Positions 1 through 64,000 of a DNA stretch of 64,000 nt are shown here, piece after piece; position 1 is the first letter of the stretch; each line of letters opens with the position of its first letter. Location: contig CALXRI010000012.1 of the NCBI GenBank assembly GCA_944390795.1, positions 1-64,000 on the forward strand, written 5' to 3'. A program made the translations under genes and the position numbers. The notes beneath the pieces are model-generated. The model had not been told where the DNA came from and did no database searches. It worked only from the letters and a program-made list of their open reading frames with translations. This DNA comes from an uncultured Victivallales bacterium. GTDB taxonomy: Bacteria > Verrucomicrobiota > Lentisphaeria > Victivallales > UBA1829.

Positions 1-9
1 TATGAAGCT

Positions 10-38
10 TTGCTACACCTTGCCGCAACGGTTATAAT
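10..38 (+). promoter_or_regulatory. Predicted sigma70 promoter for the first AraC gene
   Basis: TTGCTA at 10-15 and TATAAT at 33-38 are separated by 17 bases, a near-consensus housekeeping promoter. It points at the AraC gene starting at 199, leaving a leader of about 155 bases that contains a possible short upstream ORF (98-211). Confidence 0.6.
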
Positions 39-198
39 TTATCGAAAACTTGCTGTTATTTAGGGATAGGTTCTAAGAAAAAAGAGAAAAATCCGGGATG
101 GGTTGCATTCTTTGCGAATCAGGCTATATTATTCTTCAAACCGGCATGAGAAAGAATCCGGATCTCATTTTTCTTATGCACAAATATGGGAGAGGCCG

Positions 199-1038
199 AT
201 GTTTACCCTGAAAGTGCGCCGCAATGAGGAACTGGCATCCGCCGTGTCGGCGCTCCGGCTGCGGATCCTTGAATTCAGCCGCGCGGCCTTTTCCTGGCAT
301 GGCAGAAATTACCACAACTTCAACCGGTATTTTCTGGTGGAATCGGGCACAGGCTCAATCTTCAACCACACTGCGCGGCAGACCTGCCGGATGCGCCCCG
401 GAACAGCCTTTTTTCTTCCGCCCAATCTGGACCTGGAGTTCGATTTTCACGCGTCGCTCCGTTTCTGCTGCGTGCATTTCCGTCTGGAGGCGCTGCCGGG
501 CATGGATATTTTTGCGGGAGAAACAATCTGCAGAGAATTTCAAGTTTCTCCGGAGGTCCTGCGGGAAGCCGCATTCCTTGTCGCAGCGCCCCCGGGCTGG
601 AATACGGCCCTGCGCTTTGAATCATTCCTGCGGGGGCGTCTGGCGGAGCTGGAACCTTGCATTCGGCTGGACTGGAACCAGTGGCACCGCCTGCGCCTGA
701 ATTACGCGCCGCTTCTGAATTTTATCCAGAATCACGCCGCGGCGAAAACCAGCGCGGAGGAGCTTGCCGCGGCAGGGGGTTCCTCCTATGACCGCATCAG
801 CCGCAAATTCCGGAAGGACTTCGGCATGCCGCTCAAACAGTTTCTCGCACAGGAACTCTGCCGCCGCGCGGAGGGAATGCTCTCTGAAAACAGACTCTCC
901 GTCAAGGAAATCTCCGAAAGTCTGGGATTTGAAAACCAGTTTTATTTTTCCCGTTTCTTCCGGAAGCACATGCTCACCACGCCGTCGGAGTACCGGAAAC
1001 GCTGCATGCTGTGGACAACACGCAGCGCTCCGGAATGA
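199..1038 (+). CDS. AraC-family transcriptional regulator
   Basis: A 279-residue regulator of the AraC/XylS family. The C-terminal third holds the two helix-turn-helix motifs: the first around SYDRISRKFRKDFG, the second around VKEISESLGFENQFYFSRFF, followed by the typical PSEYRK end. The N-terminal half is a cupin-like ligand-sensing region with no close match I can name. I chose the ATG at 199, which follows GGGAGAGG at a suitable distance; a TTG at 103 would add 32 poorly conserved residues. The gene converges on the xylulokinase gene with only about 35 bases between stops, so it may or may not control that operon; a second AraC gene sits divergently from the operon itself. The ligand is unknown. 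Confidence 0.9.
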   Translation: MFTLKVRRNEELASAVSALRLRILEFSRAAFSWHGRNYHNFNRYFLVESGTGSIFNHTARQTCRMRPGTAFFLPPNLDLEFDFHASLRFCCVHFRLEALPGMDIFAGETICREFQVSPEVLREAAFLVAAPPGWNTALRFESFLRGRLAELEPCIRLDWNQWHRLRLNYAPLLNFIQNHAAAKTSAEELAAAGGSSYDRISRKFRKDFGMPLKQFLAQELCRRAEGMLSENRLSVKEISESLGFENQFYFSRFFRKHMLTTPSEYRKRCMLWTTRSAPE

Positions 1039-1072
1039 TCCGGTCCGTCCCCTTCCCCCCTTCCCCGCGGAT

Positions 1073-2602
1073 TTATTTTTCAGGGGAAGCCCGGAGAAAC
1101 TCCCGGAAATGTTCCAGCATGGAATCGTAAAGTCTCCTGTTGTCCGGATTCGGCTTCACGGTTTCCTCCGCACGGCAGAAAGAGTTCCAGAGGTCCCCAA
1201 AGGGGATTCCCTCCACCGCGCCGGCCGCCCGGAGCGCCGCACCGAGCCCGGCGGAATTCGTGACGGAAATCGTCTCGATGTCCGCCTGAAACACATCGGC
1301 AAGAATCCGCCGGAACCCTTCCGATTTCGACCCCCCTCCGGTCAGGCGGATTCTGCGGAAATTCCCGCCCAGCCACGCGGAATGCAGCCGGAGCGAAAGC
1401 GCCTGCGATTCCAGAAGCGCGCGGATCTCCTCTCCCGGAGCCGCCGTGGCGTAGTTTCTCCGGACGCCGGGCGTCAGCAGAAGCGGCGTGCTTTCCGGTT
1501 CAAAGAAGGGCAGGATCAGCCGTCCGCCGTTTCCGGGAACGGTTTCCCGGCATGCTCCGCGGTCGAAAAAGTCCCATGAAACCCCTTGCTCCTCCCTGAT
1601 CCTTTCGCGCGCCAGCGAACCGTTCGTGAAACAGATCAGGCTCATGAAGCCGCCGGCCGGATTGCCGAAGACATGGCCGTATCCGGCGGGATCGGTTCTG
1701 AAATCCGTCATCGGAGCGAAAAACGTATCGCTGGTGCCGAGGCTGATTCCGGCGCATTCGCTCCCCGCCGCGCCGATCCCGACCAGACTGTTCGGATTGT
1801 CGCCGGACCAGGTGATGACCGGAATGCCCGGCGTGAATCCGAATTTCGCAAAACAGGGGTCCAGAACGCCGGCCTTCGTCGCGGACGGGACAACATCCGG
1901 CAGTTTTCCGGAAAGTCCCGGCGCGGTGAACGATGCAATTTCAGAATCCCAGTGAAGCGTTTTCAGATTCAGAAGATTCATGCCCGCGCCGTCGCCGAAA
2001 TCAATCGGCGCGTCCTTTCCGCAGAGTACGGAACAGAGAAAGGAACTGACCAGATGGATCCGTTTCGTCCGCGCATACTCCTCCGGATGCTCCTTGGCGA
2101 ATTTCCGGATCTGGGGCCCGGAAAAACGCTCGACGGCGGGACTCCCCGTGTCGCGCTGGATCCGGCTCCCGAAGCGGGCCGCCAGCTCCCGGCATTCCTC
2201 CGCGGTCGAGCGGTCCATCCAGATCGGCGACCTGCGCCGGGCCAGTTTCGGACGGAGCTGTTCGGAAAGGGTCTTCCCATCGTGCGCAAGTCTCACATCC
2301 TCCGACAGATATACCGTTCCATGCTGCTGTCCCGATCCGGAAATGCCCCGGATTTCCGCAAGCGGCGCCCCGGTATCCGCCAGACGGCGGAACGCGAGCT
2401 CCAGCGCATCAAGCCACATCAGAGGATCGGCCTGTTTCACAAGCGGATCCGGATGCGGAAGGAAACCGTTCGGAGAAGCGTAATCCGGCAGATCATGCCC
2501 GTAATTCACGCCGCTTTCCGCCGCGATCGTGCCGGATACCGTGTCGATCACGATGCATTTGACACTCTGCGTGCTGACGTCGATTCCGAGAAAGAGGCTC
2601 AT
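1073..2602 (-). CDS. xylB: Xylulokinase (FGGY family, eukaryote-like XYLB type)
   Basis: A 509-residue cytoplasmic FGGY carbohydrate kinase, predicted to phosphorylate D-xylulose to xylulose 5-phosphate with ATP. The N-terminal phosphate-binding motif LGIDVSTQSVK lies at residues 5-15, GSGQQHG at 89-95, and the probable catalytic aspartate is D268 in WSGDNPNS, with LGTSDTFF at 289-295. The stretch IWMDRSTAEECREL and the following VERFSGPQI and PIDFGDGAGMNLL segments resemble animal XYLB more than E. coli XylB. The ATG at 2602 follows GAGG in the end of the upstream gene, and only 8 bases separate the two genes, so it is the second gene of an operon with the xylose-isomerase-like gene. That pairing supports a role in xylose use, although other ketoses cannot be excluded. 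Confidence 0.88.
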   Translation of the reverse strand: MSLFLGIDVSTQSVKCIVIDTVSGTIAAESGVNYGHDLPDYASPNGFLPHPDPLVKQADPLMWLDALELAFRRLADTGAPLAEIRGISGSGQQHGTVYLSEDVRLAHDGKTLSEQLRPKLARRRSPIWMDRSTAEECRELAARFGSRIQRDTGSPAVERFSGPQIRKFAKEHPEEYARTKRIHLVSSFLCSVLCGKDAPIDFGDGAGMNLLNLKTLHWDSEIASFTAPGLSGKLPDVVPSATKAGVLDPCFAKFGFTPGIPVITWSGDNPNSLVGIGAAGSECAGISLGTSDTFFAPMTDFRTDPAGYGHVFGNPAGGFMSLICFTNGSLARERIREEQGVSWDFFDRGACRETVPGNGGRLILPFFEPESTPLLLTPGVRRNYATAAPGEEIRALLESQALSLRLHSAWLGGNFRRIRLTGGGSKSEGFRRILADVFQADIETISVTNSAGLGAALRAAGAVEGIPFGDLWNSFCRAEETVKPNPDNRRLYDSMLEHFREFLRASPEK

Positions 2603-2610
2603 TGTGCGCC

Positions 2611-3711
2611 TCACAGTGCGCACATCTGCCGGATGGAGGCCAGATCGGCGGCGGTTTGGCCGATACCCGGGTCCGGCGTCTGAATCCGGTCCGCAAGCGC
2701 AAGCGCGATGGAAAGCGCCTCCGAACAGTTGCGGATGAACTGGAAGCGGCATTCCTCCGGATGCTCCGTGTCGGCTTCGGCACGGAGCATGTGGCAGTCA
2801 TATTCGACCGTGCCCTTCCAGCCGATGTCCTTCAGCGCCTTGAACATGAAGACGGTCTCCTTGAGTCCTTCCGGACCGATGAGCGGCGGGAAGTCATTGT
2901 CGAACTGCGCCTTGATCTGCGAACCGAAATGGAGGAACTTGAGTTTGTTCATGCTGCAGAGATAGCCGACAGTCATGACCGCGTTCAGAAGGCACATGCT
3001 CTCATGCTGGAGAAGTTCCGGATTCACGCCCCAGAAGTCCTTCTCCCGGAGCATGCCGAGGATGAATCCCGCCGCATGGCCGCTGGTCGGCAGGAACATC
3101 TGTCCGCGCGGTTCGTTGGGTTTCGGTTCGACTGTCGCACCGACATAGTTTTTCATGCCGTGTTCGTGCATGTAATCCGTCACGTGGTTGAGTCCGTCCG
3201 CCAGCCACTGATAGACATGCTTCCAGTCCGTGCGGACGGGGACTTCAAAACCGTCGCGCGCCACCCAGTAAACGTAGTATTCCGCTCCGAAAAACTGCCC
3301 GATGCGCAGCGTGCGCTCCACCTTGAGACGCGCCAGTCGACGGATTTCCGGATCGGGATTGCACAGCCCGCCGTTCCGGAAAAGTCTGTTCCCGTGCAGC
3401 GAGCAGATCGAGGAGTTCACCGCCAGTCCCGCGCCGTCGAGAATCTCCTTGATTTCATGCAGACGCCGCCATGCGAAGGAGGAGGGATCCAGATCGTCTT
3501 CGGGCTCTTCGGGATTCCACGGCACAAGATCGTCGTCATGATAACTGGTCGCCTCGATCAGACCCTCCCGCGCGGCATCCGCAATGAGCCGGGCCGTATC
3601 CAGCGAATCGGGGTTTTCCAGAACGGCGCCGCCGAAGGGATCGCTCAGAGGATTGGCGACACACCAGAAAGGCATGGACCGCCGGGAGACAACTGCATGT
3701 TGGAATTTCAT
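2611..3711 (-). CDS. xylA: Xylose isomerase-like TIM-barrel enzyme
   Basis: A 366-residue protein of the short class I xylose isomerase type (actinomycete-like), expected to convert D-xylose to D-xylulose. The catalytic histidine is H58 in SYHDDDLVPW, and the metal and substrate residues E195 and K197 lie in VEPKPNEPRG. Further ligands are E232 and H236 in NPELLQHE, D271 and D273 in FDNDFP, and D305. The position that is aspartate D245 in Streptomyces enzymes appears to be H261, so one metal site is altered. The gene is first in an operon with xylulokinase (8-base gap) and is divergent from an AraC gene at 3827. An AAGGAG site precedes the ATG. The identity rests on family motifs plus context; a related epimerase or isomerase activity is possible because of the changed ligand. 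Confidence 0.8.
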   Translation of the reverse strand: MKFQHAVVSRRSMPFWCVANPLSDPFGGAVLENPDSLDTARLIADAAREGLIEATSYHDDDLVPWNPEEPEDDLDPSSFAWRRLHEIKEILDGAGLAVNSSICSLHGNRLFRNGGLCNPDPEIRRLARLKVERTLRIGQFFGAEYYVYWVARDGFEVPVRTDWKHVYQWLADGLNHVTDYMHEHGMKNYVGATVEPKPNEPRGQMFLPTSGHAAGFILGMLREKDFWGVNPELLQHESMCLLNAVMTVGYLCSMNKLKFLHFGSQIKAQFDNDFPPLIGPEGLKETVFMFKALKDIGWKGTVEYDCHMLRAEADTEHPEECRFQFIRNCSEALSIALALADRIQTPDPGIGQTAADLASIRQMCAL

Positions 3712-3726
3712 TTTTCCCGCTCCTTG

Positions 3727-3751
3727 TTTGGGTTTGGGTTTGCGTTCGGTT
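3727..3751 (-). repeat. Short GTTTGG-type tandem repeat in the xylA leader
   Basis: On the plus strand GTTTGG is repeated with slight variation just upstream of xylA, so the mRNA leader carries AACCCA-type repeats immediately before the AAGGAG ribosome-binding site. The repeat could vary in length by slippage. No function is known. Confidence 0.45.
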
Positions 3752-3788
3752 TTTTCCGTTTAATATAGCATATTCCATTTCGGAAACC

Positions 3789-3817
3789 TTGATAAAATCA
3801 CCGGAAAAAGGTAAATT
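3789..3817 (+). promoter_or_regulatory. Predicted promoter for the xyl-divergent AraC gene
   Basis: TTGATA at 3789-3794 and TAAATT at 3812-3817 have a 17-base spacer. The expected start of transcription is about 3824, only a few bases before the ATG at 3827, so the transcript would be leaderless or nearly so. The divergent xylA promoter has a TATATT box but no clear -35, as expected for an activator-dependent promoter. Confidence 0.5.
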
Positions 3818-3826
3818 GTCACCATT

Positions 3827-4723
3827 ATGAGAAAAAAGATCGTTCAAATTCCGGGAAAATTCTATTTCCTGCGGGAGACCCTGCCTGTTGCCCTGAAAAG
3901 GGTGCACGGGAAAATCGTAACGCATCCGCATGATTACACCGGGGTCCCGCACTGGCACGACTTCTCGGAACTGGTCATTGTCACCGGCGGAAGCGGACTC
4001 CAGAACATCAACGGAACGGTCTATCCGGTCTCCCGCGGAGACGTGTTCGTCATCACGGGGAAAACGACCCATTTCTTCGAGAATTACCGGAATCTGGAGA
4101 TCACCAACATCATGTATTCCGAACGGATCTTCCGCGATCTCCGGGAATATCTGAAACGGATTCCCGGTTATCATGTCGTTTTCCGCTTCGAGCCGGAGCT
4201 GCGCGGCAGACGCGCATTTCACAATACGCTGCATCTTTCTCCGCAGGCGCTGGCGCATGTGACACGGACAGCGGGAAAAATGAATCTCGAACTGGAGAGA
4301 GGGGAACCCGGCTGCGAAGCGGCCGTCCTCGCGCTGCTCTTCGAACTGATCGTCTTCCTGTCGCGTTCCCTGGACGATCCGGGCAGCAGCCGCCACTCCG
4401 TCACGCGCCTTGCGGGACTTTTCAGCACGCTGGAAGCATCCTTTCAGGAGGACTGGCCCCTGGAACGGATGGCAGGAATCGCAGGCATGTCGGTCAACAC
4501 GCTTCTGCGAACCTTTCAGGCGGTCGCAAAGCAGACGCCGCTGCAATATCTCACCGCTCTGCGCATGAATGCCGCCTGCACGATGCTGGAAACAAGCGAC
4601 CGCTCCGTTTCCGAAATCGCCTTCCTCTGCGGATTCCATGATTCCAACTATTTCACGAAACGTTTTCACGCGCAGTTCCATCAATCGCCCGGGAAATGGC
4701 GCAGGGAATGCGCACGGCGGTGA
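3827..4723 (+). CDS. AraC-family regulator, probable xyl operon regulator
   Basis: A 298-residue AraC/XylS regulator with an N-terminal cupin sensor domain like that of RhaS/RhaR: HWHDFSELVIV near residue 43 followed by a glycine-rich turn and SRGDVFVITG. The C-terminal DNA-binding domain carries LERMAGIAGMSVNTLLRTF and VSEIAFLCGFHDSNYFTKRF. It is transcribed divergently from the xylose isomerase-xylulokinase operon across 115 bases, which makes it the best candidate regulator of that operon. The predicted promoter lies so close to the ATG that translation may be leaderless; the only purine-rich stretch, AAAAAGG, is about 15 bases upstream and so too distant to be a normal ribosome-binding site. 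Confidence 0.9.
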   Translation: MRKKIVQIPGKFYFLRETLPVALKRVHGKIVTHPHDYTGVPHWHDFSELVIVTGGSGLQNINGTVYPVSRGDVFVITGKTTHFFENYRNLEITNIMYSERIFRDLREYLKRIPGYHVVFRFEPELRGRRAFHNTLHLSPQALAHVTRTAGKMNLELERGEPGCEAAVLALLFELIVFLSRSLDDPGSSRHSVTRLAGLFSTLEASFQEDWPLERMAGIAGMSVNTLLRTFQAVAKQTPLQYLTALRMNAACTMLETSDRSVSEIAFLCGFHDSNYFTKRFHAQFHQSPGKWRRECARR

Positions 4724-4786
4724 CACAAAGCCGCTCCCGCGGAGTCTGCCGGGAGAAACGACAGGGGGAAAGCCGCTTTTTCCGGC

Positions 4787-4815
4787 TTGCATTATTTCCC
4801 GGCAGGCAATATACT
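4787..4815 (+). promoter_or_regulatory. Predicted promoter for the CDCPACAA protein gene
   Basis: TTGCAT at 4787-4792 and TATACT at 4810-4815 with a 17-base spacer, about 90 bases before the ATG at 4906. Confidence 0.55.
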
Positions 4816-4905
4816 ATGCGAAGGCAGAAAAACTCCGGACGGCCGTGAAGAAAACAGATGCGGCGGCTTCCGGCAGGCATAACCATCCAAGAGAAAGGAA
4901 GGGAC

Positions 4906-5253
4906 ATGAAGAAAGAGGAAATTGCGCAGACGGTACAAACAATGATTCAGGCATCCTCCTGCTGCGAAGAGCTCAAGAACGCCGGACGGAAATGGCTTGA
5001 CGCCATCGGCACCGCCGGGGAACATGCGGCAGCCGAAGCGCTTCTGCAGGAAATCCGGGAGGATGTCGTCACCATCGATCATGTGATCGAATTCTTTGAA
5101 TCTCCGCAGGGGAAACGGATCTTCGGAGAGGAACGGGCAAAAGCCATCGCGTCCCATGCGCATGACGTGAAAGCAGCCGGCGGGAAGTGGTGCGACTGCC
5201 CGGCCTGTGCCGCCGGACTGACGGTTCTGGAGAATGCCGCGGCGATTCTCTGA
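4906..5253 (+). CDS. Small conserved protein with C-terminal CDCPACAA motif
   Basis: A 115-residue soluble protein. It has a paired cysteine near the N-terminus (SSCCEEL), a helical middle, and a conserved ending GGKWCDCPACAAGL. Similar small proteins occur in gut Clostridia, where I recall database names such as molecular chaperone Hsp90; nothing in this sequence resembles an Hsp90 domain, so that name looks like an annotation carry-over. The cysteine pattern suggests metal binding or a redox role, but no function is established. The ATG at 4906 follows AGGAAGGG. The gene has its own predicted promoter and a strong hairpin terminator directly downstream, so it is probably monocistronic. Confidence 0.8.
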   Translation: MKKEEIAQTVQTMIQASSCCEELKNAGRKWLDAIGTAGEHAAAEALLQEIREDVVTIDHVIEFFESPQGKRIFGEERAKAIASHAHDVKAAGGKWCDCPACAAGLTVLENAAAIL

Positions 5254-5269
5254 AACATTCGTGCAGGCA

Positions 5270-5306
5270 AAAACGCATCCCCCCTGCGAAGGGCGGGATG
5301 CGTTTT
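5270..5306 (+). terminator. Intrinsic terminator after the CDCPACAA protein gene
   Basis: AAAACGCATCCC and GGGATGCGTTTT form a 12-base-pair stem with a short loop. It lies between the plus-strand gene and the convergent ThuA gene and could serve both, since each arm ends in four A/T pairs. Confidence 0.75.
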
Positions 5307-5367
5307 CCGTCCGAGGCGGAACCGGACGCCGTGCGCGTTCAGAAAATTCCGCATCCGGCGCTCCGGA

Positions 5368-6033
5368 TCAGCATGTTTTCCGGGGACTTCCGTCCGCGGC
5401 CCAGAGAATGCCGCGGACCGCGATCTCAAGAATCCGGGGAACGCGCCGGAAGTCTTCCGCATTATGCCCCAGGGAAGAATAAAAGACGCGTCCTTTTCCG
5501 TACATGCGCTTCCAGACAACCGGCATGACGGTCCCGTCAATCCACGGACAGTGCTCTCCGTTGAAGCGGGTTACGGCAAGCACCTCGTTGCCCGGATCCA
5601 CATGCATGTAATACTGCTCGCTGTGCATGTCGAAATCATCCATTCCACGGACAATCGGATCATCGCTTGTAATCCGCACCCGGTAGTCGATCGCATTTCC
5701 CGGATGCGCGACCCACTGTCCTCCGGTCATGAACTGATATTCCGTGTTATCCCGGAATGCGTCGCACATGCCGCCGTGCCAGCCGCCCAGTCCGACACCG
5801 TTCCGAACCGCGTTCAGCAGGGCCTTCCCTCCTTCCGGAATCAGTGTTCCCATGGTCCATACGGGAATGATGACATCGTATTTTTCCTCCAGTCCCTCCT
5901 GAAGCAGACACTCCTGGTTGTCGAAGATGTCCACCTCCGCGCCCTGTTTTCTCAAGCCTTCCGCCACCATGTCCGAAGTCTGCACCGGCTCATGTCCGGC
6001 CCAGCCGCCGCGGAAAATCAATGCTTTCTTCAT
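5368..6033 (-). CDS. ThuA domain-containing protein
   Basis: A 221-residue ThuA-like protein, a class I glutamine-amidotransferase-like fold found in carbohydrate metabolism loci and named after a trehalose-utilisation gene. Visible hallmarks are the start KKALIFRGGWAGHEP, the GLGGWHGGMCDAF segment, and the HSEQYYMHVDP and GRVFYSSLGH motifs near the end. The enzymatic activity of the family is not well defined. The ATG at 6033 follows AAGGAG. The upstream gene on the same strand, a Gfo/Idh/MocA oxidoreductase, ends about 88 bases earlier. This pairing is very common and suggests joint processing of a keto-sugar or sugar amide. Confidence 0.88.
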   Translation of the reverse strand: MKKALIFRGGWAGHEPVQTSDMVAEGLRKQGAEVDIFDNQECLLQEGLEEKYDVIIPVWTMGTLIPEGGKALLNAVRNGVGLGGWHGGMCDAFRDNTEYQFMTGGQWVAHPGNAIDYRVRITSDDPIVRGMDDFDMHSEQYYMHVDPGNEVLAVTRFNGEHCPWIDGTVMPVVWKRMYGKGRVFYSSLGHNAEDFRRVPRILEIAVRGILWAADGSPRKTC

Positions 6034-6121
6034 CGCAGAAACTCCTTGTCTTTCGTTGGTTTTCGTGTTTAAGCGCTCCCGCACCCGCCTCTAGACGGGC
6101 GGGAGAACGGGAAAAGTTTTT

Positions 6122-7213
6122 TCAGTCCAGTTCGCCGTTTTTGAGTCCGATCGGCAGCGGCGCGATCCGTCCGCAGGTGCTTTCGATCGCAACGGCCCGG
6201 TCCTCTTTTCCGGCCCGGATGATGGAACACATCACATCCAGCACATGATATGCGAGCGTGCCGGAACAGCGGTGCGGGCGGTTCTCCTCAATTCCCTTCG
6301 CCATGTCGGCAAGCCCGATGCTGCGCATGTTGTCATTGTAGATGAAGGGATTCTCCGCCGTCGCCCAGTTTGAGGTGAGCCCGGCCTTGAAGAAGCGGAT
6401 TTCGCCGTTGAACGTGTTCGGATCGGGGACGTGCAGAGACCCTTCCGTTCCGTAAAGTTCGATATTGGAATAGCCGCTGTGTTTCCAGACGTCGAAACTG
6501 GTAATCAGTGTGATGACCGCGCCGGAGACGAATTCCAGAACCGCCGCGATATGGGTGTCGACTTCAACGGGGAAGGTCTTTCCCGCATTGACCCGGATTC
6601 CCTTCCGGCAGTCCGTGGAACGCGTATTGACGGCAACAACCTTCTTCACCGGTCCGAGCAGATTGACCAGCGCCGTGATGTAATACGGTCCCATGTCAAA
6701 CAGCGGCCCGCCGCCTTTGAGATAGTAGAACGCGGGAGCCGGATGCCAGGATTCATGTCCGTGGCAGAGCATGAACGCGGTGCCTGCGACCACACGGCCG
6801 ATCAGCCCGTCGTCGATCAGCTTGCGGCAGGTCTGATGACCGCCGCCGAGGAAAGTGTCCGGCGCGCATCCCGTGCGCAGATTCTTTTTCTCCGCGAGTT
6901 TCAGAATCTCCTTTCCCGCCTCGGCGTCCAGCCCGAACGGTTTTTCCGAATAGATATGCTTGCCGGCCTCCAGCGCCATGCGGTCCACCTCCGTATGCGA
7001 CTGCGGCGTTGTCAGGTTCAGAACGATTTCAATTCCGGGATCCGCAAGCAGATCCGCCACGGAAAGATGACGGAGTCCGTATTTCTCCGCTTTTTCCCTG
7101 GCCGCGTCCTCTCTGATGTCCGCGCACGCCACGAACTGCAGGTTCGGGAAGACCTTTGCGTTCTTCAGATAGGCGTCGCTGATGTTTCCACAGCCGATCA
7201 GTCCGACTTTCAT
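6122..7213 (-). CDS. Gfo/Idh/MocA-family oxidoreductase
   Basis: A 363-residue NAD(P)-dependent sugar oxidoreductase. The Rossmann motif GLIGCGNISDAY is at the N-terminus, EKPFG follows at about residue 95, and the C-terminal substrate domain is the usual length. The substrate cannot be read from the sequence; inositols, gluconate-like acids and other sugar derivatives are typical. The ATG at 7213 is preceded by AAGGAG. The gene is divergent from an AraC gene whose promoter overlaps its own -10 region (ATTATA at 7272-7277 on this strand), and it is followed by the ThuA gene, so the three probably form one regulated catabolic unit. Confidence 0.9.
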   Translation of the reverse strand: MKVGLIGCGNISDAYLKNAKVFPNLQFVACADIREDAAREKAEKYGLRHLSVADLLADPGIEIVLNLTTPQSHTEVDRMALEAGKHIYSEKPFGLDAEAGKEILKLAEKKNLRTGCAPDTFLGGGHQTCRKLIDDGLIGRVVAGTAFMLCHGHESWHPAPAFYYLKGGGPLFDMGPYYITALVNLLGPVKKVVAVNTRSTDCRKGIRVNAGKTFPVEVDTHIAAVLEFVSGAVITLITSFDVWKHSGYSNIELYGTEGSLHVPDPNTFNGEIRFFKAGLTSNWATAENPFIYNDNMRSIGLADMAKGIEENRPHRCSGTLAYHVLDVMCSIIRAGKEDRAVAIESTCGRIAPLPIGLKNGELD

Positions 7214-7245
7214 CCAGATTTCTCCTTCTGTTGTGTTTCAGTAAA

Positions 7246-7274
7246 TTGACAAATCTTCCGGAAATATTTATATT
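7246..7274 (+). promoter_or_regulatory. Predicted promoter for the 7288 AraC gene, overlapping the divergent oxidoreductase promoter
   Basis: TTGACA at 7246-7251 and TATATT at 7269-7274 have a 17-base spacer. Transcription would start about 7281, only 7 bases before the ATG at 7288. On the other strand TATAAT (7272-7277) overlaps this -10, so the two genes compete for the same promoter space. Confidence 0.65.
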
Positions 7275-7287
7275 ATAATCGCTGAAA

Positions 7288-8139
7288 ATGAAAAACGGAA
7301 TGGACAAACGCTTCAACAGCATGGATAGAAAGTTCAAATATCTGAGTCCTTTTCCCCGGCAGTTCTCCCTGCTGCCTCCGATCGGAGCCGTCGGATTTCT
7401 GCCCGCGAAAAAGGAGCGCGTCCGCAGGACGTTTCAATCCTGCAACTTCTCCTTCATCCTGAAAGGCGGCGGCGACTACATCCTGCGGGGGAAATCCTAT
7501 GCGGTCGAAGCGCCCTGCATGCTGATTCAGTGGCCGGGGGAACCGATGGACTACGGACCGGAAGAGGAATGGCGCGAGGTGTATTTCATCTACCCGCCCG
7601 AAACATTCGGAATTCTGACCGCGTCCGGACTGCTCCCGCCGGAAAATCCCGTCCGCAGCATGCGCAATCTCGGGACAATCATGGAAAAAATCACCTCTCT
7701 CCTGCATGAGCTGGAATCGGAAAGCATCAACGCCGACAGAATCGACCTGCTCTGCTACGAGCTGCTGCTCGAAACCTGGATCACATACGGAGAGAATCAG
7801 CTGAATCACTCCCGGATTCCGGAGATCCGCAGCCGCCTGGAACGCAATCTCGGAGAAGAGATGGACTGCGCCGCGCTCGCCGCCGAATTCGGCATGTCGC
7901 TTTCGACGCTGCGCCGCTACTGGAGCAGGTATCACGGACAGGAATCCTTTTCCGCCTACCGGAACGCCTGCTTTCTCCGGAAAAGCTGTTCGCTTCTGGT
8001 GGAAACAGATCTGCAGGTGAAGGAAATCGCCGCAGCGCTGGAGTTCAGCGATCCGTTTTATTTTTCACGGAAATTCCGGAACCTTTCCGGCCTTTCCCCG
8101 CAGGAATACAGAAAAAGGCATCAGCTCTTCCCGTCGTAA
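7288..8139 (+). CDS. AraC-family transcriptional regulator
   Basis: A 283-residue AraC/XylS regulator with a cupin-type N-terminal domain (FILKGGGDYILRGKSY, then APCMLIQWPGEP) and a C-terminal double helix-turn-helix: MDCAALAAEFGMSLSTLRRY and VKEIAAALEFSDPFYFSRKF, ending SPQEYRKRH. It is divergent from the oxidoreductase-ThuA pair and is its likely regulator. The start is uncertain: ATG 7288 is only about 7 bases into the predicted transcript, and in-frame ATGs at 7300 and 7321 have no well-placed ribosome-binding site either. Leaderless translation from 7288 is plausible. Confidence 0.88.
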   Translation: MKNGMDKRFNSMDRKFKYLSPFPRQFSLLPPIGAVGFLPAKKERVRRTFQSCNFSFILKGGGDYILRGKSYAVEAPCMLIQWPGEPMDYGPEEEWREVYFIYPPETFGILTASGLLPPENPVRSMRNLGTIMEKITSLLHELESESINADRIDLLCYELLLETWITYGENQLNHSRIPEIRSRLERNLGEEMDCAALAAEFGMSLSTLRRYWSRYHGQESFSAYRNACFLRKSCSLLVETDLQVKEIAAALEFSDPFYFSRKFRNLSGLSPQEYRKRHQLFPS

Positions 8140-8228
8140 ACGCCGCAGAAATCTCTTCCTCCCGGAACAGACAAGCAGATTCCCAAAGCATCAGACACTC
8201 CTTCAGGACCTGAAAATCCGGACGCGCT

Positions 8229-8264
8229 CTGCGGAAACACAGCGGGGATTCCGCAGCCGTGTTT
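8229..8264 (+). terminator. Hairpin between convergent AraC genes, possible terminator
   Basis: CTGCGGAA (8229-8236) and TTCCGCAG (8249-8256) form an 8-base-pair stem, followed on the plus strand by GTTTTC. The U-tract is short, so termination efficiency is doubtful. Confidence 0.35.
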
Positions 8265-9116
8265 TCAGGGAGGACACGACGGAACGCAGGATTCCTCCTT
8301 CAGGTATTGAGCGGGCGGTTTCCCGAAATACTTCCGGAAGGCATGGGAAAAATGGCTGGCATCATGAAATCCGAGTTCCCCGGCAATGCTTTTCAGCGAG
8401 GAAGTTCTCTTTTCCATCATCTCAAGGGCAAGATTCAAGCGGAACTGCAGTTCATATTCGCCGAACGGCATTCCGGTTGTTTTCCTGAACAGCAGGCGGA
8501 AGCGCGACGTGCTCATTCCGCACGCCCTGGCGCCGTCCTCCGCGCTGAATTTCCGCCCGCGGCACTCATACAGCCGCTGAAAAGCGGGGACAAGCTCAAA
8601 ATGCATCTCCTGCTCCTGCGGAGGAATGGCATGGGAAGGGATAGCACTCACAATCCGGACAAAAAAACCGACAAGCGCATGCCACTGTTCCAGAACCGAG
8701 GAGGATTTCTGAAGCTGCCGGACACACTGCGCGGTCAGGTCCGCGCCCAGATATCCGCGCAGGAAAGCATGTCTGACATCCGAAGGCAGACGGAGAATGG
8801 ATTTCAGTTTCCCGCTCTCTCCGAGCATGGCGCCGTAAAGATTCTCCTGGCGGATCGCCGTCATCAGCAGAACGCACCCATGTCTTGAATGCTGTTTTCC
8901 GTGCAGTTCCCACGGAGCCGTAAGCAGAAAGCCGTCCGGGACATGAATGTCGCTTCTGCCGATTTCCAGTCCGCAGTCGCCGGAGATCAGCAGGAGCAGA
9001 TGGATGGAACGATGGAAGTCAAGATAATTGGAGAATCCGCGGGGCGGAAAATCATGCCGCTGCAGAACAAAAGGCTTTTCATCGGTCAGATGCCAGTCGA
9101 AAAAATCGGGTTTCAT
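8265..9116 (-). CDS. AraC-family transcriptional regulator
   Basis: A 283-residue AraC/XylS regulator. The C-terminal domain contains SAEDGARACGMSTSRFRLLF and LKSIAGELGFHDASHFSHAF, ending GKPPAQYLKEE; the N-terminal half includes PDGFLLTAPWELHGKQ, a typical cupin strand pair. No target operon is adjacent: the gene lies between another AraC gene (convergent) and an exported phosphatase gene (divergent, about 190 bases away). It may act on the phosphatase or on distant genes. No good ribosome-binding site precedes the ATG at 9116, which sits in an AT-rich leader. Confidence 0.88.
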   Translation of the reverse strand: MKPDFFDWHLTDEKPFVLQRHDFPPRGFSNYLDFHRSIHLLLLISGDCGLEIGRSDIHVPDGFLLTAPWELHGKQHSRHGCVLLMTAIRQENLYGAMLGESGKLKSILRLPSDVRHAFLRGYLGADLTAQCVRQLQKSSSVLEQWHALVGFFVRIVSAIPSHAIPPQEQEMHFELVPAFQRLYECRGRKFSAEDGARACGMSTSRFRLLFRKTTGMPFGEYELQFRLNLALEMMEKRTSSLKSIAGELGFHDASHFSHAFRKYFGKPPAQYLKEESCVPSCPP

Positions 9117-9175
9117 AAAAATTGTTCTTTTTCAGAAAATACAAAACATATGATATAGAATACAATAAAACGGCC

Positions 9176-9203
9176 TTGATTCAACCAGAAAAAACAATAT
9201 TTT
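9176..9203 (+). promoter_or_regulatory. Predicted promoter for the histidine phosphatase gene
   Basis: TTGATT at 9176-9181 and TATTTT at 9198-9203 with a 16-base spacer, in an AT-rich stretch about 100 bases before the start at 9309. Confidence 0.4.
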
Positions 9204-9308
9204 AGAAAAATGATGACAGTGTCGGCGCGCAACGGCCCGCACTCGGGACATTCGCCGCACCGGTGAAAGCCGCATATGCACAGAATCTTAACTCAGGGAG
9301 AAAAGGAA

Positions 9309-10157
9309 ATGATGAAACTGCCCGTCCGCAGCATCCTGATCGGGATGCTTGTCCTGTTCGCCGCATCGGAATGCAGCCTTCTTTTCGGGGAGGATGCCGC
9401 GCTCACTCTCTACATCACCCGCCATGCGCAGCGCGGTCCCAGAAGCCAGTGGCCGGAAGCCGACCGGGAAAAGAACGTGATCGGAGACCTCATCGACGGC
9501 AAAGCGGTCCGTCCGAAGGAGAATTCCATCACACCGCTGGGAGAGGAGCAGTGCCGCCTTCTCGGAGAATACCTGAAAAAGCTCGGCTTCCGGGGAAAAG
9601 TGTTTTCCTCTCCGACTCTCCGGACCATGCAGACGGCGGTCTGCACAGTCCGCGCCATTGATCCCGCCATCAAGGTCATTCCGGAACCGCGCCTCCAGGA
9701 AGGCGGAAACCGCAAGGCGCCGGCCAGAGGCATCACCGTCGCGGAACTGATGAAACGTTTCCCCGGCAACGTCCAGGAGGTCGAACTGCCGGAATTCTGG
9801 CAGTATGCCAACGAAACAACGGCGGAACAGCGGAACGAGCGCATGAAAAAGTTTCTGGACGATCTGCTGAAAAAAGAAACTTCGGGGCAGGTCCTGCTTG
9901 TCGGGCATTCCTCTACACTGCCCTCCCTGATCATCGCGGTAAATCAGAGAATGACGGACAAACGCCTCGTCATTTCCCATTATCCGGAATATGTCGTGAA
10001 CTGCTGTCTTTACGTCTACCGCTTCGATAAAGACGGGAAAGTCATCGACGCCACGCTGGAAAACTGGAACTACCTCCCGGAAGAGATGCAGACCAGCAAT
10101 CTTTCTCCGCGGAAAAAAATCGCACCGTGGAAGAAAAACCGCTATGCGGGAAAATGA
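9309..10157 (+). CDS. Exported histidine phosphatase family protein
   Basis: A 282-residue histidine phosphatase (phosphoglycerate-mutase-like fold). The catalytic signature YITRHAQRG places the phospho-accepting histidine at residue 39, and a second histidine occurs late in VLLVGHSSTLPS, as in the branch-1 family. The first 25 or so residues (basic start, then ILIGMLVLFAASEC) look like a signal peptide, so the enzyme probably acts in the periplasm. The substrate is unknown; exported members act on phytate, sugar phosphates or nucleotides. Of two adjacent ATGs, 9309 is best placed behind AGGGAG. It is monocistronic as far as can be seen, followed by 228 bases and a transporter gene on the same strand. 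Confidence 0.85.
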   Translation: MMKLPVRSILIGMLVLFAASECSLLFGEDAALTLYITRHAQRGPRSQWPEADREKNVIGDLIDGKAVRPKENSITPLGEEQCRLLGEYLKKLGFRGKVFSSPTLRTMQTAVCTVRAIDPAIKVIPEPRLQEGGNRKAPARGITVAELMKRFPGNVQEVELPEFWQYANETTAEQRNERMKKFLDDLLKKETSGQVLLVGHSSTLPSLIIAVNQRMTDKRLVISHYPEYVVNCCLYVYRFDKDGKVIDATLENWNYLPEEMQTSNLSPRKKIAPWKKNRYAGK

Positions 10158-10321
10158 CAGCTGAAAATCCGGCGGTCCGGCACGGGCGCTGTCCGGAGGA
10201 AACACCCCGTGCGCTTGTGCCGGAAATTCTCCCGGGACCGCCCCGGCTGCGGAACGGCGGGAGAGAAACGCTGCGCCGCGCGCCAGCCGGACAAAAGACG
10301 GACAATATCACGCATCGGAGA

Positions 10322-10349
10322 TTGATTTTTCCGTCCGACAGAATATATT
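10322..10349 (+). promoter_or_regulatory. Predicted promoter for the BASS transporter gene
   Basis: TTGATT at 10322-10327 and TATATT at 10344-10349, spacer 16 bases, about 30 bases before the ATG at 10386. Confidence 0.5.
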
Positions 10350-10385
10350 TACGCTTTTCGGAAGTTTCAAGGAAAGTGTTGCATC

Positions 10386-11375
10386 ATGCTGAAAGCTTTG
10401 ATCCGTCCCGTAATGATCGGCGCGGCGTTTCTCGCCGGCTATTTCTGCCCCTGGGCGCATTCCTTCAACTGGATGATCCGCATTCTGCTGCTCGTCATGC
10501 TTTATCTGGTCTGCCTGCAGGTCAAATTCAAGCAGCTCAGACCGCATCTCAGCCACTGGAAGATTCTCGCCTTCAACATCGCCGTTCCGCTGATCCTGTG
10601 GGGCGTTCTGCGTCTTGCCGGACAGGAGGATCTGGCAAGCATCGCATTTTTCACCGCGATCACGCCGACGGCGAATGCGGCGCCCGTCATCATCCGCTTT
10701 CTGGGAGGAAGTGTCAGCTATGTCGTGGCGGCGTTCATCATCACCAATCTCGGAGTGAGCATTTCGCTTCTGGGACTTCTTCCCCTGGTCACGGGAAATT
10801 TCTCCATGGTGTTCTTCCGGGAGGTTGCAATCAACCTTGCCGTCATCATCGGCGTCCCGATCGCGGGCGCGACCGTCACGAGAATGTTTTTCAAACGTGC
10901 GCAGGAGTGGCCGTCCCGCCTTGCGAACTTCTCGTTTTTCCTCTGGGTCGTGACACTCTTCATCATCGCGGCATCGGCCTCCTTCTTTCTTCACCACAAT
11001 CCGGAACTTTCCCCGCTGGTGCTGCTTGAGACCGCTCTCCTGAGCGCACTGATCTGCGCGCTCAACTTTGCGGGAGGCCGTTTCATGGGGGAAAAACGCT
11101 ACCGCAGGGAATCCAGCCAGTCCCTCGGGCAGAAGAACACCACGTTCACCATGTTCCTCGCGCTGCATTTCGCCAATCCGCTCGTCGCGATGGGCCCGAC
11201 ATTCTACGTGCTCTGGCACAACCTCTGGAACGCCCTGCAGATGCTGATGCATGACCGCCGGCGGACGCGGAAGGCACAGATGCGGCAGGCGGGACATCCG
11301 CGGCAGGCGGAGAAATCCAGGCATGACAGACGTTCCGCATCCTCTGAGACGCTTCCACCCCGGGGGGGGAACTGA
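10386..11375 (+). CDS. Bile acid:sodium symporter (BASS)-family transporter
   Basis: A 329-residue integral membrane protein with about eight to ten hydrophobic segments up to residue 285. Family-typical segments are AFFTAITPTANAAPVI in the middle and GQKNTTFTMFLALHFANPL near the end, which match the crossover regions of the BASS/arsenite-permease-like fold. Substrates of bacterial members include organic acids and bile acids and cannot be told from sequence. The last 45 residues are hydrophilic and rich in Arg, His and Gln, an unusual cytoplasmic tail. The ATG at 10386 follows AAGGAA at about 10 bases. The gene converges on the DNA polymerase gene. Confidence 0.82.
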   Translation: MLKALIRPVMIGAAFLAGYFCPWAHSFNWMIRILLLVMLYLVCLQVKFKQLRPHLSHWKILAFNIAVPLILWGVLRLAGQEDLASIAFFTAITPTANAAPVIIRFLGGSVSYVVAAFIITNLGVSISLLGLLPLVTGNFSMVFFREVAINLAVIIGVPIAGATVTRMFFKRAQEWPSRLANFSFFLWVVTLFIIAASASFFLHHNPELSPLVLLETALLSALICALNFAGGRFMGEKRYRRESSQSLGQKNTTFTMFLALHFANPLVAMGPTFYVLWHNLWNALQMLMHDRRRTRKAQMRQAGHPRQAEKSRHDRRSASSETLPPRGGN

Positions 11376-11420
11376 CGACGGGACAAATCCGGAACAGGCA
11401 AGGGCGCGGCGCGCAGGCGC

Positions 11421-13631
11421 TCAGTCAAAAAGACCGGGTTCCGGGCCGGCGGAACCGGCATCCAGGAACGGGGCGAATTTTTTCCGGAGCTCTTCCAGTT
11501 TGTCCAGATAATACGCGACATTCTCGTCGCGGACGCCCTCTTTCGCATCGGAAAGCAGCCTGGCATTGTCCACGACGGAGACTTTCCTTTTCTCCCCTGT
11601 GATGTAGAACGTCACCTGATCCCCCTGCCGGTAGTCGCGCCCGGAGGCAATCGCCAGTTCATAGGCGGCGCTGCGCCGGGAGTTCCCGGCGGCCATTTTG
11701 CGCCTGTAGGTCTCCGGAGAATCCGCAAGGTTCTCCGACTTGGCGAGATCGCGCAGCGGCAGCTCGTGATTCCGGATCGCGCGGAGGAATTCTTCATGCG
11801 TCCGGCGGATCGTCTCCATGTCGTGGGTCAGGAGACAGCGGATGACCGTTTCCATGTAGCGGCGCTGGAAGGGTTCCAGTCCGCGCGACTTCAGCGCGGC
11901 CCCCGTGATCGACACCGTCCCGTCCGCATGGAGAAGCGCATAGTTCTTGCTCTTGTAGCAGAACATCGCCGGATAGGATTCGTCGAAATCGACTTCAATC
12001 CCCTGCGGCAGAACCTCTTTCAGGCGGTTCGGGACAAATGCCGGATCCTGCCCGGACGCAGGCTGGAAATAGATGCCGTCGGTATCCATTTCAATGATTT
12101 TCGCGCCGGCGCCTTCCAGCGTGTCCAGCATCAGGGTCAGAATTTCGCGTCCGCGCGCCGTGACGCGTTCGGCCATGTCGAAATCGTTCAGGAAGCCCTG
12201 CTCGAAGCCCAGATAGCCGTAGAAGGAATTAATCAGAATCTTGAACGTGGACTGGAGGGCGCTGTAATAATCTTTCTCCTCCTGGGTTCCCGCATTTTTC
12301 GCCGCGTCCTTGGCATTCAGGCGGAAGGTGCGCAGACGGGCAAGCAGACGGGGGAAAACGCCGAGGGAATCGCGCGCCGGCGTCCAGTTTTCGGAAAGAA
12401 TGATCGAGGGATACAGCGAACGCACGTCGCAGTGGCCGATATGCTCAAACACGCCGGAATCCAGCGCGCGCGTCAAGGCTCCGCTGAACGGCCTTCCCCG
12501 TTCGGGTGCGGGAAGCGCATGGCCCGCCTTGAGATATTCCGCGGCGAAGAGCGCGTCGATCCTTGTGGCATTGCCGCGCACGATGCAGTTCTGGTAGCTG
12601 ATCGGAAGGAGCTGCGTCTGATAGAAATAGCTCGGGGAGAGAATTGCCGAAAGAGCCCGGGTTTCCCGCACGTCGTCGAGCGCGTATTTCAGCAGGGTCT
12701 CCCGGTCGTTTTCCCACGCCTTCGAAATATCCGCGCCGTCCACATACGTGCGGTCCGGCGCCGCCACGCCGAAATGCTTCGCGGCATATTTGAGATTGTA
12801 GCTTTCCAGCGTGCGGTGAATCGCATCGTAGAAGAGCAGCAGATGGAAGGTGTCCGCCACGTGCCGCCCGTAGATGTCGAACCGCGTATAGTTGACGGTC
12901 CGTTCCGCGATGCTGAAGCGAGAGGAGCGTTTCGCGGGAACGGAACCGTCCCGCCCGAGGGAAAGCTTCACCTTGTGCCGCTTTGCACGCTCCTCGATAT
13001 AAGGCAGATCAAAGCGGAAGATGTTGTGTCCCTCCAGGATGTCCGGATCACGCTCCCGCACGGCGGCGACAAACGCCTCGAGCAGCTCCTTTTCCGTCGG
13101 ATATTCATCCAGGCTGATGACTTTCTCCCAGCCTGTGCTGTCGGACATGGAAATGATGATGATCCGGTCCTCCTCCCGCTCCGGATTCGGGAAATCGAAC
13201 TCCGGCGAACAGAGCGTTTCGATGTCGAACTGCATTCTGCGGATCTGCGGAAAGGTCATTCCCTCGAACAAGCGCATATCGTTTGCCGTCAGGGCCTGCT
13301 GGATCATGTCGGAAAAAATCCGGTAGGGCGCGCCCGGCGCGCTGGGAGAGAACCCCGTGCGCTGCTTCAGGACTTTGAGCGCCTTTTCGTAAAGTGCCGG
13401 ATCACCGAACGCCGCAAGATAGCGGAATGGATCCTTTCCCTCCAGTTCCGTTACGGTCACATCGCCGTCCAGATCGGAAAGCAGATCGGGAAGGCTCATC
13501 AGAAGAAAGGGGCGGAAGGCATCCGTGCGTTTGAGAACCCTGTCGCCTTCGCGGAGGAAGAGCGTCAGCGCACCGGAGCGTTCCACTTCCAGCGCGCAGA
13601 GATTTCCGATTCTGTTTTCCGAGTGAAACAT
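11421..13631 (-). CDS. DNA polymerase, family B (with 3'-5' exonuclease)
   Basis: A 736-residue family-B DNA polymerase. All exonuclease motifs are present: FDIE at 135-138, GHNIFRFDLPYI from 201, and YALDD at 316-320. Polymerase motif A is DVRSLYPS at 402-409, motif B is KILINSFYGYLG from 464, and motif C is MDTDG at 515-519, so the protein looks catalytically complete. It is close to E. coli Pol II in size (783 residues) but I would not assign polB without a tree. The ATG at 13631 lies 22 bases after the topA stop, so the two genes are probably cotranscribed, which is an unusual pairing. A role in translesion or repair synthesis is likely by analogy. Confidence 0.88.
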   Translation of the reverse strand: MFHSENRIGNLCALEVERSGALTLFLREGDRVLKRTDAFRPFLLMSLPDLLSDLDGDVTVTELEGKDPFRYLAAFGDPALYEKALKVLKQRTGFSPSAPGAPYRIFSDMIQQALTANDMRLFEGMTFPQIRRMQFDIETLCSPEFDFPNPEREEDRIIIISMSDSTGWEKVISLDEYPTEKELLEAFVAAVRERDPDILEGHNIFRFDLPYIEERAKRHKVKLSLGRDGSVPAKRSSRFSIAERTVNYTRFDIYGRHVADTFHLLLFYDAIHRTLESYNLKYAAKHFGVAAPDRTYVDGADISKAWENDRETLLKYALDDVRETRALSAILSPSYFYQTQLLPISYQNCIVRGNATRIDALFAAEYLKAGHALPAPERGRPFSGALTRALDSGVFEHIGHCDVRSLYPSIILSENWTPARDSLGVFPRLLARLRTFRLNAKDAAKNAGTQEEKDYYSALQSTFKILINSFYGYLGFEQGFLNDFDMAERVTARGREILTLMLDTLEGAGAKIIEMDTDGIYFQPASGQDPAFVPNRLKEVLPQGIEVDFDESYPAMFCYKSKNYALLHADGTVSITGAALKSRGLEPFQRRYMETVIRCLLTHDMETIRRTHEEFLRAIRNHELPLRDLAKSENLADSPETYRRKMAAGNSRRSAAYELAIASGRDYRQGDQVTFYITGEKRKVSVVDNARLLSDAKEGVRDENVAYYLDKLEELRKKFAPFLDAGSAGPEPGLFD

Positions 13632-13653
13632 CCGCGCCGTCCCTTTCCGTTGT

Positions 13654-16212
13654 TCAGAGCTGATATTTTGCGGCGAGTTTCCGCAAGGCGGCGGACTGCC
13701 GGTCGCTGAGAGCCTTTCCCTCGGCGCGCTGTTTTCTGAGCGACTCGTAAAAGACCTTGTCGTCATACACGCGTCTGCCGACTTTCCTGGGTTCGTTCCA
13801 GTTTGTCACACGGGAAAATTTTTCCAGCAGCGCATCGGCTTCGGCATTGCCGGCGCCCGCGGCTCCTTCCGGGGAGGCGTTCTCCGGCGGGGCGATCTGC
13901 AGGATCGAGGCGATCCTTTCGAAATTCGGAATCTGCTCCCGGTATTTCGCGGCCATTTTTCCAAGCGCGGCAAGCTGTTTTTCCGAAAGCGGACGCCCGG
14001 ACTGACTCTGCTTTCTGAGCGAGTCGTAGAACTTTCCGTCGTCATAAACTCTTCTCGCAGACTTTTCCGGCGCATTCCAGCGGACGCCGTCGAGCGCGGT
14101 GAAGACTTCGGTCATCTCGCTGTCCCTCGGCGCGGCGGCCGCCGCCTCCGCCCGCTTCGCCTGCCACGCCTCGCGTTTTGCCTGGCGTTCGCGGATCTGC
14201 TCGGCGGCGGCGGCGAGATCGGCGGCGAATCCGTGATCCACGGCAAACTGCTCCAGACCCGGCAGCTGGCTTTCATACTTGACCGCCATCTTGAGCATCG
14301 CCTCCCACTGGCGGGCGGAGACCGCCTTCCCCGCATCGAAACTCTTCTTGAGCGAAGTGAAAAAGCGTCTGTCGTCATAGGTCCTTGACGCGCCTTTCTC
14401 GGGCGCCTCCCATTCCGAAATTCCCTCCAGCAGCGTCATCAGCGCCGAAGCCTCGGCGCTCTCCGGCGCGCCTGCGCTTTTTGCCGCGTTCAGCCATTTT
14501 TCAAACTTGTCATAGAAGGCGCGCATCATTTCGGTCCACTGCACATGGCCTTCCTCCACTTCGTCGAGCTGGTTCTCCATTTCCGCGGTAAATCCGACCT
14601 GGAAGAGCTCCGGCAGAGTCAGAACAAGATAATCGCTGATCTGGAATCCCAGCTCCGTGGGGATCAGTTTTCCCTTTTCCTTGAGCACATAAAGCCGTTC
14701 CTGAATGGTGTTGACGATCGTCGCATAGGTGGAGGGCCGTCCGATGCCGTTGAGTTCCAGCTCCTTGATGAGCGTGGCCTCGGAATAGCGCGGGGGCGGC
14801 TCGGTGAACTTCTGTTCGGCAAGCGCATCAATCAGGCGGCAGACGTCACCTTTCCCGAGCGTCTTGAGAATATCGGCGTAACGGGTCTCCTCGTCATCCT
14901 CTTCCGCGCCTTCCTCCCGGATGTCATACGCGCGCAGGAATCCGGGGAAGGTCGTGACGGTGGCGGTCGCGCGGAAATCGTAGGTCCTTGCATCCGCCCC
15001 CTTCGCCGCGATGTCAACCGTGGTGCGCTGCTGTTCGGCGGGCGCCATCTGGCTTGCCGTGAAACGGCGCCAGATCAGCGTATAGAGCTTGAACATGCGG
15101 TCATCCAGAAATTCCCGGACCGATTCCGGCGTCAGGCTGACATCCGTCGGACGGATCGCCTCATGCGCCCCCTGTGCGGAGGCTTTCGACTTGTAGACGT
15201 TGTACTTCGCGGGGACATACGCGGGCCCGTAATGGGCGCCGATGAAGGCACGCGCAGCGTTCTGCGCCTCAATCGCGATGGCAACCGAGTCCGTTCTCAT
15301 GTAGGTGATCAGACCGACGGGCCCGCCGCGCCCGACGTCCACGCCCTCGTAAAGCTGCTGGGCGATGCGCATCGTCGTGTTTGCGGAAAACCCGAGCGCG
15401 GAGCTCGCCGCCTGCTGGAGCGTGCTGGTGATGAACGGCGGCGCGGCGTATTTTTTCCGCGGCTGGATCTCGAGATTGTCCACGGTCCAGCGCGAAGCGC
15501 CGCGAACGGCGGCAAGAAGCGCGTCGGCATCCGCTTTCGCATTGATTTCGAACTTGCCGCCATCGATTTTAAAGAGTTTCGCCGCAAAATGGGAGCGGGA
15601 ATTCCCCTCCGGGGAGAACTTCGCCATGAAATTCCAGTATTCCTTCGGGACGAAGGAAAGGATCTGGCGTTCGCGTTCGCAGACGAGGCGCAGCGCAACG
15701 GACTGCACACGGCCCGCGCTCACGCCTTTTTTGATTTTCCCCCACAGAAGGGGACTCACCATGTAGCCGACGATCCGGTCGAGGACACGCCGCGCCTGCT
15801 GGGCGTCGACGCGGTCGATGTCGATGGTCCCGGGAGACTGGAAGGCCTTCGCGATGGCGGATTTCGTAATCTCATGAAAGGTGACTCTGTGGAACTTCGC
15901 CTTTTTGTTTGCCTTGGAAAGAATTTCCTTCAGGTGCCATGCGATCGCCTCCCCTTCCCGGTCCGGGTCGGGCGCAAGATAAATTTCGGATGCGCTTTTC
16001 GCCGCGCTTTTGAGTTCGCTCAGATTTTTTCCGCGTTCCCTGCTCTCCTCATACTGCGGCGCGAAACCGTGTTCGATGTCCACGCCGAGGGTCCGTTCGG
16101 GAAGATCCCGGACATGCCCCATGGAGGCTTTGATCGTATAATCCCTTCCCAGCATCTTGCCGATGGTTCTGGCTTTCGCTGGCGACTCCACTATTACAAG
16201 CTTATGATCCAT
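13654..16212 (-). CDS. topA: DNA topoisomerase I with C-terminal repeats
   Basis: An 852-residue type IA topoisomerase that relaxes negatively supercoiled DNA. The TOPRIM start KLVIVESPAKARTI and the acidic DPDREGEA (82-89) are present; the active-site tyrosine is Y304 in GLITYMRTDSV. Instead of the usual zinc-ribbon C-terminus there are three repeats of about 60 residues (about 591-655, 703-771 and 795-852), each with the pattern W-x2-P-x3, R-x-YDD, then F-x2-SL, G-x2-LS, Q and KMAxKY; there are no paired cysteines there. A linker rich in Ala, Arg and Glu separates repeats one and two. The gene has a good promoter at 16269-16297 and is followed closely by the polymerase gene. Confidence 0.95.
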   Translation of the reverse strand: MDHKLVIVESPAKARTIGKMLGRDYTIKASMGHVRDLPERTLGVDIEHGFAPQYEESRERGKNLSELKSAAKSASEIYLAPDPDREGEAIAWHLKEILSKANKKAKFHRVTFHEITKSAIAKAFQSPGTIDIDRVDAQQARRVLDRIVGYMVSPLLWGKIKKGVSAGRVQSVALRLVCERERQILSFVPKEYWNFMAKFSPEGNSRSHFAAKLFKIDGGKFEINAKADADALLAAVRGASRWTVDNLEIQPRKKYAAPPFITSTLQQAASSALGFSANTTMRIAQQLYEGVDVGRGGPVGLITYMRTDSVAIAIEAQNAARAFIGAHYGPAYVPAKYNVYKSKASAQGAHEAIRPTDVSLTPESVREFLDDRMFKLYTLIWRRFTASQMAPAEQQRTTVDIAAKGADARTYDFRATATVTTFPGFLRAYDIREEGAEEDDEETRYADILKTLGKGDVCRLIDALAEQKFTEPPPRYSEATLIKELELNGIGRPSTYATIVNTIQERLYVLKEKGKLIPTELGFQISDYLVLTLPELFQVGFTAEMENQLDEVEEGHVQWTEMMRAFYDKFEKWLNAAKSAGAPESAEASALMTLLEGISEWEAPEKGASRTYDDRRFFTSLKKSFDAGKAVSARQWEAMLKMAVKYESQLPGLEQFAVDHGFAADLAAAAEQIRERQAKREAWQAKRAEAAAAAPRDSEMTEVFTALDGVRWNAPEKSARRVYDDGKFYDSLRKQSQSGRPLSEKQLAALGKMAAKYREQIPNFERIASILQIAPPENASPEGAAGAGNAEADALLEKFSRVTNWNEPRKVGRRVYDDKVFYESLRKQRAEGKALSDRQSAALRKLAAKYQL

Positions 16213-16268
16213 GACTCTATATCAACTTTCCCTGATTCAAGAAATAAAATCCGTTTCCGCATTCTTTT

Positions 16269-16297
16269 ACAGTATCTTCATTTTGCTGATCTGTCAA
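16269..16297 (-). promoter_or_regulatory. Predicted topA promoter
   Basis: On the minus strand TTGACA (16292-16297) is followed after 17 bases by TACTGT (16269-16274), about 57 bases before the topA ATG. Confidence 0.6.
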
Positions 16298-16507
16298 GTC
16301 AGGCGCCGGCGAAAAAACAAACGGGAGCATCTCCAGGAGGATGAAAAAAATCCCGTGTGCCGCCCCGTCTTCAAAGGAATGCCCCGTTCCTCCCGTATCC
16401 GGAAAATCCGGAACACCGGGACGGGGATGAGCGGAAAAGAGTGCGGAAAGAACGGGCGGGGAAGAGACGGGAGGACTCCGCGCACACCGTCAGACAGCGC
16501 AATGATT

Positions 16508-18679
16508 TCATTCCACCTCGGCCAGAATCAGGAGAGTCGCCACGGCATAATCTTTCGAAGATGCGCTGAACGTGTAATCCGGATTTCCCTGCCGGTTGTT
16601 TCCGATTCCGACATCCGGCGCGGCGGCGCGGAAATTGTTCAGAGCGAAAACGGTCTGCTTCAGTCTGTAGTTGTGAAGCTGGAAGGAGCCGTAGCCGTCA
16701 TGCAGGGAGGTTCCCGTGTCGCCGAAATCGAAAGTCTGGTCCGACGCCCCCGGAACATTTGCGGAGTTCTTCTGGGTATAGTTGCCGCTCCAGAATTCAA
16801 TGTTGCCGTCCTCGAACTTTCCGCTCGACAGTCCCGGCACATTGCTTTTCACATACAGGTTTCTGACGGTCTGCTGAAAAAAGATCTTTCCCGCCGCCGT
16901 CGGCACCCCGAGTTTGGCGATTTCCTGCGTGAAGGGATCCATTGAGGCATATGCGAAACGCTCTCCGCCGTTTGCGCCGACAAGATACATGAAATAGCCG
17001 ATGGATTTCACCTTTTTCCCCGCCAGTTTCCGACTGTTGTCCTGCAGATACGCGGGAAATCCCCCGCTCCAGACGTTCTTCGCATTGACCGCATAGACGA
17101 TTTCCATGTTTCCCGCTTCCGGGACAAGACGGTCCAGCGTGCTTCGGATGGAAATCGGAACGGAGGCGCGGAACGCTCCGGCGGGCAGATTGTTCTCATT
17201 CACCAGATTGGTTGTGACATTATGATTCCATGCGTAGCGGACCATGTATGGAGAAACCACCTTCGCGCTGGAAAGAATGGCGCACTTTCCTCTGAGAACG
17301 ACGTCCGCGGGATAAAAGACATGGTCGAGTCCGGCAATTTCAAAATACTTCGGCGCCTTGCCGTCCCGTGTTCTGAGTTCCTTTGCATTGCGGAACGTGA
17401 CAACGGCCCTGCCGTTTTCCATTTTCAGACTCTCGAAGAAGGGGGAGTCAGCCACCAGATCCTTCCGCCCGTAAGTGTGCTTCAGGGCAAGCAGCGCCAG
17501 ACGGGCGCCGACATCCTTTTTATTCAGCGGATGAATATTGCGGAAGTTTCCGATGTCATTGATGACGGCCATTGCGGCATTGGGATCCTCGTCGGCAAAT
17601 CCCTGCTGCGCCTCCCAGAGAATGGGAAGACGGAAGGGGGAGCCGTAATTGAACGGGGCGAGCTGAACAAAGTAAAACGGCATATCCGGCTTGCCGAACT
17701 CCTTCCGCCAGGATGCGACAAGCGCTTTCATCTTGTCCTTGTAAAGCGCGCCGTCTCCGACATTGGCGCATCCCTGATACCAGATCGCGCCCTTGAAGGC
17801 GAACTTCAGAAGAGGATGAATCATCGTATTGAACAGAACGGCAGGCTGCTGCTGGCTGATGAAACGCAGTCCGTTCGGAAGGACAGGCAGATCGGGGAGG
17901 ACCTGTCCTGCGGCAACGGCCTTCCTGGCGTCGGCGACCCATTTTTCCATATCCTCGATCGCCTTTTTGTATGCCGCCGCGCTCTGCGGGGTTCCCGGAA
18001 CATTGACAAGGAGCGTATTGTAGATATTTTTCAGGGAGGGCTGCGTCGAAAAGCCGTAAATGCCGGTCCAGGGTTCAATCCGCGTGCCGCCCCAGTTGAC
18101 CGAGATGAGTCCGATCGGCACATTCAGCTCCCTGCAGAGATCGCGCCCGAAGAAATACCCGACGGCCGAAAAGGTCCCGGCATTCCGGGGCGAGCAGACC
18201 TGCCAGGTCTTTCCGGGAATGTCATCCTGCGGTTTCATGGAGGCGCGGTAGAGTCTCCCGTCAAACAACCGAAGCATGGGAACATCGGCATTCTTCTGTT
18301 CCTCCACGGCATTTTCCGTCTTTGCCAGACTCCACTCCATGTTGGACTGGCCGGAACAGATCCAGACATCTCCCGTCACCACATTGGCGAACGTCAGCTG
18401 ATTTTTCCCTTTTACGGTCAAGACTTCCCCCTTGGAGTCGGCTTTCATCGGATCCAGCGTAACCATCCAGCGCCCATCCTTTGCCGTAACGGTTCTGGAC
18501 TGGCCTTTGAACGACACGGTAACGCTCTCCCCGTTGTCAGCCGTTCCCCATAGATTCGCCGGGGCATCCCGCTGCAGCACCATGCAGCTGCTGAAAAAAG
18601 CGGGCATTTTCACATCCGCGCCGGCGGAAAATCCCAGCAGAACGGCGCTCGAAACAAGCAGAATTCCACTCCATTTCAT
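16508..18679 (-). CDS. Exported sialate O-acetylesterase
   Basis: A 723-residue SGNH-type carbohydrate esterase of the sialate O-acetylesterase family, which removes O-acetyl groups from sialic acids so that glycans can be cleaved. A signal peptide occupies about residues 1-20 (ILLVSSAVLLGFSAG). The nucleophile is S112 in SGQSNMEW, after an N-terminal beta domain beginning MPAFFSSCMVLQR; NWGGTRIEPWT and IWYQGCANVGDG are further family blocks. It is longer than common members and ends in about 150 residues of unassigned beta-rich sequence. The ATG at 18679 follows AAGGAAG. The predicted promoter (18911-18938, minus strand) leaves a long leader of about 220 bases. Confidence 0.88.
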   Translation of the reverse strand: MKWSGILLVSSAVLLGFSAGADVKMPAFFSSCMVLQRDAPANLWGTADNGESVTVSFKGQSRTVTAKDGRWMVTLDPMKADSKGEVLTVKGKNQLTFANVVTGDVWICSGQSNMEWSLAKTENAVEEQKNADVPMLRLFDGRLYRASMKPQDDIPGKTWQVCSPRNAGTFSAVGYFFGRDLCRELNVPIGLISVNWGGTRIEPWTGIYGFSTQPSLKNIYNTLLVNVPGTPQSAAAYKKAIEDMEKWVADARKAVAAGQVLPDLPVLPNGLRFISQQQPAVLFNTMIHPLLKFAFKGAIWYQGCANVGDGALYKDKMKALVASWRKEFGKPDMPFYFVQLAPFNYGSPFRLPILWEAQQGFADEDPNAAMAVINDIGNFRNIHPLNKKDVGARLALLALKHTYGRKDLVADSPFFESLKMENGRAVVTFRNAKELRTRDGKAPKYFEIAGLDHVFYPADVVLRGKCAILSSAKVVSPYMVRYAWNHNVTTNLVNENNLPAGAFRASVPISIRSTLDRLVPEAGNMEIVYAVNAKNVWSGGFPAYLQDNSRKLAGKKVKSIGYFMYLVGANGGERFAYASMDPFTQEIAKLGVPTAAGKIFFQQTVRNLYVKSNVPGLSSGKFEDGNIEFWSGNYTQKNSANVPGASDQTFDFGDTGTSLHDGYGSFQLHNYRLKQTVFALNNFRAAAPDVGIGNNRQGNPDYTFSASSKDYAVATLLILAEVE

Positions 18680-19136
18680 CTTGCATCTTCCTTAATTTCA
18701 TCAGTTTTTCTGTTCCGGATTCCTCCGTATTCCCGGGGAAGCATTGCCCGGAGGCAAACTCCGGCAGCGTCTTCCGGAGCCGGTCCGCAAACAGGCGGCG
18801 CAAAGAAAAATCCGGCTCATGGGAAGACTTCCCGCCTGATTGGTCAGCATGTGCGGCGGCACAGGTGACAACAGACAGGAAAGCTCCGCATAATTTCCCC
18901 TTTCTTTATTATTATAACCGCAAGCCTGGCATTGGCAAGCTGTCAAAAGAGTTTTCCGTCTGTTTTCATTCGGAATGCGGCAGAAAGAGATTCTTTTCCG
19001 CAGGCCGGCCTGCGAAATACGAGGATTTCCGGATGATGGGTTTTCGCACTCTGAAAATTGTTCGTTGGAAAATCGCGCTTCTCTCTTGCGAAATCGCATG
19101 GAGGCGGTATATTGCAGAAACCATCTGGAGTTTGGA
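18680..19136. other. 457-base divergent intergenic region
   Basis: It holds a minus-strand promoter for the esterase gene (TTGCCA 18933-18938, 16 bases, TATAAT 18911-18916) and a plus-strand promoter for waaG (TTGCGA 19086-19091, 16 bases, TATATT 19108-19113). The esterase leader of about 220 bases has inverted repeats but no riboswitch I recognise. I see no convincing gene. Confidence 0.55.
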
Positions 19137-20276
19137 ATGAATCTGGCGTTTGTCATCTACCGGTATTTCCCGCACGGCGGACTTCAGCAGGATCTGGAAA
19201 AGATCGTCTGCGAAGCGATTTCGCGCGGGCACAAGGTCACAATTTTCGCCGGGGAATGGCAGGGGCCGCGGATCCCGTTTGCCAATCTTGAAATTCTCAG
19301 GCCGGCAGGTTTGACGAAGTCGGAAAAGATCGCGAGTTTCGAGCTGAAGGCGTTCCGCAGGTTCGCAAGAAAGAAATTTGACGCGGTCATCGGATTCTCG
19401 CTCATGCGCGGTCTGGATGTGTATTTCGCGGGAAACGACGCATTTCCCGTGGAGCTGCCGAAGCCGGGCTTCTGGCACCACCTTCTATCACCGCACTACC
19501 GGATTGAACTCAAGCAGGAACGCGAGGTTTTCGCACCGCATGCGAAAACGAAAATTCTGTACCTGACAGAATCGCAGAAACGCGAATTCATCCGGATCTA
19601 CCATACCCCGGAAGAACGCTTTCATCTGCTCCCGCCGGGAATTTCCGAGGACCGCAGACGTCCCGAGGACCGGAGAAAGCTGGAAAAAATCAGGGAGGAA
19701 ATCCGGAAGGAGTTCCGCCTGGAACAGGACAGTCTCCTGCTGCTGCAGGTCGCATGCAACTTTACGGACCAGGGCGTCGACCGGACCCTTCAGGCGTTTG
19801 CCGCTCTGCCGGACACGCTGGCATCCCAATGTCATCTTCTGATTGCGGGCAGCGACACTTCCGGAGCCCGCCTTGAAAAACTGGCAGGGAGCCTGAAAAT
19901 CTCCGGGCGCACGACATTCGCCGGCTGGCGCGACGATATCGGCAATCTGATGTTTTCCTCCGATCTTCTGCTCTGTCCCGCGCGGGCGCGGTCCGCGGGC
20001 AGCGTTCTGGTCGAAGCCATCGCGGCGGGACTGCCCGCCATCTGCACGGAACGATGCGGTTATTCCACGTTCACGGCGGAAAGCGGCGGAGTGGTCCTCA
20101 CGGAGCCCTTTGCGCAAAATGATCTGAACCACATGCTGGAAGAACTGGTGCTGTCTCCCGATCTGATTGCGGAAATGAAAAGCGCCACGATCTCCTATGC
20201 CGCCGGATTCAATCTCTATCACCGGCAGCGGAAAGCCGTCGACTTCATCGAGGAGAATTTCCCGTGTGCGAAATGA
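19137..20276 (+). CDS. waaG: LPS core glycosyltransferase, WaaG (RfaG) type, GT4
   Basis: A 379-residue GT4 glycosyltransferase closely resembling E. coli WaaG (374 residues), which adds the first glucose to heptose II of the LPS inner core at the cytoplasmic face of the inner membrane. Matching blocks are YRYFPHGGLQQD near the N-terminus, RGLDVYFAGN, LPPGISEDR, LLQVACNFTDQGVDR and EAIAAGLPAICTERCGY. The ATG at 19137 follows GGAG. The next gene, waaP, overlaps its end by 13 bases, the same order as in enterobacterial core loci. No heptosyltransferase is in the window, so the acceptor is inferred. Confidence 0.88.
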   Translation: MNLAFVIYRYFPHGGLQQDLEKIVCEAISRGHKVTIFAGEWQGPRIPFANLEILRPAGLTKSEKIASFELKAFRRFARKKFDAVIGFSLMRGLDVYFAGNDAFPVELPKPGFWHHLLSPHYRIELKQEREVFAPHAKTKILYLTESQKREFIRIYHTPEERFHLLPPGISEDRRRPEDRRKLEKIREEIRKEFRLEQDSLLLLQVACNFTDQGVDRTLQAFAALPDTLASQCHLLIAGSDTSGARLEKLAGSLKISGRTTFAGWRDDIGNLMFSSDLLLCPARARSAGSVLVEAIAAGLPAICTERCGYSTFTAESGGVVLTEPFAQNDLNHMLEELVLSPDLIAEMKSATISYAAGFNLYHRQRKAVDFIEENFPCAK

Positions 20277-21070
20277 TGCTTGACACCCCCTTCAGAGAAT
20301 GCTGGGCGGACCGCGATCCCTTTGCCGAGGCGTTCCGGCTGGACGGAGAAAGTTTCCGCCGGGTCAAAAGCCGCCACACCTTCCGTTTTGAAGCGGAAGG
20401 AAAGGGATATTTCGCCAAACTCCATCACGGATGCGGCTGGAAGGAAATCTTCAAAAACCTTCTTCAGTTCAAACGACCGGTCCTCGGAGCGGACAATGAA
20501 TACCATGCCCTGCTGCATCTGAGACGCATCGGCGTCGACACCATGACGCCCCGCGCCTACGGAATGCGCGGGAAAAATCCGGCCAGGCTCCAGTCCTTCC
20601 TGATTACGGAGGAACTGACCGACGTCATCAGTCTGGAAGACCTGTGCCGCGACTGGAAGGAAAAAACGCCGGAATTCCGCCTCAAATCCGCCCTGATCCG
20701 CAAACTCGGCGGCATGACGGGGAAAATGCACAGAAGCGGACTCAACCACCGCGACTGCTACATCTGCCATTTCCTGCTGAAGAAGGCAACGGCATCGTCT
20801 CCCGATCCGGTTCTTCATGTGATTGACCTTCATCGTGCGGAAATCCGCGGACGCGTGCCCTACCGTTACCTGGTCAAGGACGTCGCGGGGCTTTTCTTCT
20901 CCTCCATGGACACGGGAATCACGTCCCGCGACATTCTGCGGTTCATCCGCGCATACTCCGCGCGACCGCTGCGGCAGGAACTCGCCGCAAACAGAAGATT
21001 CTACAAGGATGTCAGGAAAGCCGCGCGGAAGCTTTACAGAAAAGAATTTTCAAAAGAGGCGCCGCTGTAG
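20264..21070 (+). CDS. waaP: LPS core heptose(I) kinase WaaP (RfaP)
   Basis: A 268-residue protein kinase-like enzyme of almost the same length as E. coli WaaP (265), which phosphorylates heptose I of the LPS core. The match runs end to end, with TFRFEAEGKGYF, KEIFKNLLQFKRPVLGA, NHRDCYICHFLL carrying the catalytic aspartate, and VIDLHRAEIRGRVP. A GTG at 20264 sits 8 bases after GGAG and overlaps the end of waaG by 13 bases; an ATG at 20273 is farther from the ribosome-binding site. Its 3' end overlaps the convergent kinase gene by 37 bases. Confidence 0.92.
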   Translation: MCEMMLDTPFRECWADRDPFAEAFRLDGESFRRVKSRHTFRFEAEGKGYFAKLHHGCGWKEIFKNLLQFKRPVLGADNEYHALLHLRRIGVDTMTPRAYGMRGKNPARLQSFLITEELTDVISLEDLCRDWKEKTPEFRLKSALIRKLGGMTGKMHRSGLNHRDCYICHFLLKKATASSPDPVLHVIDLHRAEIRGRVPYRYLVKDVAGLFFSSMDTGITSRDILRFIRAYSARPLRQELAANRRFYKDVRKAARKLYRKEFSKEAPL

Positions 21071-21810
21071 GCGGGATTGCACGTTTCATACTTCCGGAGA
21101 ACTTCCAGTTTCTGGACGTCGGAAAGTCCGAGCGGCTGGAAGAAGGCTTTTAAATCGGCAACGGCTTTTTCTGCGCGCAGCGCCGAATCGGGAAGAAGCT
21201 TCACGGTGGCAAGGTCAATCCAGACAATCCGCATCTCCTTTCCGGATCCGTGCCAGAGAAAGTTGCGCGGATGCGCGCCGCCGTGGCAATAACCGTTCCG
21301 ATGAAGCTGTGCCAGCATCTCCATCAGTTTCAGACAGAAAACCATCATGTCGGGGGCGCCGTATCCCGGCCCGTCGCAGCCGCGGCAGAAATAAGATCCG
21401 TTGCGCGTGTCCGCGACAAAGCGCGTTATCATGAAACTGGAACTCAGCCACCAGACGGATCTCCGTTCCCCGTAAGCCAGCACCTCGGCCGTCGGAATCC
21501 CCAGATTCCGCACCGTCTGATACCCCTCCGCCTCCCGGCGGGCAAGAGACCCGCGCAGAAAATAACGCAGGAAACGCTGCTCGTAGTAGGATTTGATGAC
21601 CACGGCGCCGGAATACAAGTCAGGCGGGCATGCTGCCTTGTAAACAGATTTGCTCCGGGTTTTCCAAAGCTGCTCGGAGTCAAAATCCGGATGCTCCAGC
21701 AGCCAGCGGAAAGCGTCGCGGAAGTCCTCCCGCACCCAGGTCCAGGAATGAAAGCAGGAGGGATCGGCATTGGGCGATCCGGTGATATGGCAGATACGTG
21801 GCGTAGTCAA
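21034..21810 (-). CDS. Lipopolysaccharide kinase (InaA/KdkA-like) family protein
   Basis: A 258-residue protein of the LPS-kinase branch of the protein-kinase fold. The likely catalytic loop is HRNGYCHGGAHPRNFLW, where the usual HGD is HGG, and the metal-binding aspartate is in VWIDLATVKL. The HGG change could lower activity or shift the base. The start is a TTG at 21810, five bases after a strong AAGGAGG, and there is no early in-frame ATG. It converges on waaP with a 37-base overlap and is divergent from another kinase-like gene at 21996. A role in phosphorylating core sugar (Kdo or heptose) is inferred. Confidence 0.75.
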   Translation of the reverse strand: MTTPRICHITGSPNADPSCFHSWTWVREDFRDAFRWLLEHPDFDSEQLWKTRSKSVYKAACPPDLYSGAVVIKSYYEQRFLRYFLRGSLARREAEGYQTVRNLGIPTAEVLAYGERRSVWWLSSSFMITRFVADTRNGSYFCRGCDGPGYGAPDMMVFCLKLMEMLAQLHRNGYCHGGAHPRNFLWHGSGKEMRIVWIDLATVKLLPDSALRAEKAVADLKAFFQPLGLSDVQKLEVLRKYETCNPAYSGASFENSFL

Positions 21811-21902
21811 GATGTCCTCCTTTTTTCATGCGTCCGGGTCGTGAAAGGCCGCGGACGGAGCATTTACTAATGGCACGCTTTTTGAAAAAATCTAATATGA
21901 TA

Positions 21903-21932
21903 TTGGAAAAAAAGCCTTTTTTATGCTATATT
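21903..21932 (+). promoter_or_regulatory. Predicted promoter for the 21996 kinase gene
   Basis: TTGGAA at 21903-21908 and TATATT at 21927-21932, spacer 18 bases, about 60 bases before the ATG. Confidence 0.5.
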
Positions 21933-21995
21933 CGTCCGTGAAACGGGACCAGGCGCTTTTTCCTGTTCCCGAAAGAAAGATGCGGGAGAGAGAGC

Positions 21996-22736
21996 ATGCT
22001 GCGCGAACTGCTTGTCACGTTAATGGACTGCCGCGGGACGAACGGAAATTACCTGTTCGGGAAAGGACGGTTCGTCCTGCGCGGATTTTCCGCAGACCCC
22101 TCTTTCGAACTGGCGAAATGCACTGTCATCAAGGATTCCAAAACCACCACCACGGGATGCGCGCACGGACTGTTCCTCAAACGGTACAACAGCCGGGGCA
22201 TCTGGCGCACGCTCAAACGCTCGGTCCAGCTGCCGCGCGCCTACGAATGCCTCGCCGCGGCGATCCGGCTCCGGCAGGCGGGAATCGCGACTCCGCTTGT
22301 TCTGCTCGCCTCGCGATATTACCTGATTACGGAAGCCCTGCCGGAAGACACTGTCTTTCTGAACAGAAAGCCGGAACTGGCGGCAGACGCGGCGGACGTC
22401 ATCGCGAAAATGCATGACAGCGGAATCTATCACGGGGACCTCAACCTGCGCAACATCTACTTCCTGGACGGAAAATACGGATTCATCGACCTGGATTCCG
22501 CAAAAATCTTTCCGAAAGGCATTCCGAAGACACTGAGAAGAAGAGATCTGGCGCGTCTCATTTCCTCCTGCGCCATCGAATATCTCTGGCGCGGGAAGCC
22601 GCTCTCCGATGCGGAGCTTGACAGCATGACGGATGCGCTCGCAAGCCGTTACAGGGAAAAAACAGGAATTGATACCGCCGGTCCGGAACTCAGGGCGCGC
22701 ATCCGGTATCTGATCCGCCGGAAGCGTCGACACTGA
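21996..22736 (+). CDS. Lipopolysaccharide kinase InaA-family protein
   Basis: A 246-residue LPS kinase-like protein. The catalytic loop is SGIYHGDLNLRNIYFL with the HGD motif intact, and the magnesium-binding aspartate is in FIDLDSAKIF. The N-terminal lobe has GLFLKRYNSRG, where the lysine probably binds ATP. Together with waaP and the 21034 protein it makes three kinase-fold LPS proteins within 2.5 kb, so several core positions may be phosphorylated. The ATG at 21996 follows GGGAGAGAGAG. A weak hairpin with a U-tract lies just downstream. Confidence 0.8.
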   Translation: MLRELLVTLMDCRGTNGNYLFGKGRFVLRGFSADPSFELAKCTVIKDSKTTTTGCAHGLFLKRYNSRGIWRTLKRSVQLPRAYECLAAAIRLRQAGIATPLVLLASRYYLITEALPEDTVFLNRKPELAADAADVIAKMHDSGIYHGDLNLRNIYFLDGKYGFIDLDSAKIFPKGIPKTLRRRDLARLISSCAIEYLWRGKPLSDAELDSMTDALASRYREKTGIDTAGPELRARIRYLIRRKRRH

Positions 22737-22744
22737 ATCGGCTC

Positions 22745-22764
22745 GGGCGCATTCGCCGTTTTTT
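22745..22764 (+). terminator. Possible terminator after the InaA-family kinase gene
   Basis: GGCG and CGCC form a short four-base-pair stem around CATT, followed by GTTTTTT. The stem is short, so this is tentative. Confidence 0.4.
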
Positions 22765-22789
22765 CCTTCCGCATGAACCGTATCCCGCC

Positions 22790-22817
22790 TTGACTTCTCC
22801 CCGTTTCAGATTATACT
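22790..22817 (+). promoter_or_regulatory. Predicted promoter for the exported ADH-like protein gene
   Basis: TTGACT at 22790-22795 and TATACT at 22812-22817 with a 16-base spacer, about 55 bases before the ATG at 22873. Confidence 0.6.
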
Positions 22818-22872
22818 ATTGCAGTTTTCTGTAAATTTTCGAATGAAACCCGGAATCGGGAGGAGTGGAATC

Positions 22873-23475
22873 ATGAAAAAATATCTGCTGACCGCATCGG
22901 CCGCCGCACTGCTCGGCATCGCAGTGCTGGCGCTTCACGCCGCCGGAGGAACCTCTGCGGAATGCACGGTGTTTTCCTCGGCAGGAAACGCGGAGGCGGC
23001 AATGGGGGGAAATGACGTGCAGATCGAAGTTCTGCAGTCCCGCGTATGCCGCGACACGCGCAGACATGGCGAGAACTGTTATGTGCAGGAAATCATCGGA
23101 AGGGTTGTTTCCACTGGGAAACAGGCGGGAAATCTGCATGCCGGCGACTGCGTCGGCCTGCGCGGGCGCATCACACCGTGCGGAACGTGCTCCGAATGCA
23201 AAGCTTCGCGCCCCGACGCCTGCCTCAACAGCGGACTGGTCTGCCCGGAAAACTGCCGTCTTCACGCGGGCGCCTGCCGCAACCGGATTGTGACGGCCGG
23301 GGACAATGTTGTCAAAGTCTCCGCGACGGAAAAAGCGGAACAGATCTTTCCCCGTCTCTGCACCGGAACGCACCGCTGCCCGGTGTTCCGATGCCGCGAT
23401 TCGGCAAATGACGCAAGTCTTCCGGGAGGCGTCCGGCACTGCCGCGGACGGAGACACGGCGGACACTGCCGCTGA
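22873..23475 (+). CDS. Exported, truncated zinc alcohol dehydrogenase-like (GroES-domain) protein
   Basis: A 200-residue cysteine-rich protein with a signal peptide (residues about 1-29, MKKYLLTASAAALLGIAVLA). Residues 47-174 align by eye with the N-terminal catalytic domain of cinnamyl-alcohol-dehydrogenase-type MDR enzymes such as YahK: NDVQIEVLQSRVC, EIIGRVVSTG, HAGDCVGLRGRI and the later NRIVTAGDNVVKVS and LCTG segments. The structural zinc cysteines C103, C106, C109 and C117 keep the family spacing exactly. The catalytic-zinc cysteines (C59, C163) remain but the histidine of the GHE motif is missing, and the whole NAD-binding domain is absent. The gene has a good promoter and GGAGG-type ribosome-binding site, so it does not look like random debris, though a decaying pseudogene is the main alternative. 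Confidence 0.7.
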   Translation: MKKYLLTASAAALLGIAVLALHAAGGTSAECTVFSSAGNAEAAMGGNDVQIEVLQSRVCRDTRRHGENCYVQEIIGRVVSTGKQAGNLHAGDCVGLRGRITPCGTCSECKASRPDACLNSGLVCPENCRLHAGACRNRIVTAGDNVVKVSATEKAEQIFPRLCTGTHRCPVFRCRDSANDASLPGGVRHCRGRRHGGHCR

Positions 23476-23552
23476 ACGCTCCGGAACCAGTCCGGCAAAC
23501 ATCGTCCTGCGGCAATGAAACCCTTCACTCCCACAAATTCAAGGATGGAATC

Positions 23553-25742
23553 ATGAATATCTGCGATTTACCGATGGGAAGCGCGCCGGAACCGGTTCGT
23601 TTCGAGCATTTTCCGACCCGATGGCAGGCCTTTCTCTGGCGGAACTGGGAATACGCCCCCGCCGAACGGCTCGCCGAAGTGCTTCAATGCGGGACACGGG
23701 AACTTGCGGAGGCGGCTTCGGCGCTGGGACTTCCTCCGCAGCGGGAACCGAATCCGGAATGGCTGCGCTCCGGCTATCTCACCGTCATCCGGATGAACTG
23801 GCACATTCTGAACCACCGGCAGCTCCTTCAACTCCTGAACTGGACGCCGGAACAGCTGGCCTACACCCTCAAGGAGGAAGATTTTTTCTGGGCAAAGCTG
23901 GGATCGCTCAAACCGGATTGCGGGGAACTGCGCTTCGAGCCGCTGACGCCGGAGCAGGAACGGGCAACCGCGCTCTTCCGGGAACGGGTCCGCAGACATA
24001 TTCCGGCAGAATCGGACATGGAATATCTCGAACAGCCGTTCGCCTTCGCGGAGAAATACCAGGCACGGCCCTTTTCCGGCGGCGCGGAAAAATTCGAGCT
24101 CAACTTCATTCATTCCTATGCCGCCAGCTGCGGGGATATCTTCATTGACATCGAAAATCATGATCCCATTCCGGAAAATCTGCTGGCACAGTATGCCTCG
24201 ATGGGAATCCGGGGCATCTGGATGCACGCGATTCTGTATCTGCTGCATCCCGTCAAGGGATCGGAGGAATTTTCCGCGGGATATGAAACACGTCTCCGCA
24301 ATCTGGCAACTCTCACGGAACGCTGCGAGAAATACGGCGTCGGCATTTATCTGTATCTGAACGAACCGCGCGGGATGCCCTACGCCTTTTATGAAAAGAA
24401 TCCGGACTGGGCCGGAATCGACGTGCCGAAAAACAACATGCGCACGAACTGCACCAGCCGCGGAAAACCGCTGGAGTGGCTGGAGGAGGCATGCGCGGCC
24501 CTCTTCCGGGCGGTCCCGAAACTCGCTGGCGCCTTTATGATTACGATGTCCGAAAATCCTACTCACTGCAATTATGCCTTCGCCGGAAATACATGTCCGC
24601 GCTGCAGGGACCGCGATCCTGCCGATCTGATCGCGGAGGTGGTCGCCGCCGCCGAGCGGGGGATTCACTCCTCCGCGCCGGAGGCAAAACTCCTGGTCTC
24701 CGACTGGGCATGGCGCACGCTGAGGGACGGAAAAAGCAATGCCGAATTCAAAAAGAAGGTCATTGATCGTCTTCCGCGGAATGTCTGGATCATGAGCGTC
24801 AGCGAATGGGGGAAAACAACCTGTGCCGGAGGAATCAGAGGCAGTGTGGTGGATTATTCCATTTCGCAGGTCGGGCCGAGCGCCGAAGCCGTTGCAGTCT
24901 GGCGTCATGCAAAATCGCGCGGGCTCAAAACCGTGGCGAAAATCCAGATGAACAACTCCTGGGAGCTTTCCGCGCTCCCGTATCTGCCGGTTCCCTATCT
25001 TCTGCAGGAACATCTGGACAATCTTTCCAGGGAAGGAGTGGACGGCCTGATGCTCAGCTGGACGCTGGGCGGCTATCCGGGGGGCAATCTGGAACTGCTT
25101 TACAAGAATGTCGAAGAGCTCGCGACGGACAAATTCAGCGTGAACGTCGCAGGAAAAATCTGCGAGGTCTGGCACCTCTTCAGCGACGCCTTCCGCGAGT
25201 TCCCGTTCAACTGCCAGACCATCTACACGGCTCCGATGAACTACGGCTCCCTGAATCTTCTGTATCCGCGCGCAACGGGTTACCAGGCGACCATGATCGG
25301 CTTCCCCTACGACGACCTCGCCACATGGAGAAGCATTTACCCGGAGGACGTTTTCGAGGATCAGTTCCGGAAAGTGACCGAAGGCTGGAAGAACGGTCTT
25401 GATCTTCTGGATGCAGTCCGGGACATGCTGCAGCCGTCGGACCGGACGCCTTACGAAGAGCTCCGCGTCATTGCGGAGGCAGCATACTGTCACCTGCAAA
25501 GCACATATCTGCAGATCCGGTTTGTCCGGCAGCGCAATGCGGGAGACAAAACGGCAATGGCGGCGACCGTCCGCGAGGAGCTCGCCATGGTCCACAAGCT
25601 CCATGAACTGGCGCGGCGCGACTCCCGGATCGGATTCGAGGCAAGCAACCACTATTACTATTCGCTCAACGCTCTGGTTGAAAAAATGGTCAACTGCGAA
25701 GATATCCTGGACCGTCTTGCAACCCGGGCAGGGATGCCATGA
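23553..25742 (+). CDS. Uncharacterised TIM-barrel, glycoside-hydrolase-like protein
   Basis: A 729-residue cytosolic protein (no signal peptide). I do not recognise a named family. The middle looks like a glycosidase TIM barrel: GIRGIWMHAILYLLHPVKG, YGVGIYLYLNEPRG, then FMITMSENPTH and a CPRC pair in GNTCPRCRDRD that recalls DUF4838-type proteins. The C-terminal part is helical and ends with IGFEASNHYYYSLNALVEK, reminiscent of the helical tails of alpha-glucuronidase-like enzymes. Acidic residues in LNEPRG and TMSENP are candidate catalytic groups. The ATG at 23553 follows AAGGATGG. It lies 77 bases after the exported ADH-like gene and may be cotranscribed with it. Confidence 0.6.
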   Translation: MNICDLPMGSAPEPVRFEHFPTRWQAFLWRNWEYAPAERLAEVLQCGTRELAEAASALGLPPQREPNPEWLRSGYLTVIRMNWHILNHRQLLQLLNWTPEQLAYTLKEEDFFWAKLGSLKPDCGELRFEPLTPEQERATALFRERVRRHIPAESDMEYLEQPFAFAEKYQARPFSGGAEKFELNFIHSYAASCGDIFIDIENHDPIPENLLAQYASMGIRGIWMHAILYLLHPVKGSEEFSAGYETRLRNLATLTERCEKYGVGIYLYLNEPRGMPYAFYEKNPDWAGIDVPKNNMRTNCTSRGKPLEWLEEACAALFRAVPKLAGAFMITMSENPTHCNYAFAGNTCPRCRDRDPADLIAEVVAAAERGIHSSAPEAKLLVSDWAWRTLRDGKSNAEFKKKVIDRLPRNVWIMSVSEWGKTTCAGGIRGSVVDYSISQVGPSAEAVAVWRHAKSRGLKTVAKIQMNNSWELSALPYLPVPYLLQEHLDNLSREGVDGLMLSWTLGGYPGGNLELLYKNVEELATDKFSVNVAGKICEVWHLFSDAFREFPFNCQTIYTAPMNYGSLNLLYPRATGYQATMIGFPYDDLATWRSIYPEDVFEDQFRKVTEGWKNGLDLLDAVRDMLQPSDRTPYEELRVIAEAAYCHLQSTYLQIRFVRQRNAGDKTAMAATVREELAMVHKLHELARRDSRIGFEASNHYYYSLNALVEKMVNCEDILDRLATRAGMP

Positions 25743-25770
25743 AGAGAAGACGGAATCATTTCCGCGGGGG

Positions 25771-26544
25771 TCACTCCAGGCGCCTGCGGTTCCGGCGCGT
25801 CTCCTCATCCAGAAGCCGCTCCATGATGCGGGAAGCATCCTCGATCATCTGTTCGTCCGGCATTTTCAGTTCCGCAGACTGCGGGGTCTGAAACATGTGT
25901 CTGATCCGATGAAGAAGCGGAGCGCGGCGGCGGGCGAGTTCGTCCAGTTCCCGGCGGACCGTCCGGAGCCGCTGAGCGGGAATGCGCCGCGATCCCAGTA
26001 TCAGGGCGGCGTTGTAATGGACACGCGCCTTTCCATACTCCCTGATCTGCACGAGGGAACGCGCCAGCCAGACACGGTAGAGAACATTCGACGGCGCCAT
26101 GCGGACAAGCGCACCGAACAGTTTTGCGGACTGTCCGTAGCGTCTTCCCGCATAAAGATTCTTCGCCTCGCGGCAGGTCATGAACACAAGCGTCTTCTCC
26201 AGATCGAGAAACAGAGTCGTAAGACGCGTATCCTTCGGCGGGTCGTTGCCGACAATCAGTTCCTCCAGCGTATCGTCGGCATCCGTGTCCATGATCGAAA
26301 CGCCGGACCACTGCACAGAAGGCCCGGACGTGCGGGAAATCAGAATCGTTTCATCATAGGCACGGCGCTTGCCCGGATCGGAAAGCGTATCGAACATCAT
26401 GACAAGACGCTTGAACTCCTCGGCTTTTTCCGGCGCATTGCCGAAAAGATCGGGATGGCATTCCTTGGCTCGCCGGTAATAGGCTTTCCGGATTGCGGCG
26501 AAATCGCAGTCCGGCGCAATGCCGAGCTGTTCGTAGTAGTTCAT
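25771..26544 (-). CDS. J-domain (DnaJ-like) protein with TPR-like C-terminus
   Basis: A 257-residue protein. Residues 3-65 are a J domain: YYEQLGIAPDCDFAAIRKAY, HPD at 30-32, and DTLSDPGKRRAYDE, so it should stimulate an Hsp70 ATPase. It lacks the Gly/Phe and zinc-finger regions of DnaJ. The C-terminal half has TPR-like helices (AGRRYGQSAKLFGALVRMAP, then REYGKARVHYNAAL), suited to binding a partner or client. Its ATG overlaps the stop of the upstream Nif11-like gene by four bases (ATGA), so the two proteins are made together and may work together. Confidence 0.85.
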   Translation of the reverse strand: MNYYEQLGIAPDCDFAAIRKAYYRRAKECHPDLFGNAPEKAEEFKRLVMMFDTLSDPGKRRAYDETILISRTSGPSVQWSGVSIMDTDADDTLEELIVGNDPPKDTRLTTLFLDLEKTLVFMTCREAKNLYAGRRYGQSAKLFGALVRMAPSNVLYRVWLARSLVQIREYGKARVHYNAALILGSRRIPAQRLRTVRRELDELARRRAPLLHRIRHMFQTPQSAELKMPDEQMIEDASRIMERLLDEETRRNRRRLE

Positions 26545-26756
26545 CGGCTCCCCGACACTTCCTCCCCGTGCTCATAAAGATAGGCGACAAGATCCTGTTC
26601 GGCAAAGAGGAAGCCGCGCTCGCGCGCCAGAAGCAGGAACGCTTCGATCACCTTCTCCTGATCCGCATATTTCGTCTGAAGGGCAAGCGCCTCTTTTTCC
26701 AGATCCGCGTCGCGCTTCAGTTCCGCATAAAACCGTTTCACATTCTCCACACTCAT
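26541..26756 (-). CDS. Nif11-like domain small protein
   Basis: A 71-residue protein starting MSVENVKRFYAELKRDADLE, which matches the Nif11 domain pattern, with EAFLLLARERGFLFAEQDL as its second half. Nif11 domains occur in proteins of unknown role near nitrogenase genes and as leader regions of some ribosomal peptide natural products. There is no double-glycine cleavage site or cysteine-rich core peptide here, and no modification enzyme nearby, so a classical RiPP precursor is unlikely. The ATG at 26756 follows GGAAG. The stop overlaps the start of the J-domain gene. Confidence 0.7.
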   Translation of the reverse strand: MSVENVKRFYAELKRDADLEKEALALQTKYADQEKVIEAFLLLARERGFLFAEQDLVAYLYEHGEEVSGSR

Positions 26757-27074
26757 ACTTCCGCCCCTCTCCTCTGCCGTCTGTTTTTTCTCACAATAAC
26801 GCAAACTTCCGCAATTTCAACACACGGAGCGCGCAATCCCCGGAAAAAAAGAGAAGCGCCCGTTTTCACAGGGCGTTCCACAGTCATTCACCGAACGGAG
26901 GACACAGGCGCGCAGAAACAGGTTTTTCATGGAAAAACGAATGGATCAAGAGGAACAGATGCGGAAAAAACATGTCCTGTGAAAGAGAAATCTTTTTTGC
27001 GTTCCCTGCTTGAACTATCGGGGAGGCGGAGATATCTTATAACGACTCTTCAATAACAAATGGAGGTTAATGTG
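26757..27074. other. 318-base divergent intergenic region with hairpins
   Basis: No gene is convincing here. On the minus strand CGCCC and GGGCG (about 26857-26877) form a stem followed by CTTCTCTTTTTTT, a terminator-like element upstream of the Nif11 gene. Plus-strand arms CACAGG (26903-26908) and CCTGTG (26976-26981) enclose GTTTTTC-ATG-GAAAAAC. Either an attenuator or a small RNA could explain these. The META lipoprotein promoter should lie near 27030. Confidence 0.35.
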
Positions 27075-27701
27075 ATGAAGAATGTACATTCCCTGGCCGC
27101 GGCGCTGAACGCGGGTGTTCTTTCCGCAGCCCTTGCAATGCTGGCAGGCGGATGCTCCTGCGGCACCTCGGTCTTCGGGGGATCCGCCGCTCCGGCCTGT
27201 CCGGCCCCGGAAAAGGAAATGCAGCAGGCTGTTCCGAAATCAACCGCCGCGATAAAGAATGCAGTCAGCACAACAGCGGAAAAGACCGCCTCGAAAGTTC
27301 CGGAGAAGAAGAAAGCGGAATCTCAGACTGTGGATATCGCTCCGACAATCTCCACAGTCTGGACCCTGGAACTGGATTCCCTGGAAGGCATAAAGAAATC
27401 CTGGACGGAACCGGACAGGAACATCACCCTGATCTATGATCCCGAGAAAAAACAGATTGCCGGCTGCTCCGGTGTCAACCGTTATTTCGGACCCGTCACG
27501 ATCAATCAGCAGAAGAAGACTTTCAAAGCGGGCGCACTCGGAGTCACAAAAATGGCCGGTCCCGGAATGGACTATGAGAACCTGTATCTGAATCTTCTTT
27601 CCAAAGTGGATTCCTATGCCATCAAAGACGGCAAGCTGATGCTGAAATCAGGATCGGACACCGTTGCGGTGTTTACGACGGGAGTCAAGGAAACCAGATA
27701 A
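27075..27701 (+). CDS. META domain-containing lipoprotein
   Basis: A 208-residue predicted lipoprotein: the signal peptide ends in LAGGC with the lipidated cysteine at residue 27. A low-complexity Ala/Lys/Thr-rich linker (about residues 45-90) leads to a META domain (HslJ-like), seen as QIAGCSGVNRYFGPVTI, GALGVTKMAGPGMDYE and LLSKVDSYAIKDGKLML. META proteins are small envelope proteins linked to stress or motility; no biochemical activity is established. The ATG at 27075 is 8 bases after GGAGG. A strong terminator follows. Confidence 0.88.
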   Translation: MKNVHSLAAALNAGVLSAALAMLAGGCSCGTSVFGGSAAPACPAPEKEMQQAVPKSTAAIKNAVSTTAEKTASKVPEKKKAESQTVDIAPTISTVWTLELDSLEGIKKSWTEPDRNITLIYDPEKKQIAGCSGVNRYFGPVTINQQKKTFKAGALGVTKMAGPGMDYENLYLNLLSKVDSYAIKDGKLMLKSGSDTVAVFTTGVKETR

Positions 27702-27748
27702 GGAATTCAGCCGTCCAGTCCGCGCCGCAATCCGGCACGGAACGATTC

Positions 27749-27790
27749 AAGGTTTTTCCCGGAAGCGGATTCCTGGAAAAACCTTTTTTT
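27749..27790 (+). terminator. Intrinsic terminator after the META lipoprotein gene
   Basis: AAGGTTTTTCC and GGAAAAACCTT pair across an inner GGAA/TTCC stem, followed by a run of T. A long, nearly perfect hairpin. Confidence 0.8.
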
Positions 27791-27836
27791 CAGGGGACGG
27801 TTCAATGACACAGGGCGAAAGCGGAACAGATATTCC

Positions 27837-29837
27837 TCAGGCGCGCCCTGCGTTTCCCTTCAGAATGCAGACGCCGTAAGGAGGGAGGGCGATCCTTGTC
27901 CCGTGCCGTTCCCCGAGAAGCGTTTCCGCATCCGCGGCGGCATAGTCGAATTCCAGACTCCGTCCGTGCCGGTTGATCAGGAACGTGACGGTTCCGCGTT
28001 TGAGAATCTCCACATCCCCGGGGATATCCGGCAGCACAAGCCCGGCCGCATCCGCGGCATGGCGGAGAATCCGCAGGAAAGAAGCGGAATCGATTTCAAA
28101 CGCATTGATATGAATCGCTCTGCCCTTTCCGTATTTTTTCTCCGTCACGGCGGGACATCCGGCAAGATCGGAGTTTTCAAATGCCGCCAGAATTTCCGCA
28201 TCCGCGACTTCCGCATCCAGCAGGGTTCCCGCGGCGAATCCGCGGAAAGTCCCGCCGTCCAGGAGTCCGGCAAAGGCAACGTGTTTCTCCGGATCCGGCG
28301 TCTCGCCCTCTCCGGGAAGCCGCGAAGCGCTGGGAATTTCATCCTCCAGCGCAATCCCGAAAAGATCGGAAAGATGCTCCGGACACCTTCCGGTCAGGAA
28401 CTTGGCATTGGCATCCTGGGTGCCGGTCCGGCCGGAGGCAATGAGAATGCCGCCGTTCGCGACAAAGGCCTTCAGACGTTCCGCCACTTCCGGGGAAATA
28501 TGCAGAAGCGAAGGCATCAGAATGATTTTGAATGAATCGAACGATTCCTTCGGCGAGATCACATTCGATGAGATGTGAAGCTTCGAACAGGCTTCATGCG
28601 TTTTTACGGCGGCATTCTCGTAATCCTGCCAGAGACGCCAGAAACCGCAGGAATACCCCCAGAGGTTCTCATGATCGTAAAGAATGCCCGCCTCCGCCCG
28701 CGGCAGGGGAAGCGGACCGGTCGCGGCTGTGACGCGGTCAAGTTCGGTGATCCAGTTTTTCAGCTGATGATAGCGCCGGCGGGGTTTTCCGTTGTGACCG
28801 ACGATGCCGACCAGCGTTTTTTCAAATCCGCCGGGCGCGCTCCTCCACCAGAAAATGGAAATCAGTTCCGCGCCGTGCGCGATGAAACTCCAGTAGTGGG
28901 AGCTCAGACGCCGGCTGTGCGGAACGCCGGAAATCAGATGTCCCCCCACCCCTGTTTCCAGAACCCAGAACGGCACGCCGGGTTTCATTCCGGCGTAACG
29001 ATCGGCCGGATAGGACAGCGACTTGTCTTCCTCCGAAGTCGGATAGCAGTCCAGACCGGCACGGTCCACCAGCGCGTACAGCGCATGGCAGTCCGCGCTT
29101 CCCGACGCATTGTTGGCGGCAATCGGAAGTCCGGGAAAATGCCTCCGCAGAATTTCGGCCTGAAACTGCAGATAGGCGCACTTCTGCGCGCTGTGGAAGC
29201 GGATGCTGTCCAGCACATGCGCGGAATTCTCCCGGAGTTCCATGTTCCCCGGCTCGATTTCATCCCAGGAGGAATAATCCTGGCTCCAGAATCCGTTCCA
29301 CCAGGCGCGGTTGAGTTCTTCGAGCGTCCCGTAGCGCTCCTCCAGCCATTTGCGGAACTCTTTCCGGCAGTGGCCGCAGTGGCAGAGACCGAAGACGGTA
29401 TGTCCGATTTCGTTGTCGATCTGGAATCCGGCCAGATTCGTACACTCCTGCAATGCATCGGCCAGTTTTTCCACCAGGCGTCCCAGGTATTTCCGATAGA
29501 CGGGCGAGGCGTAGCAGGTGTGCTGACGGACGCCGAAATGAGCGGAAGTGCCGTCCGGTTTCCGGATCAGGACCTCGGGATGCCTGCGGACCAGCCATGC
29601 GGGAGCCGCCGCGCCGGGCGTGCAGAAGATGACGCGGATTCCATATCGCTCGAAAATACGGATGGCCGCAATCATGTGATCGAATTGAAATTTTCCGTCC
29701 TCCGGCTCCAGTCTCGACCATGCGAACTCTCCGATGCGGACGAAACGCAGTCCCGCGTCGCGCATCAGGCTCGCATCGTATTCCACACGGTCCAGACTCC
29801 ATTGCTCCGGATAATAAGCGGATCCGATTGCAATCAT
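27837..29837 (-). CDS. Beta-galactosidase-like glycoside hydrolase family 42
   Basis: A 666-residue GH42 enzyme, typical length. The N-terminus GSAYYPEQW and GEFAWSRLEP are diagnostic. The acid/base is E143 in QIDNEIGH and the nucleophile E294 in VLETGVGG. Cysteines around CHCGHC (151-157) resemble the zinc-binding cluster of many GH42 proteins. No signal peptide is present, so it hydrolyses imported beta-galactosides in the cytoplasm. It is downstream of the DUF4838 gene on the same strand (68-base gap) and likely belongs to the same operon. Confidence 0.92.
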   Translation of the reverse strand: MIAIGSAYYPEQWSLDRVEYDASLMRDAGLRFVRIGEFAWSRLEPEDGKFQFDHMIAAIRIFERYGIRVIFCTPGAAAPAWLVRRHPEVLIRKPDGTSAHFGVRQHTCYASPVYRKYLGRLVEKLADALQECTNLAGFQIDNEIGHTVFGLCHCGHCRKEFRKWLEERYGTLEELNRAWWNGFWSQDYSSWDEIEPGNMELRENSAHVLDSIRFHSAQKCAYLQFQAEILRRHFPGLPIAANNASGSADCHALYALVDRAGLDCYPTSEEDKSLSYPADRYAGMKPGVPFWVLETGVGGHLISGVPHSRRLSSHYWSFIAHGAELISIFWWRSAPGGFEKTLVGIVGHNGKPRRRYHQLKNWITELDRVTAATGPLPLPRAEAGILYDHENLWGYSCGFWRLWQDYENAAVKTHEACSKLHISSNVISPKESFDSFKIILMPSLLHISPEVAERLKAFVANGGILIASGRTGTQDANAKFLTGRCPEHLSDLFGIALEDEIPSASRLPGEGETPDPEKHVAFAGLLDGGTFRGFAAGTLLDAEVADAEILAAFENSDLAGCPAVTEKKYGKGRAIHINAFEIDSASFLRILRHAADAAGLVLPDIPGDVEILKRGTVTFLINRHGRSLEFDYAAADAETLLGERHGTRIALPPYGVCILKGNAGRA

Positions 29838-29905
29838 GAAGAAAAACCCCCTGTCTCAAATTGAAATTTCAAAGTGAAGAAAAATCACCGCCGCATGCTC
29901 CGGAT

Positions 29906-32698
29906 TCACTTCTCCGGCACGGGAGAAAGCGTCCCGGAGACATAATCCACGACAACATCCTCTCCTGCCACATAGAAATACCCCTGCTCGAAAGGACCGA
30001 TTTCAACGGTAAACGGCACGCGGACAAATTCCGCCGACTGCGGCGCCGTTTTCAGAACATCCCGGCGGATTTCATGCCCGAACGGTTTCCGGTTTCCGGG
30101 TTCGCGGGAACATCCGCTGAGCCAGATTTCCGCTTTTCCGGAAAGTCTGATCTCGCCGGAAAATCTCTGTTTTCCGGGCTTCTGTCCGAAATTCAGCCAT
30201 TGGAGCAGATAACCGTTCCGGATCCGGACGCGGTTTCCCTTGTTTTCCCCGGGAATCATGGCAACGCCCGATCCGCCCCATCCCTTCGGGAAACGCTCCG
30301 AAAGCACGCCTTTGTCATTCGGATTCTTCGGAACGCTCTCGGAAAAATCCCCGTTTGTGAAAACATTCGTCCCGGGAAAGACCCGGCGGAATGCGATCTG
30401 GTCATGCGGCTGCGTCGCGTCCAGAGATGCCCAGGCGGAGTTTTTCGGAGGCTGAAGATTCGTCATGGTCCGGTAGAAATGCATCTGCCATGCCTGCCCG
30501 GGCAGAATCCGCGCACCGAGCGTTTCCGCCGGAATCCGGATCTCAAGCGAGTAACTGTCTTTTCCGACCGAGGTCTTCACCTCCGCTCCGGAACGGAACG
30601 AGGCATCGCGCATTCTCGCCTGATACATGGTTCCGATGCTGTTGACGATCCAGTGAAAGTAGTCGCCGCCGGGAGGCGCGATGAAAATCTCGACGGAATC
30701 GTCGGTCCAGACGGGATCGCCGGGGTTCTTCGCATCCGCCTTGACTTTGCTCCAGGCATGTTCCGTCATGGCTTCGATCCCGATGTACCAGTTGTTCTCG
30801 TCATAAAGCACCTTGACACGGGTTTCCTCGGCAGGCTCGGTCTTGTTTTCCCCGAGAAATCCCGGAACAAGCGGCGCCTTGCGCCAGGCGTCCTCGTTCA
30901 GACGGCCGTCAATCCGGATTTCCCCGGTTCTTGCGGCTACGGGAATATAATTCTGGCCCGACAGCGCCGTCCTTACTTTTTCCGCGGCTTTTTTCCAATG
31001 CAGATTCAGGTTGTCCTCGTCGATCGCAATCCGTTTCAGAAGGATTTTGTCGTCGCCCGCCAGCCTGCGCGCTTCAGCAAGGGAGGCGCGGAGACGCTTT
31101 TCCGCCTCGGGAGAACTCAGGCAGTAGCCGATCCGGTTCGGGCCGCCGTACAGCGCATGTCCGGGGGCGCTCTCCCAGAGTTCGCGCCGGAATTTCTGAT
31201 ACTGTTTCATGGGAGCGGAAGCTTTGCCGTAATACATCGTGAAAAGCTCGTCCATGAGCTTTTCAACATTCTGATCGGCATCCCAGAGCAGCTTGGAGGC
31301 AACGTAGTAGAAGGTCCAGTTCGTGTAAAGGTAATGCACATCGGCATAAGTGCAGTCTTCGATCCAGGTGTCGAGTTTCACCTTCTTGTAGAACTTCGCA
31401 TCTTCGGCGAACACATATTCAAAGGGGGCGTAAGGCGAGCGCGCGGAACAGTAGTAGTCGAAAATCCCGATTTTCGGATACAGTTTGCGCCACGCTTCAA
31501 ATTCCTCGTAAAAACGCCTGTTGCAGTCGCTGTCCTTTCCGGCAAAGGGATGAACATAGCAGCGCTGATGCGGGCAGTAGGTCGCGCCGAGACGCCTGTC
31601 GTAATGAATCGTCTTGTCCGATGGGATGGAGCGGAACTGGGAATACATGTCCACGCTGAGATCGGCATCTGGCACCCGGCGGTAGACCTCCCGGGCGATT
31701 TCCGAGGAGAATCTGTGCGCCAGGTCCGGAATGGAGAATTTTCCGTTGACCGTCCCCATCGCGACACAGCCGGGGCACATGCACCAGCCGTCCGTGGAAT
31801 CATGGTAACTGATCGAATAGCGGCCGCCGTACCGGGCCATTTCCGCGACATAGTCGGCAACCATCCGCTTGACGCGGGGATTGGAAAGACAGCGCTGGGA
31901 CCGCTCTTCGCAGACCCATTTCCCGTTTTTGAACTGGAACAGTTCCGGGTCCGTCTTGAAGAGACGGCGCGGAACCGCCTGCTCGAACGTCAGGTGCCCG
32001 CCTCCGGAAGGAAGCGCGTTTCCGCCTTCATAGCGGGCAAGGTCCTCGCGGCTCCGGTCCGGATACTGGAACCAGGCGCCGTGATGCATCTTGTTCCGCC
32101 GCATCCAGAGCTCCACTTCCTCCATGCTCCATGGTTTTGCGGCGTCCTTCCAGGTGGAGATGATCCTGTGCCGCACATCCGGCTCTTCGAAGAGGTCGAT
32201 CTCCGGAAGCGTCACATCCGCCTTCCGCGGCACGACTTCTCCCTCCGGGCCGGGATGGAACCAGCGGACATTCAGATATTTCTCCAGAAAGGTGTAAGCG
32301 CCGTAGAGCGCGCCGATCGGCTTCTTTCCGGCGATGATGATGCGCGGCCCGGCCGTCCTGATGTAAAACGCCTGATCCCCGGCGGATTCCAGTTTCGCAG
32401 CCATTTCCGGCGGCATGAGCCTCCGCCCGTTCTCCAGCGTCACAACGAGAATTTCCAGAAGATCCGGGTTCTCCACCGTGCGCGTGAAAACCGCCGGATA
32501 ACAGGAACGCCGGAAGTCCACGCCCGTGATCTTCCGCAGATACGTCTGAAGTTCCAAGGCGGCATCGAATTCAGATGCGCCCGGACGCGGCATCTGCTGG
32601 ATGACGGCATTGCTTTTTCCGTTGGAAACCAGAGGATATTCCGCGGAAAGAAGAACAAATCCGAAGAGGAACGCAAATGCTGAAAACAGATGTTTCAT
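29906..32698 (-). CDS. Exported DUF4838 protein with C-terminal CBM9-like domain
   Basis: A 930-residue exported protein. A signal peptide (HLFSAFAFLFGFVLLSAEY) is followed by an alpha-glucuronidase-like N-terminal domain (DAALELQTYLRKITG, then ALYGAYTFLEKYLNVRWF) and a DUF4838 region with the CMCPGC cluster after SYHDSTDGW. From about residue 620 a CBM9-like domain begins (EIRIDGRLNEDAW, WTDDSVEIFI), ending in a further beta-rich region. DUF4838 proteins are presumed glycosidases of unknown specificity. The ATG at 32698 follows AAAGG. The gene lies between the prepilin-like gene and GH42. Confidence 0.85.
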   Translation of the reverse strand: MKHLFSAFAFLFGFVLLSAEYPLVSNGKSNAVIQQMPRPGASEFDAALELQTYLRKITGVDFRRSCYPAVFTRTVENPDLLEILVVTLENGRRLMPPEMAAKLESAGDQAFYIRTAGPRIIIAGKKPIGALYGAYTFLEKYLNVRWFHPGPEGEVVPRKADVTLPEIDLFEEPDVRHRIISTWKDAAKPWSMEEVELWMRRNKMHHGAWFQYPDRSREDLARYEGGNALPSGGGHLTFEQAVPRRLFKTDPELFQFKNGKWVCEERSQRCLSNPRVKRMVADYVAEMARYGGRYSISYHDSTDGWCMCPGCVAMGTVNGKFSIPDLAHRFSSEIAREVYRRVPDADLSVDMYSQFRSIPSDKTIHYDRRLGATYCPHQRCYVHPFAGKDSDCNRRFYEEFEAWRKLYPKIGIFDYYCSARSPYAPFEYVFAEDAKFYKKVKLDTWIEDCTYADVHYLYTNWTFYYVASKLLWDADQNVEKLMDELFTMYYGKASAPMKQYQKFRRELWESAPGHALYGGPNRIGYCLSSPEAEKRLRASLAEARRLAGDDKILLKRIAIDEDNLNLHWKKAAEKVRTALSGQNYIPVAARTGEIRIDGRLNEDAWRKAPLVPGFLGENKTEPAEETRVKVLYDENNWYIGIEAMTEHAWSKVKADAKNPGDPVWTDDSVEIFIAPPGGDYFHWIVNSIGTMYQARMRDASFRSGAEVKTSVGKDSYSLEIRIPAETLGARILPGQAWQMHFYRTMTNLQPPKNSAWASLDATQPHDQIAFRRVFPGTNVFTNGDFSESVPKNPNDKGVLSERFPKGWGGSGVAMIPGENKGNRVRIRNGYLLQWLNFGQKPGKQRFSGEIRLSGKAEIWLSGCSREPGNRKPFGHEIRRDVLKTAPQSAEFVRVPFTVEIGPFEQGYFYVAGEDVVVDYVSGTLSPVPEK

Positions 32699-32727
32699 GA
32701 AAATACCTTTCTCCGGGTGCGGCTTGA

Positions 32728-33537
32728 TTAATAGTTCTGAAGATTGGATGTCCGGTCGGGAAGTCCGGAACACGGATAGGAATACCAGATTTCATTCGCG
32801 GTCCAGACGCCCATCTGCGAGATTCTGAGCGCCCGGACGCTGCCGTCCACGAAGAGCATGTTCTCCCGGCCGCTGTGCGCATAATAAAAGATGGAAGAAT
32901 CGGCTCCTGCAGTACAATGGAAAAACATCAATGCGGAAGGATGACGGACGGAGCCCGGCTGGAAAAAGGCCTGTGTCGCACTCCAGTAATTATCACACCA
33001 GGCATTCCAGCCGCATTTGGCATTGGCGTAGCACGTCAGCCCCGGGCAGGTCGGTGTGAAAAGGCAGCCGTTCATGCTGTAGGTGGAATTTCCGTTGATG
33101 AACTGTGTGCCGTCGCTTCTGACACTGACAAATTTAAAAACTCCGGAATCGTTGATGTTGGTGATCGCAGTCTGACAGATGGTTCCCTTGTAGAAATCGG
33201 GATCAAATTTCTTGATGCCGTTTTTCACATAGATATCCAGAACCGTGCCGCCATAGTCCGGCATGGAGCGCATGGCCGGATGCCATCCGTTGAAGGAGTC
33301 GGCATACAACGTGGCCCAGATGTTGATCTGGCGCAGATTGCTGTAGCAGTTGATGTCGCGCGCCTTGCCCCGGGCTTTCGAAAGCGCGGGAAGAAGAAGT
33401 CCGGAAAGAATTGCGATGACCGCTATGACAACCAGAAGCTCGATCAATGTAAATTCTGAGATATTCCGCTTTTCCGGAACGGGGATCCCTGTCCGGACTG
33501 TTCCGGTCCTTTCCTTCGAATCATTGATGTGAAACAT
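32728..33537 (-). CDS. Prepilin-like type II secretion/DUF1559-type protein
   Basis: A 269-residue protein with an N-terminal methylation motif, FTLIELLVVIAVIAILSGLL, starting at about residue 29 and preceded by Ser-Glu instead of the usual Gly. The hydrophobic helix is followed by KARDINCYSNLRQI and a beta-rich, cysteine-containing body with a final H-x-DGSV-type segment (ENMLFVDGSVRAL). Such proteins are very numerous in Lentisphaerota and other PVC bacteria and are exported by type II-like systems, probably as surface fibres or carriers. It is the first gene of the operon with the DUF4838 and GH42 genes, and it has an excellent promoter and AGGGAGG site. Confidence 0.9.
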   Translation of the reverse strand: MFHINDSKERTGTVRTGIPVPEKRNISEFTLIELLVVIAVIAILSGLLLPALSKARGKARDINCYSNLRQINIWATLYADSFNGWHPAMRSMPDYGGTVLDIYVKNGIKKFDPDFYKGTICQTAITNINDSGVFKFVSVRSDGTQFINGNSTYSMNGCLFTPTCPGLTCYANAKCGWNAWCDNYWSATQAFFQPGSVRHPSALMFFHCTAGADSSIFYYAHSGRENMLFVDGSVRALRISQMGVWTANEIWYSYPCSGLPDRTSNLQNY

Positions 33538-33579
33538 GGCTGCCTCCCTTGTAAATATTGCCCGATTCCGCTTTCCTGT

Positions 33580-33608
33580 ATTATATCCGCAAAATATGAT
33601 TTTGACAA
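33580..33608 (-). promoter_or_regulatory. Promoter of the prepilin-DUF4838-GH42 operon
   Basis: On the minus strand TTGTCA (33603-33608) and TATAAT (33580-33585) are 17 bases apart, about 45 bases before the start at 33537. Confidence 0.7.
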
Positions 33609-33656
33609 TGGCGGATTTGAGGATTCGACTAACCGTTTTGATAAAAAAAAAGGAAC

Positions 33657-33685
33657 TTGACTTTCCTCTCCGGATATGTTATAAT
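33657..33685 (+). promoter_or_regulatory. Promoter of the divergent AraC gene at 33718
   Basis: TTGACT at 33657-33662 and TATAAT at 33680-33685, spacer 17 bases; the -35 is about 50 bases from the divergent -35, a typical shared control region. Confidence 0.7.
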
Positions 33686-33717
33686 AACAGGAATAACAGA
33701 AATGATTGCGGAATGCC

Positions 33718-34551
33718 ATGGGTTATTATGACGATATCATTTTTCTGGACTGCGGGGAGTATCCGGACTACCGCACTTCGGTCTTCATCACGCCGCGCAA
33801 GGAGCCGCAGTGGGAATTCGCGCTCCATACGCGCGGCAATCTGATCCTGCAGCGGGACAAGGGCCGGATTCTGCGCTTTTCCACGCCGGTTCTCTTCTGG
33901 CGGGCGTTCCATCAGCATTACTGTCACGGGATTCCGGACGGCGAGAGCCGCGGGCACCTCTACCTGGTGACAAGCGGATCCCGCGCGGAACGGGCTTACC
34001 AGCATCTGGAAAAGCTGTTCCCGGAGGGCTTCCTCCCTCTGGAGGAGGAGAGCGGATCTTTCCGGAAAATCTTTGCCGGCATGCGTGAAATCGTGAATAC
34101 GGTATGGCTCCATGATGAAAAGCAGAAACATATCGCCGCCTCAGGATTCGAAACCCTGATTGCGGAGGCAACCCGGATCTACTACAGCCGCCGGCCTGAT
34201 TACGCGGACAACAACAGGATGCTGAAACTGGCCGACTCCATCCGCGCAAACCCGGTCCGCGATTACGATTTTCAAAACGTCATTGCGCAGCAGTTCGGCA
34301 TGTCCTACCATTCCTTCCGGGCGCTCTTCCGGAAAGCGACGGGAAAAGCGCCCCGGCAGTTCGTCATGAAATGCCGTCTGCATTACGCCCTGGAGCTGTT
34401 GAATTCCACCGATCTGCAGGTAAAGGAAATCGCGGACCGCTGCGGATTTGAAAATTCCATCAGTTTTTTCCGCTTTTTCAAAAAAAGCGTCGGAGTCACC
34501 CCGCTTCACTATCGGCACCATCTCCACAGCGACTACATCCAGCATCTTTAA
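33718..34551 (+). CDS. AraC-family transcriptional regulator
   Basis: A 277-residue AraC/XylS regulator divergent from the prepilin-DUF4838-GH42 operon and likely controlling it. The N-terminal half is a cupin-like sensor; the C-terminal domain has FQNVIAQQFGMSYHSFRALF and VKEIADRCGFENSISFFRFF, ending VTPLHYRHH. I prefer the ATG at 33718 behind GCGGA; an in-frame TTG at 33706 would add four residues. The promoter start near 33692 leaves a leader of about 25 bases. Confidence 0.9.
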   Translation: MGYYDDIIFLDCGEYPDYRTSVFITPRKEPQWEFALHTRGNLILQRDKGRILRFSTPVLFWRAFHQHYCHGIPDGESRGHLYLVTSGSRAERAYQHLEKLFPEGFLPLEEESGSFRKIFAGMREIVNTVWLHDEKQKHIAASGFETLIAEATRIYYSRRPDYADNNRMLKLADSIRANPVRDYDFQNVIAQQFGMSYHSFRALFRKATGKAPRQFVMKCRLHYALELLNSTDLQVKEIADRCGFENSISFFRFFKKSVGVTPLHYRHHLHSDYIQHL

Positions 34552-34658
34552 TCAGGAAATGGGGCTGACGGAATTTCCATCGGAGCGGAACGAAACAGGA
34601 CGTTTGAAAATCGTTTTTCCCGGCATTCAAAAAAATTCAATTTTTTTTGAAAAAAAGC

Positions 34659-34686
34659 TTGCTTTTCCCGGAAGACTTGTTATAGT
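34659..34686 (+). promoter_or_regulatory. Predicted promoter of the structured RNA
   Basis: TTGCTT at 34659-34664 and TATAGT at 34681-34686, spacer 16 bases; the expected start is about 34692, at the foot of the closing helix. Confidence 0.5.
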
Positions 34687-34690
34687 GGTA

Positions 34691-34798
34691 GTCAGGAAGC
34701 AGGCAAACGAGCTCCGAATAAAAATTGCATAGGGGCTGCAAAGCCTTAAGGTACATAGTAAGTTGGAGCGAATAATGTTCCCCTGCTTCCGTTTTTTT
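34691..34798 (+). ncRNA. Candidate small structured RNA, family not recognised
   Basis: About 105 bases with a 9-base-pair perfect closing helix (GGAAGCAGG at 34695-34703 with CCTGCTTCC at 34782-34790) directly followed by a seven-T tract (34792-34798). Inside, GCTCC (34711-34715) can pair with GGAGC (34765-34769), or AGCTCC can pair with GGGGCT (34732-34737); these two are mutually exclusive. GGCT-GCAA-AGCC (34734-34745) forms a GNRA-capped hairpin. A promoter ends just upstream and no protein-coding frame fits. The CAAAC and GCAAAGCC words recall the c-di-GMP-I (GEMM) core, but its second hairpin and GAAA loop are missing. It is not clearly 6S, SRP or tmRNA. Confidence 0.6.
34792..34798 (+). 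terminator. U-tract closing the structured RNA
   Basis: Seven T residues follow the 3' arm of the closing helix, as in small RNAs whose terminal stem is also the terminator. Confidence 0.55.
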
Positions 34799-34869
34799 AT
34801 TGCATGATTTCCCCGTCGGCGCCGTTCTTCCGCTCTTTTGGTTTCCTTGCAGGATTCCCGCAGACAGAA

Positions 34870-35487
34870 TCAGAATTCATAGACGGTGGACGCATTCACC
34901 GTGTCCTTCATATCCATATTGTGCGAGGTGAAGGGAACAAGCAGTACAACCCAGTTGTTGTACTGGGCGCTGGAATTGATGTTGGATACAGTCGCAATTG
35001 GAGCGCGGTCCCCGGCATTGAACACGTTGAAGGCGAAATGCCCGTATGCCATGCGCTTGACACGTTTGAGAAGCGGAATTTCGGGAACGGCGAACGTCAA
35101 GTCCGTGTAGGGAACCGGAATCGGAAGCGACGGCGTTCCGATGATCCAGCTGTCATGATCGGTGGCAAGCACGCCGCAGAGAGGCTGGATCATGATCTCG
35201 GCGAGTTCCTGTTTGGCGACAATCACGCACCCGGCCTTTGAGAGTTCCATTTCCAGCATTCCCTGCACATAAGCCTTGTCAACCTGCGGCGCCAGATAAC
35301 CGTAATCGAGAAATACCTTTTTCCCTGCGAATTTCCCAAGCCCGGCATTTGCAACCGCCCGTTCGACGGTCGTGGCAATCAGATACTGCTCCACGGCGGA
35401 ACGCTGCGTATTGGTCACCCATGGCGTAGTGCAGCCGGATCCGATCACGGTCAATGCAATGCAGAAAAGCAACATGTAAAATCTCAC
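34870..35487 (-). CDS. Lipoprotein, DUF6655-like
   Basis: A 205-residue predicted lipoprotein. The signal peptide RFYMLLFCIALTVIGSGC ends in a lipobox. The body begins NTQRSAVEQYLIATTVERAV and continues with KKVFLDYGYL, DKAYVQGMLEMELSKAG and a polar middle, which fits my memory of DUF6655, a family common in Planctomycetes and relatives; the family name is tentative. I place the start at a GTG at 35487, which follows AAGGAT; an ATG four codons later is too far from it. The function is unknown. It is monocistronic and convergent with the structured RNA. Confidence 0.7.
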   Translation of the reverse strand: MRFYMLLFCIALTVIGSGCTTPWVTNTQRSAVEQYLIATTVERAVANAGLGKFAGKKVFLDYGYLAPQVDKAYVQGMLEMELSKAGCVIVAKQELAEIMIQPLCGVLATDHDSWIIGTPSLPIPVPYTDLTFAVPEIPLLKRVKRMAYGHFAFNVFNAGDRAPIATVSNINSSAQYNNWVVLLVPFTSHNMDMKDTVNASTVYEF

Positions 35488-35695
35488 GGTAATCCTTCCC
35501 TTCCGATAGCAGCCGGGCTTCCCCCCATGGAAAACCGGGGAAAAATAATATACCTGATTTCCGCAGAATTTCAAATCACGGAAAAAAATCCATGTGTTTT
35601 CCGAACCGGAACGTGGAAAAAATCCCGGCATGAAGGAAGACATTTTCACGATGAGGAAGCCTTCTCCCGCCGGGACCCGGGACCGCGCGCCCCGT

Positions 35696-36511
35696 TCAGA
35701 TTTCCTCTTCTCCCGCTTCGCGGATCCAGCCGCGCAGCCATTCGACGGCTTCCAGACCGAGATCGGCGCAGCAGTTTCCACAGAAGACAATGCCTTCCGA
35801 GCGGCCTTTTTTCATCAGGTCGTAATAGGTGAAACATTCCTTCCGGAGCTGATCCACTGTCAGCGGCTTCCCTTCGCCGTAATTCCAGATGTAACAGCCG
35901 GTCAGACGGCGTTTCCCGGGGGTCCGCTCCACCATGCGGGCGAGATCGTCCCCCAGCTCGTCAAACTCCGCGGGCGTCTTCATGTTCCAGTAAGTTATGA
36001 CGTCAAACTCCTTGAGATAATCATCGATGTCGAATTCCAGCTGGCGTTTGTACCAGACCACCCAGAGATCCAGCGGACGGACGGCGTGATGAAGGCGGGA
36101 ACGCATCTCCCGGATCTGCTCCACGGAATAGCGCGCCCATGTCTCAACCGGTTCCAGACGGTGCGCAAAGAAATCGTCAAGCACCGCTCCGGTGATGTTG
36201 GGAAACAGCGCCGCCTGACGGAGCACTTCCTCCAGATCGCTGCTCTTGTCGTTGCGCGTGGAACCGGAATCCCCCATCGCGGACCACACGACTCTGCGCA
36301 TGGATCGCATCTTCTCAGACTCCGCGTCAAACGGCGGTTCCGGCTTGCCGCACATCACCACCCGGCACATGTTCGGAATTCCGAGATACTCCGCCCCTTC
36401 CACCGGCCCCATTTTATTTCCGCCTGGAAGCTTCCAGGATTTGTTGCCGGCGGCATTCTGATGAGACATGGCGTCCTGGCCCCAGAGCCAGAAACAATCT
36501 TTGAGTTTCAT
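35696..36511 (-). CDS. Hypothetical TIM-barrel-like protein
   Basis: A 271-residue cytosolic protein I cannot place in a named family. It begins KDCFWLWGQDAMSHQ and contains GAVLDDFFAH, LWVVWYKRQLEFDIDDYL and DVITYWNMKTPAEF, a spacing of hydrophobic strands each ending in an acidic or aromatic residue as in TIM barrels of glycoside hydrolases; GCYIWNYGEGKP near the end resembles the last strand. It has its own promoter (TTGCAA 36656-36661, 17 bases, TATTTT 36633-36638 on the minus strand). Two cysteines in FCGNCCADL are conserved-looking. Confidence 0.55.
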   Translation of the reverse strand: MKLKDCFWLWGQDAMSHQNAAGNKSWKLPGGNKMGPVEGAEYLGIPNMCRVVMCGKPEPPFDAESEKMRSMRRVVWSAMGDSGSTRNDKSSDLEEVLRQAALFPNITGAVLDDFFAHRLEPVETWARYSVEQIREMRSRLHHAVRPLDLWVVWYKRQLEFDIDDYLKEFDVITYWNMKTPAEFDELGDDLARMVERTPGKRRLTGCYIWNYGEGKPLTVDQLRKECFTYYDLMKKGRSEGIVFCGNCCADLGLEAVEWLRGWIREAGEEEI

Positions 36512-36632
36512 CCTGACACTCCTTGCTGTTGTTCCGAATCAAAAATTTTCCGCATCCCCGTTCCGGGACGGGAAACGGTCCGCGTGCGGACCCCTGCCGC
36601 ACTCAGGGACAGAAGACGACTGCCCGGAATCT

Positions 36633-36661
36633 AAAATACCGCGGAGAAACGGTGTTTGCAA
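36633..36661 (-). promoter_or_regulatory. Predicted promoter for the 36511 gene
   Basis: Minus-strand TTGCAA (36656-36661), 17 bases, TATTTT (36633-36638), about 120 bases before the start. Confidence 0.45.
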
Positions 36662-36724
36662 GCTGAAAAAGGGGATTTTTCATGCAATTGCGTCCATGGG
36701 GAAAACAAGGGCTGTGCGGAGAAA

Positions 36725-37342
36725 TCAATCCCCGGAAGCGGAGAGCGATACCGGAGCGGAAGAGTCCCCGTGTTCCAGCACTTCACGCCGGATTGCGGAC
36801 CAGTCGGCACGCCGGATCAGAGCGGCAAGATTCGGAAAGAGGAATTTGTGCATGCCGTAACGGGAATGCTCCATTTCGGCGACAGCCTCCTCCGGCGTCC
36901 AGTCCTGAAAGACAATCCTGTATGCGGCCACCACGGCGCCGGTCCGGTCCGCCCCGTGCAGACAGTGGATCAAAAGCGGGCGCGGCGCATCGCGGATGAT
37001 TTTCAACGCCCTGACCAGATCCGCGCGGTCCATCATGCCGGTGCTGATCCCGCACTCGTATTCCCGGATTCCGTCCGGAATGCCGGGATGCTTCGCCGTA
37101 TCGCGGAATCCCTGCCGCAGATTCAGAATGCTCCTCACGCCGATCCGCTTCAGCTCGGCAAACGACGCCTCGTCCGGCTGGGCGGAACGGTAAATCCGCG
37201 CGTCCGCGTCCACAATGTAAAAGTTTTCCGGCGCCACGGTCATCGCCAGGGATTTCGCATCGAAAGTCGGCTCCGCCGTACCGCAGGCGGCGGCAAAACA
37301 CAGGAGCGCGCCGCAGAAGAAAAGCGACAGGATTCTCACCAT
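36725..37342 (-). CDS. Exported dual-specificity (tyrosine) phosphatase-like protein
   Basis: A 205-residue protein with a signal peptide or lipobox (CFAAAC, lipid site C20). The phosphatase signature HCLHGADRTG gives H126, C127 and R133, and the general acid may be D105 in GMMDRADL. RIYRSAQPDEASF is typical of bacterial DSP-like phosphatases of the envelope. The target could be a phosphoprotein, inositol phosphate or phospholipid. The ATG at 37342 starts directly after the SGNH gene on the same strand (35 bases), so they are probably cotranscribed. Confidence 0.82.
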   Translation of the reverse strand: MVRILSLFFCGALLCFAAACGTAEPTFDAKSLAMTVAPENFYIVDADARIYRSAQPDEASFAELKRIGVRSILNLRQGFRDTAKHPGIPDGIREYECGISTGMMDRADLVRALKIIRDAPRPLLIHCLHGADRTGAVVAAYRIVFQDWTPEEAVAEMEHSRYGMHKFLFPNLAALIRRADWSAIRREVLEHGDSSAPVSLSASGD

Positions 37343-37377
37343 AAAAACCTCCGTTTTTCCTAAACCTTAATGCTGGA

Positions 37378-38508
37378 TCAGCATGATTCCAATATTCCGG
37401 GGGAATTTTCCGCAAAGGCAATGATCCGCACCGCATGGCCGGAACTCTTTTCGTTGTGTTTTTCCGAAACACGCAGGATCATTGTGTGTTTCCCGCGGGA
37501 CAATGTGCCGGCAAGCATCCGGGTGCGGGGATAATGCAGTCCGGCGCTGTAGGCGTGATACAGGTCGGCGGAACGGAAACGCCCGCCGTCGATGCTGTAT
37601 TCGACAATCCCGGCGTCGGGTCCGGCTGTCAGGAAAAGTCCGATCGCACTGCCGGAAAATTCGAGAAAAAGCTCCGCGCCGGGAGTCTCCGTGAACAGGG
37701 TCGGAAGCGCAGTGAAGCGCGCCCGCTTTTCCCCGGGAAGACGCTTCCAGTCGGGAATTCCGAGCGTCCACTTCTCATCGTATTCCGCCGCGGAGGGAGC
37801 GGCAAAGTGCGCGTGGACCAGACTGTTCGGATCCAGCAGCGCGCGGGGACGTTTTCTTTCAGTCTTTCCTTTTTTTTCCGCGGCATCCAGCAGTTCTCCG
37901 ATCAGCGAAGCATAGATCCGGCTGCCGAAGAGAGCGGGATGCACGCCGCCGAAGTCCTTCGTCCAGTCGAACTCGCCCGCGGCAAGGCGCGCCCCGACAA
38001 CCTGCGCGAAATTCACGCTCGGGATTCCGTAACAGGACGCGACCGTCTCCATCGCGCGGATCTCCCGGGGCGTCCGCCCGTTTCTGTAACTCTCGTTATG
38101 CGACTCGTTCGCGGAATAGAGGAACACGATATCCATGCGGGGATTCCGCGCATACGCCATCCGCACCATTCCCTCCATCGCACGGATGGTTTCGGACCGT
38201 TTCAGATGACCGTCCTGATTGTCATTCACGGCGAACTCGATGAACAGCAGATCGGGCGTCATTTCCGCAAAGACATCCTGCCCGATGCGGAACGCGCCCG
38301 TATCGGAACAGGTGGAACTGATTCCCGCATTGAGGAAACGAAACGCACAGGAGGGGAAACGGGCGCGAAGCATGGCCTCGGTCAGCGCGGTGTAACCGTT
38401 CATCTCCGTGATGGAACCGCCGATGAAGGCGACAGCTCCGCTTTTCGCTTTTCTGAATCTGGAAATCGCGGCGGAAAGGCCGCTCCGGCATTGAATCGCA
38501 TCTTTCAT
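37378..38508 (-). CDS. SGNH/GDSL hydrolase with C-terminal beta domain
   Basis: A 376-residue cytosolic hydrolase. The SGNH blocks are visible: FIGGSITEMNGY with the nucleophile serine, NAGISSTCSDTG, FIEFAVNDNQDG with the oxyanion Asn, and DFGGVHPALFG with the catalytic Asp/His pair. From about residue 245 a beta-sandwich follows (LFLEFSGSAIGLFL, VEYSIDGGRF), as in some carbohydrate esterases with an attached CE2-like or binding domain. Deacetylation of a sugar is likely. The ATG at 38508 follows GGAG. The upstream membrane-protein genes end just before it (23 bases). Confidence 0.85.
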   Translation of the reverse strand: MKDAIQCRSGLSAAISRFRKAKSGAVAFIGGSITEMNGYTALTEAMLRARFPSCAFRFLNAGISSTCSDTGAFRIGQDVFAEMTPDLLFIEFAVNDNQDGHLKRSETIRAMEGMVRMAYARNPRMDIVFLYSANESHNESYRNGRTPREIRAMETVASCYGIPSVNFAQVVGARLAAGEFDWTKDFGGVHPALFGSRIYASLIGELLDAAEKKGKTERKRPRALLDPNSLVHAHFAAPSAAEYDEKWTLGIPDWKRLPGEKRARFTALPTLFTETPGAELFLEFSGSAIGLFLTAGPDAGIVEYSIDGGRFRSADLYHAYSAGLHYPRTRMLAGTLSRGKHTMILRVSEKHNEKSSGHAVRIIAFAENSPGILESC

Positions 38509-38531
38509 GAATCTGACTCCAAATGATTTCA

Positions 38532-39086
38532 TTAATAGAAGGAAAAAGAACAGGGGACCCCAAGCAGATTCCGCAGGATTTCCGCCTCTTTTTCCAGTTC
38601 TTTTTCCCGGGAAGGATGACAGTTGCACAAAAAGATCCGGCCGCCGTCGCGCAGACGGATATTCAATTCACAATAAGTTTTCATCCCGCCGCACCGGAAA
38701 CGGCAGGGAGTTCCGGAGCGCAGAATCTGAATTCCGGAAATTTCCGCAAACGGGATTGCCTTCCCGCGGACAGTGACAAGTTTCCGGTTCAGGTCCAGAC
38801 TGTCCGGCAGCAGGAATTCCCGCGCATAGGGCAATACCAGAAACAGGAGGAGTGCAATGAGGCAGACAACTCCTGCATACACCGGCGGCGGCAGATTCAG
38901 ACGCAGCGCCGGAATCGGCAGAACGAGGACAAGAAGAATGCAGCAGCACTGAAACGCAGTAAAAAAACGTGTCGGACGCCAGTAAAACAACCCGCTTCCA
39001 TTTGAGTCCAGCCGGCGCAGGTGGATCAGTTTCCATAAGGGAGAGTTGGGCACATCGATGTTTTTTACAGATTCGGAATCCGGCAT
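38532..39086 (-). CDS. Hypothetical two-helix membrane protein
   Basis: A 184-residue protein with two hydrophobic segments (TAFQCCCILLVLVLPIPAL and PVYAGVVCLIALLLFLVLP) and a soluble C-terminal beta-rich domain (LVTVRGKAIPFAEISGIQIL), like bacterial PH-domain membrane proteins. No family is assigned. It follows the 39785 gene with a 3-base gap, so the two are cotranscribed. Confidence 0.6.
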   Translation of the reverse strand: MPDSESVKNIDVPNSPLWKLIHLRRLDSNGSGLFYWRPTRFFTAFQCCCILLVLVLPIPALRLNLPPPVYAGVVCLIALLLFLVLPYAREFLLPDSLDLNRKLVTVRGKAIPFAEISGIQILRSGTPCRFRCGGMKTYCELNIRLRDGGRIFLCNCHPSREKELEKEAEILRNLLGVPCSFSFY

Positions 39087-39089
39087 GCT

Positions 39090-39785
39090 TCACCTCCCGG
39101 CAATTCTGCCGTACATGGTTTGTGTTGAAGTGTCATACAGAATGAAAAACGTCCCGTCCGCAAAGGTTCCCGGAAAGAAAAATGCATCGGCGGGAAAGTG
39201 CGCCGCATCCGGAAGGAACCGCCCGAAAAAATCCCGGGGACTCCGATCGGGAATCTCTGCGGGAATCCAGTTTCTCGCCGCGGCAAACGCGCGAAAATCG
39301 CCGGAGGCAAGACGGCAGCGCCATTCCAGCGAACAAGGGGGAATCCGGTTTTCATAAAAGCGGATGTCCGAGGCGGTTTCGGGAAGAAGCCGGCGGAGCG
39401 CCGCTCCGGAATGCAGAAGCGGGGGAATTTCCCGGAACGAATCACAGTGATGCTCGGACAGGACGGCGGCATGATAATAAAATCCGCCGGCGGCCAGTCC
39501 GGAGAGCAGAAACGCCAGAACGCAGTTCCGGGCGGAGAAAAAACGCGCCAGTCCCCGCCGGGGCTCCGGCGTCAGACGGACTTTCAGAAAAAGCAGAAGC
39601 GCCAGCAGATCCGCGGAAAAAAAAACGCCGAGCAGCAGACTCAGACGCAAAGCGATCATCCCGTGGAGCGCGAACGCGGCAAGCGCCATCGTCAGAACCG
39701 CATTCAGCCCCAGGAGAAGGAGAAGCGCTTTCCCCGCAGAAAAAACTGTGTCCATTCGTATTCCGGTTGTCCGTCCGTCCGGCAT
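39090..39785 (-). CDS. Hypothetical membrane protein
   Basis: A 231-residue protein with three hydrophobic segments in the first 130 residues (LLLLLGLNAVLTMALAAFAL; LRLSLLLGVFFSADLLALLL; VLAFLLSGLAAGGFYY) and a soluble C-terminal region containing EWRCRLASGDFRAFAAA. I do not recognise the family. The first ATG at 39785 follows GGAAGGAA; a second ATG at 39755 is possible. It is the first gene of the 39785-37342 minus-strand run. Confidence 0.6.
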   Translation of the reverse strand: MPDGRTTGIRMDTVFSAGKALLLLLGLNAVLTMALAAFALHGMIALRLSLLLGVFFSADLLALLLFLKVRLTPEPRRGLARFFSARNCVLAFLLSGLAAGGFYYHAAVLSEHHCDSFREIPPLLHSGAALRRLLPETASDIRFYENRIPPCSLEWRCRLASGDFRAFAAARNWIPAEIPDRSPRDFFGRFLPDAAHFPADAFFFPGTFADGTFFILYDTSTQTMYGRIAGR

Positions 39786-39995
39786 GAAGAAAGATTCCTT
39801 CCGTTCCAGAAGTTCAGAAATAATATAAATCCGCATCTCCGGCAATGCAAGAGGAAAGGATGCGGAAACAGACACCGGAAACGCAATCGGGGCTTTTTCA
39901 TCCGGATGTCTTGAAAGTTGGCGCGCATCATTTATATTAATGAGTTTTCCCGTTCCCTTCCGGAAGGGGCAACCCAAACCACCGCTCTTGGCATT

Positions 39996-41867
39996 ATGGA
40001 TGAATATTTTGACGTTGTTGTAATCGGCGGAGGACACGCCGCATGCGAAGCCGCCCTGGCCGCCGCGCGGATCGGCGCGCATACGCTCATGCTCACGATC
40101 AACCTGGACCATATCGCCCAGATGAGCTGCAATCCCTGCATCGGCGGAATTGCCAAAGGCCATCTGACGCGCGAAATCGATGCGCTCGGCGGTGCAATGG
40201 GGATCGTCGCGGACGCTTCCGCGATCCAGTTCCGGATGCTCAATCTGGCCAAGGGTCCCGCCGTCTGGTCTCCCCGCGCACAATGCGACAAGCTCGAATA
40301 CCAGCACGCGATGAAATGCTGTCTGGAACGGACGGAAAATCTGGAGATCAGGCAGGCGCTTGTCACCGGTTTTCTTCTGGAAAAAAACTCGGTCGCCGGC
40401 GTCGAAACCGCATTCGGCGACAAATTTCATGCAAAAGCCGTTGTAACGGCGACCGGAACGTTTCTTGCCGGAAAGCTGCATTACGGACTCCGGAATTTCG
40501 CAGGCGGCCGCGCCGGAGACCCGCCTTCCGTGGAACTCGCCGCCGCAATCCGCGAGAGGCTCAGGCTCCGGACCGGACGCCTCAAGACGGGAACCCCTCC
40601 GCGCGTGCTTGCGAATTCCATCGACTTCTCCCGCATGGAGCCGCAGGAGTCCGACATGCTGGAGGAGCATTTCTCCCATTTTCCGGACGAAAGCGTCCGT
40701 CCATGCTCCGGACACCGGAATCTGCCCTGTTACCTGACCCACACCAATGAAGAAACCGCCCGGCTTGTACGCGACAACCTGGACAAGGCGCCGATGTACA
40801 ACGGCCTCATCAAAGGGATCGGAACACGCTACTGCCCGTCTTTCGAGGATAAAGTCGTCCGCTTTCCGCAGCATGAACGCCATCACATCTATCTGGAGCC
40901 GGAAGGCGAATTCACCGAAGAGTATTACGTCAACGGGCTTTCGACCAGCCTGCCTCCGGAAATTCAGATGGAAATGCTGAAAACAATCCCCGGCATGGAA
41001 AATGTAAAAGTCACACGCTACGCCTATGCGATCGAATACGACTTCGTCTTTCCCGAGGAACTCGACCGGACAATGGCCGTGAAAAAGTGGAAAGGACTTT
41101 ATCACGCGGGGCAGATCAACGGCACCAGCGGCTACGAGGAGGCCGCCGGACAGGGACTTCTTGCAGGGCTGAACGCGGCTCGCTTCGCGGCGGGTCTCGA
41201 CGGCGTCCAGTTCGGGCGCGACACCTCCTACCTCGGCGTGCTCGCCGACGACATCACGACCAAGGAGATCGTCGAACCCTACCGCCTGTTCACAAGCCGC
41301 GCCGAACACCGTCTGTTTCTCCGGCAGGACAACGCGGACTTCCGTCTTGCCCCGCTCGGGTGGTCGCTCGGACTCCTGCCGCGCGAAAAGTATGAGTTTT
41401 TCCTGCGCTATTCCGAAAAGTGCGCCGCGGCGGAAGCCTCCTGCAAAGCGGCAAGAACCGGAGGGCGCCTTCTGTGGGACCGCCTCAAGGATGTCCACGG
41501 CGTGCTGGACAACGCCAATCCTCCGTTCGCCCCGGAAACAATCGGGCTCTCCGGAAATGATCCGCTGGACAGGCGCGTCTTCCGCCAGATTGCAGTTCTT
41601 GCTCATTACGAAGGATATATGAAGCGCGAAGAGCAGGCGATTGCCAAACTCAGGGCGCTGGAGTCCTGGCGCATCCCGGAAAACATCGATTATTCCGCCG
41701 TGACGGGACTCTGCAACGAATCCCGCGCGAAGCTCTCGAAGATCCGCCCGGCAACCCTGTCGCAGGCGGGACGCATCGACGGCGTGACACCGCCGGAAAT
41801 CGCACTGCTTCAGGTGCATATCATGCGCATGAAACGCTCTGCCGCACAGGAGACGCCCGCGCCATGA
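39996..41867 (+). CDS. mnmG: tRNA uridine-5-carboxymethylaminomethyl modification enzyme MnmG (GidA)
   Basis: A 623-residue FAD enzyme that works with MnmE to make (c)mnm5U34 in tRNAs. The FAD motif VVVIGGGHAACEAALAAARIG and the conserved CNPCIGGIAKGHL and GPAVWSPRAQCDK segments are clear; the C-terminal domain ends with SRAKLSKIRPATLSQAGRIDGVTPPE. The ATG at 39996 is set by homology; no good ribosome-binding site precedes it. A promoter-like TTGAAA (about 39912) and TATTAA lie upstream. The next gene, a permease, overlaps the stop by four bases (ATGA), which is an odd operon partner. Confidence 0.95.
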   Translation: MDEYFDVVVIGGGHAACEAALAAARIGAHTLMLTINLDHIAQMSCNPCIGGIAKGHLTREIDALGGAMGIVADASAIQFRMLNLAKGPAVWSPRAQCDKLEYQHAMKCCLERTENLEIRQALVTGFLLEKNSVAGVETAFGDKFHAKAVVTATGTFLAGKLHYGLRNFAGGRAGDPPSVELAAAIRERLRLRTGRLKTGTPPRVLANSIDFSRMEPQESDMLEEHFSHFPDESVRPCSGHRNLPCYLTHTNEETARLVRDNLDKAPMYNGLIKGIGTRYCPSFEDKVVRFPQHERHHIYLEPEGEFTEEYYVNGLSTSLPPEIQMEMLKTIPGMENVKVTRYAYAIEYDFVFPEELDRTMAVKKWKGLYHAGQINGTSGYEEAAGQGLLAGLNAARFAAGLDGVQFGRDTSYLGVLADDITTKEIVEPYRLFTSRAEHRLFLRQDNADFRLAPLGWSLGLLPREKYEFFLRYSEKCAAAEASCKAARTGGRLLWDRLKDVHGVLDNANPPFAPETIGLSGNDPLDRRVFRQIAVLAHYEGYMKREEQAIAKLRALESWRIPENIDYSAVTGLCNESRAKLSKIRPATLSQAGRIDGVTPPEIALLQVHIMRMKRSAAQETPAP

Positions 41868-42823
41868 GTGAATCATCCGCCGCCCCCGGACAGCCCCGTC
41901 CGTTTCTGGATACGCTCCGGAAACTCTGTGCAAGAAAATTCGCCCTGGCGTCCCTGGTCATCTGCCTGCTCTATCTCGGCGCGGCGGTTTTCGCGGAAAT
42001 CTACAGCGCTTACTGTGAAGCGGCCGGAACGGAACCGGTCTACCAGGTTCAGAACCACGCGGAACGTTTTCAGGCGCCCTCCTGGAAGCATCCGCTCGGC
42101 ACGGATTATCTCGGACGCGACGTTCTTCTCCGGGCGATTTTCGCGGCAAAAACAGCCGTCAAGGTCGGGATCATCGCCTCGGCCATCTCAGCCGCCGTCG
42201 GCGTGTTTCTGGGCATCTGCGCGGGATACTTCGGCGGCTGGGTTGACGATGTGGTCGAATGGCTGTACAGCACCTTTGCCTCAATGCCGTCGCTGCTCTT
42301 CATTCTCGCCTTCGCTCTTCTGGTGTCGAAAGGCTTTCTTTTCGCTCCGCTGGCGGCGGCGTTCACGGCGGCGGCGCGCGTGCTGCGGACCGAACCGGGC
42401 ATGCTTGCGGTCTATCTGGGGATCGGACTGACCGGCTGGGTGTCGCTCTGCCGCGTGGTGCGGGCGGAGGCCATGCGTCTGCGGGAGCGTCAGTATGTCC
42501 TCGCGGCAAAAGCGCTCGGAGAAACAGACTTCCGGATTCTTCTCCGGCACGTTCTTCCGAACCTCATGCACGTTGTGATCGTCTACTTCACCATGCGTTT
42601 CGCCTTCGCCATCATGACCGAAGTGATCGTCAGCTATCTGGGACTCGGCGTGCAGTTCGAGCCCAGCTGGGGCGTCATGATCGCGGACGGACAGGAACGG
42701 CTATGGCGCGGAATCTGGTGGGAAGTCGGCGGCGCAACGCTCTTCATGTTCGTTCTGGTGCTCGCACTGAACATTCTCGGCGATGCGCTCCGCGACGCGC
42801 TTGATCCGCGGCTTTCGGAATGA
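41864..42823 (+). CDS. ABC transporter permease, OppC/DppC type
   Basis: A 319-residue inner-membrane permease of peptide/nickel ABC importers. GTDYLGRDVLLRAIFAAKTA is the DppC-like signature, and EAMRLRERQYVLAAKALGE is the EAA loop that contacts the ATPase. It has a hydrophilic N-terminus and about six membrane segments. It is translationally coupled to mnmG. The usual partners OppA, OppB and OppD are not in the window; an OppF-like ATPase occurs 3.7 kb downstream, so the complete transporter must be assembled from distant genes or is partly redundant. Confidence 0.88.
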   Translation: MSESSAAPGQPRPFLDTLRKLCARKFALASLVICLLYLGAAVFAEIYSAYCEAAGTEPVYQVQNHAERFQAPSWKHPLGTDYLGRDVLLRAIFAAKTAVKVGIIASAISAAVGVFLGICAGYFGGWVDDVVEWLYSTFASMPSLLFILAFALLVSKGFLFAPLAAAFTAAARVLRTEPGMLAVYLGIGLTGWVSLCRVVRAEAMRLRERQYVLAAKALGETDFRILLRHVLPNLMHVVIVYFTMRFAFAIMTEVIVSYLGLGVQFEPSWGVMIADGQERLWRGIWWEVGGATLFMFVLVLALNILGDALRDALDPRLSE

Positions 42824-43512
42824 CGGACGAACTCCGCCTCCCCTTCCCGGGGGGATTTCCCGGCATCGTGAGAAAAAACGGATGTACCCAAAAAAATACG
42901 GAAAAAACCAAGAAATCTTGAAATATTCTTCTTTTCCCCCTTTTATTTTCATCACAATGGATTATTGTTCTTTTTTCAAGAAGGGTCGTATGCGCGAAAC
43001 GGTTTTTTTCCGCGCACACGGCGTTAACATATATCAATGAAGCAATTGGCGAACACGGATTGCACGCTTGACCTGAAAGTCTCGTGACAGATGGAAATAT
43101 TTGCAGAATTGAAAAAATGCGCGGACTCTTCCGCCGGTCGGGGTCCTTGTTCCCGCCGACGGGATCTTTTTCCGCACGAGCATGCGGGAAAAGCCGCTCG
43201 GCGGATTCCGGCAATCGTTTTTTCTTTTATGAAAATATGACGCAAGACACGTTTTTTCAGGACATCGGCTCCGTTCCGCTTCACGGCACGGTGCGACCAG
43301 ATGAAGCAGTTTTCAGTTGAAAGGACAGGAAAAACGGCAGACGGATTTCTTTCCGGGAATCCCTGGAGCTCTGTCTTTCCCCCGCCCGCATTTGACGCTC
43401 CTCCATCCGGCATGCGCCGGGGCCGTTCAACCCCAGGCGACTGCGGTTCGATCCGTGTATCCGCGCGCATCCTTCCGCCATCGCCGCTGCTCTTTCAGGG
43501 AACAGTTTGAAA
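42824..43512. other. 689-base gene-free region
   Basis: I find no convincing protein gene. There is a hairpin TGCGCG / CGCGCA around a T-run (about 42990-43015), a perfect CCGGC-ATGC-GCCGG hairpin (43407-43420), and arms CCCTGGAGC (43361-43369) and GCTC-TTT-CAGGG (43489-43500) that could close a 140-base RNA. In proteobacteria 6S RNA lies upstream of the same downstream gene, but the core 6S words are not evident. Confidence 0.35.
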
Positions 43513-44133
43513 ATGGCGGTGTCGGACAAATCTGAAAAGCAAATTCTGCGGCGCGAGAAAATACTCTTGAGAAAGAGCATTCCCGGCGTCGCCAGATGCG
43601 CCGCCGACGCAGCCATTCTGAAAAAACTGGAAGCTCTGCCGGAATTCGCGGAAGCTTCCGTCATCGCGGCTTATGCAAGCGATGGCACCGAGCCGGATCT
43701 TATGCCGCTGCTCAAACGCGCCGCAGCGGCAGGCAAAATCATCTGTCTGCCGCGCTGGCGCAGCGATTCCAATTACGAAATGGCGGTGCTTGACGGGGAT
43801 TTCAAAACGGTCAACGGCAAGTGGAACATGCCGGAACCGCCCCCGGAGGCGCCGCGTGCGGAAGAACAACTGCTGAAACGGGCGCTCTGGCTCGTGCCGG
43901 GCGTGGCGTTTGACGAAAACTGCGCCAGGCTCGGACGCGGCAAGGGAATCTACGACAGGCTCCTTGCCGGAACCGGCGGAGTGTCCGCGGGAGTCTTTTA
44001 CGACTGCCAGCAAACAGCCGGGCTGCCGACCGAACCCCACGACCGTCCTCTGGACATCGTCGTGACGGAATCCTGCGTCCGCCGCCGAAACACGATGAAC
44101 TCCAAAAACTTGCATGGAAAGGAATTACGATGA
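43513..44133 (+). CDS. 5-formyltetrahydrofolate cyclo-ligase
   Basis: A 206-residue enzyme that converts 5-formyl-THF to 5,10-methenyl-THF with ATP. The characteristic C-terminal block LVPGVAFDENCARLGRGKGIYDRLL and the REKILLRKSI start are present, and the length is normal. I use the ATG at 43513; a TTG two codons earlier is possible. It overlaps the start of the RNase Y gene by four bases (ATGA), so the two are translationally coupled. Confidence 0.9.
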   Translation: MAVSDKSEKQILRREKILLRKSIPGVARCAADAAILKKLEALPEFAEASVIAAYASDGTEPDLMPLLKRAAAAGKIICLPRWRSDSNYEMAVLDGDFKTVNGKWNMPEPPPEAPRAEEQLLKRALWLVPGVAFDENCARLGRGKGIYDRLLAGTGGVSAGVFYDCQQTAGLPTEPHDRPLDIVVTESCVRRRNTMNSKNLHGKELR

Positions 44134-45671
44134 TTTACGGTATTCTCGCCGCCGCGGGACTGATCGTCGGCTTCGTCCTCCACGTTGCATTTGTCAAGGT
44201 GGCCGGATCGAAATCCATCGACGCCGCGAACAAAATGAAACATGATGCTGAACGCGAGGCGGAGCGTCTTCTCCGGGAAGCCCGCGTGACGGCGAAAAGC
44301 GACGTTCTCAAAATCAAGGAGGATTTTGAAAACGAGATGAAGGAACGCCGCCGGGAAATCCAGTCCTCCGAGCGCAGGCTTGCCCAGAAAGAGGAAAATC
44401 TCGACAGGAAAGCCGATTCCTTCGAATCCAAAGTCCGGAATCTGGAACGCAAGGAGCGCGACATCGACGCGTTGAAAGACCGCCTCTCCGCAAAGGAGGA
44501 AGAGATGAAAAAGGCGGTCGCGCGCCAGATCGACGAACTCGAACGCATCACAGAACTCGACAGGGAAAGCGCAAAAAACCTTCTGCTGGAAAAGCTCAGG
44601 GGCGAAGTTGAAAACGAATGCGGCATTCTCATCCGCAACATCGTGGATGAAGCCAAGCAGAAAGCCGAACGCGAATCCCAGCGCCTTCTGGTCTACGCGA
44701 TCCAGCGTTACGCGGGAGAATGCACCTATGAACGCACCACGGCGACAATTCCGCTGCCCAGCGATGAAATGAAAGGACGCATCATCGGGCGGGAAGGACG
44801 CAACATCCGCGCGCTCGAGGCGGCAACAGGCGTCAACATCCTGATCGACGATACGCCGGAAGCGGTTGTCATCTCCTGCTTTGACCCGATCCGCAAGGAA
44901 ATCGCGCGCAGGCTCCTCGAAAAACTCATCTCCGACGGACGGATTCATCCGACACGGATTGAGGACCTCATCAAGAAAATCCGCAAGGAGATCGACGAGG
45001 AAGTCTTCGACGCCGGCGAAAAAGCGGTGCTTGACTGCGGGGTGCAGGGAGTCCCCAAACCGATCATCAATCTGCTGGGCAGACTCCAGTTCCGTTTCAG
45101 CTTCTCCCAGAATGTGCTCAAACACTCCATTGAGACAGCCGCCTTCATGGGAGCAATCGCCGCGGAACTCGGACTTGACGAGCAGAAAGCACGCAGAATC
45201 GGACTCTTCCACGACATCGGAAAGGCCGTCGATCATGAAATCGAGGGCACGCACGCCGCAATCGGCGCGGACATTCTCCGCAAGCACAACGAGGCCAAGG
45301 ATGTCATCAACGCGGTCGCCGCGCATCACGAAGAAGTCGAGGGTACCTCGATTTACGCAATCCTCGCCAACGCATGCGACGCTCTCAGCGCCTCCCGGCC
45401 AGGCGCAAGAAGCGAAACCACGGAGCTTTACCTCAAGCGTCTGGAACAGCTGGAAAACATCGCCAACGAATTCTCCGGCGTGGAATCCTGCTTCGCACTG
45501 CAGGCGGGGCGCGAAATCCGCGTTGTCGTCCAGCCGGAGAAAATCTCCGAGGCGCAGGCGCAGGTTCTCAGCCGCGACATCTGCAGCAGGATCGAAAAGG
45601 AGATGAACTATCCCGGCCAGATCAAAGTCACGGTCATCCGGGAAACCCGCTCCGTCGAATATGCGAAATGA
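44130..45671 (+). CDS. rny: Ribonuclease Y
   Basis: A 513-residue membrane-anchored endoribonuclease that starts mRNA decay. One N-terminal membrane helix (IYGILAAAGLIVGFVLHVAF) is followed by a long coiled coil (about residues 30-180), a KH domain (KGRIIGREGRNIRALEAATG) and an HD domain (GLFHDIGKAVDHE). The length is standard. It is coupled to the cyclo-ligase gene upstream and followed within 20 bases by an HD-domain gene. Confidence 0.96.
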   Translation: MIYGILAAAGLIVGFVLHVAFVKVAGSKSIDAANKMKHDAEREAERLLREARVTAKSDVLKIKEDFENEMKERRREIQSSERRLAQKEENLDRKADSFESKVRNLERKERDIDALKDRLSAKEEEMKKAVARQIDELERITELDRESAKNLLLEKLRGEVENECGILIRNIVDEAKQKAERESQRLLVYAIQRYAGECTYERTTATIPLPSDEMKGRIIGREGRNIRALEAATGVNILIDDTPEAVVISCFDPIRKEIARRLLEKLISDGRIHPTRIEDLIKKIRKEIDEEVFDAGEKAVLDCGVQGVPKPIINLLGRLQFRFSFSQNVLKHSIETAAFMGAIAAELGLDEQKARRIGLFHDIGKAVDHEIEGTHAAIGADILRKHNEAKDVINAVAAHHEEVEGTSIYAILANACDALSASRPGARSETTELYLKRLEQLENIANEFSGVESCFALQAGREIRVVVQPEKISEAQAQVLSRDICSRIEKEMNYPGQIKVTVIRETRSVEYAK

Positions 45672-45689
45672 CCTTCCCGGAGGCGGAAG

Positions 45690-46487
45690 ATGACCGAGCC
45701 CGACTTTCCGGCCCTGAAAGAACGCTTCCGGAGCTATGCGCTCTCCTTCGCGGACACTCCGGAGAATGTCCCGCAGGCGATCCGGCTGAAAATCGACCAT
45801 ACCTTTGACGTCTGCTCGATCACGGACTGGATCGCGGACCGGGAAGGCGGCGTTTTTCGCGGACGGGGAAGAACGCTTGCTCTCCTCGGCGCGCTCTTTC
45901 ATGACGTCTCGCGTTTCCGGCAGTACCGGGAATTCCGCACCTTCCGGGATGCGGACTCCTTCGATCACGGCGAGATCAGCGCGGAGATCTTTCTAGGCGA
46001 CTTCCCGCTTGAAGAACTCTCCCCTCCGGAAACCGGGCTGGTTGCCGCCGCAATCCGCCACCACAATAAAAGAGTGCTGCCGGCGAACCTCCCGGAAGAG
46101 GTTCAGCCGTTCGCAAAGCTGCTCCGGGACGCGGACAAGCTTTCCATCATCCGGATCATCGACGAGTATCTCGCGACGCCGGAGGAATATCAGGAAGCCG
46201 CCGTCAGAATCGGCATGGAGGAAACTCCCGGATTCACGCGGGAGCTGGCACAGACGGCAATCGACGGCGGACAGATTGCGCACGGCGCCATGCGGAACCT
46301 GAACGACTTCAAGATTTCCATCTTCGCCTGGGCGCAGGATCTCAACTTCCCCGCCGCGGCGTCTTATCTCCTGGAACACCGTCTTTATGAGACGCTCCGG
46401 ACATTTCTTCCCGATGACACGCTGATGGACCGCCTTCTGGAAGTCAGCCTCGCGAGACTGCGGAACAAGCGGAATGAAAGGAGCTGA
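45690..46487 (+). CDS. HD-domain phosphohydrolase-like protein
   Basis: A 265-residue protein with an HD domain: KIDHTFDVCSIT, LLGALFHDVSRFRQYREF and a later HH in IRHHNKR and DADKLSIIRI. Members hydrolyse nucleotides or related phosphates; the substrate here is unknown. The ATG at 45690 follows GGAGG. It sits between RNase Y and the ABC ATPase in one plus-strand run. Confidence 0.82.
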   Translation: MTEPDFPALKERFRSYALSFADTPENVPQAIRLKIDHTFDVCSITDWIADREGGVFRGRGRTLALLGALFHDVSRFRQYREFRTFRDADSFDHGEISAEIFLGDFPLEELSPPETGLVAAAIRHHNKRVLPANLPEEVQPFAKLLRDADKLSIIRIIDEYLATPEEYQEAAVRIGMEETPGFTRELAQTAIDGGQIAHGAMRNLNDFKISIFAWAQDLNFPAAASYLLEHRLYETLRTFLPDDTLMDRLLEVSLARLRNKRNERS

Positions 46488-46490
46488 TTC

Positions 46491-47480
46491 ATGGCTCTGC
46501 TTCATGTGGAACACCTGAAAAAATACTATCCCGTCCCCTCCCCTCTGTTCGCGCCGAAACGCTGTGTCAAGGCAGTGGACGACGTTTCGTTTGATCTGAA
46601 CGAAGGAGAGACGCTCGGACTTGTCGGAGAAAGCGGATGCGGGAAAAGCACCATGGCGCGCCTTCTGATGCGTCTCGAAAATCCCACGGGAGGTTCAATC
46701 CTGCTCGACGGGATGGATTTGTGCGCGGTCAAAGGGGAAAAACTGCGCAGAATGCGCGGAAATTTTCAGATGATTTTTCAGGATCCCTACGGGTCTCTGA
46801 ATCCGCGTATGAGCGTCTACACAGCCATTGAGGAAGCTTTGAAACTGCATACGGAGCTGAACGTCTCCGCACGCGCGGCACGAATCGGCGAACTGCTTAC
46901 GCTCGTCGGACTGAAGCCGGAATACGCCCGCCGCTATCCGCATCAGTTCAGCGGCGGGCAGCGCCAGAGGATCGGCATTGCACGCGCGCTTGCGGTGAAT
47001 CCCCGGTTCATTGTGGCCGACGAGCCGGTATCCGCACTGGATGTCAGCGTTCAGTCGCAAATTGTGAATCTGCTTCAGGACATCCAGAAACAAACCCGTG
47101 TGGCGTTTCTGTTCATAGCGCATGACCTCGCAGTCGTCGAGCACATCAGCCATCGGATCATGGTGATGTATCTGGGCAAACTCGCGGAGACCGGGCCTGC
47201 CCGGGAACTCTGCTCACGGCCGGCGCATCCTTATACGAAAGCGCTGCTCTCATCGGTTCCCTCGCTTGATCCGAAGCATAAAATCGGCAGAATCACATTG
47301 AAAGGGGACGTCCCGTCTCCGCTGGATCCGCCGAAAGGCTGCCGCTTTCATCCCCGCTGCCCGATGCGCAGTGCGCGCTGCGAAACGGAGGAGCCCGTTC
47401 TGCGGCAGGTGCCGGGCGCCTCTCCGGGCCATTGCAGCGCCTGCCATTTCGCCGGGCAGGTTTCAGAATTCAGTGGGTGA
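46491..47480 (+). CDS. ABC transporter ATP-binding protein, OppF/DppF type
   Basis: A 329-residue ATPase. Walker A is GESGCGKST, the signature is [15 protein letters not shown] and Walker B is [12 protein letters not shown]. The C-terminal oligopeptide extension [14 protein letters not shown], specific to Opp/Dpp ATPases, is present. The ATG at 46491 follows AAGGAG and lies three bases after the HD gene stop. Its permease partner could be the OppC-like protein 3.7 kb upstream. Confidence 0.9.
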
Positions 47481-48281
47481 ATCCGGAACGGAAAAGCCGC
47501 AACTCCGGATCAGAAAACGCTTTGCCATCTCCGGCCACTGGACGACATCCGGGGTACCGGTCCCGAGAAGCATGCCGTGGCCGCCGTGCGGAAAGATATG
47601 CAGACTGCATGGAACCTTCTTATCATACAGCGCTTCGGCCATCATTGCGCTGTTCCGCCAGGGAACGGCTGCATCCTCCGCAGTATGCCAGATAAAAGCG
47701 GGAGGGGTTTTCTCCGTGACGCGCGTTTCCAGGGAGAGACGCTCCTTCCATTGCGGGAAATGTCCGCCGAGAAGATTTCTGGCCGACCCCTCGTGTGCGA
47801 AACGGGAAAAGGAAATCACAGGGTAGCAGAGGATCATCGCGTCGGGACGCGCATTCTGCAAATCCGCGTCATCCCCTGCATCGGCGGAAATCTCGTCAAA
47901 GAGCGTTCCTGCGGAGGCGGCAAGATGTCCGCCTGCGGAAAACCCGCAGACCGCCAGACGGTCGGGGATCACGCGCCATGCTCCGGCTCGGGCGCGGATC
48001 AGGCGGATTGCCCGGAGGACATCCTCCTGCGGCTCCGGAAAACGATGCGGAGCCACGCGGTAATGCAGCACGAATGCGTGGAACCCCAGTTCATTGAACT
48101 TCCGTGCAATCGGTTCGCCTTCGGTCGACTCGCATACGCAGCCGTAACCGCCGCCGGGAATGACAAGGACGGCCGGGCGCGGGTTCTTCTCCCCGGGGAG
48201 CAGGTAACAGCAGAGCTCCGGCGCTGGAGCCGCGTTTTTTCCCGGATCCGTCCAGAGAAGGATCGTCGCCGGCGCACTCAT
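47463..48281 (-). CDS. Alpha/beta hydrolase, esterase-type
   Basis: A 272-residue alpha/beta-hydrolase of the acetyl-xylan/BD-FAE type. [10 protein letters not shown] is the oxyanion region, GFSAGGHLA holds the nucleophile serine, and [11 protein letters not shown] and FPHGGHGM carry the acid and histidine. No signal peptide is seen. It may deacetylate imported sugars. The ATG at 48281 overlaps the HIT-protein stop by four bases (ATGA); a GTG at 48290 would add three residues. It converges on the ABC ATPase gene with an 18-base overlap. Confidence 0.85.
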
Positions 48282-48775
48282 GCCGGCCACTCCCTGCGCA
48301 GCAGGTCCGCAGTATCGCGCAATGCCTCCGGAACGACGCGGACGTCGCCGATCACCGGCATGAAGTTGTTGTCTCCGGTCCAGCGGGGAACAATGTGCAG
48401 ATGCAGATGATCCGCCACGCCCGCGCCCGCCGCGACACCGAGATTGAATCCGATGTTGTAAGCCTGCGGATGCATGACCTTCTGCAGCGTGTCCTTCGCT
48501 TTGACGCAGACATCCATGATCTCATGCAGTTCCTCCGGAGCCAGTCCGGAAATGTCCCCGACATGGCGGAACGGCGCAACCAGCAGATGTCCGGAATTAT
48601 AGGGATAACGGTTCAGAATGACGAAACAATGCGCATAGCGGGCGACAATCAGCTCCTCCTCGGGCGAGTCCGGGCGGATTTCACGGTTGTTGCAGAGAAA
48701 ACAGCCGGGCGTTTTTTCCGAACGGATGAAACTGATTCTCCATGGCGCCCACAGCGGGCGGGATTCCTCCTTCAT
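48278..48775 (-). CDS. HIT-family protein (nucleotide hydrolase/transferase)
   Basis: A 165-residue histidine-triad protein. The triad HLHLHIVPRW is intact, and the CFLCNN pair near the N-terminus is a zinc half-site like that of Ap4A phosphorylase-type members (LWAPWR start is typical). It probably acts on Ap4A or nucleoside phosphoramidates. The ATG at 48775 follows GGAGG. It is coupled to the downstream esterase gene. Confidence 0.9.
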   Translation of the reverse strand: MKEESRPLWAPWRISFIRSEKTPGCFLCNNREIRPDSPEEELIVARYAHCFVILNRYPYNSGHLLVAPFRHVGDISGLAPEELHEIMDVCVKAKDTLQKVMHPQAYNIGFNLGVAAGAGVADHLHLHIVPRWTGDNNFMPVIGDVRVVPEALRDTADLLRREWPA

Positions 48776-48890
48776 GATCCAGACCTCCAAATCTTTGGTT
48801 TGCCGCAGAATTTCTGCATGGGGAAATGTAGCATCATTCCGGGAAAATGCCCGCATCCGACAGGAAAAAAAAGGATTTTTTCCACAGGAT

Positions 48891-50657
48891 TCAGTATTCA
48901 CTCCAGGAGGGTTTCATGGAAAAAACCGCATGGATCGTTTTTTCATCGAATTTCGGCGTGCGGTCATAGTTGTATATTCCGTTCTGCTCCTGTTCAATGT
49001 CGGTCAGCTGGGTATAGCAGTAGCCCGCAACCTTCGGATGGCGGACCAGACATTCGGTCAGCGCGGCGATCCGTCTTTCCGCCTCTTCGGCCGTGAGAGG
49101 ATCCGTGCCGTATCCCCATGAATTTTCCGCGTAGGGCCTGCGCCCCTCCGGAATGTATTTGACGCCGCCGTATTCATCGGCGACGCAGGGCTCCCCGTGA
49201 TAGGCCGCCGATTCCGTGTCGGCGAAATGCATATAAACGGGTTCTGTGTTCAGAGCCTCCTCAAGTTTTGCGGAATCCGGATGATAGGTGTGCACGGTCC
49301 AGAGATCGGTTTTCACATGCACGTAGCCGGAGGAATCGTTCACGGGACGCGTGGGGTCCAGCGTGCGCGTGAGATCGTAAAGGTCGGAAACAAATCTGCG
49401 GTGTTCCTCCAGATCGTGATACTGGCGCGTTTCATTGAGCGGAGTCCAGGTTATGATGGAAGGGTGATTGATGTCCCGTTCGACCAGCGAGGTCCAGTCC
49501 GCAGGAAAATTCCGGAGCGCAAGATTGTAGTCAGGATTTGTTTTTGTGAAATGCTGCCAGAACGAGATGCCCCAGCTCGGATATTCCGCCCAGGTGAGGT
49601 ATCCGAGACGGTCGGCCCAGTAGTGGAAGCGTTCGTCGAAAATCTTCTGATGGAGACGCGCGCCGTTGAAGCCGGCTTTCATGGCAAGTTCGATATCGTG
49701 CCGGAGCGCGCCGTCGTCGGGTGCACTCCAGATGCCGTCCTCGTAAAACCCCTGATCGAGCACGAAGCGCAGGAAGAGCGGGCGGTTGTTCAGGTAACAT
49801 TTTCCGTTTTCGATATGGATCTTCCGGAGTCCGGCGTAAGAGGATACGCGGTCCAGCTCCTTTCCGTCCGCATCCTTCAGAATGTATTCGACGCCGTACA
49901 GAAACGGACTGCCCGGCTCCCATGCCCGGGGATTCTTCAGTTTGAGCGTCACGACATTGCCGGCGGCGCCATGAACCGTTTCCGAAGCAGCGGTTCTGCC
50001 ATCTTCGAGGAGATTCACGGTAAAACGGAGTCCCCGCCGTTCCGTATGAAACACCGGCAGAAAGGAAAAGCTTCCGTTGTCGAAATCCGGCACGATCCGG
50101 CAGGATTTCAGCGCATACGGGGAAACCGCCTCCATCCAGACGGTCTGCCAGATTCCGGTCGTCCGGGTGTAACTGCATCCGGCGGACTGGAAAAAAGGCG
50201 CCTGTTTTCCGAACGGCTGGAGTCCGCCGCGCATGAAATCTTCCGCCTTCACGACAAGGTCGTGCGTCTTCCCCGGTTCGACTGCCCCTGTGAGATCAAC
50301 TGTGAACGAGGAAAGTCCGGTATGGCGCCCGGCTTCCTTTCCATCCAGATATACGATGCACTGATAATCGACACCGCCGAAATGCAGAAGAATTTTCCGC
50401 CCCGCCCATTCCGCGGGAATTTCAATTTTGCGATGATACCAGATCACCTCGATGAAATCGGTGAATCCGACTCCGGAGAGGCGGCTCTCCGGACAGAACG
50501 GAACTGTGATCCTCCTGTCAAACCCATTCGACATGCGCCACTGTTTTTCCTCTCCGCTGCGCGAAAAATCGAAGGCAAAGGTCCATTCGCCGTTGAGATT
50601 TCTCCAATCTTCGCGTTCGAACTGCGGTCTCGGGTATTCATTTCTCGGGATCGTCAT
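48891..50657 (-). CDS. Glycoside hydrolase family 2 enzyme
   Basis: A 588-residue GH2 protein, shorter than LacZ and close in length to beta-glucuronidases. Order: sugar-binding beta domain (PRPQFEREDWRNLNGEW start), immunoglobulin-like domain (about 185-280), TIM barrel with E409 in TPLNETRQ as acid/base and E495 in ADEYGG as nucleophile. There is no signal peptide, so it is cytosolic. Galactoside or glucuronide is the likely substrate. The ATG at 50657 follows AAGGAG; the promoter is TTGAAA (50729-50734), 17 bases, TATAAT (50706-50711) on this strand. It is divergent from an AraC gene. Confidence 0.9.
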   Translation of the reverse strand: MTIPRNEYPRPQFEREDWRNLNGEWTFAFDFSRSGEEKQWRMSNGFDRRITVPFCPESRLSGVGFTDFIEVIWYHRKIEIPAEWAGRKILLHFGGVDYQCIVYLDGKEAGRHTGLSSFTVDLTGAVEPGKTHDLVVKAEDFMRGGLQPFGKQAPFFQSAGCSYTRTTGIWQTVWMEAVSPYALKSCRIVPDFDNGSFSFLPVFHTERRGLRFTVNLLEDGRTAASETVHGAAGNVVTLKLKNPRAWEPGSPFLYGVEYILKDADGKELDRVSSYAGLRKIHIENGKCYLNNRPLFLRFVLDQGFYEDGIWSAPDDGALRHDIELAMKAGFNGARLHQKIFDERFHYWADRLGYLTWAEYPSWGISFWQHFTKTNPDYNLALRNFPADWTSLVERDINHPSIITWTPLNETRQYHDLEEHRRFVSDLYDLTRTLDPTRPVNDSSGYVHVKTDLWTVHTYHPDSAKLEEALNTEPVYMHFADTESAAYHGEPCVADEYGGVKYIPEGRRPYAENSWGYGTDPLTAEEAERRIAALTECLVRHPKVAGYCYTQLTDIEQEQNGIYNYDRTPKFDEKTIHAVFSMKPSWSEY

Positions 50658-50705
50658 ATTGAAACACTCCTTTCTTCCAGTTGCAACTTCTGAAATTTCC
50701 TGTAA

Positions 50706-50734
50706 ATTATAAATTAAATCCTGATTTTTTTCAA
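50706..50734 (-). promoter_or_regulatory. Promoter of the GH2 gene
   Basis: Minus-strand TTGAAA and TATAAT with a 17-base spacer, a strong match. The plus-strand AraC promoter (TTGCAA 50681-50686, TAAATT 50703-50708) overlaps it. Confidence 0.65.
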
Positions 50735-50768
50735 TGGAAACAAATACAAAAACATGAGGATTGTAATC

Positions 50769-51602
50769 ATGAGCATATACAAAGAGACTTTTTTTCCCAT
50801 GCCGATGCCCCATCCGGACGCATCGTTGAAGCTTCTGCTCGCCGGCATCACCCATCCGGATCCGTCCTACCGGATTGTCAGAAACTCCCCCGGACAGCTT
50901 TATGTGCTGGAGTGTGTCATCCGCGGAAAAGGACATCTGCGCTGGGGCGACAAATATTACACTCCCGCGGAAGGAGATGTTTATCTGCTCCAGCCGCCCC
51001 TCTCCCACGAATATCATTCGGATCCCGCCGACCCATGGGAAAAAATCTGGTTCAATCTGAGCGGTCCTCTGATGAACGCCCTGTGCGACGCCTACCGCCT
51101 GCGCGGCATCGTCTATTTTCACAACTGCCGGATTGAACATGAATTTCTGAACGCCGCCGACCTTCTCCGGCGCCATCAGGAGAATCTCGCAACAGAATTT
51201 CCACTGGCCGTTCACCGCATTCTCAGCGCCATAGACCGCAGCCGTTCCACACATCCGGAAGCAGGAAAAAGCCCGGAGGGAATCCGTCTGAAAGAGTATC
51301 TTGACACGAACTGGGAGAAGAACATATCGCTGGAGAAACTTGCAAAACTGATCTGCAAATCCGTTCCGCAAACACTGCGCATTTTCCAGAAAGACTGGAA
51401 CTGCTCGCCTTACGCATATCTGCAGGAACAGCGTTCCTTTCTGGCACGGCAGTATCTGGAAAACTCGGACTGCCCCGTCAAAATGCTCGCAGCGATGCTC
51501 GGCTTCAAAGACGAATTTTATTTTTCAAACTGGTTCAAAGGGAAAAACGGTGTCGCGCCGGCCATCTACAGGAAAAAATTCAGAAAAACGCAGGGAATGT
51601 AA
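50769..51602 (+). CDS. AraC-family transcriptional regulator
   Basis: A 277-residue AraC/XylS regulator with a cupin N-terminus (LECVIRGKGHLRWGDKYY, VYLLQPPLSHEYH) and a DNA-binding C-terminus (LEKLAKLICKSVPQTLRIF; VKMLAAMLGFKDEFYFSNWF). It is divergent from the GH2 gene and probably regulates it. I chose ATG 50769, 8 bases after GAGGAT; a 50754 start is less well placed. Confidence 0.9.
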   Translation: MSIYKETFFPMPMPHPDASLKLLLAGITHPDPSYRIVRNSPGQLYVLECVIRGKGHLRWGDKYYTPAEGDVYLLQPPLSHEYHSDPADPWEKIWFNLSGPLMNALCDAYRLRGIVYFHNCRIEHEFLNAADLLRRHQENLATEFPLAVHRILSAIDRSRSTHPEAGKSPEGIRLKEYLDTNWEKNISLEKLAKLICKSVPQTLRIFQKDWNCSPYAYLQEQRSFLARQYLENSDCPVKMLAAMLGFKDEFYFSNWFKGKNGVAPAIYRKKFRKTQGM

Positions 51603-51644
51603 TCCGATCGCTTCCTCGGCGCACCGCAAAAAATTTCCGGGTTC

Positions 51645-53594
51645 TCAACGGGGAAAGTAATTCTCCGGCTCTTCCGCATGTTCGACATCCGTCTCCGTCC
51701 GCCGCGGCCGGCAAGCGGCATACTCCGCAAAAGGAGTTTCACTGATTGTCAGTTTCACCAGCTGTATCTTCGCTTTTGCACAGAAGTTCCGCAGATGCTC
51801 CAGATTCTCATCCGAAGCGGAATCCGTGGCGATCACAATCTTCTCAAAAGGATGTTCCGCATAAATCTGCTCCACCTGATCCACTCCTCCGAAAACCTTG
51901 AAGCCGTAAACCCGGAGTCCGTATAACCCGGGATCATCATCCATGATGCCGATCACGGATTCGGAAAAGGCCTTGCGGTTCGCACAGAAAAGATAACTGA
52001 TGTAGACACGGCAGTTCAAGCCGCCTCCGTAAATCATGATCCTCTGAATTGTCGAAGGTTCCTGATACTGCAGATACAGTTTCCGGAACAGGAACCCCTC
52101 TCCGTAATGGACCAGAAAGCGTTCCAAACAGATGAATGTCAGGTTCTGCAGGCAGAAAAGAAGACAGCCGCCCAGAAAACGGCGCGGACTGATATGTTCC
52201 AGAGTCTGCATGTCGGCATAGCAGTAGTAATAAAGCAGAATACAGGAAATCGTCGATCCGAGCAGAAGCGTCAGCGCAAGGTGCCAGTAGTTGTTCAAGC
52301 CCGCGCGCAGCCAGTAAATCTTATAGACACCCGAACAACAAAGTATAAGAAAAACAGGAACGACGGCATAAAGGAAAAAGGAAAGATTCTGGAAACTTCC
52401 GATGAGAATGATGAATGTAATCAGAAAGGAAAGACTGATCAGGAAGAAATCAATAAAGGGATGAAACATGTTGACCAGAATTCCCTGCCTCGGTTTTGCC
52501 AGGCCGCGCTGAATCAGCAGGGCGGAATCATAGATTTCCACAATCGCAAGCTGCCGGATCATGATGATGATGGCGATCACAAGAGTCACATATGCGACGG
52601 CAGGCATGGAGTCCCGCACGGTGAGAAATAAAAGGGCAATTGCGGAAAACACGCATGCCATCAAATACATCATGAATGCCGTGGTTGTCTGTTTCTTCGT
52701 CTGCCTGAGCAGGCGGTGATGCAGATGATCCTGGTCACCGTCCATGATGCCTCCCGAGTCGGGATTCAGGAGTTTCCGGGTGCTGCGCCTCCAGATTGCC
52801 AGCACGACATCGAAGAGGGGAACACCGACGGCGAGAATCGGAAGAAGCAGGGAGGTCGCCGTTACCACCTTGTCAATGGTGGAAAGACCGATAATGGCAA
52901 AAATCAATCCCAGGAAAGTGCTTCCTGTATCCCCGAGAAAAATACGCGCGGGATAGAAATTGTAACGCAGAAAGCCCAGGCAGGCGCCTGCGAGAATCAG
53001 CATGCAGATCGCCTCAGGCGTCGGTCCGCCCACAAAAATAAACCAGATCGCCATGCATCCCGCGGAAACGACGGCAAGCCCCGAAGCCAGACCGTCCAGT
53101 CCGTCGATCAGGTTGAACGCATTGATAATGACAATCACCCAGACGAACTGGAAAAGAAGAGAGAAATAGCCGGAGATTTCCCAGCCGAAAATGGAATATT
53201 GCTGCTGGTCTCCCGTATACCAGATAATCAGAACGACCAGAAACTGAACCAGCAGTTTCTGCCAGGACTTCAGCTCCCGCCGGTCATCGATGAGTCCAAG
53301 GCCGCACAATACAACAGCCGGCCAGAAAAGCCGCCAGAAAAGCGGCAGCACCGCCTCCGTGCTCCGGACTCCGAATCCATACAATGCCAGAGTCAGGAAA
53401 AAAGCCAGAATCACGGCGACTCCCCCCCCTCGGGGCACCGGTTTCTTATGGATGTGCCGCCCGCCCGGACGGTCCACATACCCCAGGCGCGGCAGGATCC
53501 GGATGGAGGCATAGGTAAAAATCAGAGAAAAGAAAACCGCCAGCATCGGATAAATGAAAACACCGGCATAATTTTCGAAAAAAACCAACATCAT
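51645..53594 (-). CDS. WecA/MraY-type glycosyl-1-phosphate transferase fused to a CapD-like membrane/nucleotide-binding domain
   Basis: A 649-residue polytopic protein. Residues 1-350 are a polyprenyl-phosphate glycosyl-1-phosphate transferase: RPGGRHIHKKPVPRGGG, LIDDRRELKS with the DD pair at 103-104, NAFNLIDGLDGLASG, GDTGS and HLHHRL at 290-295. Residues about 378-500 add four more membrane helices, and 518-625 form a nucleotide-binding domain (IMIYGGGLNCRVYISYL, GIMDDDPGLYG, GFKVFGG) like the N-terminal part of CapD/PglF-type dehydratases, whose catalytic half is missing. It should start O-antigen or capsule assembly. The promoter TTGAAT-N17-TATTTT is just upstream. Confidence 0.85.
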   Translation of the reverse strand: MMLVFFENYAGVFIYPMLAVFFSLIFTYASIRILPRLGYVDRPGGRHIHKKPVPRGGGVAVILAFFLTLALYGFGVRSTEAVLPLFWRLFWPAVVLCGLGLIDDRRELKSWQKLLVQFLVVLIIWYTGDQQQYSIFGWEISGYFSLLFQFVWVIVIINAFNLIDGLDGLASGLAVVSAGCMAIWFIFVGGPTPEAICMLILAGACLGFLRYNFYPARIFLGDTGSTFLGLIFAIIGLSTIDKVVTATSLLLPILAVGVPLFDVVLAIWRRSTRKLLNPDSGGIMDGDQDHLHHRLLRQTKKQTTTAFMMYLMACVFSAIALLFLTVRDSMPAVAYVTLVIAIIIMIRQLAIVEIYDSALLIQRGLAKPRQGILVNMFHPFIDFFLISLSFLITFIILIGSFQNLSFFLYAVVPVFLILCCSGVYKIYWLRAGLNNYWHLALTLLLGSTISCILLYYYCYADMQTLEHISPRRFLGGCLLFCLQNLTFICLERFLVHYGEGFLFRKLYLQYQEPSTIQRIMIYGGGLNCRVYISYLFCANRKAFSESVIGIMDDDPGLYGLRVYGFKVFGGVDQVEQIYAEHPFEKIVIATDSASDENLEHLRNFCAKAKIQLVKLTISETPFAEYAACRPRRTETDVEHAEEPENYFPR

Positions 53595-53798
53595 TCAAGC
53601 TCCCGCCATATTTCCTGAATATAAAAATACTGCTCCCCGCTTCGTTATTCAAATAAAAAAACAGAAAAACAGGCTTTTTTACAGAAGGAGAAGAGAAAAA
53701 GCGGGAGCGAATGCAGACAAAGGCGCACAGCGTAAGGAAGAAAGTGCGGGAACCTGGCGCATCCGCCCGGACAGGTCTCAGAAAAATCCTCCCCCCGA

Positions 53799-55559
53799 TC
53801 ACCGTTTCGGTTTTGTTCTGGAAATTTCCTCAAGGACAAGCGCATTGACATTGGGCTTGAAGCGTTCGCTGTCACGTGTGTAAAGTCTGCCGCGGAAAAA
53901 TGCGTTTTCCGTCGGAAGCGACTGAAACTCCGCCAGCAGCGGGGATGTCCGGGAAACATAGAGAAACACCGGCGTCTTCGCGCCCTGCGGACGCAGCTCG
54001 AACGCCGCGTAATCCGGGGAGGCGATTCCCGTATCCGCGAGCAGATAATCTCCCGTTTCCACCGGAACCGAACCTTCGATATAGACGTTTTTCCCTTCAA
54101 ACGTGCGGGTTCCGTCGAGCATCCCGCCGCTGACAAGCGCCGGACGGTCCGGCATCAGCGGCGACATCAGCATCAGAAGACCCCATGCGATGCAGCTCGC
54201 CAGCAGCGCCGCGAGCGCGCCGATCTTGAACCACTGGAAGAACCCCACATGCGTATGGGAGCGTTTTTCCAGCATGCCGAGCGCTACGATATTCGCCGTG
54301 CTGCCGATCATCGTGATATTCCCGCCGAAACAGGCGCCGAAAAGCAGCGCCCACCAGAGCGGCAGATCCTTTGCGCTCGCGGACAGCTGCTCGATCACCG
54401 GGCAGAACGCCGCCACGAAAATGACGTTGTCCACAAATGCAGAACCGATCGCCGTGACCGCGAGAATGAAAGGAACCAGCACGGCATGGCTGGAACCGCA
54501 AATGCTGGAAAAATAATCCGCCATGATCTGGTCCACGTGAGTGTGCTCGAGAGTTCCCGCGATGGCGAAGAGGAGCATGAAAAAGAGCAGGGTCCACCAG
54601 TCCACCTCGCGTTCGACATAATGCCGCGCCCGGTCGCGCCGGATGATCATGACGATCCCGGAACAAATCAGAGGAGCAATCAGCAGGACGCTGTTCTTCC
54701 CGATGCCGAGCCAGGTTTCGAGCTGATGATGCATGGAAATCGCGCAAATCGTGACAAGAATCAGGGCAAGCCCCTGTTTATAAGGGACCTCCACAACGGG
54801 AGCCAGCGAGAGATTGCGCGAGAGCCGCTCCTTCAGGCTGACGTCAAACTGCGCAAGCTCCTTCCGGAAGTACCAGATGGTCAGCAGGATGGTTGCCAGA
54901 AGCGCCAGAAGCATGATCGGGAAAGCGTAGCACATGAAGTCTCCGAATGTCAATCCGCCTTTGGTGCCGATGTAAATGCCGACCGGATTTCCCATCATGG
55001 TTCCGGCGCTTCCGACGTTGGTGCACAGGACGCAGATCAGAATGTAAGGCACGGGGTTGAGCTTGAGACGGTCGCAGACCTGAAACACCAGCGTGGCAAT
55101 GAAAATGATGGAGGTCACCTCGTCCACCGCACACGCGAGAAGCGCGGACGCCGCGGCCGTGACCGCAATGAACTTCATGCCGGAGATGTTCGGCATGGAA
55201 ACGATCAGCTGCACGATCCAGGTGAAGAAACCGAGATCGCGCAGCGCGCCGACGATAATCATCATGCCGACAAGGAAGAGAATCACTTCCAGCGCGGAGG
55301 ACTGCACAAACGTCGCAATGTCCAGGGAATTGGAACAGATCAGAACGGAAAGCCCGAGAAAGGCGATCGCCAGACGGATGTTCCAGAACAGCAGGGTGCC
55401 GAGAATAATCGCCAGAAACACGGCGACGGCGGTCGCCTGATGAACTTCAAACACCGTCTTGCCGCAGAGAACGCCGACGCCTGCGCTGACGGCAATGAGG
55501 ATTCCGATCCGTTTTATCATGGCTCCGGTAGTCAGTTGGGACGATCCTTCTTCATGCAT
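53799..55559 (-). CDS. SLC13/ArsB/NhaD-superfamily transporter with soluble C-terminus
   Basis: A 586-residue membrane transporter with about eleven hydrophobic segments. The repeats VDEVTSIIFIATLVF and FVDNVIFVAAFCPVI, each followed by GSAGTMMGNPVG and GGNITMIGSTAN, match the ion-transporter fold of ArsB, NhaD and SLC13. The ion could be sodium, arsenite or a dicarboxylate. The last 120 residues (from about GMLDGTRTFEGKN) are a soluble domain of unknown type. The upstream gene is a PtsN-CBS protein 55 bases away, probably a regulator of this transporter. Confidence 0.82.
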   Translation of the reverse strand: MHEEGSSQLTTGAMIKRIGILIAVSAGVGVLCGKTVFEVHQATAVAVFLAIILGTLLFWNIRLAIAFLGLSVLICSNSLDIATFVQSSALEVILFLVGMMIIVGALRDLGFFTWIVQLIVSMPNISGMKFIAVTAAASALLACAVDEVTSIIFIATLVFQVCDRLKLNPVPYILICVLCTNVGSAGTMMGNPVGIYIGTKGGLTFGDFMCYAFPIMLLALLATILLTIWYFRKELAQFDVSLKERLSRNLSLAPVVEVPYKQGLALILVTICAISMHHQLETWLGIGKNSVLLIAPLICSGIVMIIRRDRARHYVEREVDWWTLLFFMLLFAIAGTLEHTHVDQIMADYFSSICGSSHAVLVPFILAVTAIGSAFVDNVIFVAAFCPVIEQLSASAKDLPLWWALLFGACFGGNITMIGSTANIVALGMLEKRSHTHVGFFQWFKIGALAALLASCIAWGLLMLMSPLMPDRPALVSGGMLDGTRTFEGKNVYIEGSVPVETGDYLLADTGIASPDYAAFELRPQGAKTPVFLYVSRTSPLLAEFQSLPTENAFFRGRLYTRDSERFKPNVNALVLEEISRTKPKR

Positions 55560-55613
55560 GTTCCGTAACTCCTGTCTGTTTGAATCCGGTTGACTGTCCG
55601 CGGGGTGAACGGG

Positions 55614-56540
55614 TTATTCCCAGAAGAGCTTGGCGCAGAAGTCTTTCATTTCGACAACGCCAGCCAGACGGTTTGCATCATCCACGACAAGCAGTTTCGG
55701 CAGCTTGTTCATCAGAAACTGCTTCGCCAGCTGAACGGCGGGAATGTCCTCGTTCACGGAAACGAACTCTTCGCGCATGAAATCCGCGACCTTTGTTTCA
55801 TCGGCTGTCTGCAGCACCTCGGAAAACGGCTGAAAGCGATAAACCGAAGAGAGATCATCCATCCAGAGGATGTGCTCCGGCAGGCTGAATTTCAGGAGAT
55901 CGGCCAGGGAAACGACGCCCCGGAGCTCGCGCGTGCCGTCGATGACCGGGATTTCATCCACATTGTTCGTGGCAAACACCTTGATCGCCTCGCCGAGCGT
56001 ATTGTTCTCCTGCAGCGTGACGGGAGTCCGGATCATCACGTCCCGCGCACGCAGAAACTGCGGGATCTCGACAGGAGAGGACGTAAAATAATTCAGCACG
56101 GCTTTCGGATTCGCCAGCGAAGCGACCTCCTGAACCACCCTGGGATCCATGAAATCCTTTGCCAGCGCAGCAAGCACCTGCAGATGCAGTCCGGGATCGT
56201 CCGGCGGCGTCAGGACAAGAATCACGATATTGACCTTCGGCTTTCCGGGGACGGCAAAATCGATTCCCTTCGTCGAAGTCGCCATGGCGACAAGCAGACG
56301 GTCGACATGTTCGGAGCGGGCGTGCGGAACGGCGAGCCCGGAAGCAATGACTGTCGGCATGCGTTTTTCCCGGAGCATCACTTCTTCAATAATTTCCTGC
56401 GCATTGAGCCCCGCGGTGTTGCGGGCGAGAAGCCTGGCCAGTTCGGCAATGACCTCCGGCGCCGTCTCGGACCTGGTTCCGCTGATGATGTTTCCTTCGG
56501 CGAGAAAGTTGTAAAAATGAGGGTTAACCTGGACATTCAT
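55614..56540 (-). CDS. PTS EIIA (PtsN-type) domain fused to two CBS domains
   Basis: A 308-residue protein. Residues 1-150 are an EIIA domain of the fructose/nitrogen type with the phosphorylation site H73 in SGLAVPHARSEH. Residues about 180-308 contain two CBS motifs (ARDVMIRTPVTL, VDEIPVIDGTRELRGVVSL; ADFMREEFVSV, LPKLLVVDDANRLAGVV). No EIIB or EIIC is nearby, so it is a regulatory EIIA. It precedes the ion transporter gene on the same strand, which suggests control of ion transport by phosphorylation and nucleotide binding. The ATG at 56540 follows a GGGAGAG. Confidence 0.9.
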   Translation of the reverse strand: MNVQVNPHFYNFLAEGNIISGTRSETAPEVIAELARLLARNTAGLNAQEIIEEVMLREKRMPTVIASGLAVPHARSEHVDRLLVAMATSTKGIDFAVPGKPKVNIVILVLTPPDDPGLHLQVLAALAKDFMDPRVVQEVASLANPKAVLNYFTSSPVEIPQFLRARDVMIRTPVTLQENNTLGEAIKVFATNNVDEIPVIDGTRELRGVVSLADLLKFSLPEHILWMDDLSSVYRFQPFSEVLQTADETKVADFMREEFVSVNEDIPAVQLAKQFLMNKLPKLLVVDDANRLAGVVEMKDFCAKLFWE

Positions 56541-56719
56541 CTGGACTCTCCCCGGTTGTTGCTTGCTGAAAAACGGAAAAACTTTCCCGACACGACTCCG
56601 CATGAAGATCTCCCGTTCTTCCTTTGCGTCCAGCGTTCCTGTGCGAGCTCGGAAAACAAAAATAAAGAAAGATTACCAACTTGTAATCTGGATGCAATAT
56701 TCCGGCAATGAAGAGGGAT

Positions 56720-56725
56720 TATAAT
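56720..56725 (+). promoter_or_regulatory. -10 element ahead of the small ORF and glycosyltransferase
   Basis: TATAAT at 56720-56725, 35 bases before the ATG of the small ORF; the -35 (ATATTC region) is poor, so an activator may be needed. Confidence 0.4.
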
Positions 56726-56759
56726 ATAAACTGCAAATAACAGACAGGAGTCGGAAACC

Positions 56760-56936
56760 ATGAATGAGAATAAGGAAAATGCAATCGAAACTCGAGAAAC
56801 CCCATGGATGAGGTTTCTGACATGGACGGCGAAATTCGCCTCTTCGAATTCATCCTCCGCGGACACGGGAACCGCGGAGTGGATCGGCATGACGAGCGCC
56901 CAGGCACAGCTGAGTTCCCTCGGCGGGAGGATCTGA
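56760..56936 (+). CDS. Small ORF (58 aa) translationally coupled to the glycosyltransferase
   Basis: A 58-codon open frame beginning MNENKENAIETRETPWMRFL. AGGAG lies 9-10 bases before its ATG, and its TGA (56934-56936) overlaps the ATG of the glycosyltransferase gene at 56936 by one base, a classical coupling. The protein is Ser/Thr/Ala rich in the middle (FASSNSSSADTGTAEWIG) with no membrane segment. I recognise no family. It could be a small subunit, a regulator or only a coupling leader peptide. Confidence 0.5.
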   Translation: MNENKENAIETRETPWMRFLTWTAKFASSNSSSADTGTAEWIGMTSAQAQLSSLGGRI

Positions 56937-58375
56937 TGACTATGAAGAGGGAGAAAGACTGCAAATCCGGCGCATGGCTGAAATACCTGACGCTCGCCAC
57001 TCTGATTCTCGGAACATCCGCCGCCGTAATCGGCATGGATACGGACCAGCTTCTGGCCGTCCTGAACAGTCAGTGGGTTCCGAGCGGATTCCTCGGGTTC
57101 CTGCTTCTTTTCGGAACGCTTTACAATCTGGTCACGGTGATTCTCGGCACACTGTGCTACCGTGAAAAGCCAATGCTCTCCGATGAACAGCTTCCGAGCT
57201 GCACGGTGATTGTGCCCGCATACAATGAAGGCAAGGCTGTCACCATCGCGCTCGACAGCATTCTCGCGAGCAATTATCCGCCGGAAAAACTTGAAATCAT
57301 CGCAATCGACGACGGCAGCAGGGACGACACATGGAGCTGGATCGCCCGTGCGGCAGCCGCCTCCAACGGGCGAATCCGCGGCGTGAAACTGGAACAGAAC
57401 CGCGGGAAACGCCATGCGATCCAATACGGCACAAAACTCTCCACGAAAGATGTCATCATCACAGTGGACAGCGATTCCGTCGTGGAACCGGATTCGATCC
57501 GGCGTCTGAACAGTCCCTTCATCGACCCTGCGGTCGGCGCCGTCGCGGGTTCCGTCAAGGTGTCCAATCTCTCCGACGGCGTGCTTCCCCGCATGATGGA
57601 TGCTCATTACGCTTTCAGCTGCTGCGTGCTCCGCGCGGCGAACAGCGTGCTCCGCACGGTGGTCTGCACGCCGGGGGCATTGAGCGCCTACCGCCGTTCC
57701 GCGCTGCTGGAATTCCTGGACGCCTGGGCGAACCAGACTTTCTGCGGCCGGCCCGCGGGCATCGGCGAAGACCGCGCCCTGACAACGTTCATGCTCCGCA
57801 ACCGCTGGCATGTCCTGTATCAGCGCGGCGCGGTGGTTCATACGGAAATGCCCTCGAAATATCAGGCGACCTACCGGATGATGCTCCGCTGGGAGCGCGG
57901 AAACATCCGGGAAATGCTCTCCACTTACGAATTCGCATTCCGCCGTTTCGACTGGTTCCATCTGGCGATTCAGCTGAACCTGATTTTCCAGACATACATC
58001 TTCATCCAGTCCCTGCTCTTCGTTCCGTTTGTCGCAGCCGCGATGGTGGCGGCTCCGGTTTTCTGGTTCCAGAGCACGTTCCTTCTGACAATTCTCTGGA
58101 CTGCGCTCCCGGCTCTCTGCTACTTTCTCATGAGCGGCGGAACAGGATGGATCTGGACCTTTACCTACACCTTTTTCCGGACCTTCTTCCTTTTCTGGAT
58201 TTCCCCTTACAGCCTGCTCACGGTCCGCAATTCCGGCTGGCTGACCCGCGGGAAGGCCGAAGAGGCGAAAAAAGCCGCAAGGGAACGCTTCCAGCAGCTT
58301 TCCGCTCCCGCGGCAATCTTCGGGAAAGAAGTTGCGGGCCAGCAGGCTCCGGCGGCTCACGTCTACTTCAAATGA
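56936..58375 (+). CDS. Membrane glycosyltransferase family 2
   Basis: A 479-residue processive-type GT2 (hyaluronan/cellulose synthase-like). Two N-terminal membrane segments (LKYLTLATLILGTSAAVIGM and GFLGFLLLFGTLYNLVTVIL) precede the catalytic domain, with VIVPAYNEGKAV, AIDDGSRDDTW, DSDSVVEP, EDRAL (the general base in GIGEDRAL) and the RMMLRWERGN (R/QxxRW) motif. Three or four membrane helices follow. It probably makes or exports a polysaccharide. GGGAGG is 5 bases before the ATG at 56936. Confidence 0.9.
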   Translation: MTMKREKDCKSGAWLKYLTLATLILGTSAAVIGMDTDQLLAVLNSQWVPSGFLGFLLLFGTLYNLVTVILGTLCYREKPMLSDEQLPSCTVIVPAYNEGKAVTIALDSILASNYPPEKLEIIAIDDGSRDDTWSWIARAAAASNGRIRGVKLEQNRGKRHAIQYGTKLSTKDVIITVDSDSVVEPDSIRRLNSPFIDPAVGAVAGSVKVSNLSDGVLPRMMDAHYAFSCCVLRAANSVLRTVVCTPGALSAYRRSALLEFLDAWANQTFCGRPAGIGEDRALTTFMLRNRWHVLYQRGAVVHTEMPSKYQATYRMMLRWERGNIREMLSTYEFAFRRFDWFHLAIQLNLIFQTYIFIQSLLFVPFVAAAMVAAPVFWFQSTFLLTILWTALPALCYFLMSGGTGWIWTFTYTFFRTFFLFWISPYSLLTVRNSGWLTRGKAEEAKKAARERFQQLSAPAAIFGKEVAGQQAPAAHVYFK

Positions 58376-58411
58376 TCCGGCTGCCATCCGGCATTTCAGC
58401 ATGAGCTTGAA

Positions 58412-58446
58412 AACCTCCGGCGGATATTTTCCGCCGGAGGTTTTTT
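58412..58446. terminator. Intrinsic terminator between GT2 and queH
   Basis: AACCTCCGGCGGA and TCCGCCGGAGGTT form a 13-base-pair stem followed by TTTTTT on the plus strand; the A-run before it allows termination of the convergent gene as well. Confidence 0.85.
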
Positions 58447-58489
58447 CATTTCAAGGGAAAAACGGGAAAGAGAGGCGGTTGTTCCGTTT

Positions 58490-59026
58490 TCAAACGTCTG
58501 CCGCCCGGAAGGAAAATTCACAGCCGCAAAAATTCTGCCGGTAGAATCCATAGTGCTTCGAAAGTTCAATCGAACGCTTGAATCCGTCCTTCTTCTTGAA
58601 ATCCCATGATTCGAATCCGGCAAAAGCGCCGCCGACTTCAAAAATCAGACGGGAATTCTTATGCGGGCTGACAGTCAGGGTCGTGGCAAAATTCATTCCG
58701 AGAGCCTCCGCCTTCGCCGCCGCCCGGCCGAGAGAGAAGGAGAAACAAGAGCGGCAGCGGCGGCCGCCTTCCGGCTGGACGGCATAATCCGTCTCCATGG
58801 AAACCGTGCGAAGCCATGCGGCATGATCGTATTCGTCGACCAGAAGTTCCAGGTGGTGGATTTCCGCAAGGCGGCGCACATGAAACAGCCGTTTTTCAAA
58901 TTCCTCTTCCGTATGGATATTGGAATTCGAGAAAAAAAGAACAATTTCCCGTTCCGATTCCAGCAGACGTTCCACACAGGCGGAAGCGCATGGGGCGCAG
59001 CAGACATGAAGCAGCAGTTTTTTCAT
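58490..59026 (-). CDS. queH: Epoxyqueuosine reductase QueH
   Basis: A 178-residue QueH enzyme (formerly DUF208) that reduces epoxyqueuosine to queuosine in tRNA. The CCAPCASAC cluster at residues 9-17 and the CRSCFSF and NFCGCEFS cysteines near the end bind the iron-sulfur cluster and metal. The length is standard. It follows the WbuC-like gene by 18 bases on the same strand. Confidence 0.93.
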   Translation of the reverse strand: MKKLLLHVCCAPCASACVERLLESEREIVLFFSNSNIHTEEEFEKRLFHVRRLAEIHHLELLVDEYDHAAWLRTVSMETDYAVQPEGGRRCRSCFSFSLGRAAAKAEALGMNFATTLTVSPHKNSRLIFEVGGAFAGFESWDFKKKDGFKRSIELSKHYGFYRQNFCGCEFSFRAADV

Positions 59027-59044
59027 GGAAACGGCCTGCCGAAT

Positions 59045-59461
59045 TTACGCGGGGAGAACTCCGTCGAAAGGAGCGGAATCCGCCGGAGAAATCGGAACAT
59101 AGGGACCTTTCTTCACCTCGAAAGCGACAGTCCCCGATTCGCGGGCGACAAAATGATGCCAGACGCCTTCCGGAATTTCAAGCAGGGGAATGTCGCCTCC
59201 GGGCGTCATGCGGTATGTTCCTGTAACGGTCCCGGCATCATCATAGGTGTAGACGTCAATCGCACCCTTCAGAATGAAAAGGAGTTCCCATTTGTCCTTG
59301 TGCCGGTGCGGATGAATCACACTATCCGGCTCCGCGGCGACACACAGGCGGTGAATGCCTTCCTCCAGAGATTCATGCAGATTGAAATGCGAACGGCGGC
59401 GCGGCGACTCCTTGGCAAGAATCGTCAGCTCCTCCATTTTCCGGGAATCTACAATCTTCAT
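59045..59461 (-). CDS. WbuC-family cupin metalloprotein
   Basis: A 138-residue single cupin. HPHRHKDKWELLFILKG carries the metal-binding histidines and glutamate, and HHFVARESGTVAFEVKKGPY is the second cupin motif. It resembles WbuC, found in E. coli O-antigen loci with unknown activity. Promoter TTGACA (59520-59525), 17 bases, TATCTT (59497-59502) on the minus strand. Cotranscribed with queH. Confidence 0.85.
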   Translation of the reverse strand: MKIVDSRKMEELTILAKESPRRRSHFNLHESLEEGIHRLCVAAEPDSVIHPHRHKDKWELLFILKGAIDVYTYDDAGTVTGTYRMTPGGDIPLLEIPEGVWHHFVARESGTVAFEVKKGPYVPISPADSAPFDGVLPA

Positions 59462-59496
59462 CGCTGCATTTCCTTTCCTTCAATTTCGTAAACGAC

Positions 59497-59525
59497 AAGA
59501 TACACCCGTCCGGAGAATTTGTCAA
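59497..59525 (-). promoter_or_regulatory. Promoter of the WbuC-queH operon
   Basis: TTGACA and TATCTT on the minus strand with a 17-base spacer, a strong match. Confidence 0.65.
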
Positions 59526-59613
59526 GAAAAATTTCCTTCTGCTCCGGATGCGCTATCTTTTTCCGGAAAATTTACGGAAAATGGCGGAAACGGGCGGTTT
59601 TTCCTGTGGAAAA

Positions 59614-59642
59614 TTGGATTTTTCAGGAAAAGATGCTATATT
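59614..59642 (+). promoter_or_regulatory. Promoter of the copper ATPase gene
   Basis: TTGGAT at 59614-59619 and TATATT at 59637-59642, spacer 17 bases. I see no clear CueR-type dyad between them. Confidence 0.55.
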
Positions 59643-59691
59643 TCACGGCTTTACAAAAATGCAAAAGGCGGGGAAGGATTCGTGTGATGAT

Positions 59692-61878
59692 ATGAAGAAG
59701 ATGAATTTTCTGATTTTCGGCATGCACTGCGCCTCCTGCGCGGCATCCGTGGAACGCGCGGTAAGGAAAATGGACGGCGTTACAAAGGTTTATGTCAATC
59801 TTGCGACAAAAATCATGACGCTCACCGCAGAGGAATCCGTCACACCCGCAGGAATCATCGAGTGCGTGAAGGACAACGGCTTCAATGCGCAGCTGATTGA
59901 AGACCGCCGGCAGACACAGGAGGACGAGGAGGCGGGCGGACGCTATTTTCTGCGTTTCCTCGCGGCGCTGATTTTTTCCATGCTGCTGTTCTATGCCGCC
60001 ATGAGCGGCATGCTCCGGCTGCCCTATCCGCCGATTCCGCCGCTCGCAAACGCCTTCATTCAGATCGCGCTTCTGATTCCCGTTCTTCTGGCGGGTTACA
60101 CCTTTTATCTCTACGGCTTCAAAACCCTTGCAAAACTGTCGCCCAACATGGATTCCCTGATTGCGCTGGGCACAACTTCGGCGATTCTGTACAGCATCTA
60201 CCTGATGATAAAAGGCGACTGTGAAAATCTCTACTTCGACACGGCCGGCATGATTGTCGCACTGATTATGCTGGGCAAGTTCCTGGAGGCGCGCTCGCGC
60301 GGGAAGGCCTCCGGCGCAATCGCCGAGCTGATGAAGCTATCTCCGGAAACCGCATGTCTGATGGTGGATGACCGCGAAGCGCTGATTCCCGTTTCCGAAC
60401 TCAAACCCGGCGACAGGGTCCGCGTCAGGCCGGGGGAACGCGTTCCCGCCGACGGCGTCATCGAGGAAGGTTCCGGCACGATTGACGAATCCATGCTGAC
60501 CGGCGAAAGCATGCCCGTGGAAAAGATCTCCGGCTCAAGCGTAACCGGCGGCTCGATGAACAAAAACGGCTCCTTCATCTTCCGCGTCACCCACACGGGG
60601 GAGGACACCGTCATATCCAAAATCATCGCGATGGTGCAGGACGCCCAGAGTTCCCGCCCGCCGATCGCGCGCCTGGCCGACACCATCTCCGGATTCTTCG
60701 TCTGGGGTGTCATCCTCATTGCGGCGGGGACATTTTCCATCTGGTATTTCGCCGTCGGAGAAACCTTCGCCCACGCGCTGAGCTTTGCGCTCGCCGTCCT
60801 GGTCATCGCCTGCCCCTGCGCGCTCGGGCTGGCGACGCCGATTGCGCTGATTGTCGGAATCGGACGCGGTGCGAAACTGGGCATTCTCATCAAAAGCGGG
60901 AAAGCGCTGGAAAGCGCGGGAAAGACCACAACCGTCGTGCTGGACAAGACGGGAACCATCACGGAAGGCAGACCGGATCTCTCCGGCATCCAGCTGGTCC
61001 CGAACGGACGCTTCACGGAAAGCCAGCTGCTCGCCATGGCGGCCGCGGCGGAAAAGGGTTCCGAACATCCGCTGGCCGATGCGGTTGTCCGCGCCGCGCA
61101 GGAACGGAAACTGACGCTGCCTGAAATCACCGACTTCAAGGCGCTTCCCGGACACGGCGTATTCTGCCGGATCGGCGGACGGGAATTCATTCTCGGCAAT
61201 CTCTCCTTCATGCAGACGCATAAAATCGGCGTCGGCATGGTGGATACGACCGGAAGCGATTCCATCATTTTCGCCGCGTATGACAGGAATCTGATCGGCG
61301 TGATCCGCATCGCGGACAGCATCAAACCTTCCACGGCGAAGGCGACCGGGGCGCTGCACCGCCTCGGCCTCAAGGTCGTGATGCTGACCGGCGACCACAA
61401 GGAGGTTGCCGCATCCATCGCGCGGACGCTCGGAATCGACGAGTATTACGCGGAACTCCTGCCCGACGCAAAAGCGGAAATCATCCGGAATCTGCAGCAG
61501 AAAGGAGAGCGTGTCGCAATGGTCGGCGACGGCATCAACGACGCCCCCGCGCTGGCACAGGCGGATACCGGAATCGCCATCGGCTCCGGCACCGACATCG
61601 CAATGGAATCCGCCGACATCATTCTCATGCAGAGCGACCTTGCGGAAGTGCCTGCGGCAATCGCCCTGAGCCGTGCCACAATGCGCATCATCCGGGAAAA
61701 TCTCTTCTGGGCGTTCATCTACAACGTGGTCTGCATTCCGCTGGCCGCGGGCGTGTTCGTCTCCTTCCTCGGCTGGACGCTGAATCCGATTTTCGGCGCG
61801 CTCGCAATGGCCTGCAGTTCCGTCTCCGTTGTGCTGAACGCACTGCGTCTGCGCTCCTTCCGTCCCGACGGCATTTAA
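59692..61878 (+). CDS. copA: Copper-translocating P-type ATPase
   Basis: A 728-residue P1B-type ATPase that exports Cu(I). One N-terminal metal-binding domain has MHCASC (C13, C16). The actuator TGES is at 270-273, the transmembrane metal site CPC at 374-376, and the phosphorylated aspartate D418 in DKTGT. SEHPLAD is the HP motif, and the last helix ends MACSSVSVVLNALRLRSF, typical of copper-type members. Start: the ATG at 59692, preceded by GGAAGGAT at about 12 bases, is best by homology. It is monocistronic. Confidence 0.92.
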   Translation: MKKMNFLIFGMHCASCAASVERAVRKMDGVTKVYVNLATKIMTLTAEESVTPAGIIECVKDNGFNAQLIEDRRQTQEDEEAGGRYFLRFLAALIFSMLLFYAAMSGMLRLPYPPIPPLANAFIQIALLIPVLLAGYTFYLYGFKTLAKLSPNMDSLIALGTTSAILYSIYLMIKGDCENLYFDTAGMIVALIMLGKFLEARSRGKASGAIAELMKLSPETACLMVDDREALIPVSELKPGDRVRVRPGERVPADGVIEEGSGTIDESMLTGESMPVEKISGSSVTGGSMNKNGSFIFRVTHTGEDTVISKIIAMVQDAQSSRPPIARLADTISGFFVWGVILIAAGTFSIWYFAVGETFAHALSFALAVLVIACPCALGLATPIALIVGIGRGAKLGILIKSGKALESAGKTTTVVLDKTGTITEGRPDLSGIQLVPNGRFTESQLLAMAAAAEKGSEHPLADAVVRAAQERKLTLPEITDFKALPGHGVFCRIGGREFILGNLSFMQTHKIGVGMVDTTGSDSIIFAAYDRNLIGVIRIADSIKPSTAKATGALHRLGLKVVMLTGDHKEVAASIARTLGIDEYYAELLPDAKAEIIRNLQQKGERVAMVGDGINDAPALAQADTGIAIGSGTDIAMESADIILMQSDLAEVPAAIALSRATMRIIRENLFWAFIYNVVCIPLAAGVFVSFLGWTLNPIFGALAMACSSVSVVLNALRLRSFRPDGI

Positions 61879-61892
61879 ATTGTGCGGAATGC

Positions 61893-61920
61893 TTGCATTG
61901 CGGCAAGTTTATGGTATTTT
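61893..61920 (+). promoter_or_regulatory. Promoter of the DegT aminotransferase gene
   Basis: TTGCAT at 61893-61898 and TATTTT at 61915-61920, spacer 16 bases. Confidence 0.5.
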
Positions 61921-61975
61921 ACAGCAGGATGCTTTTTAACGTTCAATCAATACAGCAAAGAAATGCGAGTGAAAC

Positions 61976-63097
61976 ATGATTCCGTTCATCGATCTCAAGA
62001 AACAGTATTCCCGGATTGAAAAAGACGTCGACCAGGCGATCAAGAAAGTTCTGCTGCACGGCCAGTACATCCTCGGCCCGGAGGTTGCGGAACTGGAACG
62101 GAAACTTGCGGATTTCGCCGGAACGAAATACTGCCTCGGATGCTCCAGCGGAACCGACGCCCTGCTCATGGCGATGATGGCCATGGACTTCAAAAAAGGC
62201 GATGCCGTTTTCACTACGCCGTTCACCTTCTTCGCAACCGTGGAAATGATCGCGCTGACCGGCGCGACTCCCGTTTTCGCCGACATTGACCCGAAAACCT
62301 ACAACATCGATGCGGAAAAGCTGCGCGCGGCGATTCTGAAGGTCAAGGCGGAAGGAAAACTCACGCCGAAGGCGATTGTCACCGTTGACATCTTCGGACA
62401 GCCGGCCGATTACGACGCCGTCCGGAAAGTCGCGGACGAGTTCTCCCTCCCCGTTATCGAGGACGGCGCCCAGGCAATGGGCGCGCTCTACAGGGGACGC
62501 CGCGTTCCTTCTCTCGGAAAAATCGGCTGCACGAGCTTTTTCCCTGCGAAACCGCTCGGATGCTACGGCGACGGCGGCGCGGTGTTCACCGACGACAAAG
62601 ATCTCTATGACGCAATGTATTCGATCCTCGTCCACGGGCGCGGCGGCGACAAATACGACAACGTCAGGCTCGGATTGAACGCGCGCCTTGACACCGTCCA
62701 GGCGGCGGTTCTCCTTGAAAAGCTGAAAATCTATCCGGAAGAGATTGAACTCCGCCAGAAGGTCGTGGCAAAATACCGCAAGGCGCTCGACGGACTTGTT
62801 ACGCTTCCTCATGTGCCGGAGGGAAATGTCTCCGTCTGGGCGCAGTTCTGCGTGCTTTCCCCGGAATTTGCGGCAATTCAGGACGCGCTGAAGAAAAACG
62901 ACATTCCGACCGCGCGCTATTACCCGATCCCGATGCATCTGCTGAAGGCGATGGAATATCTCGGCTACCGGAAGGGCGACATGCCGGAGGCGGAAAAGGT
63001 TGCGGGAACGGTTTTCGCCCTGCCGATGCATGCGTATCTGGACGACGCGACAATCGAAAAGATCGGTTCGGTCATCCGGAACGCCCTCGGGAAATAA
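61976..63097 (+). CDS. DegT/DnrJ/EryC1/StrS aminotransferase, WbpE-like
   Basis: A 373-residue PLP-dependent sugar aminotransferase. The PLP lysine is K192 in FFPAKPLGCYGDGG, with IEDGAQAMGA holding the cofactor aspartate; CSSGTDALLMAMM is the phosphate-binding region. The WbpE-type MIPFIDLKKQYSRI start and the overall length suggest a role in making a UDP-amino sugar for O-antigen or a related glycan. It lies between copA and nadE without obvious partners. Confidence 0.9.
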   Translation: MIPFIDLKKQYSRIEKDVDQAIKKVLLHGQYILGPEVAELERKLADFAGTKYCLGCSSGTDALLMAMMAMDFKKGDAVFTTPFTFFATVEMIALTGATPVFADIDPKTYNIDAEKLRAAILKVKAEGKLTPKAIVTVDIFGQPADYDAVRKVADEFSLPVIEDGAQAMGALYRGRRVPSLGKIGCTSFFPAKPLGCYGDGGAVFTDDKDLYDAMYSILVHGRGGDKYDNVRLGLNARLDTVQAAVLLEKLKIYPEEIELRQKVVAKYRKALDGLVTLPHVPEGNVSVWAQFCVLSPEFAAIQDALKKNDIPTARYYPIPMHLLKAMEYLGYRKGDMPEAEKVAGTVFALPMHAYLDDATIEKIGSVIRNALGK

Positions 63098-63203
63098 AAA
63101 ACAAGCTGATTCCATCCGGAACAATGCCCGTGCATTCTTCCGGTGACTCAAGGACGCCGGTCGCGCAAAGCGCGGAACCAGGCACGAAAGGAGACGCCGT
63201 TTC

Positions 63204-64000
63204 ATGTTCGGTTTTTACAGAGTCGCATCCTGTTCGCCCATGGTGAAGGTGGCGGACACCGCGTTCAATGCAAAACACATTCTTGCGCTCGCGGACAAGG
63301 CGGGTGCGCACTCCGCAAGCATTGCCCTGTTTCCGGAACTTGCCGTGAGCGCCTACTCCTGCGGCGATCTGTTTCATAACGAGACGCTTCTGAACGCGGC
63401 GGAAGACGCCGTCGCGGAGATCGCACGGGAAACCGCCGGGCTTCCCGTGATCCTCGTCCTTGGCGCACCGGTCCGTTTCAACGGAAGACTCTTCAACGCC
63501 GCGCTTGTCATCCGGAACGGAAGCATCCGCGGCATCGTGCCGAAGACCAATCTCCCGAATTACCGCGAATTTTATGAAAAGCGCCATTTTTCCTCCGGAG
63601 GGGGAATCGCGCAGGCGGCCGTCGATTTCGCCGGACAGACGGAGATCCCCTTCGGAACCGATCTGCTGTTCCGCGCGGGAAAAGAGCTTGCGTTCGGCAT
63701 CGAGATCTGCGAGGACATGTGGAGCACGATCCCCCCGAGCTCGCATCTTGCGCTTGACGGTGCGCTTCTGATTCTGAATCCCTCGGCAAGCGACGAGCTG
63801 GTCGGCAAGGCGGACTACCGGCGGGAACTGGTCCGCAACCAGAGCGCGCGCTGCGTGGCGGCCTATGCGTATGCTTCCTCCGGCGTCGGGGAATCGACGA
63901 TGGACACGGTCTGCGGGGGTCACTGCATTGCGGCGGAAAACGGCTCGGTGCTTCTGGATTCGCCGCGCTTTCTGCGGGAAGACGCGATTTACTTTACGGA
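63204..64000 (+). CDS. nadE: Glutamine-dependent NAD+ synthetase, nitrilase-domain part (truncated by the window)
   Basis: An open frame of 265 codons running off the end, the N-terminal nitrilase (glutaminase) domain of the long glutamine-dependent NAD synthetase. The catalytic triad is visible: E45 in LFPELAVSAYSCGDLF, K114 in VPKTNLPNYREFYEKRHF and C169 in GIEICEDMW, followed by IPPSSHLAL. The rest (the C-terminal synthetase domain) is beyond position 64000. The ATG at 63204 follows AAGGAG at about 9 bases. The protein supplies NAD by amidating nicotinic acid adenine dinucleotide. Confidence 0.93.
   Translation, partial: MFGFYRVASCSPMVKVADTAFNAKHILALADKAGAHSASIALFPELAVSAYSCGDLFHNETLLNAAEDAVAEIARETAGLPVILVLGAPVRFNGRLFNAALVIRNGSIRGIVPKTNLPNYREFYEKRHFSSGGGIAQAAVDFAGQTEIPFGTDLLFRAGKELAFGIEICEDMWSTIPPSSHLALDGALLILNPSASDELVGKADYRRELVRNQSARCVAAYAYASSGVGESTMDTVCGGHCIAAENGSVLLDSPRFLREDAIYFT

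Follow-up and report, generated by a model that had tools for sequence, protein, structure and literature searches.

The gene considered here lies on the forward strand of the window (the whole stretch of 64,000 nucleotides that was analysed) and encodes a small, Cys-rich, predicted exported protein derived from cinnamyl alcohol dehydrogenases (CADs), referred to below as the short protein (Table 1). A glycosyltransferase and three Kdo/WaaP-type kinases lie upstream of it, and a 729-aa protein downstream. The three kinase genes are consecutive, on alternating strands and preceded by the group 1 glycosyltransferase (20264-22736), in an arrangement like that of an LPS-core cluster; the 729-aa protein (23553-25742) has no Pfam match. 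The promoter and ribosome-binding site of the original prediction are both present. The promoter matches 10 of 12 consensus positions, with 0.1 sites expected by shuffling, and promoter-like sites (8-10 of 12 matches) lie upstream of all six genes of the family described below, their register being less certain in G027 and G133. With a promoter match of its own, the gene appears to be transcribed alone.

The N-terminus, MKKYLLTASAAALLGIAVLALHAAGG, resembles a Sec signal peptide in its KK, hydrophobic core and Ala-rich end, in agreement with the signal peptide originally proposed. The same n-region/h-region pattern was recognized in all six family members by inspection and a hydropathy rule, and on this pattern the protein is apparently exported. 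The minus strand also holds an open frame across the locus (22816-23502, 228 aa), open likewise across the coding sequence in G002 and G003, of which the gene could be a mere shadow. The antisense frame, however, has no Pfam match and is broken in G001, G027 and G133, while the sense frame is uninterrupted in every member and matches CADs, and this explanation is scarcely worth entertaining.

Table 1. Positions of the gene, its expression signals and the features of its product.
Feature	Position in the window	Strand	Basis and remarks
Sigma-70-like promoter, TTGACT-16 nt-TATACT	22790..22817	+	Consensus scan; promoter-like sites at orthologues
Ribosome-binding site, GGGAGGAG	22858..22865	+	Direct sequence reading; 7 nt ahead of ATG
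Coding sequence, ATG to TGA, 200 aa	22873..23475	+	Translation, orthologues, dN/dS
Signal-peptide-like N-terminus, residues 1-25	22873..22947	+	Sequence inspection, hydropathy heuristic; similar in orthologues
CAD-like N-terminal (ADH_N/GroES-like) region, residues 30-166	22960..23370	+	Pfam, PDB phmmer, CAD alignment, shuffled control
C59 ('CHSD'), counterpart of the first catalytic-zinc Cys	23047..23049	+	Alignments; invariant
Q72, replacing the catalytic-zinc His (GHE to QE)	23086..23088	+	Alignments; invariant, 6/6
C103-x2-C106-x2-C109-x7-C117, structural-zinc motif	23179..23223	+	Alignments; invariant
C124-x3-C128-x2-H131-x3-C135, new cluster missing from CADs	23242..23277	+	Alignment; Cys invariant, H131 in 5/6
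C163 (third catalytic-zinc ligand of CADs, 'PLLCAG'), then new invariant C169 and C174	23359..23394	+	Alignment
His/Arg/Cys tail ending -HCR, fast-evolving, predicted disordered	23401..23472	+	Alignment; dN; pLDDT <50 for 177-200

Relation to cinnamyl alcohol dehydrogenases

The Pfam profile ADH_N (PF08240) matches residues 68-150 of the short protein (E 3.1e-7; 31 bits vs. a cut-off of 23.5 bits), over profile positions 34-103 of 104 only, and the best PDB sequence relatives found by phmmer, namely tetrahydroalstonine synthase, the H. pylori CAD/mannitol dehydrogenase and YahK, align with residues ~32-166, bearing out the alignment to the N-terminal GroES-like domain of MDR enzymes that had been proposed. 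Cys content as the cause of a chance match was considered and rejected: with a control HMM built from 28 CAD N-terminal domains the window protein scored 44.2 bits and its orthologues 27-49 bits, while 1000 shuffles with every Cys fixed reached at most 11.7 bits and reversed sequences fell below zero (-2.5 bits for the window protein). Since Cys-preserving shuffles and reversals lose the score, the similarity to CADs exceeds mere cysteine spacing, and the homology of the short protein to these enzymes is supported. CADs, YahK and tetrahydroalstonine synthase (MDR; PDB 3two, 1uuf, 5fi3, 5vkt) have the N-terminal ADH_N region in common with it, at ~20-25% identity over ~140 residues, and are its best matches both by sequence and by Foldseek, but they are complete oxidoreductases with a cofactor domain, which the short protein lacks.

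The missing cofactor domain had been recognized at the outset. No Rossmann NAD(P)-binding domain (ADH_zinc_N, GxGGxG) is found in the 200-aa protein, which stops 37 residues past the counterpart of the CAD 'LLCAG' cysteine and is also devoid of the C-terminal portion of the CAD catalytic domain. A frameshifted Rossmann remainder downstream was considered and rejected, as the sense frame at 23306-23518 has no Pfam match and all six members of the family end in -HCR. The catalytic zinc triad Cys-His-Cys is incomplete: C59 and C163 are kept, and the His, already reported as lost, is Gln in all six members. The residue that follows, E73, is invariant across the family like C59 and C163, and in the CAD alignment ~9-14 residues are missing from the loop that connects C59 with Q72. 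With no cofactor domain, no catalytic His and a shortened loop, the parental dehydrogenase chemistry is not expected. The invariance of C59, E73 and C163 would suit a new small zinc enzyme or small-molecule binder that reuses the remaining catalytic cleft; nonetheless, these same losses, which include most of the loop after C59, together with the finding that no enzyme family besides MDR matched the short protein, make this improbable.

AlphaFold2 was run with the 6 family sequences and with 16 sequences, the second alignment including CADs. With few sequences in both, mean pLDDT was 68 and 69, respectively, reaching ~85-92 over the beta strands, with values below 50 prevailing in the signal peptide and the tail (177-200). 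The best Foldseek matches listed were MDR enzymes, CADs among them (best E 1e-5 to 2e-6, probability 1.0), yet both models match CADs locally only, with an rmsd of mostly 10-12 Å and a TM of ~0.34, and adding CADs to the alignment did not improve the superposition. The structural comparison with MDR enzymes that had been suggested as a check gave local similarity with poor superposition, and the predicted models do not support the persistence of an unchanged GroES-like barrel in the short protein.

Conservation and origin of the family

Missing orthologues, neutral substitution rates or premature stops had been named as grounds for abandoning the original prediction. Five full-length orthologues, 44-83% identical, were found, and the family is distributed across two genera that belong to different families. 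Its six members are 193-201 aa long, no internal stop occurs in any of them, and dN/dS for the closest pair is 0.28 (NG86) or 0.23 (YN00). Substitutions are concentrated at third codon positions (p = 2e-5), and the C-terminal 35 residues evolve fastest (dN 0.35 over residues 166-200). The gene is maintained under purifying selection and is not decaying. A decaying pseudogene fragment, the alternative raised along with the original prediction, would agree with the truncation of an enzyme and with a coding score that is low for the length (20 vs. ~70-120 in neighbours of similar length), but six members of conserved length from two families, with a common end, no stops, a dN/dS of ~0.25 and invariant Cys leave it a nearly negligible chance, and it was rejected.

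The gene is present in all four genomes examined of the window's genus (g1), the other three products being 83, 55, and 51% identical to the window protein, and the two orthologues in another genus of another family (g13) share 49 and 44% identity with it. Overall, 6 of the 198 genomes examined from the class carry the gene, and further matches in a sample of 388 genomes of the phylum lie only inside full-length dehydrogenases. A mobile or viral origin was considered and rejected, with no plasmid match and no relative among viral contigs. In the open-access literature, nothing of relevance was found on CAD proteins that are exported or reduced to the GroES domain.

N-termini resembling signal peptides are also found on full-length CADs, both in the window's genome (G000:C44:10830-11963) and across several families of the phylum. 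A tree was built on N-terminal domains trimmed of most of their signal peptide. In it, the short proteins group as a single clade of six (100/100) placed among these exported CADs, with 99/98 at the node joining it to those of Sec type and a very long stem of 3.7 changes per column. AU tests of sisterhood to the exported CADs instead of nesting gave p values of 0.27 (eight Sec-type rows) and 0.09 (all nine), and the short family may therefore be their sister rather than nested inside them. As the short clade falls among exported full-length CADs, export is less likely to be a new acquisition of the domain; judging from the tree, the family probably descends from an already exported CAD, and export most likely preceded the loss of enzyme parts. 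An exported, repurposed zinc-binding domain had been regarded as new. Its repurposing, conservation, apparent export and lack of a Rossmann domain stand, while export itself is probably not the novelty, since exported CADs group with the family.

The nearest group in the tree (G000:C44:10830-11963, L011, L012, L017) has in common with the short family a signal-peptide-like N-terminus, the motif G-x-(N/K)-D-(V/I)-x-IE, the structural Cys4 and the equivalents of C59 and C163. These exported CADs retain the catalytic His and a full Rossmann domain over ~380 aa, whereas the short family lacks both and differs further in the shortened loop and six additional invariant Cys. Membership in the same protein group, and the occurrence of a full-length exported CAD in the window's genome and G001, would be consistent with a regulatory or decoy subunit that dimerises with the enzyme or competes with it for zinc or substrate. 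Four genomes (G002, G003, G027 and G133), however, have the short protein and no close homologue of the exported CAD. In the window's genome that CAD sits on a contig other than that of the short gene. A CAD from another genus (G024) shares 99% identity with it, which suggests a recent transfer or a binning artefact. Such a subunit is thus very improbable. The same CAD gene (L002, L101) adjoins a likely exported flavodoxin-CMD-cupin fusion (L101:9264-10808).

Cysteines, metals and disulfides

Twelve Cys are invariant in the family. Four are those of the structural zinc site, intact and at the exact spacing originally described, two are C59 and C163, and six are new (124, 128, 135, 169, 174, 199). 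The retention of C59 and C163, the six further invariant Cys and the His/Cys tail ending -HCR were absent from the earlier reading. The window protein carries 16 Cys after residue 30 and, at ~8% Cys, ranks first among the ~50 predicted exported proteins of a 455-kb genome sample, whose mean is 1.2%. High Cys, some His and small size are typical of Cys-rich metal-thiolate proteins such as bacterial metallothioneins, and are found in the short protein as well. No sequence relation to bacterial metallothioneins was found, and the short protein is unlike them in its apparent export and in having a dehydrogenase domain as its basis, its metal binding being putative.

In this gutted zinc alcohol dehydrogenase an enzymatic role has probably given way to putative metal binding, and the explanation we favor, tentatively and at somewhat less than even chances, is that of a non-enzymatic, predicted periplasmic metal-thiolate protein. 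Its ancestor was a cinnamyl-alcohol-dehydrogenase-like MDR enzyme, probably exported by a Sec-type signal. The C-terminal part of its catalytic domain disappeared along with the NAD(P)-binding domain, the loop following the first catalytic Cys became shorter and the catalytic His was exchanged for Gln, while the lineage retained the four structural-zinc and two catalytic-site Cys and fixed six more. The old structural site would hold one zinc, sites formed from C59/C163/C169/C174 and C124/C128/H131/C135 could bind one or more metals (zinc or another thiophilic metal), and the His/Cys tail may serve as a loose extra ligand. The role might be metal buffering or storage, or the metal might hold the small scaffold together. 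In a small, lineage-restricted and conserved family of a few Lentisphaerota/Victivallales, a putative metal-binding role is plausible.

The extra Cys could instead pair to stabilise a small remodelled fold, giving a disulfide-rich exported structural or envelope protein with metal at most in the old Cys4. Lineage-specific Cys indeed change in apparent pairs, C69 and C93 being present in all four g1 members and C97/98 and C145 in both g13 members, pairs that could equally be disulfides, and the number of Cys after residue 30 is even in four of the six members. Nonetheless, the count is 15 in two members, and in G133 C70 occurs without C93. Bacteria that make disulfides usually carry DsbA/DsbB/VKOR and a surplus of even Cys numbers in their exported proteins (PMC12453122). 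The genome, which is 95% complete, yielded no homologue of DsbA, DsbB or VKOR in searches that did detect matches in control genomes, and exported proteins with 1-11 Cys in the 455-kb sample showed no clear even surplus (23 even, 19 odd). Thiolates are more plausible than disulfides because no DsbA, DsbB or VKOR was found, although at 95% completeness an unknown oxidant may still exist. The lack of Dsb/VKOR and of an even surplus, together with the two members with 15 Cys, led us to favor the metal-thiolate protein over the disulfide-rich one, which we consider rather unlikely.

A more far-reaching version of the metal-thiolate reading, possible but doubtful, is that of an undescribed exported metal-binding family that arose inside one Lentisphaerota order from a gutted, exported zinc dehydrogenase. 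Multiplication of the zinc-site Cys would then have produced a metallothionein-like buffer for several metals in the periplasm of organisms that have no recognisable disulfide-forming system. The family offers a traceable case of an enzyme becoming a non-enzyme, in which the parent, the lost parts and the kept and gained ligands can be read from living relatives, and it raises the question of how a Cys-rich protein is handled outside the cytoplasm where no Dsb or VKOR homologue is found.

No link to metal-transport or metal-regulated genes was found, nor any conserved neighbour related to metals. The gene order around the short gene is common to G002 and partly to G003, and not to G001, G027 and G133; the 729-aa protein lies downstream in G002 and G003 too. 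Since the LPS-kinase neighbourhood occurs, among orthologues, only in these two genomes, synteny revealed no conserved partner gene across the six family loci, and neighbourhoods that differ between lineages give no function. The two g13 members adjoin a glycoside-hydrolase-like gene, and the G001 orthologue has an aldo/keto reductase on one side and a ddl-like gene on the other (all named by eye, not by Pfam). The aldo/keto reductase, directly upstream of the G001 orthologue (L022:8071-9309), shows a Tat-like N-terminus (RREFLK) and, at its C-terminal end, a 4Fe-4S domain.
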